NCBI RefSeq assembly: GCF_900105765.1
Contig: NZ_FNTX01000002.1
Coordinates: 310,001 to 374,000 of the forward strand
DNA from: Ruania alba
Lineage (GTDB): Bacteria; Actinomycetota; Actinomycetes; Actinomycetales; Beutenbergiaceae
Direction: 5' to 3'
DNA length: 64,000 bases
Made by a program: the position numbers and the translations under genes. Below, piece by piece: positions 1 to 64,000 of this stretch. The stretch's first letter is position 1; every line of letters starts with the position of its first letter. The notes beneath the pieces were generated by a model that was not told the origin of the DNA, did no database searches, and saw nothing but the letters and a program-made list of their open reading frames with translations.

Positions 1-659
1 GCCCGGACGCCGAGATCTTCACCAAGGCACCCGTCCTGGCCTCGGTGGGGCCCGGCACCGATGTCGGAGTACTGGCCGAGTCGGAGTGGAACAACCCCGA
101 ACCGGAAGTGGTGCTGCTGGTCGCCTCCACCGGCACCATCGTCGGCGCCGCCCTCGGCAACGATGTGAACCTGCGCGACGTCGAAGGACGGTCGGCCCTG
201 CTGCTGGGCCGGGCGAAGGACAACAACGCCTCGGCATCGGTGGGCCCGTTCATCCGGCTCTTCGACGCAGGCTTCACCCTGGACCACGTCCGCCACGAGA
301 CGGTGTCCCTCACCGTCACCGGCGAGGACGGTTTCCGGATGACCGCCAGCTCGGACATGACCCAGATCAGCCGCGACCCCGCCGACCTGGTCCGCCAGAC
401 AGCCGGCGATCATCACAGCTACCCCGACGGCTTCGCCCTCTACCTGGGCACCATGTTCGCCCCGACCGAGGACCGTGATCTCCCGGGGCAGGGTTTCACC
501 CACCACCCCGGAGACATCGTCCGGATCAGTTCGCCCCGGCTCGGCGCACTCGTCAACCGTGTCCGGCACAGCCAGCGTGTGCCACCGTGGGAGTTCGGGA
601 TCGGTGCCCTCGTCTCCTCCCTTGCCCAGCGAGACCTCATCGGAAGGACCACGCGATGA
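1..659 (+). CDS. FAH-family 2-keto-3-deoxy sugar-acid dehydratase, 5'-truncated
   Basis: The reading frame is open from base 3, so the N-terminus lies outside the window; about 218 C-terminal residues are visible. It is a fumarylacetoacetate-hydrolase fold protein. Motifs GNDVNLRDVEGRS and AKDNNASASVGPF resemble the XylX-like branch that dehydrates 2-keto-3-deoxy-pentonates to alpha-ketoglutaric semialdehyde (assignment from memory of the family). The stop overlaps the next start as ATGA, so it is translationally coupled to a semialdehyde dehydrogenase that would use its product. Other FAH activities such as diketo-acid hydrolysis remain possible. Confidence 0.8.
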   Translation, partial: PDAEIFTKAPVLASVGPGTDVGVLAESEWNNPEPEVVLLVASTGTIVGAALGNDVNLRDVEGRSALLLGRAKDNNASASVGPFIRLFDAGFTLDHVRHETVSLTVTGEDGFRMTASSDMTQISRDPADLVRQTAGDHHSYPDGFALYLGTMFAPTEDRDLPGQGFTHHPGDIVRISSPRLGALVNRVRHSQRVPPWEFGIGALVSSLAQRDLIGRTTR

Positions 660-2170
660 CCACCCTGTCCAGCACGGACCCCCGTACCGGCGTCGACACC
701 GCCACCCCGCTCACCCCCGCCACTGCCGAGCAGGTCCAGACGGTCGCCGCCCGGGCAGCCGACGCCTTCGGTGACCTCCGTGGCCGGAGCCGTCCGTGGC
801 GTGCCGGGCTCTTGCGGGCCATGGCGGACGGGCTCGAGAACGACCGCGAGGCACTGGTCACGACGGCTATGAGCGAGACGGGCCTGCCGCAGGCCCGGCT
901 GGATGGAGAGCTGAGCCGCAGCACCTTCCAGCTCCGGCTCTTCGCCGACGTCGTCATCGAGGGCGGCTACCTCGAGGCGATCATCGACCACGCGGCCGAC
1001 ACCCCGCTCGGCCCGGGTCCCGACGTCCGGCGCATGCTCGTGCCCATCGGACCGGTCGCCGTCTTCGGCGCCAGCAACTTCCCGTTCGCGTTCTCCGTGG
1101 CCGGCGGTGACACCGCGTCGGCACTCGCCGCCGGGAACCCCGTGGTGGCCAAGGCACACCCCTCCCACCTGCTCACCTCCCAGCGCTCCTACGAGAGCCT
1201 CGCGGCAGCCGCGGCTGCCTACGGCGCTCCCGAGGGGACCATCGGGCTCGTCCACGGCCAGCAGGCCGGTGCGGACCTGGTGCGCGACCCGCAGATCGCT
1301 GCCGTCGGGTTCACCGGGGCGCTGGCCACCGGCAAGATCCTGCAGTCGTTGATCGATGAACGGTCCACCCCGATCCCGTTCTACGGAGAGCTGTCCAGCC
1401 TCAACCCGCTCGTGGTGACCACCGGTGCGCTCGCCGAGCGGGGCGAGCAGATCGCCGACGGTCTGTACACCTCCTTCACCGGGTCGGCGGGGCAGCTGTG
1501 CACCAAGCCGGGCGTCGCGTTCGTGCCGGAGGGCGAGACCGGGGACGCGCTCGTCGCCGCCCTGGTCTCCCGCGGCGAGGCCGCCACGCCGCAGACCCTG
1601 CTGAACGCCCGCATCCACGACAGCTTCGACGAGATCCGCACCCGCCTGATCAACGACGGCAACGCGCGGAGCCTGCTTGCGCCGCACGCGGGCGAGGAGG
1701 GCTTCTCCCGTACCCCTGCTGTGCTGGAGATCGACGCCGACGCCGTGACGCCCGACGTCGCCGAGGAGGCGTTCGGCCCGCTGATCGTGCTGGTCCGGTA
1801 CCGCGACTTGGACCAGGTCCGCACCGCCTTGGCGGCCGTGCCCGACTCACTGACCGCGACCATCCACGCCGGCGGCGGTGAGGACGACGAGCGGGTGGCG
1901 TTGACCGCGGTCGTGCGGGACGCCGTCGGGCGGATCGTCTACGACGGCTACCCCACCGGCGTGCGCGTGTCCTGGGGGATGCACCACGGTGGCCCGTGGC
2001 CGGCGACGAACACTCAGCACACCTCGGTGGGCGCCACCGCCATCCGTCGCTTCCTCCGCCCGCTCGCTTGGCAGGGCGCGCCGCAGGAGGTCCTGCCGGA
2101 GGAACTGCGTGACGGCCCGGTGGATATCCCACGCCGGGTCGACGGCGAGCTCCAGCTCGCTGAGGGCTGA
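656..2170 (+). CDS. Alpha-ketoglutaric semialdehyde (2,5-dioxovalerate) dehydrogenase
   Basis: A 504-residue NAD(P)-dependent aldehyde dehydrogenase. Catalytic Glu is at about residue 245 (YGELSSLNPL) and nucleophilic Cys at about 282 (GSAGQLCTKPG). The length and the short active-site spacing match the KGSADH branch, which oxidises alpha-ketoglutaric semialdehyde to alpha-ketoglutarate. The start was chosen because ATG 656 overlaps the upstream stop (ATGA) and follows GGAAGGA; an upstream in-frame start would run inside the FAH gene. With the FAH protein it forms the end of a Weimberg-type pathway for pentonic or hexaric acids; the earlier steps are not adjacent here. Confidence 0.88.
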   Translation: MTTLSSTDPRTGVDTATPLTPATAEQVQTVAARAADAFGDLRGRSRPWRAGLLRAMADGLENDREALVTTAMSETGLPQARLDGELSRSTFQLRLFADVVIEGGYLEAIIDHAADTPLGPGPDVRRMLVPIGPVAVFGASNFPFAFSVAGGDTASALAAGNPVVAKAHPSHLLTSQRSYESLAAAAAAYGAPEGTIGLVHGQQAGADLVRDPQIAAVGFTGALATGKILQSLIDERSTPIPFYGELSSLNPLVVTTGALAERGEQIADGLYTSFTGSAGQLCTKPGVAFVPEGETGDALVAALVSRGEAATPQTLLNARIHDSFDEIRTRLINDGNARSLLAPHAGEEGFSRTPAVLEIDADAVTPDVAEEAFGPLIVLVRYRDLDQVRTALAAVPDSLTATIHAGGGEDDERVALTAVVRDAVGRIVYDGYPTGVRVSWGMHHGGPWPATNTQHTSVGATAIRRFLRPLAWQGAPQEVLPEELRDGPVDIPRRVDGELQLAEG

Positions 2171-2199
2171 GGCGGCCCGGGGCCGAACTGACCGGGTGC

Positions 2200-3489
2200 T
2201 CAGTCCTCGCCCAGGAACAGCTCCACCACCGGCACCGCGAGTTCCGGGCGCACGGCCGGCAGCTGCAGAGTGAGAGTTCCCGCCGGCTGCTCGCCGGGGG
2301 TGATGTGGTCGAGCTGGTGGTTCGCATCCGTGCGCGTGCCGCCGGCCAGGCGGGTCTGCACCTGGGACCCGTCGTGCAGGAAGCGCGCGAACTGCACCGT
2401 TCCCGGCAGGTCGCGCAGGTGCACGTGCTTGAGCGGCCAGTGCAGCAGATGCACGTAGATCCTGTTCTCCCGTCGGGTGAGCACGGTCCCGGGTGCAGGG
2501 GTGGCGTCGCCCGGCCCGGCACCCACGATCGCCGCGCGGTGCAGATCCATCCACCCCGCCAGCTCACGCAACGAGGCGGCGTCATTCGGCGTGATCGCAC
2601 CGCGCCCGTCGGGTCCGATGTTCAGCAGCATGTTGCCGTTCTTGGACACGATCTCGATCAGGGTCCGGATCAGCAGGTCGGGCGACTTGAGGTTCCGGTT
2701 CTCGCGGTCGTACCCCCACGCCCCGTTCATGGTGTGGCAGGCCTCCCAGGGCACCAGGACGCCGTCGGCCATCATCGGTGCGTCCGGCAGGTACTGCTCC
2801 GGGGTGACCAGATCACCTGGAATGCCCAACCGGTCGTTCACCACTGCCTCTGGCTGCAGCTCACGCGTCATCGCGAGCAGACCGGCCGAGTCCCAGTCGT
2901 CGGGACCCTTCCCGGCCCAGCCGTCCTGTTCCCAGGGGTAGGTGAAGTCGTAGAAGACGTAGTCGATCTGTCCGTACCCGGTGAGCAGCTCCCGCACCTG
3001 GCCGTGCAGGAACTGCCGGTAGGTGCCCATGTCCCGGCCCTCGTTCAGCGCGGCCGCGTCCGGACGGTCACGCAGCGGGTGCTGGAAGTCGATCGTGAAG
3101 TGCGGGTGATGCCAGTCGATCAGCGAGTAGTACAGGCCCACGCGCAGCCCGTGCCGCCGGCACGCCTCGACCGTCTCGGCCACGAAGTCCCGCCCGAGGA
3201 AGGCGGCCGAGCTGTAGTCGCTGAGCCGGGTGTCGTACATCGCGAAGCCGTCGTGATGCTTGGCGGTCAGCACGAGGTAGCCCATTCCCGCGTCCTTGGC
3301 GGCCTGGGCGAGAGCGTCGGCATCGAATCGGTCGGGATCGAAGTACCGGGCGAGCCTCTCGTACTCGCCCGGGTCGATCCGCTCGTTGGTCATCACCCAC
3401 TCATGCCGGGCCAGAGTCGAGTAGACCCCGGAATGGACGAACATGCCGAACCGGTCGTGGGTGAACCACGCCGGGACCATGCCGGCCAT
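2200..3489 (-). CDS. Alpha-L-fucosidase, GH29, no signal peptide
   Basis: A 429-residue GH29 enzyme hydrolysing terminal alpha-L-fucose. Visible are the fucose-binding KHHDGF motif (residues 77-82) and the probable nucleophile Asp181 in FYDFTYP at the end of a barrel strand. No N-terminal signal is present, so it should act in the cytoplasm on imported oligosaccharides. Its ATG overlaps the TGA of the upstream ABC permease (TGATG), so it is the last gene of the importer operon. The open frame continues upstream in this register through the permease gene, but that extension is an out-of-frame shadow. Confidence 0.9.
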   Translation of the reverse strand: MAGMVPAWFTHDRFGMFVHSGVYSTLARHEWVMTNERIDPGEYERLARYFDPDRFDADALAQAAKDAGMGYLVLTAKHHDGFAMYDTRLSDYSSAAFLGRDFVAETVEACRRHGLRVGLYYSLIDWHHPHFTIDFQHPLRDRPDAAALNEGRDMGTYRQFLHGQVRELLTGYGQIDYVFYDFTYPWEQDGWAGKGPDDWDSAGLLAMTRELQPEAVVNDRLGIPGDLVTPEQYLPDAPMMADGVLVPWEACHTMNGAWGYDRENRNLKSPDLLIRTLIEIVSKNGNMLLNIGPDGRGAITPNDAASLRELAGWMDLHRAAIVGAGPGDATPAPGTVLTRRENRIYVHLLHWPLKHVHLRDLPGTVQFARFLHDGSQVQTRLAGGTRTDANHQLDHITPGEQPAGTLTLQLPAVRPELAVPVVELFLGED

Positions 3490-4481
3490 CAGAACAGGCT
3501 CGTCTTCGCCACGCGCCGTGCCAGCCAGTTGGCCAGCACCAGCATGATGACGGCGATGACGGACTTGAACAGGCCGATGGCCGCGGCGTAGGAGTACTGC
3601 GGGATCGAGGACGCGAAGGCGACGTTGTAGGAGTAGGTGTCGATCACCTCGGAGACGTCGAGGTTCAACGGCGTCTGCATCAGCAGCACCTTCTCGAAGC
3701 CGACCGAGAGCATCGAGCCCATGTTCAGGATCAGCAGGGTGACCATCACCGGCAGGATCCCCGGGAGGTCGATGTGCCAGATGCGACGCACGATCGAGGC
3801 ACCGTCCACCTTCGCCGCCTCGTGCAGCTGTGGATCGATGCCGGCCAGCGCCGCGAGATAGATGATCGCCGAGTAGCCCAGGGTCTGCCAGGCCCCGGAC
3901 CAGACGTAGGTGTGCCGGAAGAAGCTGGAGCTGAGGAAGTCGGTCGACTCGCCGCCCATCCCGACGATTACCTGGTTGACGATGCCCCCGCTGGGGGAGA
4001 ACAGCATGATGATGATGCCCACCACCACGACGGTGGAGATGAAGTAGGGGGCGTAGGTGATCATCTGCACGGTGCGCTTGAACTTCATGTTGCGCACCAC
4101 GTTGAGCAGCAGCGCCAGGACGATCGGCAGCGGGAAGAGAGCGATCAGCTCGTAGAAGTTCAGCACCAGGGAGTTCCTGATCACCGCGCCGAACTGGAAG
4201 GAGGTGACGAACTGTTCGATGTACTTCAGCCCGGCCCAGGGGCTGCCGTTGATGCCGAGGGCAACGCTGAAGTCCTTGAACGCCATCTGCAGGCCGTACA
4301 ACGGGGCCCACATGAACAGGATCCCGTAGACGAACGGCGGAAGCAGCAGCACGTACAGGCGCCAGGATCGCTTCAGGCGGAGGCTGAGCGGGTATTGATG
4401 CTTCTTCATCGGCCTCCGGTTCACGGGGGCCTGCGCCGACGCCCGCGGGGCGGGCGGTGCGGTGGTCGTCGGTGACGTCAT
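3489..4481 (-). CDS. ABC transporter permease, LplB-like
   Basis: A 330-residue inner-membrane permease of the LplB/carbohydrate type with about six transmembrane segments. The membrane part starts near residue 42 (YVLLLPPFVYGILF) and the usual EAAxVDGAS coupling loop is present. The first 35 residues are Pro/Ala/Thr-rich and cytoplasmic. It pairs with the permease encoded just upstream and with the lipoprotein 5406-7172. No ATPase gene is present, which is normal for this class because a shared MsmX-type ATPase is often encoded elsewhere. GGGAG lies about 9 bases before the ATG. Confidence 0.92.
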   Translation of the reverse strand: MTSPTTTAPPAPRASAQAPVNRRPMKKHQYPLSLRLKRSWRLYVLLLPPFVYGILFMWAPLYGLQMAFKDFSVALGINGSPWAGLKYIEQFVTSFQFGAVIRNSLVLNFYELIALFPLPIVLALLLNVVRNMKFKRTVQMITYAPYFISTVVVVGIIIMLFSPSGGIVNQVIVGMGGESTDFLSSSFFRHTYVWSGAWQTLGYSAIIYLAALAGIDPQLHEAAKVDGASIVRRIWHIDLPGILPVMVTLLILNMGSMLSVGFEKVLLMQTPLNLDVSEVIDTYSYNVAFASSIPQYSYAAAIGLFKSVIAVIMLVLANWLARRVAKTSLF

Positions 4482-4498
4482 CCTTCAGGCTCCCTGGC

Positions 4499-5398
4499 TC
4501 ACTTGAGCGATCCGATCAGCGCACCCTTGGTGAAGTGCTTCTGGACGAACGGGTAGGCGATCATGGGCGGGATCATCGCGACCACGATCAGGGCGTACTT
4601 GAGCTTGTCGAAGAGTTCCTTGCGCCGGATCAGTTCGGAGACGTCGCCGCCGATCATGGACGGGTCCACCTGGCTCTGGGTGAGGATGTCGCGAAGCACC
4701 AGCTGTAGGGGGAAGAGCGTGTCGTCCGAGAGGTACAGGAGGGCGTTGAACCAGCCGTTCCACTGCGTGATCGCGTAGAACAGCACGTTCACGGCGATGA
4801 TCGGCTTGCTCAGCGGGAGTGCCATCCTGAAGAAGAACCGGAAGTCGGTGGCGCCGTCCACCTGTGCTGCCTCGAGCATCTCCTTCGGGATGTTCATCCG
4901 GTAGAACGTCATCGTGATGATCATGTTGAAGACGTTCAGCACGCCAGGCAGAACCACCGCCCAGATCGAGTCCATCAGCCCCAGAGCGTTCACGATCATG
5001 TAGGTCGGGATGATCCCGGCGCTGAAGAGGAACGGAATCAGGAAGAAGAACATCAGGGACCGCCGGAACGGCAGGTCGTCGCGCGAGAGCACGTAGCCGG
5101 CCAGCAAGGTCAGGAATGTCCCGATGGCTGATCCCAGCACGGTGTAGAGCACCGAGTTGAGGAAACCTCGCACCAACCTGGGCGAGCCGAGCACCTCGGC
5201 GTACGCGTCGACGTTGATACCGACCGGCCAGAACCACACATCCCCACGCGTGAGCGCGTCGGCACTGGAGACCGACGCGCTCAGCACGAAGATGAGCGGG
5301 TAGAGCACGGACAGGGTGAAGACCGCCAACAGGATGTAGGTGGTCACCATGAAGGCGGCATCACCCCCGGAATACCTCATCCGGCGCGCACGGGCCAT
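4499..5398 (-). CDS. ABC transporter permease, LplC/YtcP-like
   Basis: A 299-residue permease of the LplC/YtcP family with six predicted helices and the coupling loop EAAQVDGAT. Start ATG 5398 gives MARARRMRY followed by the first helix; a longer in-frame extension begins inside the binding-protein gene and looks non-coding. The gene lies 8 bases after the solute-binding protein and 17 bases before the partner permease, so the three form one importer transcript. Families of this type import oligosaccharides, including pectin-derived galacturonides; the exact substrate cannot be read here. Confidence 0.92.
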   Translation of the reverse strand: MARARRMRYSGGDAAFMVTTYILLAVFTLSVLYPLIFVLSASVSSADALTRGDVWFWPVGINVDAYAEVLGSPRLVRGFLNSVLYTVLGSAIGTFLTLLAGYVLSRDDLPFRRSLMFFFLIPFLFSAGIIPTYMIVNALGLMDSIWAVVLPGVLNVFNMIITMTFYRMNIPKEMLEAAQVDGATDFRFFFRMALPLSKPIIAVNVLFYAITQWNGWFNALLYLSDDTLFPLQLVLRDILTQSQVDPSMIGGDVSELIRRKELFDKLKYALIVVAMIPPMIAYPFVQKHFTKGALIGSLK

Positions 5399-5405
5399 CG
5401 ACTTC

Positions 5406-7172
5406 TCACCCCTGACGTGCGTCGAAGGCTTGCTGGTGCAGGTCGAGGTACTCAGGCAGTCCCATCGCCTGGAACGCGGACACGTACTCCTCCCATGCGG
5501 CGTCGTCATTGATGTCGATCTCACCGATGGCGAAGCTGGCCATGTGCTGGCGCACGTGGCTCTCGATCGAGGTGGCGATGTCCGCGCGGCGTGAGGCCTG
5601 GGTCTCGTCGAAGATCAACGAGGGGAGGAAGAACTCCCGCGGCTCCTGGTACGGCTCGTACTCCGTGGTGGCGTTGTAGAGAGCGACCTCCAGGTCGGGG
5701 TTGTCCGGGTCGGACAGCTGACCGAGGCGGAAGTCGTTGGAGTTGTAGGCCAGGGCCAGACCGCCCAGGCTGGTCCCTGCCGGCGGTGGCCAGGTCACAC
5801 GGTCCCAGATGGCCTGCTTCCCGTTGATCCCGACGTCGCCTTCCTCGGCGTAGTTCCAGTTCTCCGTGTTCCCGGCCGCAGCGCGCAGCGTCCCTTCGAG
5901 GGTGAACATGTAGTCGAGCCACTGCACCAGCACTTCGGGGTTCTCGCAGTTGCTGGTGATCACGAACGGGCGGCTGCGGTCGGTCTCCCAGTTCCAGTTC
6001 GCGTAGCGCACACCATTCGGGCCCTCGAGCGGCGGCACCGAGACGTAGTCACGCCAGAGGGCGTCCGGCTCGTCGGCGATGTCGGCGAAGAAGCCCCAGT
6101 AGTAACTGCGGACGAACCCGAGGCGGCCCTGGTTGCCGGCCTGGAGCAGCTCGTCGGAGGTCATCGTGAAGGCGGAGCGGTCGAGAGTGCCGTCGTCGCT
6201 GAGGGTGCGCAGGTAGCGCAGCCCCTCACGCCACTCGTCCTTGTCCGCGACGAACTCGACCTGCCCCTCGTTGAGGCGCAGCCACCCGCCGCCGGTACCC
6301 TCGGAGCCCGGGTTGTACAGGAACGAGTTCATGATGAAGTTGTCGATGAAGTCGTTCGGACCGCCGCCGGAGAAGGGGATCATCTGGCCAGTGCCGGACG
6401 GGTCCTGCTCCTTGAACAGCTTGAGCACCTCGCGCAGGTCCTCCGTGGTCTGCGGCATCTCGGCACCGACCGCCTCGAGGTACCGCTCGTTGATGAACGC
6501 GCGGGAGGGGCTCACCCGACAGTGGTAGCAGTCGTTCGGGACGGCCATCTGGTACTTGTGCCCGTCCGTCGCGGTGAGTGCGGCTCCCCACTCGGGATAG
6601 TCCTCCATCACCTGACGGAGCGCCGGCGCGTAGGTCTCGATGAGGTCCTCCAGCGGCTGGAACAGACCCTGGCTGCCGTAGAGGGAGACCTGGTCGTTGG
6701 TGAAGGGGATCATCAGATACGCGTCCGGCATGTCGCCGGCCGTCATCTGCGCGTTCACCCGGGTCAGATCGGCGTCCTCGTTGAGGACCACGTCATAGGT
6801 CACCGGGACGCCGGTCTGCTCCTCCATCCAGCGGGTGAACTCGTTCGTGTTCCAGTCCCCGACGTCGTTGGGGTTGAGCTTGGTACCGATCGTGAAGGTG
6901 GCGTCACCGGTGTAGAAGGGTTCCCGTGCGTACGCCCGCGGCCCCACATATCCGTCCGGGTAGAGGATGCCCTCGGTGATCTCCTCACCCAGCTGCACCT
7001 GTTCGACGCCTTCGACGCCGCTCGCCTCGACCTCGGTGGGCGCCTCCGTCTGCGGGTCGCTGCCGCAACTGGCGAGCACCGTGGAGGTGGCGATCGCTCC
7101 GGCGCCCGCGGCGCCGTAACGCAGCAGGGCGCGGCGGTCGATGTCGCGCTCCAGGGGGTTGAACGTGGTCAT
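5406..7172 (-). CDS. Extracellular solute-binding lipoprotein, LplA-like, Tat-type signal
   Basis: A 588-residue family-1 solute-binding protein. The N-terminus has twin arginines (RR at 13-14), a hydrophobic stretch and a lipobox LASC with Cys36, so it is probably exported by Tat and lipidated. The mature part is large and aromatic-rich, as in binding proteins for oligosaccharides. It is the first component of the importer after the GH28 gene, with a 24-base gap. RBS GAGAGG precedes the ATG. It would capture the poly- or oligosaccharide fragments used by the hydrolases of this island. Confidence 0.92.
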   Translation of the reverse strand: MTTFNPLERDIDRRALLRYGAAGAGAIATSTVLASCGSDPQTEAPTEVEASGVEGVEQVQLGEEITEGILYPDGYVGPRAYAREPFYTGDATFTIGTKLNPNDVGDWNTNEFTRWMEEQTGVPVTYDVVLNEDADLTRVNAQMTAGDMPDAYLMIPFTNDQVSLYGSQGLFQPLEDLIETYAPALRQVMEDYPEWGAALTATDGHKYQMAVPNDCYHCRVSPSRAFINERYLEAVGAEMPQTTEDLREVLKLFKEQDPSGTGQMIPFSGGGPNDFIDNFIMNSFLYNPGSEGTGGGWLRLNEGQVEFVADKDEWREGLRYLRTLSDDGTLDRSAFTMTSDELLQAGNQGRLGFVRSYYWGFFADIADEPDALWRDYVSVPPLEGPNGVRYANWNWETDRSRPFVITSNCENPEVLVQWLDYMFTLEGTLRAAAGNTENWNYAEEGDVGINGKQAIWDRVTWPPPAGTSLGGLALAYNSNDFRLGQLSDPDNPDLEVALYNATTEYEPYQEPREFFLPSLIFDETQASRRADIATSIESHVRQHMASFAIGEIDINDDAAWEEYVSAFQAMGLPEYLDLHQQAFDARQG

Positions 7173-7196
7173 GCTCGTACCTCTCTTCGTTGAGAC

Positions 7197-8542
7197 TCAC
7201 GCAGGGTGGACATTCGTCAGCGTCAGGCCGACGACGTTCTCGATCGAGTCGGGCTCTGCCATCGACTCGAACGAACTCTCGGAGATCTGCACGTCCGTGA
7301 TGGGACTGTGCGCGAAGCCGGCCATGTGGAGGGCGCGCCGCGCCCGACCGACCCGGACGTTGGTGATCCGGATGTGCCGTACGGTCGGGGTCCGTGGCCC
7401 GTCCAGCCCCTCCCCCGCAGGAAGTTGCAGCTGAGCAGCTCCCGCCGGAGCTCGGAGACATCGACGTTGTCGACATAGACGTTCTCGACGTACCCGCCTC
7501 GTGCGGCGTTGGTCTTGATGTACAGGCCGTACCAGAGGCTCGGGCCGCCGATCGTGCAGTTGCGCACGTAGACGTCCTGCACCCCGGACGTGAGCTCGCT
7601 CCCGATGGTGAAGGCGCCGTACTTCATCGTCATCGTGCAGTCCTCGACCACCACGTTCCGGCACGGCACACCGACCCGCTCGGCGTCATCCTCACGACCT
7701 GCCTTAATGGCGATCGCGTCGTCGCCGACGTCGAAGCGGCAACGGCGGATCACCACGTCGGTGCAGCACTCCGGGTCCACACCGTCGTTGTTGGGACCGT
7801 GAGTGTCGATATGCACGTCCTCGACAAGCACACCGGTGCACAGCACCGGGTGGATCTCCCACATCGGCGACCGAAGAATCCGCACCCCCTGGACCCACAC
7901 CCGCTCGCACCGGTAGAACTCGATGAAGTTCGGCCGGAGATTCCTCCCCGGCGCCATCACGCGTTCCGTCGGCGGCACCTCCCGGCGCACCAGCTCGACG
8001 AGGTGTTCCCAGTCGTCCGCCTGCGCCGTGATCCCGGCATGCCAGCCGTACGCCTCGAAACCGGACCAGGGCCACCAGTGCTCGTTGTCGGCACCGCCGT
8101 CGAGGGTCCCGGCGCCGGTGATCGCGACGTTCTCGGCGTCGTGGGCGTTGATCAGCGGCGCGTACCCCATCATCTCGACCCCCTGCCAGCGGGTGAGGAC
8201 GGGCGGCAGGTAGCGTTCCGGCTCCGGGATGAACTGCACGGTCGCCTCGGCGGCGACGTGCAGGTTGATGTGGCTGAACAGCCGGATCGGTCCGGTCCGG
8301 TAGGTACCGGCGCTGAAGATCACCCGGCCGCCGCCGGCACGCCTTGCGGTGTCGATGGCCGCCGCGATCGCCTCGGAGCAGTCCGTGGCACCGTCCGCGA
8401 CGGCACCGTGATCGTCGACGAAGACGTCGCGCGCCGGAAAGGTCGGCGCGTGGACCCGGCGCACGATGGCGTCCGCCCGGTGCCAGCCAGGACCGTCGTC
8501 CGCCCACTCATCGACCTGCATCATTGCCTCTCGGTTCCACAT
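7197..8542 (-). pseudogene. GH28 polygalacturonase-like hydrolase, frameshifted near its C-terminus
   Basis: Right-handed beta-helix glycosidase of family GH28. The catalytic aspartates are present (NNDGVD and VGDDAIAIK), but the usual His of the GHG motif is replaced (KYGAFTIGSE) and the RIK motif reads YIK, so the substrate or mechanism may differ from pectate hydrolysis. The frame is lost after SCNFLRG. The homologous C-terminus (TPTVRHIRITNV... to stop at 7197) continues in another frame. Adding one G to the G5 run (plus-strand C run 7412-7416) restores the protein. No signal peptide. Several starts are possible (8542, 8524, 8521); GAGAGG favours 8521. Confidence 0.8.
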
Positions 8543-8565
8543 CCTCGTGCCAACATCCTCGCTCG

Positions 8566-8603
8566 AAGGTACTATGTATGACCCTTGCAGTCAAGGTAGT
8601 ACC
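8566..8603 (-). promoter_or_regulatory. Predicted promoter and operator of the GH28-importer operon
   Basis: On the minus strand, TTGACT (8594-8589) and TACCTT (8571-8566) are separated by 17 bases, giving a plausible sigma-A promoter about 20-40 bases upstream of the GH28 start. A perfect 7-bp inverted repeat, GGTACTA at 8568-8574 and TAGTACC at 8597-8603, brackets it: one arm overlaps the -10 and the other abuts the -35. That geometry suits a repressor, possibly the GntR/FCD regulator at 13218, though this is inferred from position only. Confidence 0.45.
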
Positions 8604-8652
8604 TATGATGTATGTCGGGTGTCGTGCGTCCTGGGAGGCCTGGATTCGTGGG

Positions 8653-10365
8653 CTACCGGAGGTTCAACGAGCCTGCGGGCTCGGGCCGGTGCACCCCGCC
8701 CGGCCGGTAGCTCAGCGCATTACTGACCTCGAGCAGATCGGCGAGGTACCAGATGATCGCCAACCACATCTCGGTGCCCTGCAGCCCGGGTGTCTCCGCC
8801 ACTGGGTCGCGGCCGGTGCCGGAGGCCGCGGCGAAGGCGAAACCGTGCTGCTGCCAGTGCGTCAGTGCGTCCGCGAGGAGCCCGCGGGCCACCTGCCGGA
8901 TCTCGTCCCGGCGGTAGCCGCTGCGACCACTAGCGAGCCACAGCGGATGCGCCACGTCGAGCACGTTGCACGCGTTCTGACGATCGGACGCGAAGTACCG
9001 GGCATCCTGGGCGTGCGCGAGCACCGTGTCCACGACGCGCTCGGGATGGGGTAGCGGCAGCCCGAATTGGGCGAACGAGCCGCGGGAGGTCCGGTAGAAG
9101 GCGTTCACCGTCTGCAGCCGACCCGAGCGCGGATCGTCGGTGCCCCACATCCCGGTAGCCGGGTCGACGTGGGTGTGCAGCCATCCGAACAGCCCGGCTG
9201 CGGTGGTGGCAGCGCGGGGCGCGGCGGCGCGGGTGTTCCACAGCAGCGCCGTACCCAGCATGTCCGCGGTGTTGCTGCTGCGCCACGGGGTTCCCTGCCA
9301 CGGCAGCCCGTCCAGCAGCTCGATCAGCCCATCCGCACCAAGCCGGTCCACCGCATGGATCGGATAGGCGAAGCGCGATCCGAGCACCTCGAGCGCGTAG
9401 CCCACACAGAGCACGTGATAGTGCGCCTCGCCGACGCTCAGATCGGTCACCGCCGGCCCGGGGCGCCCGGACGCGTCGAGCTCGGCGATCATGCCTGAGC
9501 CGGGGTCCTGCAGCCCCTGCAGCCACGACACGTGCGCCTCGCGGCTGAGCTGAGGCGGAACCTCCCCGGTCAGGTAGGCCGCCACCTCGATCGCGTCGCA
9601 ATGCGCACGGACCGTCGGCGGCCGCCCGGGTGCGTCCACGAACCGCTCCAGGGAGCGGTTCCAGGATCGATCCAGGATCTCCTCCGCCTGCCCGCGCGCC
9701 CTCTCGTCGAAGGTGCGCAGCTCCTGGGCGAGGGTCGGTTCGCCCGCTGGAGCGGACGCCGTCGGTTGCGGCTCGAGCTCGGCGACCCGCCACTTGCGCA
9801 CGGTCGCTGGGTTTCCGGCCACGATCGCACCGGCCGGGACGTCCTTGGTCACGATCGATCCGGCCCCGACGACGGCCCGGTCGCCAATCGTGATGCCGTC
9901 CAGGACCATCACGTGCGAGCCGATCCACACGTCGTCGCCGATGGTGATGCCTCGCTGGGAGATCGGTTGCTTGAAGACCGGGACGTCGGGATCGGTGATG
10001 GTGTGGTTGAAGGCCAGCATCGAGGTGTGTGCGCCGATGCGGACCGAGTGTCCGAGGCGGATGGTGCCCCGGACCACGCAGAACGGGTTGATCGTGCAGT
10101 TCGGCCCGGTCTCCAGGGTGCCGGTGAGATAGGCGTGCCCGGAGATGTAGCAGCTGCGCCCGAGGGCCAGTCTCTCCACCTGTACCGCTGCCAGCGGGGA
10201 GATGAAGCACCGCTCGCCGATCGAGGAATCCGGCCGGGAGCGGAGGAACTGTTCCTGCTGGGCGAGCTGTTCCTGCTTCTGCTCCTCGCTGGCCTGCGCC
10301 CAGAAGAACCAGGAGGAGTAGTCGTAGTGGTCACGGTCGAAGGGGTTGGCCTGGTCGTCGCTCAT
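8653..10365 (-). CDS. Hexapeptide-repeat acyltransferase fused to an alpha-toroid-like domain
   Basis: A 570-residue two-domain protein. Residues about 45-205 form a left-handed beta-helix acyltransferase domain (isoleucine-patch repeats, IGAHTSMLAFNHTI, WIGSHVMVLDGITIG, AGSIVTKDVPAG). Residues about 215-570 are alpha-helical with aromatic patches (WHTHVDP-like GWLHTHVDP, GMWGTDDP, LLWNTRAA), resembling an alpha/alpha-toroid as in glycoside hydrolases or lyases. The ATG overlaps the stop of the upstream hydrolase gene (ATGA). The fusion suggests acetylation coupled to carbohydrate recognition or cleavage; the function is not known. Confidence 0.75.
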   Translation of the reverse strand: MSDDQANPFDRDHYDYSSWFFWAQASEEQKQEQLAQQEQFLRSRPDSSIGERCFISPLAAVQVERLALGRSCYISGHAYLTGTLETGPNCTINPFCVVRGTIRLGHSVRIGAHTSMLAFNHTITDPDVPVFKQPISQRGITIGDDVWIGSHVMVLDGITIGDRAVVGAGSIVTKDVPAGAIVAGNPATVRKWRVAELEPQPTASAPAGEPTLAQELRTFDERARGQAEEILDRSWNRSLERFVDAPGRPPTVRAHCDAIEVAAYLTGEVPPQLSREAHVSWLQGLQDPGSGMIAELDASGRPGPAVTDLSVGEAHYHVLCVGYALEVLGSRFAYPIHAVDRLGADGLIELLDGLPWQGTPWRSSNTADMLGTALLWNTRAAAPRAATTAAGLFGWLHTHVDPATGMWGTDDPRSGRLQTVNAFYRTSRGSFAQFGLPLPHPERVVDTVLAHAQDARYFASDRQNACNVLDVAHPLWLASGRSGYRRDEIRQVARGLLADALTHWQQHGFAFAAASGTGRDPVAETPGLQGTEMWLAIIWYLADLLEVSNALSYRPGGVHRPEPAGSLNLR

Positions 10366-13097
10366 GCCTTGCTCCTGATCGGGTTCTCGTACAGCCAGTC
10401 GAAGGAGTCCTCGCGCTCGGTCGCCGAGACGCTGCGACCGGTGAACTCCTGGTCTGCGGCGACCGCACCGAGGATCACGTAGGCGCCGCCACCGGGGGCG
10501 AAGGTATGCCGCCCGGCCTCGTAGCGGAAGGCGTGCACGTCCACCGACGGGTTCCAGGACACGGTCACCGCCGAGGTCAGCACCGGGGTCAGCCCGCCAC
10601 GGTCGTCGGCGTGGGTGTTGGTCTCCAGGTCCGGCACCTGCAGCCAGGTGGGGCTGGCGTCCTTGAAGTAGCCGACCAGCAGGTGCCCCTCCTCCGCCAG
10701 CGAGAACTCCACGCTCGCCTCACCGCCGAGCACGGCGGACTTGGTGAACCGGATCCCGCGTAGTCCGGTCAGCTCCTCGGCGAGGGCGATCACCGGTTCG
10801 TCCACGTCGTCGAAGAGCGCGCTTCCTTCCGCCACTTCGAAGGCCTCGCCGCCGGCATGGACCGTGAGATCGATCGGGCAGAACCGGCCAGGCAGTGCCG
10901 GGCGCTGCGCGACGGCCGGTGGCAGGTCACCACGGGCGAGGATCTCGACGTTGGCGCGCAGGTGCTCCAGCTCGGCCTCGTACTCGGGCAGGCACTGCTC
11001 CCAGTGCCCGAACTCCTTGCCGTTCGGGAACGGGATCTTGCGTTGCGGCGTCTGCATGCTGTTGGCGTACCAATAGGTCCGCGAGGTCAGCTCGGCCAGC
11101 CGGCGGTACACCGCCACGCTCGCCTCCACCAGGGTGACCGCCTCCCGCAGTCGGCCGGCGAGGGCACGGTGGTCACCGTCGAACGTGGCCCGGGCGCACA
11201 GGATCTCGACGGCGGCCCGCACCTTGAGGTCGTAGAAGTCGGCGATCAGAGCGATGGCGTGGGCATCACTGGCGAGCCGCTCGTACTCGGACGCCTCGCT
11301 GCGGACCGCTGCACGACCTCCTTCAACCGAGGCCCCCGCCCGTGAGGCGAAGCGGACCGCCTCCTCGACGACGTCCAGCGGGGTCTCGCCCACGTGCACC
11401 CCACCGGCCACCTCGGTCGCGACGAACTCCTCCAGCCGCTCCCCCGCCGGCGCGTGGGAGAGCCACAGGTCCTCGTAGGCGCGGTGCCGGGCGGGGTTGG
11501 TGAGCTGGCTGAGTGTCATCCCGAGGCTGAGCGTCTGCCGGTTGCCCTCGGTGATCCCCAGCCGGCGCACCAGCCGGGGGGCGATCTGCCCCATCGCCTC
11601 GAGAGTCTCGAGTGCCGCCGCTCCGGCCCGCTCGGAACCGAACTGCTCGGCGAGGCGCCTCGTCCAGTAGTCCCGTTCGGCGTCGGCGTCACGGTCGGAC
11701 TTCCACGCGTAGCGATGCCACGCCTCGAACCAGATCCAGTCCCGATCGAGCTGCCGTAGCCGCGGCTGCACGCGATCGGGCGAGAGCGGCCACTCCCAGT
11801 AGAACAGCGGGTACAGGTGCAGACCGTTGCTCCCGAGGCGGTGCCGGATGGCCTGCACGCTCCGCTGGATGAAGGTCACCGAGCCGTACCGGAACGGTTC
11901 CAGGTCGGCGAGGATGTGGATGTTGACCACATGGATCCCGCCGAGGGATGCGAGGTACCGGTGGGTCTGCTGCCACTTCCCCCGCGGGTTCCACGTGGTC
12001 AGGGACTCGCCGTTGTACTTCGCCTCGGTGTGCAGCGCCGGGTACCTGCTGCCGGTGGCCTCGATCACGGGCTTCGGATCGAGCGAGTGGGCGCGCAGCA
12101 GGATCGGTGGCGGTTCCTCGACTCCCGCGGCCGCCACCCCGTCCTCGACGGCGGGAAGGATCGTCTCGGTGAACCATTCCGTGCCGTAGAGGTCGCCTTG
12201 CAGCACCTCACCGAGGCAGACGTACAGCCCGACCTGCGGGAAGTCGGTGACGAAGTCGGTCAGCACTGCCCGGGTGTAGCGCGAGGTGAGCTCGGTGGGG
12301 CGGGGCTGGTGCAGCGGGATGTCGTGGTGCCGGGCGAATGGCAGCGGGATGTGGATGTTGTAGAACATCAGGAACAGCCGGATGCCCCGCCGTCCGGCTT
12401 CGGCCACCAGCCATGCGAGCGTCTCGCGGTTCAGCGCGAGCTCCTCCGGCGTCACTTCGAGCGCCTCGGGGAACTGCTCCGTCTGCACGAAGGAGGCGAA
12501 CGGGTGGCCGCTCCAGAGGTAGATCACGTTGGCGCGCTGAGCGAGCAAGGTCTCGAGCACCTCGAGCCACAGGTCGCGGTCGTAGAACCACTCGAACCGA
12601 TCGGGGGTGATCGGGTACTCGTAGACCTGCCGCGGTGGTTCGACCTCGGTCCGCTGCAGCCCGATCGCTGGGCCTCGCAATGCCAGGTCGGGCGTCTGGC
12701 CGATATCGAGGTCCTCCGGGATCCCGCCGTGGCGGGTGACGATCCGTGCGAGCTCCTGGCAGCCGTAGAGCACGCCCGCGTCGTCGGCACCGGTGACCAC
12801 CAGGATGCGTCCGGGCAGCATGCTGAGGTAGAAGCCGTTCGGCCCCGGCTCGCCGGTGTTGTAGAGCAGCCATTCCTGGCGCTCCAGCGCCAGGATCGCT
12901 GGTGCCGTGCGCCCGGCCACGACGATCCTCAGCTCATCGTCGTCCGGTCGCCGAGCGGTCTCACCGAGCGGATCTGTCCACAGGCTCACCCCTGCCTCGG
13001 CCAACGCGCGACCGAGCATCTCGATCCCGTGCTGTGCGGCAGGGCCGATATCCGCGGCCGGGCTGATCACGACGGTGTGCTGCGCTGAGCCGGGCAC
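10362..13097 (-). CDS. GH67/GH20-like putative glycoside hydrolase, cytoplasmic
   Basis: A 911-residue protein. The N-terminal about 125 residues resemble the accessory domain that precedes GH20 and GH67 barrels (VTGADDAGVLYGCQELAR). The middle resembles a TIM barrel (VIYLWSGHPF, LFLMFYNIHIP, LPVVHTEAKYNGE-type), with Trp/Tyr-rich loops. GTG 13097 was chosen over an ATG 69 bases upstream because AGGAG lies 6 bases before it; the upstream stretch lies in the divergent promoter region. No signal peptide. It is the first gene of a two-gene operon with the acyltransferase-toroid fusion. The exact family and substrate are uncertain; an exo-acting uronidase is one possibility. Confidence 0.65.
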   Translation of the reverse strand: MPGSAQHTVVISPAADIGPAAQHGIEMLGRALAEAGVSLWTDPLGETARRPDDDELRIVVAGRTAPAILALERQEWLLYNTGEPGPNGFYLSMLPGRILVVTGADDAGVLYGCQELARIVTRHGGIPEDLDIGQTPDLALRGPAIGLQRTEVEPPRQVYEYPITPDRFEWFYDRDLWLEVLETLLAQRANVIYLWSGHPFASFVQTEQFPEALEVTPEELALNRETLAWLVAEAGRRGIRLFLMFYNIHIPLPFARHHDIPLHQPRPTELTSRYTRAVLTDFVTDFPQVGLYVCLGEVLQGDLYGTEWFTETILPAVEDGVAAAGVEEPPPILLRAHSLDPKPVIEATGSRYPALHTEAKYNGESLTTWNPRGKWQQTHRYLASLGGIHVVNIHILADLEPFRYGSVTFIQRSVQAIRHRLGSNGLHLYPLFYWEWPLSPDRVQPRLRQLDRDWIWFEAWHRYAWKSDRDADAERDYWTRRLAEQFGSERAGAAALETLEAMGQIAPRLVRRLGITEGNRQTLSLGMTLSQLTNPARHRAYEDLWLSHAPAGERLEEFVATEVAGGVHVGETPLDVVEEAVRFASRAGASVEGGRAAVRSEASEYERLASDAHAIALIADFYDLKVRAAVEILCARATFDGDHRALAGRLREAVTLVEASVAVYRRLAELTSRTYWYANSMQTPQRKIPFPNGKEFGHWEQCLPEYEAELEHLRANVEILARGDLPPAVAQRPALPGRFCPIDLTVHAGGEAFEVAEGSALFDDVDEPVIALAEELTGLRGIRFTKSAVLGGEASVEFSLAEEGHLLVGYFKDASPTWLQVPDLETNTHADDRGGLTPVLTSAVTVSWNPSVDVHAFRYEAGRHTFAPGGGAYVILGAVAADQEFTGRSVSATEREDSFDWLYENPIRSKA

Positions 13098-13164
13098 AAA
13101 GAACTCCTGGTGTTCTGTTCGATCCGTGTCTCGCCCAGTTCGCGGCGAGAACGTCGAACGTAGC

Positions 13165-13196
13165 ATCGTGCGATACCAGATACAATATCTTGCGAT
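13165..13196. promoter_or_regulatory. Divergent regulatory region of the sugar-acid operons
   Basis: The gap between the hydrolase start (13097) and the regulator start (13218) is AT-richer than its surroundings. It contains the inverted repeat AGATA-CAA-TATCT (13179-13191) and the direct repeat TGCGAT on either side. TACAAT at 13181-13186 is a good -10 hexamer for the regulator operon, but no clear -35 is visible. A palindrome on a -10 next to a GntR gene suggests autoregulation; this is inference. Confidence 0.4.
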
Positions 13197-13217
13197 CGGA
13201 GGTCATCGCTGGTAGAG

Positions 13218-13934
13218 ATGGTCCCCATGACACCCCCAGCGGAGACGACGGGGCCGGCACCGAAGCCGACCCTCGCCCTCGAGCAGCCGGTCTCGCGCGG
13301 CGACCGCGTCCGAGACGTGATCCAGGCCGCGATCCTCGACACCCGACTCCCCCAGGGCACACCCCTGGTCGAGCGTGAGCTCTCCGCCATGCTCGGCGTC
13401 TCCAAGACCCCGATCCGGGAGGCACTGAAACAGCTGCAGTCGAGCGGCCTGGTGGTCTCGACCGCGTATCAGGGGATGCGGGTGCGGGTGCTCGACGCCG
13501 CGATCGTGCGCGAGGTGACCGATGCACGCCTCGCCGTCGAACCACAGGCGCTCCACCTGGCCATCGCCACGCGTGGCGCCTCGGAGCTCGACGAGGCACG
13601 CCAGCTCCTCCGCCGGACCGAGGCCCTGGTCACCTCCGAGAACACCGCCGAGCTCAGCGTGACCAATCGCGCGTTCCACCGCTGCCTGTACGCCGCGTGC
13701 GGGAACGACCTGCTCATCGACTTCCTCGACAAGCTGCAGGCGCTGAGCATGTTCATCGCGACCGCCGGCTGGCACGTGCGCGCCACCTACGATCAGGAAC
13801 TCGCCGAGCACCGGCAGCTCCTGGACGCATTCGAACGGGGCGACGGCGAGAGCGCCGCCACGATCCTGCGCCATCACATCAGCACCGCGGCAGAGGGAAC
13901 ACTGCAGGCACTCGACCAGGACACCGAGTCGTGA
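13218..13934 (+). CDS. GntR-family regulator, FCD (FadR) subfamily
   Basis: A 238-residue repressor with an N-terminal winged helix (residues about 30-95, typical ELSAMLGVSKTPIREAL) and a C-terminal FCD ligand domain. The FCD metal-site histidines are visible (AFHRCLY, LAEHRQLL, RHHIS). It is the first gene of the plus-strand operon and overlaps the next start by GTGA, so it probably controls this operon and the divergent hydrolase operons in response to a sugar acid. ATG 13227 is an alternative start; neither has an ideal ribosome binding site. Confidence 0.9.
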   Translation: MVPMTPPAETTGPAPKPTLALEQPVSRGDRVRDVIQAAILDTRLPQGTPLVERELSAMLGVSKTPIREALKQLQSSGLVVSTAYQGMRVRVLDAAIVREVTDARLAVEPQALHLAIATRGASELDEARQLLRRTEALVTSENTAELSVTNRAFHRCLYAACGNDLLIDFLDKLQALSMFIATAGWHVRATYDQELAEHRQLLDAFERGDGESAATILRHHISTAAEGTLQALDQDTES

Positions 13935-15085
13935 CCACGATCACCGACATCCGGCTCACCCCGGTCAATATCGCACGCTCGACCGGCTTCGTCTGTGGGC
14001 ACGTCATCGTCGAGATCGAGACTGATGACGGACTCGTCGGCATCGGTGAGATGTCGGATCTGCAGCATCTGCCCCGATTCCATCCGGACGTCGACGACCT
14101 GTCCTCCTCGCTGCGGGCGATGCTCGTCGGAGTCGAGATCTGGGATGCGAACCAGATCTCCGGAGTGCTCACCGAGGCGTTCCCCTCGGCCGGGTCGTTG
14201 TACGACAAGGGCGCCGTCATTCGCTGCGGCGTCGACATCGCCCTCTGGGACCTGCGTGGCAAGGCAACCGGGCGAAGCGTCACCGCCCTCCTCGGCGGGG
14301 CGGTCCGCACCGCACTCCCGGTGGCCTACCCGATCTTCCGGCAGCGCCAGGAGTCCGATATCGAGGCGAACCTGGCGATCATGGCGGAGAAGCTGGCCGC
14401 CGGCTTCTCGATGTTCCGCGTCTACGTCGGCGGCGATCTCGACCTCGACGAGCAGTTCCTGCGCCGGCTGCGCGAGCGTTTCGCCGACCGGGCACAGATC
14501 AAGTCCCTCGACTTCTCCAACCTGCTCGACGCGCCGGCCGCCATGCGCTTCATCGAACGCACCCGGGACGTCGACTACAGCCTCGTCGAAGCACCCGCCT
14601 ACGAAGGCGACGTCGACGGCCTGGCCGAGGTACGCCGTCGGACCCTGATCCCGGTGAGCGAGCACGTGTACGACGCCCGCGCTGCGCTCAGACTCGCTAC
14701 GGAGAAGGCCGTGGATGTGTTCAACGTCGGGCTGTTCGCGCTCGGCGGCATCACCCCTGCCCAGCAGGTGGTCGCGATCGCCGAGGCGGCCCGGCTGGAC
14801 TGCCTGATCGGCACCACCCAGGAGCTCTCGATCGGGACCGCCGCCGCGGCGCATTTCGGGATGGCCACAGCCAGCGCGCGGGTCGCCGCCGACCCGGTCG
14901 GTCCGCTGCTCTACACCAGCGACGTCGTCACCGACCCGGTGACTTACCGTGACGGTGCGCTCATCGCCCCGGGCGGTCCGGGGCTCGGGATGGCAATCGA
15001 CTCCGAGCAGCTGCAGCGTGCCAGCGGGCCGCTGCGCTGGGACACCACGTCCGGTTCGGTGATCGACCGGGTGGGGACACCATGA
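13931..15085 (+). CDS. Enolase-superfamily (mandelate racemase/MLE-like) protein with atypical active site
   Basis: A 384-residue protein with the N-terminal capping domain and a C-terminal barrel. Metal ligands are placed as in mandelate racemase: Asp194 (SLDFSN), Glu220 (LVEAPAY) and Glu244 (PVSEHV). The general bases are not. The KxK position reads FRVYVG (residues 162-167), and where racemase has His297 this protein has Gln297 (TTQELSIG). It probably binds an Mg-enediolate, but acid-sugar dehydration by the usual bases is doubtful. GTG start overlaps the regulator stop; coupled to the SDR gene by ATGA. Confidence 0.82.
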   Translation: MTTITDIRLTPVNIARSTGFVCGHVIVEIETDDGLVGIGEMSDLQHLPRFHPDVDDLSSSLRAMLVGVEIWDANQISGVLTEAFPSAGSLYDKGAVIRCGVDIALWDLRGKATGRSVTALLGGAVRTALPVAYPIFRQRQESDIEANLAIMAEKLAAGFSMFRVYVGGDLDLDEQFLRRLRERFADRAQIKSLDFSNLLDAPAAMRFIERTRDVDYSLVEAPAYEGDVDGLAEVRRRTLIPVSEHVYDARAALRLATEKAVDVFNVGLFALGGITPAQQVVAIAEAARLDCLIGTTQELSIGTAAAAHFGMATASARVAADPVGPLLYTSDVVTDPVTYRDGALIAPGGPGLGMAIDSEQLQRASGPLRWDTTSGSVIDRVGTP

Positions 15086-15891
15086 GCGCGGGCGGCCGGT
15101 TCCGGGGAGCCCGCGTGCTCGTCACCGGCGGGGGGCGCAACATCGGGCGTGCGATCGTCGAACGATTCGCCGGTGAGGGTGCGCACGTGGCGATCAATAC
15201 GCTCGCCGAGGGCGAGGCCGACGAGCTGGCCAAACAGCTGAGCACCGACGAACGCCGAGCGATCGCCGTTCCCGCCGACGTCAGCGACCCGACCGCCGTG
15301 GAGCAGATGCTCACCCGGGTGCACAGCGAGCTCGGCGGGATCGACGTCCTCGTCAACAACGCCGCCGTCCCGATGCTCGGGCGGGTGCCGTTCTTCGAGC
15401 TCACGCTCACTGAGTGGGACCGGCAGTTCGCCGTCGGGGCCCGTGGCACGTACCTGTGCACCCGCGCGGCCGCCGAGCGGATGGGCCCGGGTGGCTGCGT
15501 CGTCAACATCTCCTCGATCGGCGCGACGAAGGCCCACCGCGACGCGGTCGCCTACGACGCGACGAAGGGGGCGATCGAGTCGTTCACCCGCGCCGCCGCC
15601 CTGGAGCTGGCACCGCACGGCCTCCGGGTGAACGCCATCGCACCGGGGGCGATCTCGAACGATCGGTTCCAGGGCATCCCCTCCGCCGTCCAGGCAGCCG
15701 AGGTGACGCCCATCCCGCTCGGGCGCGCCGGCACCGGGGACGAGGTCGCCGGCGTCGCGACCTTCCTCGCCTCCGACGACGCCGCGTACATCACCGGCCA
15801 GGTGATCACCATCGACGGTGGCCTCAGCGTCCAGGCCCGGCAGGCGACGTCGGAGGTCGAACTCGAGTCCGAACGAGGAGGAACCACGTGA
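15082..15891 (+). CDS. Short-chain dehydrogenase/reductase (SDR)
   Basis: A 269-residue classical SDR. The nucleotide site reads TGGGRNIG (usual GxG replaced by RNIG), NNA is present, and the catalytic Ser (NISSIG), Tyr158 and Lys162 (YDATK) are intact. In the operon it sits between an enolase-superfamily protein and a DHDPS-like lyase, suggesting oxidation or reduction of a hydroxyl on a sugar acid or keto-deoxy acid. The C-terminal tail after residue 245 is acidic and poorly conserved. The start overlaps the upstream stop and the end overlaps the next GTG. Confidence 0.9.
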   Translation: MSAGGRFRGARVLVTGGGRNIGRAIVERFAGEGAHVAINTLAEGEADELAKQLSTDERRAIAVPADVSDPTAVEQMLTRVHSELGGIDVLVNNAAVPMLGRVPFFELTLTEWDRQFAVGARGTYLCTRAAAERMGPGGCVVNISSIGATKAHRDAVAYDATKGAIESFTRAAALELAPHGLRVNAIAPGAISNDRFQGIPSAVQAAEVTPIPLGRAGTGDEVAGVATFLASDDAAYITGQVITIDGGLSVQARQATSEVELESERGGTT

Positions 15892-16814
15892 GCGTGGCTC
15901 TCGACGGCGTCACGGCCGTGCTCGTGACCGGGTACCAGGGCGGGACGGACCGGGTCGACACCGAGAAGGTCGCCGCGCTCGCCGCCCGGGTCAGTGCCGG
16001 CGGGGTTCCGGTGCTCACCGCGCTGGGCAATACGGCCGAGGTGCAGCAGCTGGAGGACGCCGAGCGGCACGCCGTGCTGCAGGCGGTGGCCGGTGCCGGT
16101 CATTCCGGCACGTTGATCGCCGGGGTGACCGGTCCGATGACCGGCGTGCTCCGCCAGGTCGAGACCGCTGCCGCCCTCGGCTACCACGCGGCGATGATCC
16201 ATGAACCGTCCGACCCGTTCGGCGACGGCGACGGACTGGTCCGCTTCTACACCCACCTCGCGCGGCAATCCGCACTCCCGATCGTGCTGTACCTGCGCTC
16301 CACCCGCCTCTCCGGTGCCCAGCTCCGCTTCCTCGCCGAGCAGGACCGCGTGGTCGGGGTGAAGTACGCGCGGCCGGACCTGCACACCCTCGGCACTCTC
16401 CTCCGGGCGGGCGCGGGATCGGCATGCACCTGGATCAACGGGCTCGCCGAGTGGAACAGCCCGGCGTTCGCCGGGATCGGCGTCACCTCGTTCACTTCCG
16501 GGATCGCCAATGCCCGTCCGGAGATCGCACTCGCCATGCACCGCGGTCTGGTGAGCGGCGATCTGCCGGCGGTGCACCGGCTGATCGACAAGTACGTCGG
16601 GACGGTGGAAGCGCTCCGGGCGGAGGGGGCGGGACGCTACAACGTCTCGGTCATCAAACAGCTGCTGCGCTGGGAAGGCCTCGAGATGGGTGGTGTGCGC
16701 CCGCCGCACAGCAACCTCGACGAGGCCGCGCTCGCCCGGCTGGCCGAGATCCGGGACTACCCCGCAGCCGTCGCGGCCACCGGGCCGGCACGAGCGAAGG
16801 AGACGCGCCCATGA
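15888..16814 (+). CDS. Dihydrodipicolinate synthase/N-acetylneuraminate lyase family aldolase
   Basis: A 308-residue class I aldolase-fold protein. Schiff-base Lys159 (VGVKYARPD) and the proton-relay Tyr135 (IVLYLR) are conserved. RBS GAGGAGGA (15875-15882) precedes GTG 15888, which overlaps the SDR stop. In sugar-acid operons such proteins cleave or dehydrate 2-keto-3-deoxy acids. Here it would follow the enolase-superfamily and SDR steps, releasing pyruvate plus an aldehyde or a semialdehyde. The exact substrate cannot be read. Confidence 0.88.
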   Translation: MSVALDGVTAVLVTGYQGGTDRVDTEKVAALAARVSAGGVPVLTALGNTAEVQQLEDAERHAVLQAVAGAGHSGTLIAGVTGPMTGVLRQVETAAALGYHAAMIHEPSDPFGDGDGLVRFYTHLARQSALPIVLYLRSTRLSGAQLRFLAEQDRVVGVKYARPDLHTLGTLLRAGAGSACTWINGLAEWNSPAFAGIGVTSFTSGIANARPEIALAMHRGLVSGDLPAVHRLIDKYVGTVEALRAEGAGRYNVSVIKQLLRWEGLEMGGVRPPHSNLDEAALARLAEIRDYPAAVAATGPARAKETRP

Positions 16815-17806
16815 GGACCCCGGTCGGCAGCTACCTGCTCGATCCCAGCGCCCTGGAGACTGTCTTCGGACCGTCCGAGCAGCAACGCCTCAGCGACCTG
16901 CTGGACATCGACGACGTCCACACCACGAAGGAGTCCCTGCTGGACTCTCCTCGACTGTCGGAGGTGGAGGTGCTCGTCGGCGGGTGGGGAACCCCACGCC
17001 TGACCCCGGAGCTGCTCGACCGGATGCCCGCGCTGCGCCTCGTGCTCTACTCCGCCGGCTCGGTCCGGCACCTGGTCACCGAGGAGTTCTGGCAGCGTGG
17101 CATCGCCGTCGTCTCGGCCGCCGACGCGAACAACGAACCGGTCGCCGAGTATGTCCTAGCGAACACCGTGCTCGCTCTCACCGGTGAGCACCGCTCGAGC
17201 GCCCACCTGCGCGCCACGCACACCTTCCTGCCGGACCACACCGGCCTGGGGATGTACGACCGGCGTATCGGACTCGTCGGCTTCGGTTCGATCGCACGCA
17301 AGGTCGCCGACCGGCTGCGCCGCTTCGGCCACCACATCGGCGTCTGGGACCCCTACCTCGAGGCGAGGGACGCCGTCGGGGTGCACCAGTACCGCACCCT
17401 CACCGACCTGTTCGCCGAGAGCGACGTGGTGAGCATCCACGCACCGTGGATTCCCGGCGAGAACGACAAGCTGGTCGGCGCAGAGGCGCTGCGCGCCCTC
17501 CCGCGGGGAGCCACGCTGATCAACACCGCCCGCGGGGCACTGGTGGACGAGGAGGCTCTCGTCGACCTGTTGCGGGAACGCGAGGACCTGTACGCCGTCC
17601 TGGACGTGACCTGGCCAGAGCCACCGCCGGACGGCAGCCCGCTCTACGAGCTCGGCAACGTCAAGCTCACCGGCCACATCGCCGGCAGCATCGGCACCGA
17701 GCGGCGTTCCCTGGGCCGCCTCGTGGTCGGCGAGCTGGAACGATGGCTCACCGACCGGCCGCTCGAGCACCAGGTCACCGAAGCGGCCGCACGCCTGCGG
17801 GCCTAG
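16811..17806 (+). CDS. D-isomer-specific 2-hydroxyacid dehydrogenase
   Basis: A 331-residue NAD-dependent dehydrogenase of the PGDH/glyoxylate-reductase family. The Rossmann motif GLVGFGSIA, the catalytic Arg of NTARG, the Glu of TWPEP and the His of GHIAGS are all present. It starts by ATGA overlap with the aldolase gene. A likely role is reducing or oxidising a small 2-keto/2-hydroxy acid (glyoxylate, hydroxypyruvate or lactate type) produced by the preceding lyase. Confidence 0.9.
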   Translation: MRTPVGSYLLDPSALETVFGPSEQQRLSDLLDIDDVHTTKESLLDSPRLSEVEVLVGGWGTPRLTPELLDRMPALRLVLYSAGSVRHLVTEEFWQRGIAVVSAADANNEPVAEYVLANTVLALTGEHRSSAHLRATHTFLPDHTGLGMYDRRIGLVGFGSIARKVADRLRRFGHHIGVWDPYLEARDAVGVHQYRTLTDLFAESDVVSIHAPWIPGENDKLVGAEALRALPRGATLINTARGALVDEEALVDLLREREDLYAVLDVTWPEPPPDGSPLYELGNVKLTGHIAGSIGTERRSLGRLVVGELERWLTDRPLEHQVTEAAARLRA

Positions 17807-17834
17807 CGCCCGCACGCCACCACGAAGGAGTCCG

Positions 17835-19982
17835 ATGTCCACCGACCGGATCGAAGTATTCGTTCACCCGAACGGCTCGCGCTACGCCGACGGCTCCCTG
17901 GGCTACCCGGTCGACTCGCTGATCACGGCGATGACGCTGATCCGTGCCCGGCGCGCACCGGGGCAGCGCGCGGTGGCCTGGATCGCGGGAGGGCACTACG
18001 CGCACCACGAGACGCTCCGGCTCGGCCCCGCCGACTCCTTCACCTCCTTCGTGGCGCTCGATGCCCAGGACCGGCCGGTCTTCGACGGGTCCACCCCGGT
18101 GACCGAGTGGCAGCCCGTGACCGTCAACGGGCACGCGCTGCTCGCGGCACCGGCACCGGCGCACGGGAGCCGCGCGCTCTACATCGAAGGAGAACGTCGC
18201 TCCCGCCCCCGCCTGCCCCGCGCCGGACGGCTGCGGATGGCCGGCGCCGGCGCGCTGGACCCGGCCGCGCACGGGGTCGGCACCATGTTCGACGGCGGGG
18301 ACACCTTCACCTTCGCCGAGGGCGATGTCCCGGAGCTGTCCGAACCGGAGCGGGTGGAGGTGGTGGTGCCGCACTACTGGGTGCAGGAGAGGCTCCCGAT
18401 CGGGACCATCGACCACGACACGCGCACCATCACGAGCCCGTACCGCAGCCTGTTCGCCCTGCGGGACGACAGCACCAAGAGGTTCGCCACCTACTACCTC
18501 GACAACGTCGTCGAGGCGCTGGGCGAGGACGGGGGCGAGTGGTACCTCGACACCACCGGCAGCATCAGCGGACTCGGCTCCCCGCACGTGCTGTACGCAC
18601 CGCTGCCGGACGAGGATGCCGCCTCGCTGCGCGCGCACCTGCCGGTGATCGACAGCTTCGTAGTGATCGCGGGCAGTGCGGACGAGCCGGTCCGTGAGGT
18701 GCGCTTCGAGAACGTCGAGTTCGCCTATGCGGACTTCGCCACCGCGCCCGCCGCGGTCCCGCCCTTCGGGGTGCGGGAGGATCCGTTGCTACCGGCGGGC
18801 GAGTACGGCAGCGACATTCAGGCGGCCTGTCAGGTGCCGGCCGCGCTGCAGCTGCGGTACGCGCGCGCCTGCGCCATCGTCGGCGGCGGCATCTCCCACG
18901 TCGGTGGGTACGGGATCGAGCTCGGCGAGGGCACCCGTGGGGCGCTGGTCTCCGGCGTCGACATGACCGACCTGGGCGCCGGGGGCGTCCGGGCCGGGGG
19001 TGCAACCGAGGCGAGCGCGCCGGGATTCGTCAGCCACAACGAGGTCAGCGACTGCACGATCCGCTCCGGAGGCCGCACCTACCCCGGATGTGTGGGGATC
19101 CTGGTTCAGCACGGGGCGCATCACGTGATCGCGCACAACGAGGTCGCGGACATGCTCTACACCGCGATCTCGGTGGGGTGGGTCTGGGACTATCACGCCA
19201 GCGCCTCGGTCGGGAACATCATCGAGGGCAACCACCTGCACCACCTCGGGCAGGGCGAGCTCAACGACATGGGCGGGATCTACCTGCTCGGGATCGCACC
19301 GGGCACCGTCGTGCGAGGCAACCACATCCACGACGTCCGGTGCCGCAACTACGGCGGCTGGGGCATCTACCTGGACGAGGCGTCCTCGCACGTGGTGGTC
19401 GAGCAGAACACGGTGCACGACACCTCCAGCCAGTGCATGCACCTGCACTACGGACGGGAGAACATCGTCCGGGACAACCTGTTCGCGTTCGGCGGCGAGG
19501 GGCAGATCGCGGTCACCCGACCGGAGGAGCAGGTCGGGCTCACGGTGATGAACAACGTGATCCTCGGGCAGGGGCGACCGGCCTTCGGTGGGCACCACGA
19601 ACGCCCGGACGACGTGCGCGCGTTCAACGTCCGTAGCGATCTCAACCTCATCTGGGACTACGCGGCCACGCACGGGTCCGTGATCGCCGCGAACGGCCGG
19701 GTCGAGGGATCCGGCCACGAGCGGGACTGGTCGCTGGTGCACCCCGCGGACGAGGAGTGGCTCGCCGCCGGCCACGACACCCACTCGGTGGTCACCGATC
19801 CGCTGCTGCGGGACCCGGAGGCGCGGGACTTCACACCGCTGGCGGGATCGCCGGCGCTAGCCAAGACCGTCACCCCGATCTCCGACGCCGGCCCGCGCCC
19901 CGCCGCGGAACGTCGCCACCCGCTCGGCCAGCCGACGTTGCCCGACCCCACCCCACCGACGCGGGCACGGTCGGTCTTCTAG
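17835..19982 (+). CDS. Right-handed parallel beta-helix carbohydrate-active protein, GH141-like
   Basis: A 715-residue protein without signal peptide. From about residue 290 it is built of repeated N-rich beta-helix coils (VVRGNHIHDV, IIEGNHLHHL, VVVEQNTVHD, NIVRDNLFAF), as in GH141 and related lyases or glycosidases. The N-terminal 280 residues contain extra beta domains. AAGGAG lies before ATG 17835. It is 28 bases after the dehydrogenase and is the last gene of the operon. GH141 includes an alpha-L-fucosidase on rhamnogalacturonan-II (family knowledge), which would fit the GH29 fucosidase nearby. Family assignment is tentative. Confidence 0.7.
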   Translation: MSTDRIEVFVHPNGSRYADGSLGYPVDSLITAMTLIRARRAPGQRAVAWIAGGHYAHHETLRLGPADSFTSFVALDAQDRPVFDGSTPVTEWQPVTVNGHALLAAPAPAHGSRALYIEGERRSRPRLPRAGRLRMAGAGALDPAAHGVGTMFDGGDTFTFAEGDVPELSEPERVEVVVPHYWVQERLPIGTIDHDTRTITSPYRSLFALRDDSTKRFATYYLDNVVEALGEDGGEWYLDTTGSISGLGSPHVLYAPLPDEDAASLRAHLPVIDSFVVIAGSADEPVREVRFENVEFAYADFATAPAAVPPFGVREDPLLPAGEYGSDIQAACQVPAALQLRYARACAIVGGGISHVGGYGIELGEGTRGALVSGVDMTDLGAGGVRAGGATEASAPGFVSHNEVSDCTIRSGGRTYPGCVGILVQHGAHHVIAHNEVADMLYTAISVGWVWDYHASASVGNIIEGNHLHHLGQGELNDMGGIYLLGIAPGTVVRGNHIHDVRCRNYGGWGIYLDEASSHVVVEQNTVHDTSSQCMHLHYGRENIVRDNLFAFGGEGQIAVTRPEEQVGLTVMNNVILGQGRPAFGGHHERPDDVRAFNVRSDLNLIWDYAATHGSVIAANGRVEGSGHERDWSLVHPADEEWLAAGHDTHSVVTDPLLRDPEARDFTPLAGSPALAKTVTPISDAGPRPAAERRHPLGQPTLPDPTPPTRARSVF

Positions 19983-20001
19983 CTGCGCGTGCGACAGCCC
20001 A

Positions 20002-20074
20002 CCGGTTGGGCAACGTGGTGGCCGCTTCTGGGCCGACAACCGACCACAACCTTGCCCAACCCCTGCGTGGTCGG
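20002..20074. terminator. Overlapping inverted repeats between convergent genes
   Basis: GGTTGGGCAA (20004-20013) pairs with TTGCCCAACC (20052-20061), and CCGACCAC (20040-20047) pairs with GTGGTCGG (20067-20074). The two stems overlap and cannot both form. The site lies between the convergent beta-helix gene and pgi, so a bidirectional transcription stop is the simplest reading, though there is no T-run. Confidence 0.5.
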
Positions 20075-20082
20075 GTGGGGCG

Positions 20083-21765
20083 TCAGCCGCGCAGCTCCAG
20101 GTACTTCCCGATCAGCGCCTTGGTCGACGCATCCTGGGTCGCGAGCGACTCGGCGTCCCCGGCCACCGCGGGGGCGAGCTCACCGGCGAGCTGCTTGCCC
20201 AGCTCCACCCCCCACTGGTCGAAGGAGTCGATGCCCCAGACCACGCCCTGGACGAAGGTGATGTGCTCGTACAGGGCGATCAGCTGACCCAGCACGGACG
20301 GCGTCAGCGCGGGGGCCAGGACGGACGTCGTCGGGCGGTTCCCCTCGAACACCCGGGCCGGGACGATGGCCTCGGCCGTCCCCTCGGCGCGCACCTCCTC
20401 GGCGGTCTTGCCGAACGCGAGTGCCTTGGTCTGGGCGAAGAAGTTGGCGAGGAAGAGGCCGTGCACATCGGTCTCACCATCGGTCAGCGGGTGCGCCGGG
20501 TTCGCGACGGCGATGAAGTCGGCGGGGATGAGTCGGGTGCCTTGGTGGATCAGCTGGTAGAAGGCGTGCTGGCCGTTCGTGCCGGGCTCGCCCCAGAAGA
20601 TCTCCCCGGTGTCGGTGGTGACGGGTGAGCCGTCCCAGCGAACGCTCTTGCCGTTGGACTCCATGGTGAGCTGCTGCAGATAGGCGGGGAACCGGTGCAG
20701 GTGCTGGGCGTAGGGCAGTACCGCGTGGCTCTCCGCACCGAGGAAGTTCACGTACCAGACGTTCAGCAGCCCCATCAGGACCGGCACGTTCTGCGCCAAC
20801 GGGGCGGTGCGCAGGTGCTCGTCCACCGCGTGGAACCCGGCGAGGAACTCGGCGAAGCGCTCCGGGCCGATCGCGATCGCCAGGGAGGTGCCGATCGCAG
20901 AGTCCACCGAATAGCGGCCGCCCACCCAGTCCCAGAAGCCGAACGCGTTCTCCGGGTCGATACCGAACGCGGCCACCTTGTCCAAGGCGGTGGACACGGC
21001 CACGAAGTGCGCGGACACCGCGGCAGTGCGGGCGTCCTCGACGTTCTCGATCGCGCCGGCCGCCACCAGCCCTTCCCACAGCCACTCCCGCGCAAGACGC
21101 GCGTTGGTGAGCGTCTCCAGGGTGCCGAAGGTCTTCGACGCGACGATGAACAGGGTGGTCTCCGGGTCCAGGCCCTTGGTCGTCTCGGCCACGTCGGTGG
21201 GGTCGATGTTGGAGACGAAGCGCACCTCGAGCCCGTCGGCGACGTACGGCTGCAGCGCCTCGTACGCCATCACCGGGCCGAGGTCGGAGCCACCGATACC
21301 GATGTTCACCACGGTGCGCACCGGCTTGCCGGTCACCCCGGTCCACTCCCCGCTGCGCACCTTCTCCGCGAAGGCGTACATCTTCGCGAGCACGGCGTGC
21401 ACGTCGGCATCGATGTCCTGCCCGTCCACGTGCAGGCTCGGCTCCGCACCGGCGGGCCGGCGCAGGGCGGTGTGCAGCACGGCGCGATCCTCGGTCACGT
21501 TGATGTGATCGCCGCGGAACATCGCCTCGATGCGCTCCCCCAGCTGTACCTCCTCGGCCAGCCGCACCAGCAGCGCCATCGTCTCGTCGGTGACCAGGTT
21601 CTTCGACAGGTCCACGTGCAGGTCGGCGACCTGGTGCGCGTGCCGCTGCGCACGGCCAGGGTCCTCGGCGAACCAGCCCCGCAGGTCGGGCTCGAGGGTG
21701 CGGCAGTGGTCGATCAGCTCGGCCCAGGTGGCGGTGCTGGTGACGTCGATCGGGGCGGTAGTCAC
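20083..21765 (-). CDS. pgi: Glucose-6-phosphate isomerase
   Basis: A 560-residue enzyme converting glucose-6-phosphate and fructose-6-phosphate in glycolysis and gluconeogenesis. Both family signatures are clear: [16 protein letters not shown] and [14 protein letters not shown]. The substrate-binding SNIDPTD and catalytic-region His (NGQHAFYQL) are also present. Full length for the family. It stands alone on the minus strand, convergent with the carbohydrate island; its promoter region is shared with the small divergent gene at 21867. Confidence 0.97.
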
Positions 21766-21866
21766 ATTCTCTCCCTGACAAGGTGCGGCGGGTGACGCCT
21801 CAACCGTAGACGGCTCGGGCAGGCATGGGAATCGAACAGGTGATCGCTGCGCACTACCCTGGGGCG

Positions 21867-22142
21867 ATGGACAGTGCAGACTTCCGTCATCGGATGCTGG
21901 AGATCCAGGCCGAGCTCACCGATCTCGACCCCACCGCCGAGGGCACCGTCGATCGTGCGCAGGAGCTCGCCGACGAGATCGACCAGCTGGCCGCAGAACA
22001 GCGCGAGCGAGCCAACGAGCTGGCGGCCAAGGCGTTCGAGGCCAAGGTCGCCCGCACCGGAGTGGACGCACCGGAGAACCTCACCTCCGCCGTCGACCGT
22101 CTCACCGAGACCAGCGATCAGCGCACGGACGAGACCCGGTGA
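21867..22142 (+). CDS. Small coiled-coil hypothetical protein
   Basis: A 91-residue acidic protein, almost entirely helical with heptad-like spacing ([20 protein letters not shown]). No known domain recognised. ATG 21867 follows a weak GGGG; an in-frame ATG at 21825 would add 14 residues. Its stop overlaps the GTG of the acyltransferase/MazG gene by four bases, so the two are translationally coupled and probably work together, for example as a small partner subunit. Confidence 0.65.
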
Positions 22143-23611
22143 CCCTCTCCCCCACCCAGGTACGCGCCCGGCTCGCCGCCCCGGACCTGCCGGAGACGCT
22201 GGCCCTGCTCGGCTTCACCGATGCCGACGCCCGGGACATGCTCGCCCTGTGCGGCCGTCTCCTCGATGACCCGGCTGCGATCGATCGGATCGCGGAGCTC
22301 GCGGGGCTGCTGCATGAGCGGGTCGGCGACGTCACCCGGGAGATCGCCGGGGAGGTGTGGCAGCTCTCCGACGGGCGACCGGGGGAACCCGATCGTGCGC
22401 TCGCCGCCCTCCTGGTGACCGTGCCGGAGGTGCGGGCCTTCCACCGCAGCCGCGGGATCAGCGACGCGATCTCGTGGCGCTCCCTGGCCGATCTCGGCCA
22501 GCAGGTGGCGGTGCACCGCCTCACATTCGGCGAGTTCGGCATCCACACCCACGGCTGGGTGCTGAACGCGTGGGCCGGCGGGCTGTACTGGCTGGGCCGG
22601 CTGCAGTACACGTTCGAACGCACCGACGAGGGGCTGTGCGCGTCGGCGCACATCCCGCGCACCGGGTCCCTGGCTCCGGCCGCGGTGGACGCCTCGTTCG
22701 CCCGGGTGGGCCCGTTCTTCGCCCGGCACTTCCCGGACCACCCGCTGGTGGGGCTGCACTGCATGAGTTGGCTGCTGGACCCGCAGCTGGCCGAGGTGCT
22801 GCCGGAACGGTCGAACATCGTGGCCTTCGGGACGCGCTGGGAACTCACCGGGCACAGCCAGCCGGGGAACGCCGATGTGCTGTTCTTCGTGTTCGCTCGC
22901 CGCGGGCAGGTCGATCTCGAGGCGCTGCCGGCCGAGTCGAGCCTGCAGCGCGGTGTGCTCGCACACCTGCGCGGTGGGGGCGAGTGGCGCACCTGCGCCG
23001 GCGTCGCGCCGTTGCCGATCGCCGACGGCGGAGCTCGCCGGAGTGGCGAGGTCACCAGTGCTGACGGTGCCGGGTGGCACGGTGCCGATCTCGCTGGCGC
23101 AGACGCCGTGGGCGCTGACCTTGCGAGCCCTGACCTTGCCAGGCCGGGCGCCGAGGTCCCGGAATCCTTGGTGCGACAGTTCCACGAGGTGTACCAGGTG
23201 CCGATGGGCGCGGAACCCTCGCTCGCCTCGCAGCGGGTGCCGATGCGGATGGCACTGATCGCTGAGGAGGCCGCCGAACTGGTCGCTGCCGTGTACGGCA
23301 CGGCGGCCGGCGAGGTGATGGACGAGGCATACGCACGGGCGGTGACGTTGGATGACGGCGCACGGGACGTCGTCGAGGCGGCCGATGCGATCGGAGACCT
23401 CATCTACGTGCTGTATGGCATGGCCCTGGAATGCGGGATCCCGCTGGCCGACGTGCTCGCGGAGATCCAGGGTTCGAACCTGTCCAAGTTGGGTGCGGAC
23501 GGGCGACCGATCCTGCGTGAGGACGGGAAGGTGCTCAAAGGGCCCGGGTACTACCGGCCCGACATCGCGGCAGTACTGGCGCGGCGTGGGTGGAGCGTGC
23601 CACCCACCTGA
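22139..23611 (+). CDS. N-acyltransferase (NAT_N/GNAT_C-like) fused to a MazG-like NTP pyrophosphohydrolase
   Basis: A 490-residue fusion. Residues 1-290 resemble the actinobacterial acyltransferase pair NAT_N plus GNAT-like C-terminal domain (FGEFGIHTHGWVLN, FPDHPLVGLHCMSWLL). Residues about 345-480 are an all-alpha HisE/MazG-type domain with metal motifs EEAAEL and ADAIGDL and the tail KGPGYYRPD. The linker (about 298-340) has A(D/N)LxG-like pentapeptide repeats. The enzymatic pairing is not explained; nucleotide-conjugate surveillance or acyl-CoA chemistry linked to nucleotide hydrolysis are possibilities. GTG start coupled to the small upstream gene. Confidence 0.75.
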   Translation: MTLSPTQVRARLAAPDLPETLALLGFTDADARDMLALCGRLLDDPAAIDRIAELAGLLHERVGDVTREIAGEVWQLSDGRPGEPDRALAALLVTVPEVRAFHRSRGISDAISWRSLADLGQQVAVHRLTFGEFGIHTHGWVLNAWAGGLYWLGRLQYTFERTDEGLCASAHIPRTGSLAPAAVDASFARVGPFFARHFPDHPLVGLHCMSWLLDPQLAEVLPERSNIVAFGTRWELTGHSQPGNADVLFFVFARRGQVDLEALPAESSLQRGVLAHLRGGGEWRTCAGVAPLPIADGGARRSGEVTSADGAGWHGADLAGADAVGADLASPDLARPGAEVPESLVRQFHEVYQVPMGAEPSLASQRVPMRMALIAEEAAELVAAVYGTAAGEVMDEAYARAVTLDDGARDVVEAADAIGDLIYVLYGMALECGIPLADVLAEIQGSNLSKLGADGRPILREDGKVLKGPGYYRPDIAAVLARRGWSVPPT

Positions 23612-23621
23612 CGGCAACCGG

Positions 23622-24335
23622 TCAGAAGATCGGCGGCATCGCGTCGACCAACGAGTCGATCGCCCACCAGGTGGCGCCGCCGCAGGCCAGCACGAAGGTC
23701 CCCGTCCAGACCCACCGCGGGAGCGGGGTCAGAGAGGCGAGCACTCCCGGGTCACTGCCCGCGGAGCGATCCCGCACCACGGCACCCAGGTGCCGCCAGG
23801 CGCCGAGCAGCAGGACCACGCCGATCAACAGCACGGCGATCGCTTGCCACCGTTCGTCGGCGAACCACCACAGGGTGCCGACGCCGGCGATGACGGCAAT
23901 CATCACCACGGCCGTGAGGAACGAGCGGATTCGGATCAGCGAGCCGAGCAGGATCAGTTCCGCGATCGCGAGTACCGGTGCGGCCCAGCCGTGCAGGCTC
24001 AGCACTACTGCGACGGCACCCACGATGGCCGGTGCCGGGTAGCCCGCCCAGGTGGTGACCGCGCGACCGAACCCACGGGAGGGTCCATGCGTGATCGCAT
24101 GGCCGGAGGCATCCATCCGTAGTACGAACCCGCTGAACCGGCGGCCGGCGAGGATGCCCACGACGGCGTGCCCCAGCTCGTGCACGAGCGTCACCGCGAG
24201 CCGCAGCGCGCGCCAGAGCGGACCGACCAGGATCGTGACCAGGGTGATCGCCAGCAGGATCGCGAGCTCGCGGTGAGTGAGCGCGACAGGGCCCGACGGT
24301 GCGATACGTTCGGCGATCTCGGCCCACAGTTCCAC
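23622..24335 (-). CDS. M50-family membrane metalloprotease-like protein
   Basis: A 237-residue integral membrane protein with about six helices and a zinc motif HELGH at residues 52-56 in the second helix, as in M50B-like peptidases of actinobacteria. No PDZ domain. The C-terminal part has several further helices and a soluble loop rich in Arg/Asp. It converges on the acyltransferase/MazG gene with a 10-base gap. Substrate unknown; some members may be inactive homologues. Confidence 0.8.
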   Translation of the reverse strand: MELWAEIAERIAPSGPVALTHRELAILLAITLVTILVGPLWRALRLAVTLVHELGHAVVGILAGRRFSGFVLRMDASGHAITHGPSRGFGRAVTTWAGYPAPAIVGAVAVVLSLHGWAAPVLAIAELILLGSLIRIRSFLTAVVMIAVIAGVGTLWWFADERWQAIAVLLIGVVLLLGAWRHLGAVVRDRSAGSDPGVLASLTPLPRWVWTGTFVLACGGATWWAIDSLVDAMPPIF

Positions 24336-24498
24336 AGGCCGAGCCTAGGCGAGGCACCCGGGTGCCCGTACGAGGAATCCCTCATCGATCGCGCCGGATG
24401 GCCGGTCACCGGCTGGCGGCCGCTGCGTCGCCGGGTGTTCATCCGGAGTTCGTGCGGCGGCGCAAGGATGCTCGGGTCCCTACCGAAGGAGTTCCCCC

Positions 24499-27189
24499 GT
24501 GCGCCGATCCCGCACTGCCGCAGCGTGCCTCACCGTCGCTGTCTCCGGCCTGTTCGCCGGACTTGCCGCCGCTCCCGCTCAGGCGACGGACAGCGATATC
24601 CGCATCAACGAGGTGCAGTCGAACAGTGCGGACGACTCCCCCGATTTCGTCGAGCTGACCAACGTGGGGTCCGAGCCGGTGGACCTGTCCGGGTGGATCA
24701 TCCGCGACGACGATGACACCCACACCTTCACCATCGCCGGTGACACGGAGCTGGAGCCGGGTAGTTTCGCCGTCTTCGAGACCAACGAGGTCGCTGACGG
24801 CTTCGGGTTGGGCTCGAACGACATGGCTCGCCTGTTCACCCCGGATGAGACCCTGGTCGATTCCTACACCTGGACCGACCACGCGTTCACCGAGGGGCGC
24901 GTGCCGGACGGCACCGGCGAGTTCACCGACACCGAGCCCACACCCGGCGCCGCGAACGTGGAGCGGAACGAGCCCGAGTGGTATGACGCCGAGGAGACGA
25001 TCGCCGTCAACGAGGTGATGTCCGACGACCCCGGTGATGGTGAGGACTGGGTCGAGCTGGTCAACTACGGCGAGACCGAAGTGGACCTCTCGGGTTGGAT
25101 CCTGCGGGACGACAGTGACCTCAAGGCCCTGCCGATCGCCGAGGGCGCCACGCTCGCGCCGGGCGAGTTCCTGGTGATCGAGACCAACGTCACCGACGAC
25201 GGCTTCGGTCTTGGCAAGAACGACATGATCCGCGTCTACGTGGCCGATGGCCTCGGGCTGGTCGACTCCTACGAATGGACCGAGCACGCCGTCACCGAGG
25301 GCCGCGTGCCGGACGCGAGCGGCGTCTTCGTCAACACCCGCCCCACCCCGGGTTCGGCGAACGTGGCCCGGGAATCGGACAACCCGATCGTCATCAATGA
25401 GATCGAGTCCAACGGCGGTATCGGCGACTGGGTCGAACTGGCCAACATCGACACCGAGCAGTCCGTGGACCTGACCGGCTGGACGATCATCGACGGCGAT
25501 CCCACGCACGAGCCGGTCGAGCTCTCCGGCGAGATCGAGTCCGGCGGCTACCGCGCATTCGAGACCGAGCCGAACTTCGGCCTCGGCGACCCGGACAGCG
25601 CCACCCTGCGCGACGCCGAGGGCACCGTGGTGGACTCGGTGGCCTGGCAGGACCACGCCCCCGTCACACTCGGGCGCTGCCCGGACATGACCGGCGACTT
25701 CGCCGAGACCTCCGAGAGCACCCACGAACTCCCGAACGCGTGCGACGAGATCGTCGAACCGGAGATCGAGGCCGAGCCGTGGCCCTTCGCCGACGAGGTC
25801 ACCGACGCCGTGGCCGCGGGCACCTTCGGTGAGGACATGTCGGGCATCGACATCGCCACCGACGGCACCCTCTACGCCGTCAACAACGGCACCTCCGAGC
25901 TGGTCACGATGGTCGCCGAGGGCGATCAGTACGTGGTGACCGGCACCCAGGTGGTGACCTACCCCGACGGCGGAGGCCAGCCCGACACCGAGGGCGTCAC
26001 CGTGACCGAGGACGGCCAGATCTTCGCCTCCACCGAGCGCGACAACGCCGCCGGTGGCACCAGTCGCCCGTCGGTGCTGCGCGTGGACGCCGAGACCGGG
26101 ACCGCCACGCACGAGTGGAACCTCGCCGAGATCACCGGCCAACTCAGCGCGAACGGTGGCCTGGAGGGGATCGAGTGGATCTCCGACGCCGACGCCACTG
26201 CCCTCGAAGTCCGTGATGGCGCCGGCGCGGTCTACGACCCGGCCGCGTACGGCGAGCACTTCGGTGGCATCTTCGCCGTGGCCGTGGAGTCGACTGGTGA
26301 CGTCCACCTGGTGGTCCTGGAGTCTGACGGCACCGCCACCCACCTGCAGTCCGTCGCCCCGAGCGAGGCCATGCCGGCAGCGATGGGCCTGGACTGGCGC
26401 GCCGGCGCCAACGAGCTGTGGGTGCTGTGCGACGAGGCGTGCGACAACCGCACCGCGGCGCTCAGCTTCGACGGCGGCGAGCTCACCCGGTCGACCACGT
26501 ACCACGCGCCGAGCGGGATGAACCCGAGCTTCACGAACGAGGGTGTGGCGATGGCGTGGTGCGCGCTGGATCCGGCGCTGGACCCGACGGTGCTGTGGAT
26601 CTCCGACACCGCTCACGACGGGGTGTCGCTGCGGGCAGCCGCCGGTCAGGAATGCGTGGAGCCGACCGATCCATCGGACCCCGAGCCGACCGACCCGGGA
26701 CCGACGCAACCGACCGATCCCGCTCCCCCGGTGGGTGCCGAGGTTCCGACACCTACACCCGCAGAAGACCTGACCGACGCCACCCGCGGTGACGTGACCG
26801 TCCCGGTCACCGCCGAGCGCGGCGAGACGATCCAGGTCACGATCCCCGGCGCGGCCGGTCAGGTCGTCCATGTGTGGCTGCACTCGGACCCGGTGCTGCT
26901 CACCACGGGCTCGGTGACCACGGACGGGACGATCGCCGTCACCATCGCCGCCGACGCTACGCTCGGTGACCACCAGATCGTCGTGCAGACCGAGGACGGC
27001 ACGCTGCTCGGCTGGGCACCGCTGGAGCTCGTCGAGGGCGCGGGGAGCGATACGGACGGTGACGGTGCCCTTGCCACGACGGGGGCCGCCGTCGGGCCGG
27101 GACTGGGACTGGCCGCCCTGGCGGCGCTGCTGCTCGGCGTACTGCTGCTCGGCGCCAAGGTCTGGGTGGCCAGGCGCACGAACGCCTGA
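24499..27189 (+). CDS. Cell-wall-anchored protein: three lamin-tail domains, phytase-like propeller, LAXTG signal
   Basis: An 896-residue secreted protein. A Sec signal ends at AQA (residue 29). Three lamin-tail (LTD) domains occupy about 32-150, 165-290 and 293-415, each with VELxNxG and LSGW-type strands. Residues about 430-720 look like an esterase-like-phytase/NHL-type propeller. A Pro/Thr/Asp linker (about 722-752) leads to a beta domain, then LATTG (858-862), a hydrophobic helix and ARRT. LAXTG is the sortase-E class motif. GTG start follows GAAGGAG. Possible roles are extracellular phosphate release or surface adhesion. Confidence 0.85.
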   Translation: MRRSRTAAACLTVAVSGLFAGLAAAPAQATDSDIRINEVQSNSADDSPDFVELTNVGSEPVDLSGWIIRDDDDTHTFTIAGDTELEPGSFAVFETNEVADGFGLGSNDMARLFTPDETLVDSYTWTDHAFTEGRVPDGTGEFTDTEPTPGAANVERNEPEWYDAEETIAVNEVMSDDPGDGEDWVELVNYGETEVDLSGWILRDDSDLKALPIAEGATLAPGEFLVIETNVTDDGFGLGKNDMIRVYVADGLGLVDSYEWTEHAVTEGRVPDASGVFVNTRPTPGSANVARESDNPIVINEIESNGGIGDWVELANIDTEQSVDLTGWTIIDGDPTHEPVELSGEIESGGYRAFETEPNFGLGDPDSATLRDAEGTVVDSVAWQDHAPVTLGRCPDMTGDFAETSESTHELPNACDEIVEPEIEAEPWPFADEVTDAVAAGTFGEDMSGIDIATDGTLYAVNNGTSELVTMVAEGDQYVVTGTQVVTYPDGGGQPDTEGVTVTEDGQIFASTERDNAAGGTSRPSVLRVDAETGTATHEWNLAEITGQLSANGGLEGIEWISDADATALEVRDGAGAVYDPAAYGEHFGGIFAVAVESTGDVHLVVLESDGTATHLQSVAPSEAMPAAMGLDWRAGANELWVLCDEACDNRTAALSFDGGELTRSTTYHAPSGMNPSFTNEGVAMAWCALDPALDPTVLWISDTAHDGVSLRAAAGQECVEPTDPSDPEPTDPGPTQPTDPAPPVGAEVPTPTPAEDLTDATRGDVTVPVTAERGETIQVTIPGAAGQVVHVWLHSDPVLLTTGSVTTDGTIAVTIAADATLGDHQIVVQTEDGTLLGWAPLELVEGAGSDTDGDGALATTGAAVGPGLGLAALAALLLGVLLLGAKVWVARRTNA

Positions 27190-27192
27190 CCG

Positions 27193-27234
27193 ATGCCAGA
27201 GGGCCGCACCCGATCGGGTGCGGCCCTCTGGCAT
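27193..27234 (+). terminator. Perfect 21-bp-arm hairpin terminator
   Basis: A perfect palindrome: two 21-base arms (ATGCCAGAGGGCCGCACCCGA and its complement) with no separate loop. It lies immediately after the wall-protein stop and just before the end of the convergent small gene, so it can serve both strands. No T-run follows. Confidence 0.85.
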
Positions 27235-27235
27235 G

Positions 27236-27496
27236 TCAGCGGCTGCTCTTCTCCCGGAGACTGCAGCCGGGCCAGCAGCAGGGTCGGCGCATCCCCTCCT
27301 CGAGTTCTTCCCGGGTGCGCCGGATCCTCCGCTCGCGGGTCTTCTGCTGCTTGGCATCGGTGACCCAGCAGATGAACTCGTTGCGCGCGAGCGGGGTGAT
27401 GTCGTGCCAGGCGGCGAGCGCCTCCTCGTGCGCGGTCAGCTCGTCGCGGAGATCGTCGGGGAGGCCGTGCACGGTGCCGGCCGGGAGCGCGGACAT
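27236..27496 (-). CDS. YdeI/OmpD-associated-family small protein
   Basis: An 86-residue protein resembling the C-terminal conserved half of YdeI/OmdA proteins (ARNEFICWVTDAKQQKTRERR, then ELEEGMRRPCCWPGC). ATG 27496 was chosen because a longer version (ATG 27571) would run across the start of the divergent gene at 27570. The Cys pair near the C-terminus (CCWPGC) is notable and could bind metal. Function is not established in this family beyond association with membrane stress. Confidence 0.7.
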   Translation of the reverse strand: MSALPAGTVHGLPDDLRDELTAHEEALAAWHDITPLARNEFICWVTDAKQQKTRERRIRRTREELEEGMRRPCCWPGCSLREKSSR

Positions 27497-27569
27497 GTCT
27501 CGATGGTAGGCGCCGATGGTGCCAGCTCCCCATTCTGGTGACGGCGCCCGCTCCCATAGGGTGACCGGC

Positions 27570-28139
27570 ATGACAGAGACCTTCCCGCAGCTGACCGTGC
27601 GTCAACGACTGAGCCTGATGACGAACCGTTTCGAGATCCGCCACGGTGGGAAGGAAGGCCGCGTCCTAGCGATCGCGCAGCAGAAGCGTCTGGCGATGAA
27701 GGAGCAGGTCACCTTCTACGCCGACGAGGAGCGGACGCAGCCGCTGTTCGGCTTCAAGGCACAGCAGGTGATGGACCTCGGCGCGACCTATGACATCGTC
27801 GACGCGGCCGACCAGCAGATCGGCTGGTTCCGCAAGGACTTCGGCAAGAGCCTGTTCAACTCCACGTTCCACGTCGGCGTTCCCGCACAAGGACTGGAAG
27901 GAGCCGGCAGTGAGCGGAACGGGTTCGTGGCGTTCGCCCGCCGGTTCCTCGACATCGGCTGGCCGGTGCACTTCGACTACGCCGCTGCGGATGGCACCCC
28001 GATCCTGGCGATCGAGCGGGCCTGGATGCTGCGGGACACCTACGACGTGACCCTGCCGGCTGCACCCAACGGCGCTCGCCTGGACTGGCGGGTGGCGGCG
28101 GCGTTGACGGTGGGGATGGACGTGCTGCTCGCGCGGTGA
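27570..28139 (+). CDS. LURP-one-related (phospholipid scramblase-like fold) protein
   Basis: A 189-residue protein of the LURP-one/tubby-like superfamily. The beta-barrel pattern is visible (FEIRHGGKEGRVLAIA, FYADEERTQPLFGFKA, FDYAADGTPILAIERAW-type). ATG 27570 was chosen because it begins the conserved segment; an upstream in-frame start would overlap the divergent small gene. It ends one base before the convergent Crp/Fnr gene. Membrane or lipid association is typical, but no biochemical role is known. Confidence 0.75.
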   Translation: MTETFPQLTVRQRLSLMTNRFEIRHGGKEGRVLAIAQQKRLAMKEQVTFYADEERTQPLFGFKAQQVMDLGATYDIVDAADQQIGWFRKDFGKSLFNSTFHVGVPAQGLEGAGSERNGFVAFARRFLDIGWPVHFDYAAADGTPILAIERAWMLRDTYDVTLPAAPNGARLDWRVAAALTVGMDVLLAR

Positions 28140-28140
28140 C

Positions 28141-28875
28141 TCAGCGGCGGTTCGCGCGTTTCTCCAGCGCCTGCACATCCACGAGGTCGATCCCGCGGTA
28201 GCGCACCGCGATCCACCCGGACCTCTCGAGATCCTTGAGCACCTTGTTCAGGGACGGTCGCTGTACACCGAGCATCGCCGCCAGAGTGCGTTGCGGGAGC
28301 TCCACGTGACCCTCGACCGACTCGTCCAGCAGCAGCCGGGCGAGCTGGACCGGCAGCGGCTGCCCGAGCAGGTTCATCAGGCGTGCCTGACTGGACGCGA
28401 GCCGCATCGCAATGCTGGTGATCCAGCGGCGAGCGATGTGCGGATGGGTCGCGAGCAGATCGTCGAAGTCGCTCGAGGCGAGGAACAGCACGGTCCCCTC
28501 CGAGTCCGAACGCGCCGTGTACGGCGTGGGCATCGACATCAGCAACGGCACGTCGCCATCGACATCGCCGGGCCGGAGCACCCGGATCACCGTTCGCGCC
28601 CGGCCCGAGCCGATCGACAGTTCGGCGGTTCCGGCACGTACGATCCAGACCCCGGCTGAGTCCGTGCCCTCGGTGAACAGCACCTGCCCGGGCACCATCG
28701 GCCGAGGGCGCACCACGTGCGCGAGCGCGGACACATCGGCAGGAGTGAGCGGAGCGTGCGCGTCGTTGCCGACGCATCGGGCGACCCAGGCGGCCTGGCG
28801 CACCTGATCGTCCGGGACCTCACCGCCGAGGCGCCGCACGGTCCCGGAGAGAGCAGCGAGCGGATCGCCATTCAT
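28141..28875 (-). CDS. Crp/Fnr-family transcriptional regulator
   Basis: A 244-residue regulator with an N-terminal cyclic-nucleotide-fold domain (residues about 45-150) and a C-terminal winged helix (about 175-240). No Fe-S cysteines are present, and the phosphate-binding cassette (GDVDGDVPLL) lacks the usual GE-x-RS pattern, so cAMP is not an obvious ligand. The recognition helix reads VQRPSLNKVL; CRP has Glu at the place of this Pro. It follows the small membrane-protein gene by 40 bases on the same strand. Two TGTCA-N6-TGACA sites lie upstream of that gene and of the next one. Confidence 0.9.
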   Translation of the reverse strand: MNGDPLAALSGTVRRLGGEVPDDQVRQAAWVARCVGNDAHAPLTPADVSALAHVVRPRPMVPGQVLFTEGTDSAGVWIVRAGTAELSIGSGRARTVIRVLRPGDVDGDVPLLMSMPTPYTARSDSEGTVLFLASSDFDDLLATHPHIARRWITSIAMRLASSQARLMNLLGQPLPVQLARLLLDESVEGHVELPQRTLAAMLGVQRPSLNKVLKDLERSGWIAVRYRGIDLVDVQALEKRANRR

Positions 28876-28915
28876 CCGTTCATCGTCTCAGCCCTGCTCT
28901 CACCGGGCATGTGTG

Positions 28916-29365
28916 TCAGTGGCCCCGGTGCCGAAGCCCGAACAATGTGCCTCCCAGTGCGATCCCGTAGATCACGTGGCCCATCAGGGACTGCAGCGTC
29001 ATCGCGTTGATCTCCAGCACCGGCTCACCCAGCCATACCGGCATGATCAGCAGCGCCCCGACGACCCACACGATCGCTCCGTAGACGGCCCCGCCGATCA
29101 GCAGGCCGGGGAGACCTGCGCGCGTCCACAGCACGGCGAAGAGCACTCCGAAGCCGGCCGCGATCGCGAGATGTACGACGCCTCCGACGACCGGACTGTT
29201 GCTGCCCACCAGCATGGCGACCGTCTCGAGCATCCCCATCATCGCCATGAGGACGCCGAACAGGATTCCGCCGACCAGACCTCCGATGATCCCTGCCAAC
29301 CCCCGGGCGACGACGCCAGTGTGCTCGGCCGCGTCGTGGGAGTGTCCATGCGCATGCGTTGTCAT
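28916..29365 (-). CDS. Small four-helix membrane protein with His-rich ends
   Basis: A 149-residue integral membrane protein with four predicted helices and Gly/Leu-rich packing. The N-terminus is His-rich (HAHGHSHDAAEH) and the C-terminus ends HRGH, suggesting metal or proton sensitivity. No family recognised with confidence. It precedes the Crp/Fnr gene on the same strand and probably shares its transcript, which begins downstream of a perfect 20-bp palindrome at 29444-29463. RBS GAGGAGG is 7 bases before the ATG. Confidence 0.8.
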   Translation of the reverse strand: MTTHAHGHSHDAAEHTGVVARGLAGIIGGLVGGILFGVLMAMMGMLETVAMLVGSNSPVVGGVVHLAIAAGFGVLFAVLWTRAGLPGLLIGGAVYGAIVWVVGALLIMPVWLGEPVLEINAMTLQSLMGHVIYGIALGGTLFGLRHRGH

Positions 29366-29443
29366 GATCTGACCTCCTCATCGCCGCGTCCCGGGTGGAC
29401 GCGTGGCACCACGCTGGCCCTCCCGTTCGCCGTATGGCGCAAC

Positions 29444-29463
29444 ATTGTCAGCGCGCTGACAAT
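29444..29463. promoter_or_regulatory. Perfect 20-bp palindrome, Crp/Fnr-type operator
   Basis: ATTGTCAGCGCGCTGACAAT reads the same on both strands. It contains TGTCA-N6-TGACA, the half-site spacing of Crp/Fnr proteins, and lies about 80 bases upstream of the membrane-protein/Crp-Fnr operon. A second copy of the core is at 30170-30185. Confidence 0.65.
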
Positions 29464-29514
29464 CTCCTGGCCGTGCACCCGGAGCTCACGACGTGACGGC
29501 GTGGTCGAGCTCCG

Positions 29515-30105
29515 CTAGTGCTCACCGCCGTTCCCGGCCGAGCCCGCCTCAGCGGCCAGCCGCAGCACGTCGTCCACCGACCAGTGGTCGTCGGCATGGG
29601 CCCCGTAGCCGACGGCGAGGATGCGCGCGTCCGGGGCGATCAGGAAGTCGGCGGGCAGGCCGAGATGGCCGCTGCCGTCGTCGGCGGGCAGGCTCGGCGG
29701 CTGTTTCAGCCACCCCGCGGTCGCAGCCAGCCACGCCTTCGGGTGGGTGATGGCGCGCCAGGACTGCTCCACCCCGAACTCCCGGTACAGATGTTTGCCC
29801 GGGTCGGGGATCAGCGGGAACGGGAAACCGAGCGCGAGCGGGGTGAGCACCTCGTGAGAGGAGTGGAACACGGCCACCTCGGCGATCCCGGCGCGGCGGA
29901 TCTCGTCGTGCCGGTCCACGAAAAACCTCAGGTGGCGGTTGCAGATCGGGCAACCGGCGTACCGCCGGAACTGCAGGTGCATCAGACGCTCGGAGTCGGG
30001 GACCTCGACCGCGCCGGACTCACCTGCGGCGTCCAGGCTCCGGTACGGCACGTGCATCCCGATGCGCATGGCTCCGGTGCCGTGGGGAGGACGTCTCGTG
30101 CTCAT
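29515..30105 (-). CDS. Peroxiredoxin-like (AhpC/TSA-fold) protein
   Basis: A 196-residue thioredoxin-fold protein with a CPIC motif (YAGCPICN) and a later region resembling the peroxiredoxin-like family (HSSHEVLTPLALGFPFPLIPDP). It probably reduces peroxides or handles thiols. ATG 30105 was chosen because CGGAGACC precedes it; an upstream in-frame ATG at 30156 lacks a ribosome binding site. A TGTCA-N6-TGACA site lies 65 bases upstream, so it may be co-regulated with the neighbouring Crp/Fnr operon under oxidative or nitrosative stress. Confidence 0.8.
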   Translation of the reverse strand: MSTRRPPHGTGAMRIGMHVPYRSLDAAGESGAVEVPDSERLMHLQFRRYAGCPICNRHLRFFVDRHDEIRRAGIAEVAVFHSSHEVLTPLALGFPFPLIPDPGKHLYREFGVEQSWRAITHPKAWLAATAGWLKQPPSLPADDGSGHLGLPADFLIAPDARILAVGYGAHADDHWSVDDVLRLAAEAGSAGNGGEH

Positions 30106-30169
30106 GGTCTCCGTCCGGTCTGCGGGCTGCTCGACTCTCAGCGCGCGGTGACGCATCCACCGTGCGAGC

Positions 30170-30185
30170 TGTCACCGCGCTGACA
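30170..30185. promoter_or_regulatory. Second Crp/Fnr-type operator, TGTCA-N6-TGACA
   Basis: TGTCACCGCGCTGACA lies between the peroxiredoxin-like gene (minus) and recQ-like gene (plus). It shares both half-sites and a GC-rich spacer with the palindrome at 29444. A weaker related sequence (TCTCAGCGCGCGGTGA) starts at about 30136. Confidence 0.6.
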
Positions 30186-30254
30186 CCTACGGTACGGAGA
30201 CATCTGCTCCACCGCTGTGGACGAACGCAGCCGCTGTCGGTGGGAGCGGGCAGG

Positions 30255-32351
30255 ATGGGGGTGATGACTTCCACCGCCGAGATCCTCGCCACCACCATCC
30301 GCTCTGTGGCCGGCCCGGATGCCGCCCCGCGCGCCGATCAGGAACGCGCGGTGGTCGAGCTGGTCGACAACGGCCGGCGTGTGCTCGTGGTGCAGGCCAC
30401 CGGGTGGGGGAAATCTGCTGTCTATTGGGGCGCGACGGCGGCCCTGCGCTCCCGTGGGGCCGGCCCCACGCTCGTGGTGTCACCACTCCTGGCACTCATG
30501 CGGGACCAGATCGCGGCGGCGGAGCGGGCCGGGCTGGCCGCCGCCACGATCAACTCCACGAACATCGAGGAGTGGGACGACGTGCTCGGTGCACTCGCCG
30601 CCGGGCGGATCGACGTGCTGCTGATCTCCCCGGAACGGCTCGCGAACCCTCGGTTCGCCGATCGCCTGCCGGACCTGCTCGCCTCCACCGGCATGCTGGT
30701 GATCGACGAGGCGCACTGCGTCTCGGACTGGGGCTTCGACTTCCGCCCGGACTACCAGCGGCTCACCCGCACGCTTCTGCACCTCGCACCCGGCACCCCC
30801 GTGCTGGCCACCACGGCGACGGCGAACGAACGGGTGACGGCCGACGTCGCCGACCAGCTCGGTACGGATGGCACGGAGGCGTTGACCCTGCGTGGCTCCC
30901 TCGCACGTGCGTCGTTGCGGCTCGCGGTGGTCCCGGGCCTGAGCCCGCTGGACCGGTACGCGTGGGTGGCCGAGGCACTGGGCCGGCTGCCCGGGTCCGG
31001 GATCGTGTACGCCCTCACCGTGGCCGAGGCGGAACGGGTGGCGGGATTCCTGCGGGAGCAGGGCCTGGACGTGGCCGCCTACACCGGGCAGACGGAGAAT
31101 CGCACGGAGCTCGAGGACAGGCTCCGGGACAACCAGGTGAAGGCATTGGTGGCGACCTCCGCGCTCGGGATGGGCTACGACAAACCCGACCTGGCGTTCT
31201 GCATCCACCTCGGATCGCCCGCCTCCCCGGTGGCCTATTACCAGCAGGTGGGGCGTGCAGGGCGCGCGTTGGACAACGCGACGGCCGTGCTGGTTCCCTC
31301 CGACGCGGACGAACGCATCTGGGAGTACTTTGCCACGGCAGGCATCCCCGACCCGGAGCAGGTGGACCAGGTGCTCGACGTGCTCGGCCGGGCCGCCATG
31401 GGCGATCCGGAGTCCGGCGCGCCGGCCGAAGCGGTCTCGGAGACGGCGCTGTCCACGGCCACCGGGATCCGGCCCGGACGGTTGTCCACGCTGCTGAAGA
31501 TCATCGCCGTCGACGGCGTGGTGGAGCGAGTGCGGGGCGGCTGGGTCGGGACCGGGAAGCCGTGGCACTACGACGAGCAGAAGTGGGCAGGGCTGCGGAA
31601 GGTGCGCGCTGCCGAGGCCGATCTGATGCGCCGGTACGCCCACGGTGAGGGATGCCTGATGCAGTTCCTGCAGGTGGCGCTGGACGATCCGGATCCGCGC
31701 CCGTGCGGGCGGTGCTCGGTGTGCGACGGGCACCTGCCCGAACCCGGCGAGCGCCCCGGCGAAGAGATGGTGGCCGCGGCACGGACCTACTTCCGCGGCC
31801 TGGACGCGGTGGTGGAGCCGCGCAAGTTGTGGCCCTCCGGCGTGGACGGGGTGCGCGGGAAGATCGGGCCGATCATTGCGCCCGGGCGGGCGGTCGCGTT
31901 CGCGGACGACCCGGCGTGGTCGGACGTGCTGGCCCGGATGTGGCAGCGGGACGAGCCTGCTCCTGCCGAGATCCTTGCGGCGGCGGTGGCCACGCTGAGC
32001 CGGTGGGCACGGCATTGGGAACGCCCGACGGCGGTCGTTCCGATGCCGTCACGACGGTTCCCCCAGCTGGTGGGTTCCGTGGCAGCGCACCTGTCCCAGG
32101 TGGGGCGCCTTCCGCTGGTGGAGGCCCTGGAGGTGACCGGGCCGCGACCGACGGAGGACGCGACGTCGGGGATGCGGGTGCGTGAACTGCTCGCCCGCAC
32201 CCGGGCGCTCGACGGTGTGGAACTGTCCGGGCCGGTGCTGCTGGTTGACGACGCGATCCGGACTCGATGGACCGTGACGGTGGCGGCGCACCTGCTCGGT
32301 CAGGCCGGGGCGACGTCGGTCTTGCCGTTCGCCGTGCACCAGTTGCCCTGA
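30255..32351 (+). CDS. RecQ-like helicase fused to a phosphoribosyltransferase domain
   Basis: A 698-residue protein. Helicase motifs are clear: TGWGKS (Walker A), DEAHCVSDWG, ATTATA and QVGRAGRA, followed by a four-Cys zinc site (EGCLMQF then CGRCSVCDG). There is no HRDC domain. Instead the last about 190 residues resemble a ComF/PRTase fold (VVPMPSRRFP, then VLLVDDAIRTRWT with the PRPP-loop aspartates). The fusion is known in actinobacteria, but its purpose is unsettled. ATG 30264 is an alternative start. Confidence 0.9.
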   Translation: MGVMTSTAEILATTIRSVAGPDAAPRADQERAVVELVDNGRRVLVVQATGWGKSAVYWGATAALRSRGAGPTLVVSPLLALMRDQIAAAERAGLAAATINSTNIEEWDDVLGALAAGRIDVLLISPERLANPRFADRLPDLLASTGMLVIDEAHCVSDWGFDFRPDYQRLTRTLLHLAPGTPVLATTATANERVTADVADQLGTDGTEALTLRGSLARASLRLAVVPGLSPLDRYAWVAEALGRLPGSGIVYALTVAEAERVAGFLREQGLDVAAYTGQTENRTELEDRLRDNQVKALVATSALGMGYDKPDLAFCIHLGSPASPVAYYQQVGRAGRALDNATAVLVPSDADERIWEYFATAGIPDPEQVDQVLDVLGRAAMGDPESGAPAEAVSETALSTATGIRPGRLSTLLKIIAVDGVVERVRGGWVGTGKPWHYDEQKWAGLRKVRAAEADLMRRYAHGEGCLMQFLQVALDDPDPRPCGRCSVCDGHLPEPGERPGEEMVAAARTYFRGLDAVVEPRKLWPSGVDGVRGKIGPIIAPGRAVAFADDPAWSDVLARMWQRDEPAPAEILAAAVATLSRWARHWERPTAVVPMPSRRFPQLVGSVAAHLSQVGRLPLVEALEVTGPRPTEDATSGMRVRELLARTRALDGVELSGPVLLVDDAIRTRWTVTVAAHLLGQAGATSVLPFAVHQLP

Positions 32352-32359
32352 CGGGCGCC

Positions 32360-33052
32360 TCAACTGGCGGCGCGAACCTTACCCTGCCAGTGGTGCGGCT
32401 CGAGCGCCGGCGCGTCCTCGACGGCGAACCCGGCGCAGGCTCGTGCGTGCGCAATGACATCTTCGAGCAGGGCCCGGAGCCGATCCTCGGCGTCGTTGAC
32501 GCAGGCGTCCGCGATCCCGCGCGCTGCGATCTCAGTGATGGTGCCTGCCGACGACCGTTCGGATCCCGGGTGGCCGGCGGCCCCTATGGTTCCCACGAAG
32601 TCCCGCGCCCAGGCATGCAGCGCCGGTTGGTCCTCGAGTGCGCGGCGAGCACGGTGACACACTTCGACGCTGGCTGCGGTGCGGTAGGTGCCGAACGTCC
32701 CCACCGTGCGTCCGATGCCCACGGCAAGGCCACGTTGGCGACTCTGCGAGGCGATCGGAAGTGCATGCACGGCAGCGATCAGGGCGACCTCGTCCTCGAA
32801 CCCTGGGCCGAGGTGCCGCAGCCCGATCACCGACGGAATCAGCGGGGCCAGCCGTGAACGGGCACGATCCGGGGTGAGGTCGTTGACCAGTCGGGCCAGC
32901 CGGGCAAGGGCTTCGTCCGTACAACCAGGCGCGTCGCTCCAGGACTCACCGGCCAGGTAGGAGACGAGCTCCATGAAGCACGCCCCGCGCCGCGGATTCC
33001 GGTGCCGCCCTCGAGCCAGCATCGGCATCGACATAGGTGCAGTGGCAGACAT
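32360..33052 (-). CDS. Conserved actinobacterial hypothetical protein
   Basis: A 230-residue soluble protein. The N-terminal part (GRHRNPRRGACFMELVSYLAGE, truncated here to its key features R, F, E and AGE) matches a hypothetical family I recognise from other actinobacteria without known function. ATG 33052 was chosen because GGAGGTG lies 8 bases before it. It converges on the recQ-like gene with an 8-base gap. Confidence 0.75.
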   Translation of the reverse strand: MSATAPMSMPMLARGRHRNPRRGACFMELVSYLAGESWSDAPGCTDEALARLARLVNDLTPDRARSRLAPLIPSVIGLRHLGPGFEDEVALIAAVHALPIASQSRQRGLAVGIGRTVGTFGTYRTAASVEVCHRARRALEDQPALHAWARDFVGTIGAAGHPGSERSSAGTITEIAARGIADACVNDAEDRLRALLEDVIAHARACAGFAVEDAPALEPHHWQGKVRAAS

Positions 33053-33186
33053 TCTCGACACCTCCACGTGGGATGAGTCACTCCATTATCGACGGGTTCT
33101 GTGCCCCCCGCCAGTGCAGCAGCAGCCGGACTCAGGCTGCGGAAGGCCCGTCGGTGTGGTTGTTCGCCGGCAGTCTCGACGCCTGG

Positions 33187-33236
33187 TTGTCCACAGATGT
33201 GGGTCCGATACCCCTTCCCGGGGCGCCTTGTCCACA
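33187..33236. other. Two exact DnaA-box sequences
   Basis: TTGTCCACA occurs exactly at 33187-33195 and 33228-33236, with a weaker TCATCCACA at 33257. This is the consensus described for high-GC actinobacteria. They lie in the 330-base gap upstream of the DUF222/HNH gene; no other gene is seen in that gap. Confidence 0.55.
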
Positions 33237-33305
33237 GGTGCACGCCCGATGCACCTTCATCCACAGGCGGAGGCGGACTTTTCGTTGCAATACCAACGAT
33301 TACTC

Positions 33306-33334
33306 TTGACTGAGGCGAACAACAGTTCTAGACT
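33306..33334 (+). promoter_or_regulatory. Sigma-A-type promoter of the DUF222/HNH gene
   Basis: TTGACT (33306-33311) and TAGACT (33329-33334) are separated by exactly 17 bases, 48 bases upstream of the ATG. It is the clearest vegetative promoter in the window. Confidence 0.7.
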
Positions 33335-33381
33335 GTAAGGCAGGAAACAGGGCCGGATTCGGGGACCGTGAGGAGGCGGGG

Positions 33382-34986
33382 ATGAGCACCACCACCCATC
33401 TGGGCACCACCCCGGCCGAGGCTGTCCGGGACCTGCTGAGCGAACACCTGACCGAGACCGATGCGCCCGGGAAGTTGGCCGTGGTCACCGCCCTGCTCGA
33501 TGACGTGCTCGAGACGGACCTGCCCGGGCTGCCCTCCGCGGTGCTGCCTGAGGTGGTGGGCGGGGTGGAGCAGGTGCGGCGCCGGTTGGACGCCCTCACC
33601 ACCGCGACGGTGTCCGCGGTGGAAGCCGATGGGACGTGGGCTGTGTCAGGGGCACGGACGATGGCGTCCTGGTGGGTCAACGCCACCGGGACTCACGGGG
33701 GTAAAGCCCGTGGCCAGGTGCACCTGTCCCGCACCCTGCGTAACCACCTACCCGCCACCACCATGGCTCTTCGTGCCGGGGTGATCAGCGGCGACCATGC
33801 CGCCGCGTTGGCCAGGCACGCCACCACCACACCCATCCTGCGGGAACGATTGGGCCACCCCGACGTGGGTGAGGACTTCCTCATATCTCAGGCGCGGGTG
33901 TTGGATGCGGACTCCTTCACCCGATTGGTGAAAACCTGGGCGGTGCGGGCTGACCCCGAGGCGGCGGAGCGGAACTGGCGTGAAGAGTCCGCCAAAGAGC
34001 ACCTCTTCGTCTCAGCCACCACCGCCGGGCGCCGCGTGGACGGGTGGCTCGATGACACCAACGGTCAGATCGTGGAGCAAGCCTTCGCCGCCGTCACCGG
34101 GGTGCCCGCCGCTGATGATGAACGCACCCCGTCCCAGCGCAACGCCCACGCCCTGATCACCCTCGCCCAGCACGTCCTCGACAGTGGCCAGTTCCAACCC
34201 ACAGCCCGGGTCCGCCCCCACCTGCTCGTCCACGTCCCCGCCGACACCCTGCACCGCCTGACCACCACACCCACCCCCATCAGTGATCACCGGCGCCCCC
34301 GCTGCACCTGCCACCACCCCACCAGCAGCAGTGCAAGTGGTGCGGGTGAGGTCTCGGGCGATAAGGGTGAGGCGGGCCTGCTCGAGACTGCACTGCCGGG
34401 TCTGGAGCACACGGCTGGTCATGCGCCGGGGTGCCCGGGCGACCCGGCCGCCCCGGTGATCAGCTCAACCATCGACCACGAACACCTGGTCGGCGCAGAA
34501 CCCGCGACCCTGGCTGATGGCACCCCCATCAGCCACGCCGAGCTCGCCCACCTGACCTGTGATGCCGAATTCACCCGCATCATCCTCAACCCCGACAGCC
34601 AACCCCTGGATGTCGGCCGGGCGCAACGCCTGCACACCGCCGCCCAGACCAAAGCGATCTGGGCCCGCGACCACCACTGCCAGCACCCCGGCTGCACCGC
34701 ACCACCAGGATTGGGCGAGATCCACCACAGCACCTGGTGGTCCCGCGGCGGCCACACCAACACCCACCACGGCATCCTGCTCTGCTGGTACCACCATCGC
34801 CTCGTTCATCAGCGCGATATCACCATCACCCGACACCACGACCACTGGCACTTCACCACACCCAGCGGCCACCCCATCAACTACCACCACCCACCACCCT
34901 GCGAACAACCAGCCATCCCACCCGAGGAACCAGAACCACCGGCACCACCGGGACCACCGGGACCACCCGTCATCCCACGGGAATAA
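33382..34986 (+). CDS. DUF222/HNH endonuclease-domain protein
   Basis: A 534-residue protein of the DUF222 (13E12-repeat-like) family. The N-terminal about 330 residues are helical DUF222, then a linker (residues about 310-360, acidic and Gly/Ser-rich), and a C-terminal HNH domain (CQHPGC, EIHHSTWWSRGG, LLCWYHHRLVH) with the zinc Cys and His residues intact. The tail is Pro-rich. GAGGAGG precedes the ATG. These genes are multicopy in actinobacteria and behave as selfish or mobile units; their biological activity is unknown. Confidence 0.92.
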   Translation: MSTTTHLGTTPAEAVRDLLSEHLTETDAPGKLAVVTALLDDVLETDLPGLPSAVLPEVVGGVEQVRRRLDALTTATVSAVEADGTWAVSGARTMASWWVNATGTHGGKARGQVHLSRTLRNHLPATTMALRAGVISGDHAAALARHATTTPILRERLGHPDVGEDFLISQARVLDADSFTRLVKTWAVRADPEAAERNWREESAKEHLFVSATTAGRRVDGWLDDTNGQIVEQAFAAVTGVPAADDERTPSQRNAHALITLAQHVLDSGQFQPTARVRPHLLVHVPADTLHRLTTTPTPISDHRRPRCTCHHPTSSSASGAGEVSGDKGEAGLLETALPGLEHTAGHAPGCPGDPAAPVISSTIDHEHLVGAEPATLADGTPISHAELAHLTCDAEFTRIILNPDSQPLDVGRAQRLHTAAQTKAIWARDHHCQHPGCTAPPGLGEIHHSTWWSRGGHTNTHHGILLCWYHHRLVHQRDITITRHHDHWHFTTPSGHPINYHHPPPCEQPAIPPEEPEPPAPPGPPGPPVIPRE

Positions 34987-35180
34987 GCCACCCCACGGGA
35001 TGGCCGGGCGTCGCTCGATGGAACAGGCGCGCGCCCCGGTGCACATGACCACACCGAGAACACGCGCGATCAACGCACGCGTCCGCGCCCGCGATGTCCC
35101 CCGCCGTCAGGGACCGTGGTGGGACCCCCGGATCTGCTCGGCTCAGTTCAGCCCTGCGTGAGGCCACATCCACCGAACGG

Positions 35181-36164
35181 TCAGTTCCACCCTTCACCCC
35201 ACGCCACCTTGCGCGCTGCCCGGAATGCTGCCTTGTCCCGTTTGGTGACGGTCAGCGCACGGGCCGTTCCGTCGTCGGCGCACAGCTCGAGCTGCACGTG
35301 TCCCGGCCGCACCTGGGGGTGTCGCAGCACGCGGGCGCCAGGTGGCTGCACCGCGAGCCGGGTAGCGGCCACGTAGGCGAACTTCTCGTCCTCGAAGTCG
35401 CGCGAACCACCCTTGGCCTGCCGGTGCGCCGAGCTCCGCACCAGCCGGGTCGCAGCGTGGCACCAGTCGCCGTCAGTCAGTGGGCATGTCTGCTCGTGCG
35501 GGCAGGGAGCCGCGATCCGCATCCCAGCCTCCAGCATCTGGTCCCGAACCCGCAGCACTCGCGCGTATCCAGCTGGAGTACCCGGCTCCAGCACCACCAC
35601 CGTGTCCGCGCTGCGTAGGAGCCGATCGACCACTGCGTCCCGTCCCGCCGTGTCCAACTCACCCAGGACATACCCCGCCAGAGCGAGGTCAGCACGCGCC
35701 CCACCAGCGCCACGGCCGTCACCACCCGCATCGCCTCGATCCAGGCGCGCCACGACATGCTCGACCGCAGCACCCGAGGGGGCAAGCATCCGCCTGGCCA
35801 GCGCCAGCGCCGCGGCCGAGTAGTCCACCACCCGCACCCGTTCGATACCGGCGAACGCATCCACCGCGGCCCAGCTCATCGCGCCGGTGCCGGCCCCCAG
35901 GTCCACGATCTGTCGCGGGTGCAGGTCCGGAACGGCCTCGATCACCTGGTCGAGCGCGAACCTCGCCGCGGCGAACGTCGCCGGCATCCGGGTCAGCACG
36001 TACGCAGCCGCACGCAGGTCGGAATCCATGATCGGCTCGCGCGCCGGGCGGTCGGCCAGGTACCGCTCACTCAGTGCCCGCGCAGCACGAGCAACCTCGG
36101 CGGGTCGGTGCGCGGCCAAGACGTCCTCGGCGGCAGCGGCCAGCGGACCGGGGATCGGGTGCAC
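35181..36164 (-). CDS. Rsm22-like methyltransferase
   Basis: A 327-residue SAM methyltransferase of the Rsm22/METTL17 family. The SAM motif VDLGAGTGA is present, as are the four-Cys cluster residues expected for the family (CPHEQTCPL and GDWCH). The family acts on the small ribosomal subunit (family knowledge). GTG 36164 was chosen because it begins the alignable sequence; a longer open frame upstream is non-coding. A CATACT hexamer 7 bases before the GTG could make the transcript leaderless. Confidence 0.85.
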   Translation of the reverse strand: MHPIPGPLAAAAEDVLAAHRPAEVARAARALSERYLADRPAREPIMDSDLRAAAYVLTRMPATFAAARFALDQVIEAVPDLHPRQIVDLGAGTGAMSWAAVDAFAGIERVRVVDYSAAALALARRMLAPSGAAVEHVVARLDRGDAGGDGRGAGGARADLALAGYVLGELDTAGRDAVVDRLLRSADTVVVLEPGTPAGYARVLRVRDQMLEAGMRIAAPCPHEQTCPLTDGDWCHAATRLVRSSAHRQAKGGSRDFEDEKFAYVAATRLAVQPPGARVLRHPQVRPGHVQLELCADDGTARALTVTKRDKAAFRAARKVAWGEGWN

Positions 36165-36308
36165 CCGGACAGTATGGCGGCAGGAAGCCCTACCAGGCCT
36201 GCGGCACCATGACGCAGGCGGCACGACCAGGCCTGCGGCACTGCGAGGCAGACGTCGCACACCATCACACCGCCAACAGCCTCCCCCATCGGGACTACCC
36301 TCGCTGTC

Positions 36309-36980
36309 GTGGCACTCGTGAAGTCGGTGAACATCGGCGTCCCTCGTTCGAATCCGTGGAAGGACGCGGGGACTACCGGGATCGACAAGCGCCCGGTGAG
36401 TGGCCCGGTGGCAGTGCGCGCACCTGGGCCGAAAGGCACCGGCGCCGTCGGGCTGCACGGGGACCGCGTGCACGACGTGGAGCACCACGGAGGTGACTAC
36501 CAGGCCGTGTATGCCTATGCACGCGAGTCCCTGGACGGCTGGGCTGAGCGACTCGGGCGACCGCTCGATGACGGCGCGTTCGGGGAGAATCTCACCACCT
36601 CAGGCTTCGACGTGGACGCAGCGCTGATCGGTGAGCGCTGGCAAGTAGGCCCGGACTTGCTGCTGGAAGTCTCCTGCCCCCGGATCCCGTGCGGCACGTT
36701 CCAGGGGTGGATGGGCGAGCGCGGCTGGATCCGCACGTTCACCGATGCGGCAGAGCCTGGCGCCTATCTCCGGGTCATCGAGCCGGGCGAGATCCGCGCA
36801 GGTGACCCGATCGTGCTCAGTCACCGTCCCGATCACCACGTCAGTGTGGCCACGTGTTTCCGCGCCCTCACCACCCAACCGGACCTGCTCCCCGACTGCT
36901 GGCCCCCGGCGTCGCTGATGCGCTACCTCCCGAGGACATGGCCCGGATCCGCCGCCGTGTGCACGGCTGAGAGTCACTGA
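36309..36980 (+). CDS. MOSC-domain protein, YiiM-like
   Basis: A 223-residue MOSC-domain protein. The conserved Cys is in SCPRIPCGTF, and the domain pattern (GLHGDRVHDVEHHGG, FGENLTT) is that of YiiM-like proteins. Such proteins handle activated sulfur or reduce hydroxylated bases with molybdenum cofactor. Start is GTG 36309. The gap upstream contains a duplicated 16-base sequence (ACCAGGCCTGCGGCAC) at about 36190 and 36225. Confidence 0.88.
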   Translation: MALVKSVNIGVPRSNPWKDAGTTGIDKRPVSGPVAVRAPGPKGTGAVGLHGDRVHDVEHHGGDYQAVYAYARESLDGWAERLGRPLDDGAFGENLTTSGFDVDAALIGERWQVGPDLLLEVSCPRIPCGTFQGWMGERGWIRTFTDAAEPGAYLRVIEPGEIRAGDPIVLSHRPDHHVSVATCFRALTTQPDLLPDCWPPASLMRYLPRTWPGSAAVCTAESH

Positions 36981-37088
36981 CGGGCCCCCGTCCACCAGGT
37001 CAAGCCTCGACCAAATCGACCCCCGATTGCCCACCGCGGCCTTTACCGTTGGCATACACTCGGGGGTGTCATCCGACCGGGGAAGAGA

Positions 37089-39704
37089 GTGAGCACGGTG
37101 GCCGACCTCCTCGCCTCCTACCGGTCCACCGGTCCGGGCCACGACGAGATGCTGCAGTCCAGTGGCGCTGCCCGCGCCGCGTGGGACCAGATGGCCGACC
37201 TCGCCCAGGTGCGCACCTGGGAACAGCTGGCGGACCGCCGTCAGGACGTGGCCACGCTGTTGGAGGACCACGGCGCCCGATACGGCACGGCGCCGGAAGA
37301 TGTGGCGTGGCAGCTGGACCCGCTCCCGGTGATCATCGACGAGGTCGAGTGGGCGAGCGTGGAGACCGCCGTGCGGCAGCGCGCCGAACTCCTCGATGCC
37401 GTCCTCACTGATCTCTACGGGGAGCGGCGTCTGCTCGCCACCGGTGTGCTCCCGCAGGAGATCGTGCTCGCCCATCCGGGCTTCCTGCGCGCCGTGGACG
37501 GGATCCAGATCCCCGGCCCGCACCAGTTGTTCCTGTACGCCGCTGACCTGGCGCGCAATGCCGACGGGTCGTGGGTGGCTCTCTCCGACCGCGCCCAGGC
37601 ACCCTCCGGGCTCGGGTTCGCGATGGAGGACCGTCGCGTGGTCGCCCACGTGCTCGCCGGCTCCTATCGGCAGGCGCGAATCCGCAGGATCGGGCCGTTC
37701 TACCACGCGATGCGCAGCGCCTGCGAGGACGTCGCCCCCGCGAGCGCCGGGGACTCCCCGCGGGTCGCTCTGATGACGCCGGGACCGTTCTCGGAGACGG
37801 CGTTCGACCAGGGCTACCTCGCCACGATGCTCGGACTCCCACTGGTCGAGGGAGAAGACCTGGTGGTCACCGACGGGCGCGTGTGGATGCGGTCGCTGTC
37901 TGGTCTGGAGCCGGTGGACGTCCTCATCCGTAGGGTCGACGCCGAGTTCTGCGACCCGCTCGACCTGCGCGGCGACTCCCGCCTGGGTGTGCCGGGTCTG
38001 GTCGAGGCCGCCCGAAGCGGCGCGGTCACGGTGGTCAACCCGTTCGGTGCGGGCGTGATCGAGAACCCGGCGTTGATGACGTTCCTGCCCCGACTCGCCC
38101 GCGAGCTGCTCGGTCACGAGTTGCAGCTCGGTTCGGCCGTGACCTACTGGTGCGGCGAGCGCAGCATGTGCTCACACGTGATCGCCCACCTCGACCGCCT
38201 CGTGATCCGCCAGACGATGCCGGGCGGTCGGCGCGTGAACGGGTGGGACCTCACCGTCGGCGAGCGGGCCGACCTCGCCGCCGAGATCGCCGCCGACCCG
38301 TTCGTGTGGGTGGGTCAGGAGCCCGTGGATGCCTCCACCACGCCCACCATCGGGGCGGACTCGCTCGAGGCACGTCCGACGGCGTTGCGCACCTTCGCGC
38401 TGGCCCGTCCCGGTGGGTATCAGGTCATGTCGGGCGGCCTGGCGCGGGTGGACCGGATCTCCGGCGAGCTGGGGCACACCCCGCCGCCCGTCACGGCGGC
38501 GGCCGAGGAGTTGACCGACACCGCCATGCTGGTGCCGTCAGCGGAGGAAGCGGCAGCGAGCACGCCCACCCGGGCGACCCCGGCGCGGCCGGCCACGGTG
38601 TCCGTAGCCAAGGACGTGTGGATCCTCTCCGCGGAGCCGCAGACCATTCAGGACCCGTGGCTCAGCGACCCGCACGCTCCCTACCGTCCGACGGTGCCTG
38701 CCATCTCCCCCGGTGCCGCCGAGGACCTGTTCTGGTTCGGCAGGTACACCGAACGGGCGGAGGCGACCGTGCGTCTGATCCGCGCTGTCGCCGATCGGTG
38801 GGACGACTACCACCTCGTCCCGCACTCGGTGGGCGGGCAGACGCTCACCGTGCTCACCACCGCGCTGAACGAGGTAGCGGCGGGCGGCTCACTTGCCGAG
38901 ACACTCCTGGACGAGCGGCGTGAGGGGAGCGTCGCGTTCGCCCTCGCCCGGGCGGTGCGCGCCGCGACCGGCGTCCGCGACCAGCTCTCCGGGGACACCT
39001 GGATCGCCCTTTCCGGTGTGGAGCGGGCACTGGCCCGCGAACGGGTCCGCCGGCGCCGCATCGCCGACTCGGACGCGGACCTGGGCGGCGTGCTCGCCCG
39101 CAGCCTCGAGGGACTCCTCGCCCTCGCCGGCATCGGTGCCGAGGCGATGGTTCGCGACGTGGGCTGGGCCCTACTGGATGTCGGCCGACGCCTCGAGCGG
39201 GCGCAGCACCTGGTGCAGGTGTTGCGTGCCACGGTGCTCGACCACCGTGACGGCGCGGTGGACTCGATGGTGCTGGAGTCGGTGCTGATCGCGCACGAGT
39301 CCGTGATCACCTATCGGCGCCGCACCCAGTCTCGGGCCCGGCTGGACGCATTCCTCGATCTGCTCCTGCTGGACCGCAACAACCCACGGTCCCTGACGTA
39401 TCAGCTGACCACGCTGCGCACGGACCTGGACTCGTTGCCCACCGCAGCCCGCAACGCACAGGTACGTGACCAGCTGCTCGCCGATCTGGCCGACCTGCTC
39501 ATCGAGCACGACGCCGTCTCGCTCAGTGACACCGATGAGGCCGGGCGACGAGGGCGTCTCGCCGAGCTTCTGGAGTCGCTGGACTGGCGCTTGCGTGACC
39601 TCGCGAACGAGATCGCCCGGGTGCATTTCGCGCACCCGGTGCCGATCCAGTGGGAGGACGCCGCCGGCACCTGGGTGCCCCGACGTGACGAGGTGATCCA
39701 GTGA
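37089..39704 (+). CDS. Circularly permuted type-2 ATP-grasp fused to alpha-E domain
   Basis: An 871-residue protein. Residues about 60-450 are a circularly permuted ATP-grasp ligase (RIGPFYHAMRS, LVEGEDLVVTDG). Residues about 535-870 are the helical alpha-E domain (DLFWFGRYTERAEAT). Its GTG follows GGGGAAGAGA. It is coupled by GTGA to a transglutaminase-like gene. This pairing is a predicted peptide-ligation or protein-modification system (from comparative work on amidoligases); substrates are unknown. Confidence 0.92.
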   Translation: MSTVADLLASYRSTGPGHDEMLQSSGAARAAWDQMADLAQVRTWEQLADRRQDVATLLEDHGARYGTAPEDVAWQLDPLPVIIDEVEWASVETAVRQRAELLDAVLTDLYGERRLLATGVLPQEIVLAHPGFLRAVDGIQIPGPHQLFLYAADLARNADGSWVALSDRAQAPSGLGFAMEDRRVVAHVLAGSYRQARIRRIGPFYHAMRSACEDVAPASAGDSPRVALMTPGPFSETAFDQGYLATMLGLPLVEGEDLVVTDGRVWMRSLSGLEPVDVLIRRVDAEFCDPLDLRGDSRLGVPGLVEAARSGAVTVVNPFGAGVIENPALMTFLPRLARELLGHELQLGSAVTYWCGERSMCSHVIAHLDRLVIRQTMPGGRRVNGWDLTVGERADLAAEIAADPFVWVGQEPVDASTTPTIGADSLEARPTALRTFALARPGGYQVMSGGLARVDRISGELGHTPPPVTAAAEELTDTAMLVPSAEEAAASTPTRATPARPATVSVAKDVWILSAEPQTIQDPWLSDPHAPYRPTVPAISPGAAEDLFWFGRYTERAEATVRLIRAVADRWDDYHLVPHSVGGQTLTVLTTALNEVAAGGSLAETLLDERREGSVAFALARAVRAATGVRDQLSGDTWIALSGVERALARERVRRRRIADSDADLGGVLARSLEGLLALAGIGAEAMVRDVGWALLDVGRRLERAQHLVQVLRATVLDHRDGAVDSMVLESVLIAHESVITYRRRTQSRARLDAFLDLLLLDRNNPRSLTYQLTTLRTDLDSLPTAARNAQVRDQLLADLADLLIEHDAVSLSDTDEAGRRGRLAELLESLDWRLRDLANEIARVHFAHPVPIQWEDAAGTWVPRRDEVIQ

Positions 39705-40744
39705 GCGCCAAGAACCCACACGCGAACTCCACCCGCCACTACCGGCTCACCCATGAGACCACGTACAGCTATCCCGAGGTGGTGACCTCCTCCTACGGCC
39801 GGGCCACGCTGCTCCCCCGGCCCGGTGGCGGTCAGCAGGTGCACACCAGCGGTCTGGTGGTCGACCCTGGCCCGACCACGCTCGGCGAGCACCGCGACTT
39901 CGCCGGGAACCGGTCCGGCTTCTTCCACGTGACCACCGAGCACGACGTGCTGCGCGTGGTGAGCCACGCCGTGATCACCACCAACCGCCGCCGTACCGAC
40001 GCCGCGCGGCTCCCCACGCTCGCCTGGGAGGAGGTCGCCCAGCTGGTCCGCTCGATCCACATCGGGGCCCCGGGGACCGCGAGCGACAACCCCAGCACCG
40101 TCGTCTCGATCGCCGACTCGCGGTTGCCCTCGCCGATGGTGGACACCGACGAGGCGGTACGTGATTACGCCGCGGAGTCCTTCGCCCCGGGCCGGGCGCT
40201 GTGCGACGTGATCATGGACCTCACACACCGCATCTACACCGACTTCACCTACGCACCCGGGTCCACCTCGGTCACGTCTCGTCTCCCCGAGGTGCTGGCC
40301 GGCCGCAAGGGCGTCTGCCAGGATTTCGCGCACCTGCTGATCGGTTGCGTGCGGTCGATGGGCTTGGCGGCCCGCTACGTCTCGGGCTACATCGAGACCC
40401 AACCCCCTCCAGGCAAGCCGAAGCTGCGCGGGGTGGACGCCTCGCACGCATGGGCCTCGGTCTGGCTGCCCGGCGGTGGCTGGGTCCAGGTGGACCCCAC
40501 CAATGATCAGGTGGTCGACAACCGGTACGTGACGATCGGCTGGGGGCGCGACTACCGTGACGTCGCGCCGCTGCGTGGCATCGTGTTCACCGACGGCTCC
40601 GGCTCCCAGCTGAACGTGGGCGTGGACCTGTGGCCGTTGGAGGGTAGTGCGGTGGCAGGCGCCGTCGCCGAGGTGGAGGAGCTGACGACCAGCTGGCGCA
40701 GCCAGGGCGCACGGCCGGAGGCATCGACGGAGAAGGGAACCTGA
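39701..40744 (+). CDS. Transglutaminase-like cysteine protease
   Basis: A 347-residue protein with an N-terminal bacterial transglutaminase-like domain (residues about 10-95) and a core with catalytic Cys206 (RKGVCQDFAH), His249 (DASHAWASV) and Asp265 (VDPTND). No signal peptide, so it acts in the cytoplasm like its ATP-grasp partner. GTG start overlaps the upstream stop. It likely cleaves or cross-links peptides made or modified by the ATP-grasp enzyme. Confidence 0.92.
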   Translation: MSAKNPHANSTRHYRLTHETTYSYPEVVTSSYGRATLLPRPGGGQQVHTSGLVVDPGPTTLGEHRDFAGNRSGFFHVTTEHDVLRVVSHAVITTNRRRTDAARLPTLAWEEVAQLVRSIHIGAPGTASDNPSTVVSIADSRLPSPMVDTDEAVRDYAAESFAPGRALCDVIMDLTHRIYTDFTYAPGSTSVTSRLPEVLAGRKGVCQDFAHLLIGCVRSMGLAARYVSGYIETQPPPGKPKLRGVDASHAWASVWLPGGGWVQVDPTNDQVVDNRYVTIGWGRDYRDVAPLRGIVFTDGSGSQLNVGVDLWPLEGSAVAGAVAEVEELTTSWRSQGARPEASTEKGT

Positions 40745-40745
40745 C

Positions 40746-41204
40746 ATGGCGATCGCCACGAACACCCGGGTCGAGCGGGCAGAGCTGGAGGAGTTCCTGC
40801 GCCCCCGGCACCGCGCCATCGTGATGACCACCAGGGCCGACGGCGGAGCGCAGCTCTCCCCGGTGACCTGCGGTCTGGACGCCGAGGGCCGCCTGGTCGT
40901 GTCCACCTATCCCGAACGCGCCAAGGCAGTGAACGTGCGCGCCCGCGACCAGGTGGCCGCATGCGTGCTCTCCGACGAGTGGAACGGCCCCTGGGTGCAG
41001 GTGGAGGGCACCGGGGAGATCATCGACCCACCGGACTCGGTGGAACCGCTGGTGGACTACTACCGCGCGGTGGCCGGGGAGCACCCGGACTGGGACGAGT
41101 ACCGGCAGGCCATGGTGCGCCAGCACAAGTCCCTGCTGCGCCTGACCATCACCCGGTGGGGTCCGATCGCCACCGGCGGCTTCCCAGCCCGCCTCGCCCC
41201 CTGA
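40746..41204 (+). CDS. PPOX-class F420-dependent oxidoreductase
   Basis: A 152-residue split-barrel flavin/F420-binding protein of the PPOX class (AIVMTTRADGGAQLSPV, RLVVSTYPERAKAVNVR). It starts one base after the transglutaminase stop and so belongs to the same operon. It probably reduces a small substrate with F420H2, but the substrate is unknown. Confidence 0.88.
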   Translation: MAIATNTRVERAELEEFLRPRHRAIVMTTRADGGAQLSPVTCGLDAEGRLVVSTYPERAKAVNVRARDQVAACVLSDEWNGPWVQVEGTGEIIDPPDSVEPLVDYYRAVAGEHPDWDEYRQAMVRQHKSLLRLTITRWGPIATGGFPARLAP

Positions 41205-41247
41205 CGCGAGGCCCTCCCACCCCCGTCACGCAAGCCCACCCCCGTCA

Positions 41248-41485
41248 CGCGAGTGCGGCCGATCTCGCTCACCAGGTGAGATATAGCCGAGAATGCCCGC
41301 ACTCGCGGTGCAATGAGTGCGGGCACTGGCAGGTGCACTGGCACGTGGATTCGGCGCAGTGCAGTGCAGTGCAGTGCACCTGCAGTGCGGTTGCAGCGCA
41401 GAGCAGTGCAGTGCAGTGCGGTTGCAGTGCGGTGCGGTGCAGTGCAGTGCGGTGCGGTGCGGTGCGGTGCGGTGGAACGATGCCC
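41248..41485. repeat. Nested-hairpin intergenic element, copy 1 (with expanded pentamer array)
   Basis: CGCGAGTGCGG (41248-41258) pairs perfectly with CCGCACTCGCG (41297-41307). Within the loop TCTCG (41263-41267) pairs with CGAGA (41288-41292) and CTCACC pairs with GGTGAG. A third arm GAGTGCGGG (41315-41323) can pair instead with CCCGCACTC. The element ends with GAACGATGCCC (41475-41485). Copy 2 lies at 55771-55863. It follows a plus-strand gene in both places, so it may act as a terminator. Confidence 0.75.
41356..41475. repeat. GCRGT pentanucleotide microsatellite
   Basis: About 24 tandem copies of GCAGT or GCGGT with a few interruptions, 120 bases in all. It sits inside copy 1 of the nested-hairpin element; copy 2 has only a 7-base segment there. 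No reading frame is supported. Confidence 0.9.
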
Positions 41486-41507
41486 GAGGAGTGCGCGCTG
41501 GTCGTCC

Positions 41508-42812
41508 TCAGTGCAGTGCGTGCGCGGCGGTGAACACGCCGGCCGGGTCCACGCGAGCCTTGACCGCGCGCAGCCGCTCGAGGGTGGCCGGCGGGTACAT
41601 CGCGGCGGTCACGTGCGAGCCACGCTCCAGGGAGAAGTTGCCGTACACCCCGGCGCCCGGTTCGAGCACAGCCGCATGGTCGGCCCGGACGGCGTCGATC
41701 GCTTCGGTCGGCGCCTCCTCCGGCAGCAGGGCGTTCAGCACCACCAGCGCTCGGGCGCCCCGGTGCGCGAAGGCTGTCTCCTCCGCTCCGACCCGCCCGA
41801 ACGCACCACCGAGGGCGCGCAGCATCACCATGGTGGGCACCTCACCCATCGCCAGCGCTGCGATGCCATCGAGCGCCGCGGGCGTCAGGTCGGTCACCAC
41901 CCGGTTCCCGCTGACAAAGGTCACCGGGATGTCGTCCGGCGGTGTCGGGCCGAGCAGGTCGGCGTAGGTACAACCGTCGATGCTCTGCGAGCGCAGCCCA
42001 TCGAGCGCGAGCAGCGGCGCGAGCAGGTCATGTGCCTGTTCCATCGTGCCGTCCACCACCAAGTCGACCAACCCACCAGCCGGGAACTGCGGACTGATCG
42101 CTGGCATCACCGCGAGGGTCGAGTTCACCGTGTCCGGTGCGTCCGCCATCACCTCCCACCACGCCGCCAGCAAGGCACGGGTGGCCGACGGCTCATAGGC
42201 GAGCTCGGCGCGCACCAGGGTGGGGGCGGGCGCCGCTTCCACGCAGAAACGGGTCACGACGCCGAAGTTCCCGCCTCCGCCGCGCATCGCCCAGAACAGG
42301 TCGGGGTCCTCGTCGGCACTGACCCTGCGCACGACCCCGTCGGCCGTGACCACTTCGATCTGTCGGACGGCATCGACAGTCAGGCCGTGCGTACGCACCA
42401 GCCATCCGATCCCGCCACCGAGGGTGAGCCCGCCGACACCGACGGCACCGGTGTCGCCGGAGGTGATCACCAGCCCGTGCGGCGCGAGTGCCTCGGCCAC
42501 CTGCTCCCACCGCGCGCCGGCTCCGAGCCACACGACGGTCCCAGACACATCGACGTCGTCCATCCCGCCGAGATCGATCAGCGCACCATCAGGGCACGGC
42601 GGGCTCCCATGCCCGCCGGAACGCACCTGGATCCGCAGGCCGGCGGCCACACACGCACCGACGGCGGACGCGACCTCCTCAGCGGTGCGGGGCCGGAGCA
42701 CCACCTCGGGCGTGGCGGCCGCACGGAAGAGGCGAGCTCCGCCGTCGTACTCGGGCGTTCCAGGGGTGTGGGCAAAAGGTGAGACGTGGGCGGGCAGGTC
42801 CGTGCGCGACAT
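41508..42812 (-). CDS. FAD-dependent oxidoreductase, BBE-like
   Basis: A 434-residue FAD-linked oxidoreductase of the berberine-bridge/PCMH type. The FAD domain (residues about 25-200) has RSGGHG, the GGLTLGGGIGWL loop and MRGGGGNFGVVT. The C-terminal BBE segment (YGNFSLERG) ends the protein. The His of RSGGHG can link FAD covalently, but the second Cys of bicovalent members is not obvious. ATG 42812 was chosen because it begins the aligned protein. Substrate unknown; sugar or aromatic alcohol oxidation is typical. Confidence 0.85.
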   Translation of the reverse strand: MSRTDLPAHVSPFAHTPGTPEYDGGARLFRAAATPEVVLRPRTAEEVASAVGACVAAGLRIQVRSGGHGSPPCPDGALIDLGGMDDVDVSGTVVWLGAGARWEQVAEALAPHGLVITSGDTGAVGVGGLTLGGGIGWLVRTHGLTVDAVRQIEVVTADGVVRRVSADEDPDLFWAMRGGGGNFGVVTRFCVEAAPAPTLVRAELAYEPSATRALLAAWWEVMADAPDTVNSTLAVMPAISPQFPAGGLVDLVVDGTMEQAHDLLAPLLALDGLRSQSIDGCTYADLLGPTPPDDIPVTFVSGNRVVTDLTPAALDGIAALAMGEVPTMVMLRALGGAFGRVGAEETAFAHRGARALVVLNALLPEEAPTEAIDAVRADHAAVLEPGAGVYGNFSLERGSHVTAAMYPPATLERLRAVKARVDPAGVFTAAHALH

Positions 42813-42868
42813 GGACCATACATTTGCACCCGGCACCGACACCCACAAGGCACGTGGGTGAGGAGCGG

Positions 42869-43636
42869 TCAGTCGCGGGCGGTGAGCACCAGCGGGCCGT
42901 CCGGGGTGATCGCCACCGTGTGCTCGGAGTGTGCACCGCGGGAGCCGTCCTTGGAACGCAGCGTCCACCCGTCGGGGTCGGTGTAGATCTCGTTCGTACC
43001 GATCATGAACCACGGCTCGATCGCGATCACCAGGCCTGGCCGCAGCCGGAGCCCGCGGCCGGGTCGCCCAGCGTTCGGGATGTGCGGCTCCCCGTGCATC
43101 TCCCGCCCCACGCCGTGTCCACCGAAGTCGGTGTTCACGGTGTAGCCGTAGTCGGCAGCGACCTCGCCGATGGCAGCGGAGATGTCACCGATCTTGTTCT
43201 CCGCGGTGGCCGCTTCGATGGCGGCGGCGAGCGCCTCCTCGGTGGCCTTGATGATGCGCTGGTCCTCCGCACGCGGGGTACCGACGATGATGCTGCGTGC
43301 CGAGTCGCTCACCCAGCCGTCGATGCTGACCGCGAAGTCCACCGAGAGCAGATCACCGTCCTTGAGCACATAGTTGTTCGGCAGTCCGTGCAGCACCGCG
43401 TCGTTGACGGACGTGCACAGCACCTTCCCGAACGGGCTCGCACCGAAGGAGGGGTGATAGTCGATGTAGCAGGAGGTGGCACCTGCTTCACGGATCATCC
43501 GGTGGGCGAGGGCGTCCAGGTCGTTCAGCGAGACGCCGACCTTCGCCGCATCGGCGAGCGCGTTCAGCACCCGCCCCACGAACGCACCTGCAGGACGCAT
43601 CGCCTCGATCTCGGCGGGAGTCTTGAGCTCGATCAC
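42869..43636 (-). CDS. map: Methionine aminopeptidase, type I
   Basis: A 255-residue enzyme removing N-terminal Met from new proteins. All five metal ligands are visible: Asp (SVDFAV), Asp (VSDSAR), His (GGHGVG), Glu (AIEPWF) and Glu (HSEHTV). Standard type I length, no N-terminal zinc-finger extension. It lies 9 bases upstream of, and on the same strand as, the end of the MerR gene, so may be co-transcribed. Confidence 0.95.
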   Translation of the reverse strand: MIELKTPAEIEAMRPAGAFVGRVLNALADAAKVGVSLNDLDALAHRMIREAGATSCYIDYHPSFGASPFGKVLCTSVNDAVLHGLPNNYVLKDGDLLSVDFAVSIDGWVSDSARSIIVGTPRAEDQRIIKATEEALAAAIEAATAENKIGDISAAIGEVAADYGYTVNTDFGGHGVGREMHGEPHIPNAGRPGRGLRLRPGLVIAIEPWFMIGTNEIYTDPDGWTLRSKDGSRGAHSEHTVAITPDGPLVLTARD

Positions 43637-43645
43637 ATCGACACC

Positions 43646-44407
43646 CTAACCGCCCATCGCTGCGCGTGGCGCCGGAGCACTCTCCAGCAGTGCGGCCAGG
43701 TCGGTTCCCGCGTGCAGCAAGGCGAGCATCTGAGCGGCCAAGGATTCGAGCCGCCGCTCCAGAGCAGCGGCCGGATCGCCCAGTCCCGCTGCGGTGTTTG
43801 TGTCGAACCCGTGGACGGCGGCCATCGCCCGCCGTACGTCAGGAATCCGGTACCCGGCGGACCGCAAGGCTGCGACGATCCGCGCGTCCCTGGCAGCGGA
43901 CGGAGGGTAGGAGCGAGCGTGACGACGCGTGACCCGCTCAGGCCTGAGCAAACCCTCGCTCTCCCAGAAACGCAGCGTGGAGGTTCGTACCCCCAGGGCG
44001 CCGGCCAGCTCGGTGATCGTCAGCGCATCATCGCCGGTGACCCCGGCGGGGTCGGGATCGGTAATTGATTCGGCGCGGATCGCAGCGAGAGCACGACGGG
44101 CCGCGAGAGCGCCCTCCCGCGCCCTGGCCAGTTCCGTGTGTAGCTCGGTCACTGCGGCGACCGCCTCGGGCAGCGTGACCGCGTCCAGTCCCCTCATCAC
44201 CGTCCGAGCGCGCACCGGCCCGACGGCGTGGGCCAGGTTCCGATAGGCACGTAGGGCCAGCACGTGTCGGGTACCGAAATGCCGGTAGCCGTTCGCTGCA
44301 CGTTGGGCAGGCGGGATCACGCCCAGCCGCTCCAGGTCACGCACCTGCTGGACCGAGCAGCCGGCACGCGTGGCCACCTGACCCGTGCTCCACACGGCCG
44401 GATCCAC
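43646..44407 (-). CDS. Double-MerR-domain transcriptional regulator
   Basis: A 253-residue regulator with two MerR-type DNA-binding domains, one at residues about 6-45 (STGQVATRAGCSVQQVRDLE) and another at about 128-170 (LTITELAGALGVRTSTLRFWE). Between them is a helical segment. The C-terminal part is helical with an Ala-rich end and no obvious ligand motif. GGAGGG lies before the GTG. It faces the DUF6194 gene across a 41-base gap containing an inverted repeat. Confidence 0.85.
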   Translation of the reverse strand: MDPAVWSTGQVATRAGCSVQQVRDLERLGVIPPAQRAANGYRHFGTRHVLALRAYRNLAHAVGPVRARTVMRGLDAVTLPEAVAAVTELHTELARAREGALAARRALAAIRAESITDPDPAGVTGDDALTITELAGALGVRTSTLRFWESEGLLRPERVTRRHARSYPPSAARDARIVAALRSAGYRIPDVRRAMAAVHGFDTNTAAGLGDPAAALERRLESLAAQMLALLHAGTDLAALLESAPAPRAAMGG

Positions 44408-44427
44408 CGATCAACCCTCCATAAGCA

Positions 44428-44447
44428 CTTCAACGTGATGCTTGAAG
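44428..44447. promoter_or_regulatory. Inverted repeat between MerR-type regulator and DUF6194 gene
   Basis: CTTCAA (44428-44433) and TTGAAG (44442-44447) are separated by 8 bases. This dyad occupies most of the divergent 41-base gap and ends one base before the downstream ATG. MerR regulators bind such dyads, so it is a likely operator controlling both genes; binding is inferred. Confidence 0.6.
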
Positions 44448-44448
44448 C

Positions 44449-44949
44449 ATGACATCAGCGATGCACCAGATCCTGTCGAGCGTGCGGACTTTCGAGGGCG
44501 TCCTCGAGCTGGCTCCCACGGCGGGGAGCCCCTATCCCGAACTCGCCTGGGGAGACCACTTCTTCTACTACGCACCCGACGGTACGGTCCCCCGGCGAGA
44601 GCAGCCGTACGCCACGATCGTCACGAAGGACTATCCCGACGACACCACCTCCGCCCTCGACCCGCCGGGTCGGTGGCGACTGAACATCCACGTGGGCAGG
44701 CGTCGGTTCGCTGAGCTGATCGGCTCCGAGCCAGCGGATGCTCTCGCGGTGGATGCGAGCGCGGCCGACCGCATCCTCCCCCACCCGGTGTACGGATCGT
44801 TGGGATGGGTGTGCGTGGTCAACCCCGAGCAGACCGTCCCGGTGATCGTGCCGCTCCTGCAGCACGCACATCAGGACGCGCGCGAACGGGCACTACGGCG
44901 ACGTTCTGACCCTGGCGACCGCGATGGTGGCGGCAGCGAGCCGCGATGA
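44449..44949 (+). CDS. DUF6194-family protein
   Basis: A 166-residue protein that I recognise as DUF6194 (WGDHFFYYAPDG, YATIVTKDYPDD, WRLNIHVG, LPHPVYGSLGWV). The family has no known function. ATG 44449 was chosen because it directly follows the MerR-type dyad; an internal ATG at 44461 would begin at the segment MHQIL that is conserved and may be the true start. Charged tail (RRRSDPGDRDGGG). Confidence 0.75.
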   Translation: MTSAMHQILSSVRTFEGVLELAPTAGSPYPELAWGDHFFYYAPDGTVPRREQPYATIVTKDYPDDTTSALDPPGRWRLNIHVGRRRFAELIGSEPADALAVDASAADRILPHPVYGSLGWVCVVNPEQTVPVIVPLLQHAHQDARERALRRRSDPGDRDGGGSEPR

Positions 44950-45033
44950 GGCGAACATCACGTGAATATTCGCCTGGAACCGGTGTGTCAGGCCGATCGC
45001 GGGGTCCCGGATCCGCCATTATGGGATCAGGCA

Positions 45034-45075
45034 GAGCGAAGGCCCCTCGGAGTAGGCGTCCGAGGGGCCTTGCTC
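45034..45075. terminator. Strong hairpin downstream of the DUF6194 gene
   Basis: AAGGCCCCTCGGA (45039-45051) pairs perfectly with TCCGAGGGGCCTT (45059-45071), extended by GAGC/GCTC. It can terminate the DUF6194 transcript from the left or a minus-strand transcript arriving from 45,850. The 45076-45240 interval holds nothing I can support. Confidence 0.75.
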
Positions 45076-45240
45076 GTTCTCGAGGTACACAGCGGCTGAA
45101 TGTCCGCCGGCGTCGCCCGGAGGGGGCGTCGCGACCAGGAGAACCGATCCACCAGGGCCATCACGGCTGGGTGCATCCACGCCCCCGCCCTCGTGCCCCG
45201 AGGGGCCACGGGCGGCGCCGGTGGAATCCAGGTGGACTCG

Positions 45241-45850
45241 AGTTCGTCGACCGGGTGTGCCATCCCTCAGCGTCCCGAGAGGGGCACGACGCTCGGGTGC
45301 TGGAGCACTGCTCCGTCACCCTCACGGTGCACGTCCTGAGCGTCCCCAGGGGTGCTCCCGGGTGGTTCCTGAGGTCCGTCCGGAAGGATCAGGCGCCGTC
45401 TCGGTTTCCCGATCCGAACACCATCCCCTGCTTCCGGGTTCATTCCCTGCGGAACCGCTCGGGTGTGGTCGTCCAGCTCTGCATTCGGTGAAGTCGCCCG
45501 AGGCGGTCTCCCACGCTCGGAGCACGTCTCCTCACCCGAAGGCGAGGATCCTTCCTCCATCGAAAGCGCTCCTCGGCCTCCGCCCCGCTGAGCCACTGGT
45601 TTCCCAGCTCCCCGACGGCACTTCGACCTCGAAGCACTGCACTCTCACATCACCGCCCGCTCGGTGGTCTCCCACCTCACGGTCCGGACACTTCCGACGT
45701 CGACTCCGGATCTGGGTGCCGGCCCGTCTTCCCCGGGTCTGCTGTCCGGGTCACCCCGTCCAACTCTCCGCGGATATCGGACCCGCATCCGAGAACCATC
45801 GACCGACGTCTTCTGCGACCGAATCGGTGAACTCGATGACTCATGTCTAG
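45241..45850 (-). ncRNA. Candidate structured noncoding RNA
   Basis: No convincing coding frame. Read on the minus strand, the interval contains many short stable hairpins: GGTGG-GAGA-CCACC (45663-45676), an 8-bp stem at 45618-45637, CTGG-GAAA-CCAG (45596-45607), CCTCGCC-TTCG-GGTGAGG (45530-45547), a bulged stem with GAGA loop (45498-45520), TCGG-GAAA-CCGA (45401-45412) and GGAGC-AGT-GCTCC (45302-45314). The loops are GNRA or UUCG only in this orientation, and the stems at 45618, 45530 and 45498 contain G-U pairs that would be A-C mismatches in the opposite transcript. TTGCGT (45872-45867) and TAGACA (45849-45844), 17 bases apart, could be its promoter. It does not look like RNase P RNA, tmRNA or a known riboswitch. 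Confidence 0.5.
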
Positions 45851-45914
45851 TCCTGTGACCTGGCTCACGCAAGAGGTTCTGCGGAGAATTTCTTGTCCCC
45901 AGGATGCCCACATC

Positions 45915-46216
45915 TTTGTCCACACGTTGACCTGCGACGATGCAGGTCGTCCACATGCCTGTGGAACAAATTTGTGGACAGACACCCGGTCGGCCACGGC
46001 CGACGCAGAGCGGAGGGCGCCGGCCACGCGGACCACACGTCCACCCGGTGAACAGGCAGTCAACCGGACACGCGCTCTGGACCGCACCCTGCTGCGAATC
46101 TGGGCCACCGTTCGCGCCGGCATTCACCGATCGTTCACCCATTGACGCCTCGTCCACACGCCCGACCTGCAATGATGCACGCTGTACACACACCTGTGGA
46201 CACCGGCTGTGGATAG
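45915..46216. other. Cluster of DnaA-box-like sites with a duplicated block
   Basis: One exact TTGTCCACA (45916-45924) and four one-mismatch versions (45947, 45973 reverse, 46150, 46195 reverse), plus weaker TGTGGATA at 46208. Two blocks, 45915-45980 and 46149-46202, share the order box, GACCTGCRAYGATGCA, box. They lie upstream of the NUDIX gene. There is no dnaA or dnaN nearby. Confidence 0.6.
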
Positions 46217-46238
46217 CCAGATCGGTACGATCGACCGT

Positions 46239-46673
46239 ATGCCTGATCAGCCCCGCCTCGTGGTCGCTGCCGCGATCGTGGACGACCTCGACGCCCCCAC
46301 TCAACTCCTCGCCGCCCGCCGCAGTGCGCCGAAGTCGTTGGCGGGACTCTGGGAGTTCGCCGGGGGCAAGATCGAGGACGGGGAACGCGACGTCGACGCC
46401 CTGCACCGCGAGCTGGCCGAAGAGCTGGGGATCGAGGTCACCATCGGCCGACCTATCCCCGGACCGACCGGGGCCGACTGGCCCATCCTGCACGGGCACG
46501 CGATGCGGATCTGGTTCGCTGCCATCGATCAGGGCACGCCGGAACCGCTCGCCGACCATGACGCGCTGCGCTGGCTCCCCCTGACCGACCCGTACGACGT
46601 GGCGTGGCTCGAGCCAGATCTGCCCATCGTGACGGCGGTTCGCCAGCACACTGCCCGGGGACCGGTGCGCTGA
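46239..46673 (+). CDS. NUDIX (MutT-like) pyrophosphohydrolase
   Basis: A 144-residue NUDIX hydrolase with the box GGKIEDGERDVDALHRELAE...EEL, matching GX5EX7REUXEEXGU. It resembles the (deoxy)nucleoside-triphosphate group that clears oxidised or abnormal nucleotides. ATG 46239 was chosen because conserved sequence starts there; TACGAT ends 7 bases before it, consistent with a leaderless transcript. Its upstream region contains DnaA-box-like sites, so it could respond to DnaA level. Confidence 0.88.
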   Translation: MPDQPRLVVAAAIVDDLDAPTQLLAARRSAPKSLAGLWEFAGGKIEDGERDVDALHRELAEELGIEVTIGRPIPGPTGADWPILHGHAMRIWFAAIDQGTPEPLADHDALRWLPLTDPYDVAWLEPDLPIVTAVRQHTARGPVR

Positions 46674-46700
46674 CCTTCTTTTCCCGACTGATTAGCGCCT

Positions 46701-46719
46701 CCTGTCACAAAATGGCAGG
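46701..46719. promoter_or_regulatory. Inverted repeat upstream of the TetR gene
   Basis: CCTGTCA (46701-46707) and TGGCAGG (46713-46719) are near-perfect dyad halves with a 5-base spacer, 9 bases upstream of the GTG. Its placement suits autoregulation by the encoded TetR protein. Confidence 0.5.
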
Positions 46720-46727
46720 ATGGGGCG

Positions 46728-47339
46728 GTGCCCAAGATCATCGGCTCCACGCTCGCTGAGCATCGGGAGCATGTGCGGACCCAACTCTTCGACGCGCTCA
46801 CCCGGTTGATGACCGAGTCGGGGTTCGACGCAGTCAGCCTTGCCGACATCGCGGCTGCGGCTGGCGTAGGCCGCACGTCCGTGTACAACCACTTCCCGGA
46901 CAAGGAGTCGCTGCTCATCAGCTTCATCGAGCACGAGACCTCCAAGTACGTCACGGATCTGCGCGCGTCGCTGGCCGATGTGCAGGACCCGGAAGACCAG
47001 CTCCGGGTGTACGTACGTGAGCAGATCAACCTGAAGACGATCTACCACCTGGCCCCAGGCCCCGACCTGCGCTCCGTCGTCTCCCGCAGTACGCAGGTGC
47101 GGTTGCGCGAGCACGTTTCCCAGGTGGCCGATCTCCTGGCCGGGATCCTGCGCTCGGGGATCACTGCGGGCCGACTGCCTGCGCAGGACGTGGACGCCGT
47201 GGTGCCGCTGATCAACTCCTGCCTGTCGGGGCGCACCTTCCCGGACACGGAGCCGGAGCGGACCCGCGCGATCGAGGCCACCGAGCACTTCGTGCTACGC
47301 GCGGTCGGCCTCCGCGAGGCCGCTCTTTCCCCTGCCTGA
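46728..47339 (+). CDS. TetR/AcrR-family regulator
   Basis: A 203-residue regulator. The N-terminal HTH (LADIAAAAGVGRTSVYNHF) is at residues about 35-60; the rest is the helical ligand domain with no recognised ligand motif. GTG start follows AGGA at 7 bases spacing and an inverted repeat. It precedes a flavin monooxygenase-like gene in the same direction, which it may control. Confidence 0.9.
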   Translation: MPKIIGSTLAEHREHVRTQLFDALTRLMTESGFDAVSLADIAAAAGVGRTSVYNHFPDKESLLISFIEHETSKYVTDLRASLADVQDPEDQLRVYVREQINLKTIYHLAPGPDLRSVVSRSTQVRLREHVSQVADLLAGILRSGITAGRLPAQDVDAVVPLINSCLSGRTFPDTEPERTRAIEATEHFVLRAVGLREAALSPA

Positions 47340-47403
47340 GCACGCGTCCGCACCGGATGACGACTCCAGACCGCGCCGCACCTCACGACGCAGGCGAAGC
47401 CCG

Positions 47404-48483
47404 GTGACTATCCAGAGCCGTTCCGCCGGTACCGTCGTCGTCGGCGGCGGACAGGCCGGCCTCGCCGCGGGATACCACCTGGCGCGCCGGGGCGAGGACT
47501 TCGTCATCGTGGACGCCGGGAGCACGGTCGGGGAGAGCTGGCGAGAACGATGGGACTCGTTGCGGCTGTTCACCCCGGCCGGGTTCACCGCACTGCCCGG
47601 ACAGCCGTTCCCTGCCCCTTCGGGGACCCATCCGAGCAAGGACGACGTCGCCGACTACATGGCTCGCTACGCCGAACGGTTCGACCTCCCCATCGAACTC
47701 GGCACGCGAGTCGAGGGCGCGCACCGCGAGGGAAACGGATTGGTCGTCCGGGCTGGCAGCAGCAGGTGGCAGGCCCACAACATCGTGATCGCATCCGGCG
47801 CGCACTCCAGTCCCATCATCCCGTCCCTCGCCAACAGCCTCGACAGCGGGATCGAACAATGGCACGCCCAGGACTACCGCCGGCCGGGGCAGGTTCCCGG
47901 CGGCACCGTCCTGATCGTCGGTGCCGGGAACTCCGGGGCCGAGATCGCGCTGGACCTCGCCACGGACACGGTCGAGCGCGAGGTGCTGCTCGCCGGTCGC
48001 GACGTGGGCCACATCCCGCGCCTCGGGCCGTGGACGTTCCAGGTCATGCACCGTTTCGGAGGTATCGGCGCCGCCCTCGCGCAACGAGGTCTGCAGGGGC
48101 GTGGTGACCCGCTGGGACGCCTCACGGCCGGTCAGTTGGAAACGGCCGGCGTGCAGCGACGGCCACGCCTCGTGGGCACGCGACAAGGCGCTCCGATGTT
48201 CAGCGACGGCCGGACCGCGACGGTGACCGCAGTCGTGTGGTGCACCGGAGCGCGACCCGACCACAGCTGGCTTCACCTGGACGCCTTCGACAGCGAGGGC
48301 CGGCTGCGACACCGGCACGGCGTCGTCGAAGACGAGCCCGGACTCTACGCCGTCGGTCTGCCCTATCAGCGGTCGGCCACCTCACATCTCGTCGGCGGGG
48401 TCGGCACCGATGCCCGGTACGTGGTCGAGCACCTGGTGAGCAGGCGCCGGCGCATGCCGAGCCGGACGTTTCGACGCCGGTGA
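47404..48483 (+). CDS. FAD/NAD(P)-dependent monooxygenase-like protein, CzcO type
   Basis: A 359-residue flavoprotein. Two dinucleotide-binding motifs are present: VVVGGGQAGLAAGYHL near the N-terminus (FAD) and LIVGAGNSGAEIAL near residue 180 (NADPH). This is the CzcO/TrkA-like flavin monooxygenase group, shorter than full Baeyer-Villiger enzymes. Start GTG 47404 is 64 bases after the TetR gene. Substrate unknown; some related proteins assist metal resistance, others oxidise small organics. Confidence 0.85.
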   Translation: MTIQSRSAGTVVVGGGQAGLAAGYHLARRGEDFVIVDAGSTVGESWRERWDSLRLFTPAGFTALPGQPFPAPSGTHPSKDDVADYMARYAERFDLPIELGTRVEGAHREGNGLVVRAGSSRWQAHNIVIASGAHSSPIIPSLANSLDSGIEQWHAQDYRRPGQVPGGTVLIVGAGNSGAEIALDLATDTVEREVLLAGRDVGHIPRLGPWTFQVMHRFGGIGAALAQRGLQGRGDPLGRLTAGQLETAGVQRRPRLVGTRQGAPMFSDGRTATVTAVVWCTGARPDHSWLHLDAFDSEGRLRHRHGVVEDEPGLYAVGLPYQRSATSHLVGGVGTDARYVVEHLVSRRRRMPSRTFRRR

Positions 48484-48535
48484 GGTACCGGGCGACAGGG
48501 CAGCAGCACGCTCAGGCCGGCCGGATCCTGCATAC

Positions 48536-50395
48536 TCACCCGAACAGCGGCAACTCCAGCTCGCCTACGCCGCCCGAGAGTACCCGCACCGGGATCCCCC
48601 AGTCCTGCTGAGCCAGATGGCAGGCCGGGAACTCCACGGCCGGGTCGGCGTCGCACGCGGCGGCGCGCGCACTCACGTGCAGCACCCCCTCCCCCTCGGT
48701 CAGGTGCAACTCACGGGAAAGGTCGGTGTCCTCCCCGTGCCCCCAGGCGAGCAGCGACGGTGGGGTGGCGGACACAGTCACCTGGGTGGCCGGGCCGTAG
48801 CGCTCGTCGAGCTTCGTCCCGGGTGCGGGGGTGAACAGCACCCGCAGGTCCACCTGGGCCCCTACCTCGGTGACGGGACGATGCGAGCGGTGAGCTCCGC
48901 CGTCGTGCGCCACGGCCTGCCCGAGCGGCACCCGGGTGAGGCGGTGCGCGGCCGACTCCACCACGATCAGGTGCTCCCCTGCGAGCACGAGTCCGGAGGG
49001 CTCGGCGAGGTCGCGAGCGATCGTCGTGACCTCCTGGGTGAGGATGTCGTAGCGGCGCACCGCCCCGTTGTAGGTATCCGCGACGGCGATGCTCCCGTCC
49101 TCGAGCACGCACACTCCCAAGGGGTGCTGCAGGAGAGGGTCAGCACCGGACTGACCGGCTGTACCGTCTCGGTGCCCGAACTCGAACAAGCCCTGCCCGA
49201 CGGCGGTGCTCACCTGTCCGTCATGCCTCCCGGTGAGCTGGACGAGCCGGAGGGCGGAGGTCTCCGCATCAGCAAGCCAGACCTGCCCGTCCGCCGCCAC
49301 GGCCAGGCCGGAGGGCTGGGCGAACCAGGCCTGCGCGAGCTCGCCGTCGACCAGTCCCTCGTTCATCGTGCCGCCGAGATGCCGAAGGTCCCCTCGTTCA
49401 ACGTCGAGCACCCAGAGTGTATGGGTGCCGGCCATCGCCACCAGGAAGGCGCCGATCCGCGGCACCCAGGCAATGTCCCACGGGGAGGAGAGGTTGTGGC
49501 CCAGTGGACCGGGAACATCGGCGTCACTGTTGTCGGGAGCCCCCACCCGGTACGGCCGGCCGGTCCCGGCGAGGGTCTGCACGGCCCCGTCGGCCAGCCG
49601 CACCCCGCGGAGTAGGTGGTTCACCGTATCGGCCACGACCACGTCGTAGCCGAGATCCAGCTCCGGCGGCACCAGGCAAAGGGCGTTCGGTTCGTTGAAG
49701 GACGCCTCGGTCGGCCCGCCGTCGGCGGCGCCACGCTGACCGGATCCGATCCTGCGTACCAGCGTCTCGCCGTCGGGGGCGAGCTCGGCGAGCGAATGGT
49801 GTCCGGCGTCGGCCACGAGCAGGTTCTGGTTCGGCAGCTCGATCGCCTTCGCGGGAAAGCGCAGCGCGGTCGACGGCGGCTCCGGCGGCACGTACGGACC
49901 CTCGCCTCGATGCAGGGTTCCGCGGGCCTCGTGCTCGGTGACCAGCTCGCCGATCAGCGCGCCGAGCGCGGGAGCGTGCCCCTCTCCGGCCACCTGCGCG
50001 ACCACGTACCCTTCCGGGTCGATCACCACGAGGGTGGGCCAAGCCCGGGCGGTGTAGGCGGTCCAGGTGGTCATGTCCGCGTCGTCGAGCACGGGGTGGG
50101 CCACGCCGTAGCGCTCCACTGCGGCCGCGAGCGCCGCAGGGTCGGCCTCATGGCTGAACTTCGGGGAGTGCACCCCCACGATCACCAGCTCCTCGCGGAA
50201 CTGGTCCTCCAGCTCGCGCAGCTCATCGAGCACGTGCAGGCAGTTGATGCAGCAGAAGGTCCAGAAGTCGAGGATCACCACCTTCCCGCGCAGGTCGGCG
50301 AGGGTGAGGTCGGCGCCGCCGGTGTTCAGCCAGCCGCGGCCGAGGAGCGCAGATGCTCGTACGCGCGGCAGGCGCGGGCTCTCCGATGCAGTCAC
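48536..50395 (-). CDS. Thioredoxin-like plus NHL-repeat protein
   Basis: A 619-residue protein. The N-terminal thioredoxin-fold domain (about residues 20-160) carries TFCCINCLHVL, a CxxC redox site, and the region WPTLVVIDPEG. Residues about 180-480 form NHL-type propeller blades (VADTVNHLLRGV, VADTYNGAVRRY). A C-terminal about 100-residue beta domain follows. There is no signal peptide. This domain pairing is conserved in actinobacteria; its role in thiol redox balance is inferred. Confidence 0.9.
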   Translation of the reverse strand: MTASESPRLPRVRASALLGRGWLNTGGADLTLADLRGKVVILDFWTFCCINCLHVLDELRELEDQFREELVIVGVHSPKFSHEADPAALAAAVERYGVAHPVLDDADMTTWTAYTARAWPTLVVIDPEGYVVAQVAGEGHAPALGALIGELVTEHEARGTLHRGEGPYVPPEPPSTALRFPAKAIELPNQNLLVADAGHHSLAELAPDGETLVRRIGSGQRGAADGGPTEASFNEPNALCLVPPELDLGYDVVVADTVNHLLRGVRLADGAVQTLAGTGRPYRVGAPDNSDADVPGPLGHNLSSPWDIAWVPRIGAFLVAMAGTHTLWVLDVERGDLRHLGGTMNEGLVDGELAQAWFAQPSGLAVAADGQVWLADAETSALRLVQLTGRHDGQVSTAVGQGLFEFGHRDGTAGQSGADPLLQHPLGVCVLEDGSIAVADTYNGAVRRYDILTQEVTTIARDLAEPSGLVLAGEHLIVVESAAHRLTRVPLGQAVAHDGGAHRSHRPVTEVGAQVDLRVLFTPAPGTKLDERYGPATQVTVSATPPSLLAWGHGEDTDLSRELHLTEGEGVLHVSARAAACDADPAVEFPACHLAQQDWGIPVRVLSGGVGELELPLFG

Positions 50396-50446
50396 CAGGG
50401 AACTCTACGACGATCTCGCGAACGGACCGCCCGCCTGTTCGCGCCC

Positions 50447-51133
50447 TCAGAACCCGCGCAGGCTCCGGGCGATGTGGAGCAGGTCCGGGCCCGAGGCGGA
50501 GAGCACACTCACCGGGATCACCACCGTGGCGGACTGGCCACGCAGCACGATGCGCCGGGGGTCCTCGGTCTCGACAGTCGGTACCTCCGACCATCGGGCT
50601 CGCTTGGTCACACCGAACCGGGCGGTGATCGTCTCGGCGTCCATCACCACCCGCGCCGTTCTGACGCAGATACCCAGGACCAGGCCCATCAGCCCGAGCC
50701 CACCCATGATTCCGGTCGCGATCCACCGGTCCGGCGGCTCCAGGCTGAACCAGGACAGCAGCGCGAACAGGGAGCAGAGGACCCCGAACACGTTGAACAA
50801 CGCCGCCATTCCGCGCCGTCCACGCCCCACCAGTCGCCCATCCTCCCGTGCGATACCGAACGGGAGGCCGTCGTCCGCGTCGAGGTACATGCGCTCGAGC
50901 CGCTCCACCTCGTGGGACCTGATCTTCAGCGCGCGACTGCCCCAGACGGCCACCGCGCCCAGTGCGCACGAGATGACGATCCCGACGATGGCGGACATGT
51001 GGTCGGGCCAGCCTCGCACCACGATCCGGAGGAAGAGCATCGCCGTGACCATTGCGAGGAGCGCAGCGAAGATGAGGAAGTGGGCCCAGCCCCGTATTCG
51101 ACGGGTTCGTGGCAGGGCGCGAGCAGTCGGCAT
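50447..51133 (-). CDS. Membrane protein with PH-like domain
   Basis: A 228-residue membrane protein. Two hairpin pairs of hydrophobic helices (residues about 18-65 and 110-160) surround a short soluble insert, and the C-terminal about 70 residues resemble a bacterial PH domain (ARVVMDAETITARFGVTKRARW). It is followed on the same strand by a degenerate paralogue (51192-51736). Function not known. Confidence 0.75.
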   Translation of the reverse strand: MPTARALPRTRRIRGWAHFLIFAALLAMVTAMLFLRIVVRGWPDHMSAIVGIVISCALGAVAVWGSRALKIRSHEVERLERMYLDADDGLPFGIAREDGRLVGRGRRGMAALFNVFGVLCSLFALLSWFSLEPPDRWIATGIMGGLGLMGLVLGICVRTARVVMDAETITARFGVTKRARWSEVPTVETEDPRRIVLRGQSATVVIPVSVLSASGPDLLHIARSLRGF

Positions 51134-51191
51134 GGGGTTATCTCACCAGAGCGGGGCCCCTCAGCGCCATTTGCGGTCACAGTGCCTTCGG

Positions 51192-51736
51192 TCAGAAGCG
51201 ACGGGCCCGGCGGATGGTGCGGATCAGATCGTTGCGGTCCACGTCGAGCATCATGGCGGGGATAACGATCGTCCGACCCGTACCGCGCAGCACCACCTGC
51301 CGGACGTCAGCGGTCTCGATCGTCGGAACCTCGGCCCAAGAGGCACGGCGGGTGGTCCCGTACCGACGCTCGATCCCCTCAGCATCCAGCACCACCCGGG
51401 CGGTGCCGACCAGCAGCCCCATGGCGGCCAGCAGCGCCCCGCACCCGGCGATGGTGCTGAGCGCGACCCATCGCCCCTCCTCCAGGCCGGACCAGGCCAG
51501 CAGGCCGATCAGCGCGAAGAACCCACCCAATCCCCCGAGCATCACGGCGACCGCCCGCCGGCCGCGAACGCCACAGCCGCGACGATGACGGCGGCCACCC
51601 AGTGGGTGCGCCAGTCCTCGAGCAGCGCGCGGAGGATGGCGAGGCCAATGATCACGACCCCGATGCCCGCCATGAGCACCAGCACCCGCCCACCACGCAG
51701 GCGGCGAGTACGGGGCAGGTCACGTGCGGCAGGCAT
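51192..51736 (-). pseudogene. Degenerate paralogue of the PH-domain membrane protein
   Basis: Two open segments, 51736-51542 (64 residues) and 51545-51192 (117 residues), together match the neighbouring 228-residue protein but lack about 45 residues between its first helix pair and the second, and the join is out of frame. They meet at TGATG, so translational coupling of two half-proteins cannot be excluded. The N-terminal segment (MPAARDLPRTRRLRG) and C-terminal segment (GRTIVIPAMMLD) are both clearly related to the intact copy. Confidence 0.75.
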
Positions 51737-51989
51737 GAGCGCATGTCACCAGGCCGCGCCCGATCGTGCCAGTCCACCGGCACCAGCAGCACGCGGGCGG
51801 GCAGGACGGGGCAGCAGAATCCCCGCTGACTGCGGATGAAGCGCACCAGGGCGTCGCCGATCAGGACACACCATGGGCAGCCGAGTCCGTCGCGATCTTT
51901 TCTCGCCGTGTGTCGATTCCCCTCGATCTCGTTCGTGGAGATGATGAGAGGCGGGCACCGGGCCCGCCTCACGATGAAGGAGTACGACG

Positions 51990-52340
51990 ATGACGCAGTA
52001 CCTGCTCTCCGTGTGGCACGACTACGACCAGCCGACCTACCCCGACGACGCCACCATGCAGAAGGCGTTCGCCCAGGTGGACGCCTTCAACACGCGCATC
52101 ACCGAGGCTGGGCAGTGGGTGTTCGGCGGTGGCCTCGAAGCCCCCAGCTCGGCCACCACGGTGGACAACAGCAAGGGACGGGGGCTCGTCACCGACGCCC
52201 CGCTCGCCGAGACGCGCGAGCAGATCGGCGGCTTCTGGGTGATCGAGGTCGAGGACCTGGACGCTGCTCTTGCGCTCGCGCAGGACGCCTCTGCCGCCTG
52301 CATGGGACCGGTCGAGGTGCGTCCCTTCCAGTCCGAGTGA
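51990..52340 (+). CDS. YciI/DGPF-family protein
   Basis: A 116-residue YCII-related protein (YLLSVWHDYD, GGGLEAPSSATTV, GGFWVIEVEDLDAALA). A GGAG lies before ATG 51990. Proteins of this family are encoded next to ECF42 sigma factors, as is seen here, and probably sense or modify a small molecule; no activity is established. It ends 4 bases before the sigma-factor GTG. Confidence 0.88.
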   Translation: MTQYLLSVWHDYDQPTYPDDATMQKAFAQVDAFNTRITEAGQWVFGGGLEAPSSATTVDNSKGRGLVTDAPLAETREQIGGFWVIEVEDLDAALALAQDASAACMGPVEVRPFQSE

Positions 52341-52344
52341 GCCG

Positions 52345-53562
52345 GTGACAAGACCCGAGCACGAGGCCAGTGTGGCCCGCATCTACCGCGAGGAGTACGG
52401 CAGGTGCGTGGCCACGCTGACCCGTGTGCTGGGCGACCTCTCGCTTGCTGAGGACATGGTGCAGGAAGCGTTTGCCGCGGCCCTGACCGCATGGGCGGAT
52501 CGCATCCCGCCCAATCCTGGCGGCTGGATCGTGGTCACGGCCCGGCGTCGTGCGATCGACCGGCTGCGCCGCGAGGCGAAACGGGAGCAGAAGCACGCGG
52601 AGGCGGTGCTGGTACACCCTCCGCCGGAGCACGAGGAGGTGGGACCGGTGGCCGACGACCAACTGCGGCTCATCTTCACCTGCTGCCACCCCGCCCTCGC
52701 CCCCGAGGCGCAGGTGGCGCTCACCCTGCGCACGCTCGGCGGTCTGACCACACCCGAGGTGGCGCGGGCATTCCTGGCGCCGGAGTCCACGATCGCCCAG
52801 CGGATCGTGCGGGCGAAGAAGAAGATCGCCAGTGCGCGCATCCCCTACCGGGTGCCAGCCGACCACGACCTGCCGGACCGGCTCCGTTCCGTCCTCGCGG
52901 TGATCTACCTGATCTTCACCCAGGGGTACGCCCCGAGCAGTGGTACCGAGCTGGTGCGCACCGATCTGTGCGCCGAAGCGATCCGACTCGCCCGGCTGCT
53001 TGCCGCGCTGATGCCCGACGAGGAGGAGGCCGTCGGCCTCCTCGCGCTGCTGCTGCTCACCGAGTCTCGGCGGCAGGCGCGCACAGACTCCGATGGCGCC
53101 CTCGTGCCATTGGCCGAGCAGGATCGCACCCGCTGGGACGCCGACCTGATCGCGGAGGGTCACGCCCTGGTGCGCTGGTGCCTCCGTAGGAATCGTCCGG
53201 GTTCCTATCAGGTGCAGGCCGCGATCGCTGCGGTGCACGGCGACGCGGCCACCGCGGAGGCGACGGACTGGCACCAGATCCTCGCCCTGTACGACCAGTT
53301 GCACACCCTTGCCCCATCACCGGTGGTCGCGCTGAACCGCGCAGTAGCCCTGGCCGAGGTGGCCGGACCTGCCCAGGCGCTGGCCGCCGTCGGCGATCTC
53401 GACCTGGAGGGCTACTACCTGCTGCACGCCACCCGCGCCGACCTGCTCACCCGGCTCGGCCGCAGCACCGAGGCGGCGCAGGCGTGGCGGCGGGCAGGGG
53501 AGCTGACCGAGAACGAGGTGGAGCAACGATTCATCGCCGCGCGGCTCGCGGCGCTCGGCTGA
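52345..53562 (+). CDS. ECF42-type RNA polymerase sigma factor
   Basis: A 405-residue ECF sigma factor. Sigma region 2 is at about residues 10-75 (AEDMVQEAFAAAL) and region 4 at about 110-165 (LGGLTTPEVARAFLAP). The C-terminal about 220 residues are helical, TPR/DUF6596-like, as in ECF42 proteins. Partner is the DGPF/YciI gene immediately upstream. No anti-sigma gene is adjacent, typical for this group; the C-terminal extension may regulate activity. Confidence 0.9.
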   Translation: MTRPEHEASVARIYREEYGRCVATLTRVLGDLSLAEDMVQEAFAAALTAWADRIPPNPGGWIVVTARRRAIDRLRREAKREQKHAEAVLVHPPPEHEEVGPVADDQLRLIFTCCHPALAPEAQVALTLRTLGGLTTPEVARAFLAPESTIAQRIVRAKKKIASARIPYRVPADHDLPDRLRSVLAVIYLIFTQGYAPSSGTELVRTDLCAEAIRLARLLAALMPDEEEAVGLLALLLLTESRRQARTDSDGALVPLAEQDRTRWDADLIAEGHALVRWCLRRNRPGSYQVQAAIAAVHGDAATAEATDWHQILALYDQLHTLAPSPVVALNRAVALAEVAGPAQALAAVGDLDLEGYYLLHATRADLLTRLGRSTEAAQAWRRAGELTENEVEQRFIAARLAALG

Positions 53563-53572
53563 GGAGTACCGT

Positions 53573-54274
53573 GTGGTGATGGACGTCGTGGTCCCCGCCC
53601 GCTTCAACGGTCCGCCCCACTCCGGGAACGGTGGTTGGACCAGCGGTCACCTCGCCGCACGGCTGCCCGAGCCCGACGGCGCAGCCACCGTCCGGCTGTT
53701 CAGCCCACCTCCGTTGGAGGTGCTCATGCAGGCCGACCCGGACGAGACGGGACTGACCCTCAGCCATGGCGAGGTCCGCATCGCGCAGGCACGCCGCGCT
53801 GCCGCCCTGGACCGGGCCGAGATCCCGGAGCCGATCGGCTACGACGAGGCGATCGCCGCGGGCCCGCGCTACGGAGGGCTCACCGATCACCCGTTCCCCA
53901 CCTGTTTCTCCTGCGGTACCGAGCGGGACCCGGATGAGGCGCTGTGCCTGCGCACCGGTCAGGTGACCGACGAGGTGTACGCGGCGGCCTGGGTGCCCCG
54001 TGAGGTGACACCGGAGATCGTCTGGGCAGCGATCGACTGCCCCAGCGGGTGGGCCCTGGGCGTGGGCGGGCGGCCGATGGTGCTGGGCACGATGACCGCA
54101 CAGGTGGACGAGCTGCCCGAGCCGGGCGCTGAGCTGGTGGTGCTTGCCTGGCCGATCTCCTCGCAGGGTCGCAAGCATCAGGCCGGCACGGCGCTGCTCG
54201 ACGGCGATCGCGTCCTGGCGCAGGCGCGGTCGCTGTGGATCACCGTGGACCCGGAGTCGGTCCGGCCCGCCTGA
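53573..54274 (+). CDS. Hotdog-fold thioesterase-like hypothetical protein
   Basis: A 233-residue protein. The N-terminal RFNGPPHSGNGGWTSGH resembles a hotdog-fold thioesterase motif. A conserved-looking Cys pair lies in PTCFSCGTER near residue 115. The start is GTG 53573, 6 bases after GAGGAG. It follows the ECF gene by 10 bases and may share its transcript. Its last 35 bases overlap the convergent Erm-like gene. Confidence 0.6.
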   Translation: MVMDVVVPARFNGPPHSGNGGWTSGHLAARLPEPDGAATVRLFSPPPLEVLMQADPDETGLTLSHGEVRIAQARRAAALDRAEIPEPIGYDEAIAAGPRYGGLTDHPFPTCFSCGTERDPDEALCLRTGQVTDEVYAAAWVPREVTPEIVWAAIDCPSGWALGVGGRPMVLGTMTAQVDELPEPGAELVVLAWPISSQGRKHQAGTALLDGDRVLAQARSLWITVDPESVRPA

Positions 54275-54821
54275 CCGGGCGTCGACGCGCCCGCCGCGGC
54301 GCGGACCGGCGCCGGAGCACCAGCACCGCGGAGTCGCTGCGTGGGGGCGGCACGAACGCGGTGGCCGGCACGTGCGTGCCCACCTCGGCGGTGAACCCAC
54401 GCGGCGGCGAGGAGGCGTACCGGCATACCATCCAGCGCGGCAGCACCAGATCGGCCCGGACCAGGGCCGAGCGCGGCCCGGTGATCCGGCGCACCACGGC
54501 AGCCCCGATCGCGTACGGCGGGTTCGCCACCACCCGGAACGCACCGCCCGGAAGTGGCACCTCGAGCAGGTCACCATGCACCACGGTGACGGTCTCGGCC
54601 GACGAAAGGGCCGCCGTCAGGCCCTTCACCCGGCCGGGGTGCAGCTCGACGGCCACCACCCGCCGTGCTCGCCGGGCCAGTGGTCGGGTCAGCGCACCCG
54701 TTCCCGCGCCCAGGTCGAGGACCAGATCGGTCTCCCGCAGACCGGCACTACGGACGATACGGTCAGCCCAGGAGCCCTTCAGCCGGTGCGAACCCCAGCG
54801 CCGTTGCCCGTTCCCGGACAC
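54240..54821 (-). CDS. rRNA adenine N6-methyltransferase family (Erm/KsgA-like), short
   Basis: A 193-residue SAM methyltransferase. Motif I VLDLGAGTGALT and the catalytic NPPY (VANPPYAIG) are intact. Erm proteins usually have about 250 or more residues; here the C-terminal helical domain is reduced and ends in a basic tail (RRRSAPRRARRR). It could confer macrolide-type resistance or modify another RNA. It reads toward, and overlaps, the hotdog-like gene by 35 bases. Confidence 0.75.
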   Translation of the reverse strand: MSGNGQRRWGSHRLKGSWADRIVRSAGLRETDLVLDLGAGTGALTRPLARRARRVVAVELHPGRVKGLTAALSSAETVTVVHGDLLEVPLPGGAFRVVANPPYAIGAAVVRRITGPRSALVRADLVLPRWMVCRYASSPPRGFTAEVGTHVPATAFVPPPRSDSAVLVLRRRSAPRRARRRPVRRAGPTPGPR

Positions 54822-54911
54822 GACGCACCATCACCATGACGATTCCCATGTCGGCGACGGTAGCCCGGTGATGTCAGCAGGTGCCACAGATTTTCCGATC
54901 ACTGGTCGCCA

Positions 54912-54967
54912 TGTGGGGTGCGTTGCCGTCGCAGCCGCGTCCGGCCGCAGCGCCAACGCACCCCACA
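54912..54967. promoter_or_regulatory. 14-bp inverted repeat in a divergent region
   Basis: TGTGGGGTGCGTTG (54912-54925) and CAACGCACCCCACA (54954-54967) are perfect complements separated by 28 bases. It lies between the Erm-like gene (minus) and the LmeA-like gene (plus), about 90 bases upstream of the former and 65 upstream of the latter, so a shared operator or a leader stem-loop is possible. Confidence 0.55.
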
Positions 54968-55032
54968 CGCCCACCCCCATTCGACGTGCGAGTCCGGGGA
55001 CGCTCCCAGGTGGGCCGGTTATCGTGACCGCC

Positions 55033-55734
55033 ATGTCACGTTCGGGGAAGGCCGCGATCGGGACCGTGGTACTGCTGATCCTGATCCTCGGCGGTGGCTA
55101 CGCACTGGACCGGTGGGCGGTGACCCGCGCCGAGGAGCGGATCACCACCGAACTGACCGGATCCTTCCCCGACGCCGCTGGCGTACAGGTGCAGATCCCC
55201 GGTCTGCTGTTCCTGCCCCAGCTGCTCTCCGGGTCGCTGAACACGGTGGAGCTCACTGCCGACGGCGTCCGGTACGACGGTCTGGACGTCACCGACGTGC
55301 AGGTGCTGGCCCACGGGGTGGACGTGGCCGAGCCGCGGACCGTGGACGAGGTGACCGTGATCGGCACCGTGCCCGGAGCGACGGTGCGTGCCGCAGTGGC
55401 GGCCTCAGGGCGGCTGCCGGAGGAGGTCACGGTGGACGTGGCCGACGGTGCCGTGGTGGCAACCGCCACGGTGCTGGGCGTCCCCCTCGAGGCGACCCTG
55501 CAGCCGGTGGTCTCCGACGGCGAGCTCCGGCTGGAGCCGCAGACCTTCACCCTGGGCGGCCTCGAGGTGGACGCGACCGCCGTGCCGGACGGGCTGCTCG
55601 GCGACCTCGGCACGCTGGAGGTGCCGTTGGACGCCCTCCCGGACTCGCTCACCCTCACCTCCGCCGAGGTGCTCGGCGACGGTGTCCGGCTCGAAGTGAC
55701 CGGGACGGATATCGCGTTGTCCAGCCTCTCCTAG
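55033..55734 (+). CDS. LmeA-like phospholipid-binding protein (DUF2993)
   Basis: A 233-residue protein with an N-terminal membrane anchor or signal (residues about 6-25) and a DUF2993/LmeA beta-sheet domain (TTELTGSFPDAAGVQVQI, FLPQLLSGSLNTVELTA, LEVDATAVPDGLLGDL). LmeA family proteins bind lipids in the cell envelope and help lipoarabinomannan maturation in mycobacteria (family knowledge). GTG 55024 is an alternative start. Confidence 0.85.
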   Translation: MSRSGKAAIGTVVLLILILGGGYALDRWAVTRAEERITTELTGSFPDAAGVQVQIPGLLFLPQLLSGSLNTVELTADGVRYDGLDVTDVQVLAHGVDVAEPRTVDEVTVIGTVPGATVRAAVAASGRLPEEVTVDVADGAVVATATVLGVPLEATLQPVVSDGELRLEPQTFTLGGLEVDATAVPDGLLGDLGTLEVPLDALPDSLTLTSAEVLGDGVRLEVTGTDIALSSLS

Positions 55735-55770
55735 CCCGGCGCCGTGTCGCCGAGGCACACCCCCTCCTTC

Positions 55771-55863
55771 CGCGAGTGCGGAGCTTCTCGCTCACCTGAT
55801 GGGATATTGCCGAAGTTGACCGCACTCGAGCGCAGGCGAGTGCGGCCTGATCGAACGATGCCC
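55771..55863. repeat. Nested-hairpin intergenic element, copy 2
   Basis: CGAGTGCGG (55773-55781) pairs with CCGCACTCG (55820-55828), which can also pair with CGAGTGCGG at 55837-55845. TCTCGCTCACC and GATAT-GCCGA segments and the end sequence GAACGATGCCC (55853-55863) match copy 1 at 41248-41485 in the same order. It lies in the intergenic gap after the LmeA-like gene, where a terminator would be expected. Confidence 0.75.
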
Positions 55864-55882
55864 CGCGTGGTAGGACTGCGGG

Positions 55883-56575
55883 ATGGCCGCCCGCTTCGAA
55901 GAGCTCGACTTTCAGCAGACCCCCGTCGGTGAGATCAGCCTGCGGCGGCGCTACGACCTCACCGCGCAGACCGACCTCTACGAGGTTCGCCTGGGCGAGG
56001 AGTACCTGATGTCGAGCCTGTTCACCGCCGCTGAGAAGGCGCTCGCCACCCTCGGCCTCGATGCGCTCGACCGGGACGGCGCCCGTGTGCTGGTGGGTGG
56101 TCTGGGCCTCGGCTACACCGCACACACTGCGCTGAACGATCCGCGGGTGGCCGAGCTGACCGTGATGGATGTGGCCGAACCCGTGCTCGACTGGCACCGT
56201 CGCGGCCTGCTGCCCGAGACCGCCGGCCTGGCCACCGACCCGCGCTGCCACCTGGTGCTGCGCGACTTCTTCCAGCTCGTCACCACTGAGCCGGAGACCA
56301 CCTACGACGCGATCCTGCTCGACGTGGACCACACCCCGCGGCACGTGCTGCACCCGAGCCACGCCGACTTCTACACCCCAGCCGGGCTGCGGGCGATGCG
56401 CCGCCACCTCAGCCCCGGTGGCCAGTTCGCGCTCTGGTCCGACGACCCACCCGATCCCGCGTTCGAAGCCGTGCTCGCGCAGGTGTTCGACTCCACCGAG
56501 GCTGAGGTGGTCGCGTTCGCCAACCCGCTCACGGGCGGCGAGTCGAGCAACACGATCTACCTCGCCGCCGGCTGA
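55883..56575 (+). CDS. Spermidine-synthase-like methyltransferase-fold protein
   Basis: A 230-residue protein with the polyamine-synthase/methyltransferase fold (VLVGGLGLGYTAHTAL, DVAEPVLDWHRRG, YDAILLDVDHTP). Shorter than true spermidine synthases and lacking their N-terminal beta domain, so its product may differ. A start at ATG 55883 directly follows the nested-hairpin element. It converges with the S9 peptidase with a 4-base gap. Confidence 0.75.
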   Translation: MAARFEELDFQQTPVGEISLRRRYDLTAQTDLYEVRLGEEYLMSSLFTAAEKALATLGLDALDRDGARVLVGGLGLGYTAHTALNDPRVAELTVMDVAEPVLDWHRRGLLPETAGLATDPRCHLVLRDFFQLVTTEPETTYDAILLDVDHTPRHVLHPSHADFYTPAGLRAMRRHLSPGGQFALWSDDPPDPAFEAVLAQVFDSTEAEVVAFANPLTGGESSNTIYLAAG

Positions 56576-56579
56576 GCTG

Positions 56580-58634
56580 CTAGCCCAGCACCTCCGGCAG
56601 CTCCGGTGCCTCCTGACCAAGCACGTGCTCGGCCAGGAACGCCGAGACCACCTGGTACCAGACCTTCGCGTGCTGCGGAGTGAGGATCCAGTGGTTCTCG
56701 TCCGGGAAGTACAGGAAGCGGTGCACGGTGGACCCGTCCTCGGCGGCCGGCAGTCCGGAGGCGCTGAGGAGGTCATGCCACAGCCGCAAACCCTCACCGA
56801 TCGGCACCCGGTAGTCCTTGTCCCCGTGGATCACCAGCATCGGGGTGGTGATCTGCTCCACGGACAGGTGCGGTGAGTTGGCTGCCGCCATCTCCGGCGT
56901 CATCTCCCGGTTCCAGTAGTACCCGGCGTCCGTGGTGCCGCCGAAGGTGTCCAGCCCCCACAAGCTCGCGTGCGTGACGATCGCATCGAACCGGTCGGTG
57001 TGCCCAGCCACCCAGTTCGCCATGTATCCGCCGAAGGAACCGCCCATCGCGGCCGTCCGGGTCTGGTCGATCTCGGGCAGCGCCTCGGCGGCGTCGGTGG
57101 CTGCCATCAGGTCGGTGAACGGCGCCTGCCCCCACTCGCCCCAGCCGCGCTGGATGAACGACTGCCCGTAGCCAGTGCTCAGTGCCGGATCGGGCAAAAG
57201 CACGGCGTACCCCTGCGCGACCAGCAGCCACGGGCACCACCGCCAGCTCCACGCATTCCAGGACCCGAGCGGACCCCCGTGGATCCACAGCAGCATCGGC
57301 GCCGGATTCTCGGCACTGGCCCCCTCCGGGAGTGCCAGCCAGGACCGCACGCGGGTTCCGTCGTCGGCTTCGGTCTCCACCTCACGCAGCTCACCGGGCA
57401 GCACCGGGCGCGGCACGGGGCCGCGCAGCGGGGCGACGTCGCCGGACTCCAAATCGATCCGGACCACTTCGGCCGGGAACTCGTAGGAGGAGCGCAGCGC
57501 GAAGGCGGTGGTCCCGTCCGGCGCCACCGCCACGTTCGTGTACGCGGCGGCGTCGTCGGTGAGGCGGGTGACCACCCCGTCCAGGGTCACCTGGAAGACC
57601 GGCGAGCGGCCGTCGTCGTCGGTGGCCATCAGCAGCCCGGAGGCGTCCGGCAACCACACCGGCTCCCCGGGCCACCGGTCCCACTCGGCGGCGAGACGGC
57701 GAGGGTTGGACCCGTCGATCCCGCACACCCACAAGCTCACCTCAGGGGCCCGCTCCGGCGTGGTGATCGACTCACGCACGTAGGCCACCAACCGGCCGCC
57801 GGGACTGATCCGGGCCGGCCCGAACTCGGCGTCGGGGTCGTCGACGAGAACGGTTCGCTCACCCGTGGCCACGTCGATGCGCACCAGCTGGGTGCGCACG
57901 GCGCCCTTGCCCATCGGTACCCGCCAAGTGGTCACGACGGCGGAGCCGTCCGAGGCGAGGTCCGCATCCGCTTCGATGAGGTGCTTACCGGCATCGGGGG
58001 TGAGGTCGCGCAGCTCGAGCTCGTCCTCAGCACTCAGGTCGGCCGCGAAGAAGCGCGGGGCGGCAGGACCAAGGTCGTGGTCCCAGAACCGGATCGGGTA
58101 GTCACTGTGCAGGATCGCGGCCACCTTCTGCTCCGAGCGGGCATCCAGGATGGCCTGCTCGGACTCGGCGTCGGTGGCCGAGGGCATCGTCTCGGCGGTG
58201 ACCACCACGGTCTCGGCCGCGCGGGCCGCGAGCACCCCGTCGATACCCCCGGGCCGCGAGGCCACCACGCGCGCCTCCCCACCTTCGGCCGGGAGCAGCC
58301 ACAGGGCCGGCTTCGCCTTGTCCTCACCGGTGCCCTCGGTGGCCCGCTTGGCCACGAACAACAGGTCCCCGTCGGCCGTGAACGCGGCACCGGACTCGCC
58401 GGACAGGCCGCGGGTGAGGCGGCGCGCGGGCCGCACCCCGGCCGGGTCCACCTCCCACAGTCCCGTGAGATAACGGGTGTTGTCCTCATTGAGCGAGGAG
58501 ACGCCGACGACGATGCTCTGCCCGTCGCCGGCCAGGGTCAGGCCCGACAGGCGCGGCAGGGCCACGTAGGAGTCGAGGTCGTGGAAGGGGGTGGCGGGAG
58601 GGGTTGCCTCGGTGGTCTGACTCACATCGGTCAC
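56580..58634 (-). CDS. Prolyl-oligopeptidase-family serine peptidase (S9)
   Basis: A 684-residue peptidase with an N-terminal beta-propeller (residues about 20-400) and C-terminal alpha/beta-hydrolase. The Ser nucleophile is in GGSFGGYMAN, the Asp in HGDKDYRVP and the His in ENHWIL. No signal peptide, so it acts on cytoplasmic peptides. ATG at 58634 (MTDVSQTTEAT) begins a typical N-terminus. Confidence 0.93.
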   Translation of the reverse strand: MTDVSQTTEATPPATPFHDLDSYVALPRLSGLTLAGDGQSIVVGVSSLNEDNTRYLTGLWEVDPAGVRPARRLTRGLSGESGAAFTADGDLLFVAKRATEGTGEDKAKPALWLLPAEGGEARVVASRPGGIDGVLAARAAETVVVTAETMPSATDAESEQAILDARSEQKVAAILHSDYPIRFWDHDLGPAAPRFFAADLSAEDELELRDLTPDAGKHLIEADADLASDGSAVVTTWRVPMGKGAVRTQLVRIDVATGERTVLVDDPDAEFGPARISPGGRLVAYVRESITTPERAPEVSLWVCGIDGSNPRRLAAEWDRWPGEPVWLPDASGLLMATDDDGRSPVFQVTLDGVVTRLTDDAAAYTNVAVAPDGTTAFALRSSYEFPAEVVRIDLESGDVAPLRGPVPRPVLPGELREVETEADDGTRVRSWLALPEGASAENPAPMLLWIHGGPLGSWNAWSWRWCPWLLVAQGYAVLLPDPALSTGYGQSFIQRGWGEWGQAPFTDLMAATDAAEALPEIDQTRTAAMGGSFGGYMANWVAGHTDRFDAIVTHASLWGLDTFGGTTDAGYYWNREMTPEMAAANSPHLSVEQITTPMLVIHGDKDYRVPIGEGLRLWHDLLSASGLPAAEDGSTVHRFLYFPDENHWILTPQHAKVWYQVVSAFLAEHVLGQEAPELPEVLG

Positions 58635-58709
58635 CGACTCGGTCTATCACGTCGGCACGGTGGGATGCTACGGATCCACTCGTGCTGGTGGTGGACGTAC
58701 GGTTCCCCC

Positions 58710-59178
58710 ATGACGTCCACGCCATCCCCGAGCGTCTCCCCTCGAGGAGTCCCGACGGTGATCGTCGAAGCGGTCACGATCGGCGCACTCACCCTGATCG
58801 ATCCCGCGCGCCTGAGACCGCGGACCCGCCGCACGCTGGTCCTCGGCACCACTGCCGTCTCCGGGGCGGCTGTCGGGGTGGGTGCATACCTGCACATCAG
58901 GCCGACGACGCGCACCGCACCGACGGACGAGCCGGAGCACGTGCCCCCCCGGGCGGAGCGAACGAACCGCGGTGCTGGTCTCCACTGCGGCCGGCGGCGC
59001 ATCGGCCGCGCTGACCTACGGCTGGTTGGTGGCGAGCCTCGCTCTCGATCGCCGGATCCACCTGGCCCTGGAAGGTCGAGGAGTCGCCCGTCCGCGGCTC
59101 GTCATGGCCGCCGTCGCTGCCGCAGCCTCTGCGGCCTTGTCCGAGGCTGACCGACGCATGGATGCCCGCAGCGGATAG
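58710..59178 (+). pseudogene. Small membrane protein, frameshifted in a C7 run
   Basis: Residues 1-80 (MTSTPSPSVSPRGVPTV, then a hydrophobic helix LVLGTTAVSGAAVGVGAYL) are in one frame and a second helix (TAAGGASAALTYGWLVASLAL) plus tail to 59178 are in another. The frames meet at CCCCCCC (58944-58950); removing one C gives one continuous about 155-residue protein with two membrane segments. The upstream interval has no other feature. Function not known. Confidence 0.7.
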
Positions 59179-59273
59179 CGGCGCGGTGCTCGGGCCGGGA
59201 ACATCTCGAGGGGGCCATCGGGTTGTACCCGGTGACACCGCAGCCAGCGGCGTCACCGGCAAGGAGGTCGCAT

Positions 59274-59744
59274 TTGTCACAGCAGTACCGCAAGACCCCA
59301 GAGGCTCTCGAGGGCCTCACCCCCACGCAGTACCGTGTCACTCAGGCCGACGGCACCGAGCCCGCGTTCCGGAACGAGTACTGGAATCATCACGAGGCCG
59401 GTCTGTACGTCGACGTCGTCTCGGGAGAGCCGTTGTTCTCCTCGCTCGACAAGTTCGACAGCGGCACCGGCTGGCCCAGCTTCACTCGGCCGTTGGCTCG
59501 CGAGGCCGTCACCGAGACGACCGATCGGCTGCTCTGGATGCGCCGCACCGAGGTGCGGTCTGCCGCCGCTGACTCCCACCTCGGGCACGTCTTCGACGAC
59601 GGCCCACGCGAAGCAGGCGGGCGCCGTTACTGCATGAACTCGGCGGCGCTGCGCTTCGTGCCCGTGGCCGAGCTCGAGGCGCACGGTTACGGCGAGTACC
59701 GCACCATGTTCGACAGCCCGTCCCACCAGCAGGAGGCCTCATGA
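59274..59744 (+). CDS. msrB: Peptide methionine (R)-S-oxide reductase
   Basis: A 156-residue MsrB that reduces methionine-R-sulfoxide. The catalytic Cys lies in [12 protein letters not shown] and the [15 protein letters not shown] motifs are intact. The zinc CxxC pairs found in many MsrB proteins are absent here. TTG start was chosen because AAGGAGG precedes it at 6 bases; ORF extension upstream lacks a ribosome binding site. Coupled by ATGA to msrA. Confidence 0.93.
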
Positions 59745-60283
59745 CCGACACCGGCGCCATCACACAGACCCCCGGCACCGAGACCGCCGTCCTCGCCGGC
59801 GGCTGCTTCTGGGGAATGCAGGACCTGATCCGCCGCCAGCCCGGAGTAGTGGGCACCCGCGTCGGGTACACCGGCGGGTCGAACTCCCAGGCCACGTACG
59901 GCAACCATCCCGGACACGCCGAGGCGGTGGAGATCGTCTTCGACCCGGAGCAGACCACGTTCCGCGACGTGCTCGCGTTCTTCTTCCAGATCCACGACCC
60001 GAGCACCCTGAACCGGCAGGGCAACGACGTCGGTAGCAGCTACCGGTCGGCGATCTTCCCGCAGTCCCCGGAGCAGGAGCGCCTCGCCCGGGACACGATC
60101 GCGGACGTGGACGCCTCCGGGCTGTGGCCGGGCAAGGCGGTCACCACGATCGAGCCGGCCGCCCCGTTCTGGGAGGCCGAGCCGGAGCACCAGGACTACC
60201 TGCTGCACCGCCCGAACGGGTACACCTGTCACTTCCCGCGCCCGGGGTGGGTGCTCCCCCGCCGCAACGCCCCGACGGCGTAA
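59741..60283 (+). CDS. msrA: Peptide methionine (S)-S-oxide reductase
   Basis: A 180-residue MsrA with the catalytic motif GGCFWG (Cys22), GYTGG and [12 protein letters not shown]. It reduces methionine-S-sulfoxide, so with the adjacent MsrB both stereoisomers are repaired. ATG overlaps the msrB stop. No extra resolving Cys is near the C-terminus. Terminator hairpin follows at 60298. Confidence 0.95.
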
Positions 60284-60297
60284 CACACCAGGGCTGT

Positions 60298-60333
60298 TGA
60301 CTCGCCGGGGCGACCGGTTGCCCCGGCGAGTCA
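60298..60333 (+). terminator. Terminator hairpin after msrA
   Basis: TGACTCGCCGGGGC (60298-60311) pairs with GCCCCGGCGAGTCA (60320-60333), 14 bp with an 8-base loop. It lies 14 bases after the msrA stop. Confidence 0.85.
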
Positions 60334-60351
60334 GGCTTCGCCCCGGCACGA

Positions 60352-60385
60352 GAGGCGCCGGGGACCACCAGGTCCTCGGCGCCTC
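60352..60385 (-). terminator. Terminator hairpin after the acyl-CoA ligase gene
   Basis: A 15-bp stem with one G-T pair and loop ACCA, arms 60352-60366 and 60371-60385. It lies just beyond the end of the minus-strand ligase gene at 60400. Confidence 0.75.
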
Positions 60386-60399
60386 CGGCGCATCCGGGG

Positions 60400-61953
60400 T
60401 TATTCGGTCCGGCGCCGCACCAGCTCGCGCTTGAGGATCTTCCCGCTCGGGCCCAGCGGGAGCTCGTCCAGCACCTCCACCACTCGGGGGTACTTGTAGG
60501 CGGCGATCTGTTCCTTGGCCCAGGCGGAGATCTCCTCTCCGGTCACCGGCTCGGCGTCGTCTGCGAGCATCACGGCGGCGTGCACCTCCTGACCGTGCGT
60601 CTCGTGCGGGATCCCGAACACCGCCGCCATCTGCACGCTCGGGTGCCGCAGCAGGACTTCCTCCACCTCCCGCGGGTACACGTTGTACCCGCCGCGGATG
60701 ATCATGTCCTTGGTGCGGTCGGTGATGGTGAGGTACCCGTCCTCGTCCTTGGTGCCCAGGTCGCCGCTGCGGAACCAGCCGTCCACCACGGCTGCCGCGG
60801 TGGCGTCCGGGCGGTTCAGGTAGCCGGAGAACAGGTTGTGCCCGCGGATCACCAGCTCTCCCAGCTCCCCGCGGGGCAGCAGCTCGATCCGGTCCGGCAC
60901 CAGCGGGTCGGCCACCTCCACGTCCACGCCCCAGATCGGTACACCCACGGTCCCCGGCCGCGGCTCGACCCCCACATGGTTGAAGGAGGCCACGGGCGAG
61001 GTCTCGGTGAGCCCGTAACCCTCGTGGATCTTCGCCCCGAAGACAGCCTCGAACTTCTCCAGCGCCGCCAACGGGAGCGCCGCTCCCCCGGAGACCCCGA
61101 ACCGGAGCGGGGGACGTTCGGAGACCTTGGCGGCGGCCGCCGTCAGGGCGATGTGCATGGTGGGCACGCCCATCAGCACGGTGACACCGTGCGCGTTCAT
61201 CAGTGCTGCGCCCTGGTCGGGGTCGAATCGGGGCAGCAGCACGATCGTTGCTCCTGCGCGGAATCCGGCGTTCAGGGTGACGGTCTGGCCGAACGTGTGG
61301 AAGAACGGCAGGCAGCCCAGGATCACGTCCTCGGTGCTCATCGGGAGAGTGTCGGTGAGCAGGGTGTTCACCTGCTCCAGGAGGGCGAAGTGGCAGCCCA
61401 TCGCCCCCTTCGGTTCACCGGTGGTGCCGGAGGTGTAGAGGATGGTGGCGATGGCATCCGGGGCCTGCGGGATGTAGGAGGCCACGGGGTCGGCCTGGGC
61501 CGCGTCGTCCTCGAGCCGCGGCACCGGGATCTCCGCTGTCTTCTCGTCCGGGACGAGCAGACTGAGCAATTCCACCCCGGCGGCCTGGGCCGCGGGTACC
61601 GCCTCCCCGAGCAGCGGTGCACCGGCGATCAGGAGCTTGGCGCCGGAATCGCGCAGCACGTACTGGATCTCCCCGGCCTTGAGTAGAGCGTGCACCGGAA
61701 CCACAGTCGCGCCGAGAGCCAGGATCCCGTAGTAGGTGCGGGCGAAGTCGGGCACGTTCGGCAGCAGCACGGCGACAGTGTCACCCGGTCCGATCCCTCG
61801 GGCGCGCAGCGCTCCGGCATAGGCACGAGTCTGCTCCCACAGCTCGGCATAGGTCAGGCGCTGCTCGCCCATCACGAGGGCGGTGCGGTCCGGGTGCCGT
61901 GTTGCAGACTCGGCGAGGATCGCGGCCACGGAGACGGTGGCATTGCTGGGCAT
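60400..61953 (-). CDS. Long-chain fatty-acid–CoA ligase / AMP-binding enzyme
   Basis: A 517-residue acyl-adenylate-forming enzyme. The P-loop TSGTTGEPKG, GYGLTETSP, and the C-terminal RTKDMIIRGGYNVYP with PSGKILKRE are all present. It activates a fatty or aromatic acid to its CoA ester. A CRP/GlxR-type site is found about 45-60 bases upstream of the start. The divergent gene encodes an acetylxylan-esterase-like protein, but a shared pathway is not evident. Confidence 0.92.
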   Translation of the reverse strand: MPSNATVSVAAILAESATRHPDRTALVMGEQRLTYAELWEQTRAYAGALRARGIGPGDTVAVLLPNVPDFARTYYGILALGATVVPVHALLKAGEIQYVLRDSGAKLLIAGAPLLGEAVPAAQAAGVELLSLLVPDEKTAEIPVPRLEDDAAQADPVASYIPQAPDAIATILYTSGTTGEPKGAMGCHFALLEQVNTLLTDTLPMSTEDVILGCLPFFHTFGQTVTLNAGFRAGATIVLLPRFDPDQGAALMNAHGVTVLMGVPTMHIALTAAAAKVSERPPLRFGVSGGAALPLAALEKFEAVFGAKIHEGYGLTETSPVASFNHVGVEPRPGTVGVPIWGVDVEVADPLVPDRIELLPRGELGELVIRGHNLFSGYLNRPDATAAAVVDGWFRSGDLGTKDEDGYLTITDRTKDMIIRGGYNVYPREVEEVLLRHPSVQMAAVFGIPHETHGQEVHAAVMLADDAEPVTGEEISAWAKEQIAAYKYPRVVEVLDELPLGPSGKILKRELVRRRTE

Positions 61954-61997
61954 CGGGGTCCTCTCCCGGTGGCAGCGTCGTCGCAGCCACCTACTGT

Positions 61998-62013
61998 TGT
62001 GATATGGATCACT
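61998..62013. promoter_or_regulatory. Candidate CRP/GlxR-type site
   Basis: TGTGATATGGATCACT matches TGTGA-N6-TCACA with one mismatch. It lies in the 137-base divergent gap between the acyl-CoA ligase and the esterase gene. A TTGACA occurs on the minus strand beside it, near 62030. The nearby local dyad GTGAT-N4-ATCAC is perfect. Confidence 0.5.
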
Positions 62014-62090
62014 GTGCGAGGTGTGCTGAGGTCTGTCAACCGGTGCGGTTTCGCTAGGGTGACGGTCGTCCCGACCAAGGAGTCCTTCTC

Positions 62091-63100
62091 GTGTCAGCTG
62101 CTGTCAGCGCACCTTCTTCGGTGCCGCCGTTTCGTTCCTGGTTTCCCGATGCACCGTTCGACGCCACCCACGGATACGACCTCGAATCGTTGCTCACCGT
62201 CGACACTCCGGGGACCCGGAGGACTTCGATGCCTTCTGGCGTCGGCTCGCCGTCGAGGCGTCCCAGGTGGCGCCGGAGCCGGAGTTGGCGCCATACCCGA
62301 TGGAGGCGAGTCACGAGATCCACCGGGTGGACCTGACCTCCCTCGGTGGGATGCGGATCGGGGGGTGGGTGGCCCTGCCGAAGGAGGGCACTCCCCGTGT
62401 GGGCGTGGTGTGCAGCCATGGGTACGGCGGGCGGGAGGAACCTGACCTGGCCGGCATGCCCGACGACGCGGCCGTGATCTTCCCGGTGGCGCGCGGGCTG
62501 CCGACGGTCAGCCTGATGCCCCAGTACGGCCGCACCGCGCAGGCGCATGTGCTCGAGGGCATCGGTTCGATCCACACCTACGTGCTCGGTGGTTGTGCGG
62601 CCGACATCTGGGCGAGCGCCACGGCACTGCGGGAGATCATCGGGGCTGAGGTGCCGCTGGTGTTCGTCGGCGGCAGCTTCGGGGGCGGTCAGGGCGCACT
62701 CGCGCTTCCCTGGGACGACCGGTTCGTCGCTGCCGCGCTGCGAGTGCCCAGTTTCGGCCAGTACGACCTGCGCCTGAAGCTGGAGTGCACTGGCAGCGGG
62801 GCTGCCGTGCGCGAACATGTGGACGCTCACCCGCGAGCGCGGGAGGTACTGCGCTACTTCGACGCCGCCACCGCCGCCTCCCGGCTACAGATCCCCACCC
62901 TGATCGCCTGCGCCCTCTGGGACCCCTCCGTGCCGCCGGCGGGCCAGTTCGCCGTGCACAACGCCGCCCGGTCCGCCACCGGAGAGGCCGCCCAGTTGCA
63001 GGTACTCAGTGCCGGCCATGCCGAGTACCCCGGGGATGCTCAGGAGCACGTCGTCTGGCTGCGCGGCGTTCGGGATGTGGTCACCTCGGTGACCGGCTAG
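62091..63100 (+). pseudogene. Acetylxylan-esterase-like protein, frameshifted in a G4 run
   Basis: An AXE1-family esterase (about 335 residues when repaired). The N-terminus (SWFPDAPFDATHGYDL) is read from GTG 62091 with AAGGAG 7 bases upstream. The frame changes at GGGG (62210-62213), after which DFDAFWRRLAV and the rest follow in another frame; one extra G restores continuity. The Ser is in GGSFGGGQGA, the Asp in ALWDPSVPP and the His in GHAEYPGD. It would remove acetyl groups from xylan or sugars. Confidence 0.82.
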
Positions 63101-63134
63101 AGCCAGCTCACCAGCCGGGCGTAGCGTGGCGCCC

Positions 63135-63449
63135 ATGCCCTCCCAGTCACAGGCACCACGATCACGCGCAAGAGCGGTAACGGCGATCGTTCTCGGGATC
63201 GTCCTGGCCGCGCTGATGGTTTATCCATGGCCGCAGCACACCGCTACCCCGATCATCGGCGGCGTGATCCCCGCCTCGCTGTTCTTCTGGATCCTCTGGA
63301 CCGCGGCGTTCGTCGGCTACGTGGCCTGGATCGCCTACCGGTGGGACCCGTACGCGGCGGTGGTGCGGCGCTCGAACGTCGAGCAGGCCGCGCGCACCAA
63401 CGGGACCGGCAACGGCACGAGCACTGACACGAACGACGGGAGCCGTTGA
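63135..63449 (+). CDS. Small membrane protein, DUF3311-like, symporter partner
   Basis: A 104-residue protein with two hydrophobic helices (residues about 15-32 and 45-68) and a basic, Asn/Thr-rich tail. It resembles DUF3311 proteins encoded next to sodium:solute symporters. ATG 63135 or GTG 63126 could be the start. Its stop overlaps the symporter start by TGATG, so the two are translationally coupled. Confidence 0.7.
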   Translation: MPSQSQAPRSRARAVTAIVLGIVLAALMVYPWPQHTATPIIGGVIPASLFFWILWTAAFVGYVAWIAYRWDPYAAVVRRSNVEQAARTNGTGNGTSTDTNDGSR

Positions 63450-64000
63450 TGTCCGCCACCACGATGTGGATCGCGCTGGCGGTCTTCGCCGGGCTGCTCG
63501 TCTTCCTCGGCTACCTCGGCCACCGCGGCTCGACGAACACCTTGGAGGACTTCGTCCTCGGCAGCCGGAAGCTGAACAAGCTCCCGGCGTTCTTCACCGT
63601 GACCGCCACGCTGTTCAGCGCGTTCAGCTACTTCGGGATCACCGGCCAGTTTTACACCAACGGGATCGGCGCGTGGATCCAGGTGGCCACCACAGCCGCC
63701 GTCGGGCCGATCCTGTACTTCGCCGGCACCCGGATCTGGATCGTCGCCCGCAAGTACGGGATCGTGAACGTCACCGAGTACCTCACCGACCGGTACCGGT
63801 CTCGTTCGGTCGGGCTGGTGGCCGGGATCATCATGATCGCAGCGCTGGTGCCGTACATGGGTGCCCAGTTCCGCGGCAGCGGTCTGACCCTGGAGGCTGT
63901 GACGAGCGGCGGGATCCCGTACTGGGCGGGCGCGGTGTTCCTGGCCGTGGTGGTGACCCTCTACGTGATGAGCGGCGGTTTCCGCTCCGTGGTGTGGACC
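63449..64000 (+). CDS. Sodium:solute symporter family transporter, 3'-truncated
   Basis: The first 184 residues of a sodium-coupled solute transporter (SSS family). Helices begin at about residue 5; the conserved ATLFSAFSYFGITG region and EYLTDRYRSRSVG loop are clear. The gene runs past the window end. The substrate is not readable from this part. It overlaps the DUF3311-like gene and is probably its partner. Confidence 0.88.
   Translation, partial: MSATTMWIALAVFAGLLVFLGYLGHRGSTNTLEDFVLGSRKLNKLPAFFTVTATLFSAFSYFGITGQFYTNGIGAWIQVATTAAVGPILYFAGTRIWIVARKYGIVNVTEYLTDRYRSRSVGLVAGIIMIAALVPYMGAQFRGSGLTLEAVTSGGIPYWAGAVFLAVVVTLYVMSGGFRSVVWT

Follow-up and report, generated by a model that had tools for sequence, protein, structure and literature searches.

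The datA and DARS loci of Escherichia coli are compact DnaA-box clusters away from oriC, the large RNAs OLE, GOLLD and ROOL occur in other hosts, and the RNA Ms1 is about 300 nt long in Mycobacterium smegmatis. According to passages of PMC9130861, Ms1 and scr3559 are RNAs of mycobacteria and streptomycetes that bind the RNA polymerase core; the Ms1-type RNA is about 230 nt long in S. coelicolor, Ms1 candidates are reported in Cellulomonas and Beutenbergia, and 6S RNA was not found widespread in actinobacteria. Corynebacterium possesses a 516-nt RNA bound to RNA polymerase, CoRP, and passages of the same paper suppose other RNA types binding the polymerase in, e.g., Micrococcus luteus (PMC11077062). 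As for DnaA, the terms "small RNA", "noncoding" and "non-coding" are absent from the main text of a review of this protein as a transcription factor (PMC8203912).

The window, which is the whole stretch of 64,000 nt from Ruania alba analysed here, carries on its minus strand a predicted transcript of about 808 nt (45837-45030), whose start was placed by rule a few nucleotides past the -10 hexamer and whose end lies just beyond a terminator. With a probability of roughly 0.7, we read this locus as encoding, in a gene that stands alone, a large structured RNA that would be regulated by DnaA, would act in trans and would represent, in Ruania and Occultella, a class of actinobacterial RNAs that is uncatalogued. 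The reading is drawn from sequence, namely from fold and strand, compensatory changes, promoter-like and terminator sequences of its own, a DnaA-box-like array and the same layout at unrelated loci elsewhere.

Like Ms1 and scr3559, as described in passages of PMC9130861, the RNA is actinobacterial, stand-alone and poorly conserved in sequence. Unlike Ms1, which lies beside a HAD-IB hydrolase gene, the RNAs of family f1 are 472-814 nt long (about 450 nt by eye in G008), have other flanks and are preceded by the array. An Ms1-type locus was rejected for the window, where the gene is flanked by a NUDIX gene on one side and by DUF6194, MerR and map genes on the other; 12 HAD-IB loci of seven genomes, searched with 1.5 kb flanks, were without a match to R2, our sequence-only profile of array plus promoter (four gaps beside HAD-IB genes were judged by eye). 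CoRP, so far as passages of PMC11077062 describe it, is likewise long, stand-alone, actinobacterial and missed by earlier homology searches; it differs, in a comparison by description only, in lying between tRNA genes, and DnaA is absent from the main text of that paper. The window RNA shares with 6S RNA a stand-alone and structured character, but at 808 nt, with a multi-branched minimum free energy (MFE) fold and no match to a 6S model of Rfam, it is unlike that RNA of about 180 nt (length from a passage of PMC11077062). OLE, GOLLD and ROOL, the ornate RNAs treated in PMC12286853, would resemble it in being large and multi-branched, and the window, unlike them, has no Rfam match of any kind.

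The earlier note recognised no Rfam family, and no catalogued family was found to cover the RNA. At curated thresholds, the 4227 models of Rfam 15 gave no match in the window and none in 15 loci from other families. Relaxing E to 10 brought up four weak matches in 44900-46300, all far below the cut-offs, and with E relaxed to 1 a single miRNA model appeared among seven loci examined. The only match to the RNase P RNA model RF00010 in the genome lies away from the window RNA (G000:C1:1386064-1386432). No DNA similarity to phages and plasmids was detected, and a search of the open-licence literature, covering the passages on Actinobacteria in the 104-motif survey PMC2864571, found no such RNA named. 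We rate the RNA as a new, uncatalogued class, whose nearest known kinds are Ms1 and CoRP.

The gene might supply its lineage with an RNA that binds RNA polymerase and functions like 6S, Ms1 or CoRP; to this analogy we give a small but real chance. The length of the RNA is of the order of the 516 nt of CoRP, and passages of PMC11077062 suppose further types elsewhere. The analogy is weakened by the HAD-IB loci without R2 matches and by the Ms1 candidates that passages of PMC9130861 place in Cellulomonas and Beutenbergia, so that some of the genomes studied here may hold an Ms1 besides an RNA of the window type. Some of those candidates in related families may also be RNAs of the class described here.

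The proposed stand-alone RNA gene possesses its own initiation and termination sequences. A -35 hexamer TTGCGT (45867..45872, minus strand) and a -10 hexamer TAGACA (45844..45849, minus strand), separated by 17 bp, make up a putative sigma-A-like promoter, in which CTTGC and CTA, respectively, are invariant across the 16 aligned upstream regions. The predicted intrinsic terminator, AAGGCCCCTCGGACGCCTACTCCGAGGGGCCTT (45039..45071, minus strand), is an exact pattern match with none expected in shuffles, and the terminators of the aligned loci resemble AAGGCCCCTCGGA...TCCGAGGGGCCTT. Promoter and terminator patterns were matched on the RNA strand in 15 of 16 loci, the window included, while L037 of G001 has neither by the same patterns. 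The common layout runs from a cluster of TTRTCCACA-like boxes through CTTGC, about 17 bp, a TA-rich -10, mostly an ATCGAG block and a variable middle to the terminator. The terminator loop, ACNCNTAC-like, is similar across families and is also seen in other terminator-like hairpins (in L082, and at the gene upstream of the RNA in L112), and may be a general actinobacterial form.

The earlier note had placed a structured noncoding RNA on the minus strand at 45241-45850. This interval does encode a predicted folded RNA but is incomplete, since the element starts at about 45837 and continues left to the terminator at 45071-45039, reaching some 210 nt past position 45241; the promoter, the array, the 3' third and the terminator had been missed. 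The claim itself is supported by a strand-specific folding excess, by promoter and terminator and by compensatory changes in homologues, all of which argue that the minus strand encodes such an RNA. For 45241-45850, the minus strand has an MFE of -311.9 kcal/mol against -269.6 in dinucleotide shuffles (sd 5.85; z -7.23; 0/20 as good), while the plus strand reaches only z -1.18 (1/20 as good). Over the 763 nt before the terminator, z is -5.5 in sense and -0.9 in antisense (40 shuffles). The three stems with G-U pairs, from which the strand had originally been argued, are each more stable as minus-strand RNA, with -8.4 vs -4.8 kcal/mol at 45618-45637, -10.4 vs -6.9 kcal/mol at 45530-45547 and -13.8 vs -9.2 kcal/mol at 45498-45520. 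The hairpins named at that time are present in the fold, and the MFE structure of the whole 808 nt contains the four GAGA/GAAA loops (45672-45667, 45604-45599, 45511-45506 and 45409-45404, closing pair included) as well as the one C(UUCG)G loop (45541-45536). As well, two hairpin loops, at 45345-45340 and 45275-45270, have GGGACGC in common, and by eye both copies recur in the 11 RNAs of the type found by R1, our model of the 5' domain, with one change in the second copy of L029.

A competing coding signal, which had been judged absent, was not found either: a Pfam scan at E 0.01 of three overlapping ORFs (45221-45850 and 44946-45491 on the plus strand, 45645-46649 on the minus strand), which left out four shorter minus-strand ORFs, found no family. 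In 51 of 100 mononucleotide shuffles of the window RNA, the longest stop-free frame is at least as long as in the RNA itself; two homologues have one that few shuffles equal (1/100 for L026, 3/100 for L024).

Homologues of the window element were matched by blastn in 17 of 59 genomes, its own genome counted. One region was fetched from each of the 16 others, and 15 of these were laid out with the window, L036 (G046, a 31-bp match) being left out. R1 matches 15 of the 24 genomes of family f1, including three from genus g8 whose E values are only 1e-5 to 2e-8; among 396 genomes of the order, searched with stricter filters, it again picks out these 15. A 22-mer of the RNA 5' block is present in 11 stretches of a named genome collection, six of which belong to R. 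albidiflava, R. rhizosphaerae, Ca. R. gallistercoris, O. aeris, O. gossypii and O. glacieicola and five to unrelated or unplaced bacteria. G001, which belongs to the genus of the window, keeps the array and has no RNA at the locus. In family members without an RNA at the map-NUDIX site (L126, L140, L141 and L142), the array was observed at another locus, with the promoter pattern unmatched and a strong terminator-like hairpin 370-490 nt beyond the array.

Folding of 15 RNAs, the window included and the terminator excluded, gave sense z values from -1.5 to -5.9, which are more negative than those of the antisense strand in all but L033. The two strands are nearly equal in L035, and neither L033 nor L035 exceeds its shuffles by more than a weak margin. 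On the antisense strand, z goes as far as -3.8 (L031) and -3.7 (L029). An alignment of the 5' domain of 11 RNAs, sequence-based like the other RNA alignments here, yields a 27-pair structure with 98.7% of 297 cells paired, scored on the very sequences from which it was derived. Changes on both sides occur in seven of the 27 pairs, the covariation score of 0.336 (0.241 in shuffles) was equalled by 0 of 500 shuffles, and sliding the partners lowers pairing to 24-44%; in further pair types, the alignment does not exceed its shuffles (308/500). The helices are kept through compensatory changes.

Helix P1 would join the RNA 5' end, UCGAGUUC (45829..45836, minus strand), to GAACUCGA (45238..45245, minus strand; 212-226 nt from the 3' end) with 8/8 pairs, and it is in the MFE fold too. 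Its 3' strand varies among GAACUCGA, GGACUCGA, GGACUUGA and GAGUUCGA with all eight standard pairs kept in 10 of 11 R1-type RNAs and 7/8 in L025, a count made without shuffle control and with G008 left out of the scoring. A second 8/8 site for the 5' end exists in four RNAs, and the three g8 RNAs pair only 7/8, at differing places. The core hairpin (45717..45787, minus strand; 45778-45787 with 45717-45726, plus a helix inside) has 100% of cells paired in helices 2 and 3 of the alignment, one pair changing from C-G to G-C in three rows. Helix H1 (45685..45821, minus strand; 45815-45821 with 45685-45691), which closes the 5' domain, has seven pairs and 97.4% of cells paired, with one pair appearing as G-C, G-U or A-U among rows and one mismatch in the window itself. 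In the GNRA hairpin of the domain (45664..45675, minus strand), all four pairs change on both sides among the 11 rows.

The array and promoter extend far beyond the Ruania type. R2, built from 16 aligned upstream regions (15 of f1 and that of G039 from f17; 71% mean identity; 150 model positions), has matches at E 0.01 in 160 of the 396 genomes searched in the order, many only partial, and among them are 22 of the 24 of f1; by a hand count among the matches listed, at least about 90 genomes are matched from model position 10 or lower to 125 or higher. In the class, 51 of 394 genomes match at E 0.001, five of them from the window's own order, and whole-length matches outside the order but in the same class come from 17 genomes of f38 and five of f54. 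In a phylum-wide draw, 4 of 396 genomes match at E 1e-4, namely G000, G039 and two with partial matches. The window itself, with array and promoter at the fixed spacing, scores E 7.9e-29, a value obtained for a member of the training set.

Outside the Ruania-type set, 67 loci were examined (15 + 40 + 12; L106 is the G039 locus already in the alignment). By pattern, 44 have promoter and terminator, the 852-nt L170 being doubtful among these stretches; 10 have a promoter without terminator; and 13 are without a promoter match, some of which (L143, L146) look like arrays beside a protein gene. Flanking ORFs have a Pfam family in 9 of 20 scanned, including TRCF and MazG at L105, D-Tyr-tRNA deacylase at L107, GT2 and a cytidylyltransferase-like family at L109, CtaG at L118, heme oxygenase at L116, an ABC transporter at L110 and polysaccharide deacetylase at L112. 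The gene thus has differing surroundings but a constant promoter. In G294:C1 (L148) and G392:C1 (L147), two and three array-promoter matches, respectively, follow one another on a single strand within some 3 kb and are possible tandem RNA gene copies in family f10. The RNAs of f17 range from 265 to 844 nt, and in one of 574 nt (L109) the 3' part contains, by eye, about three copies of a unit some 40 nt long.

The RNA bodies, too, are recognisable across families. Most of the 44 promoter-terminator stretches share a core, GGANAACG, roughly 70-300 nt after the start, and many wider-class loci have hairpins whose loops read YGACG and CGUCR. A body model made from 14 RNAs of family f9 only (R3) and run on 56 sources matched at E <=0.001, just downstream of the promoter (best E of each family in brackets), in the one f13 locus (3e-12), four of four f54 genomes (3.3e-9), five of six f38 genomes (1.8e-7), 2 of 10 f10 loci (1.1e-6) and 5 of 12 f17 loci (8e-5). 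Matches outside any RNA reach E 0.007-0.008 (L031 106-199; window 47031-47131), and weaker matches therefore mean little. On 297 whole genomes, R3 gave 21 matches, and all but that in G270 start 41-224 bp downstream of the R2 match of the same genome and on its strand; 8 of the 21 come from training genomes, and of the 13 others 12 agree with the R2 position (eight in f9, three in f10, one in f13). R3 found nothing inside 45030-45837, nothing in G000 in the whole-genome run and nothing convincing in any Ruania-type RNA, so the tie of the window RNA to the wider class rests on array, promoter, terminator and 5' start.

In wider-class RNAs outside the Ruania type, we read the two hairpins as forming a loop-loop interaction. 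The comparison covered 48 loci, those of f1, f3, f32, f38, f45 and f54 having been excluded beforehand; 38 have hairpin A (YGACG) and 33 have hairpin B (CGUCR) as well. Four of the five loop bases are fixed by the search patterns, and at the fifth, where Y=C goes with R=G and Y=U with R=A or G, the loops are complementary in 32 of the 33 (U-A 17, C-G 9, U-G 6; Fisher p 0.0015, relatedness ignored). In the lone non-pairing locus, L114, the hairpin chosen by the rule lies 238 nt away, and the nearer one gives C-G. Alternative picks differ for L111 (A) and L138 (B), and a few, e.g. L144, are terminator-like. In genus g45, the pair is U-A at six loci and C-G at L107, and C-G also at L114 when its nearer hairpin is taken.

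Upstream of the RNA promoter, the window possesses a DnaA-box-like array (45893..45981), with boxes of at most one mismatch to TTRTCCACA at 45893, 45916, 45947 and 45973 and weaker ones between. A second, partial array lies beside the start of the divergent NUDIX (MutT-like) gene (46141..46218; partial R2 match at G000:C2:356141-356218; boxes at 46150, 46195 and 46208). Seven of the 20 window boxes with at most one mismatch fall within about 330 bp (45893-46216), and a three-box pattern with up to three mismatches occurs twice in the whole genome, both times at this locus. The 16 upstream regions contain 19 exact boxes, 49 with at most one mismatch (0.74 in mononucleotide shuffles) and 99 with at most two (8.4). 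Six positions recur, at alignment columns 10+, 23+, 36-, 68-, 80- and 91-, 11-13 columns apart within each half, and are filled with at most two mismatches in 16, 15, 16, 15, 9 and 11 of 16 rows, respectively; many hold two-mismatch boxes, e.g. 10/15 at column 23, 8/15 at column 68 and 8/9 at column 80. The spacing from array to promoter is fixed in this alignment. Judging from the consensus, DnaA would bind these boxes.

Elsewhere in the window, three DnaA-like boxes on one strand (33187-33265) lie upstream of a 534-aa ORF starting at 33382, which we take to be HNH-like, and a tandem GCAGT array (5-bp unit, about 23 copies; 15-bp period, 7.5 copies) occupies 41356-41474.

The array itself might be the functional element, titrating or recycling DnaA in the manner of datA or DARS, with the RNA as a passenger or with its transcription as a device that opens the array. 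Like those loci, it is a compact box cluster away from oriC, lying about 300-430 kb from dnaA in G002, G003, G004 and G017, if the contigs are circular. The arrays kept by G001 at the NUDIX-gene locus without the RNA, the second copy beside the NUDIX gene and the arrays of L143 and L146, seemingly without RNA promoter, would all fit this explanation. Unlike datA and DARS, however, the array stands at a fixed spacing from the promoter of an RNA gene, which is found at unrelated places in other genomes, and the RNA helices are kept by compensatory change in bodies that remain recognisable across families. We regard this explanation as rather improbable. A replication origin at the locus was rejected, with dnaA at the contig start in G002, G003, G004, G013 and G017 and no GC-skew switch at 45-46 kb.

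That the RNA is a very large cis-acting leader or riboswitch of map, the gene of methionine aminopeptidase, is very unlikely. The start of map, recognised by eye, does follow the terminator in several relatives, but in 15 of 16 loci the RNA ends in a strong terminator, the convergent DUF6194 gene, which is the 3' neighbour, and the MerR gene intervene in the window, and mfd/MazG, D-Tyr-tRNA deacylase, GT2 and other genes lie next to the RNA in other families; the leader was therefore rejected on terminator and gene order. An antisense regulator of dnaA mRNA, for which a feedback loop is suggested by the DnaA boxes only, is just as hard to sustain: in four of four genomes, the dnaA leader is equalled or surpassed in its pairing with the RNA by 86-95.5% of 200 random stretches, drawn from a pool that is mostly coding and whose composition may favour them. 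Finally, stable folds are common at high G+C, but a chance GC-rich intergenic sequence or a decayed gene, contradicted by the shuffle controls, strand asymmetry, compensation and conserved promoter and terminator, can practically be dismissed.

For the stand-alone RNA gene, the following mechanism can be proposed. The housekeeping sigma factor would transcribe it, and DnaA on the array would raise or lower its transcription, so that the RNA level would follow the replication state. The RNA might then act in trans via a protein bound to its GNRA-rich core, on a global target such as RNA polymerase, the latter being a guess by analogy with Ms1 and CoRP. As a tentative generalisation, to which we lean less than to the reading of the window itself, structured RNAs of one class, found in several orders of Actinomycetes (more than one) and united by a promoter under direct DnaA control, may broadcast the state of replication initiation to a global target, with a body that evolves and grows freely round a loop-loop-locked core while array and promoter remain constant.

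A widely kept RNA gene would thus apparently have stood uncatalogued in a phylum where, according to passages of PMC9130861, 6S RNA was not found widespread. If the control by DnaA holds true, the RNA would link the copying of the chromosome to gene expression.
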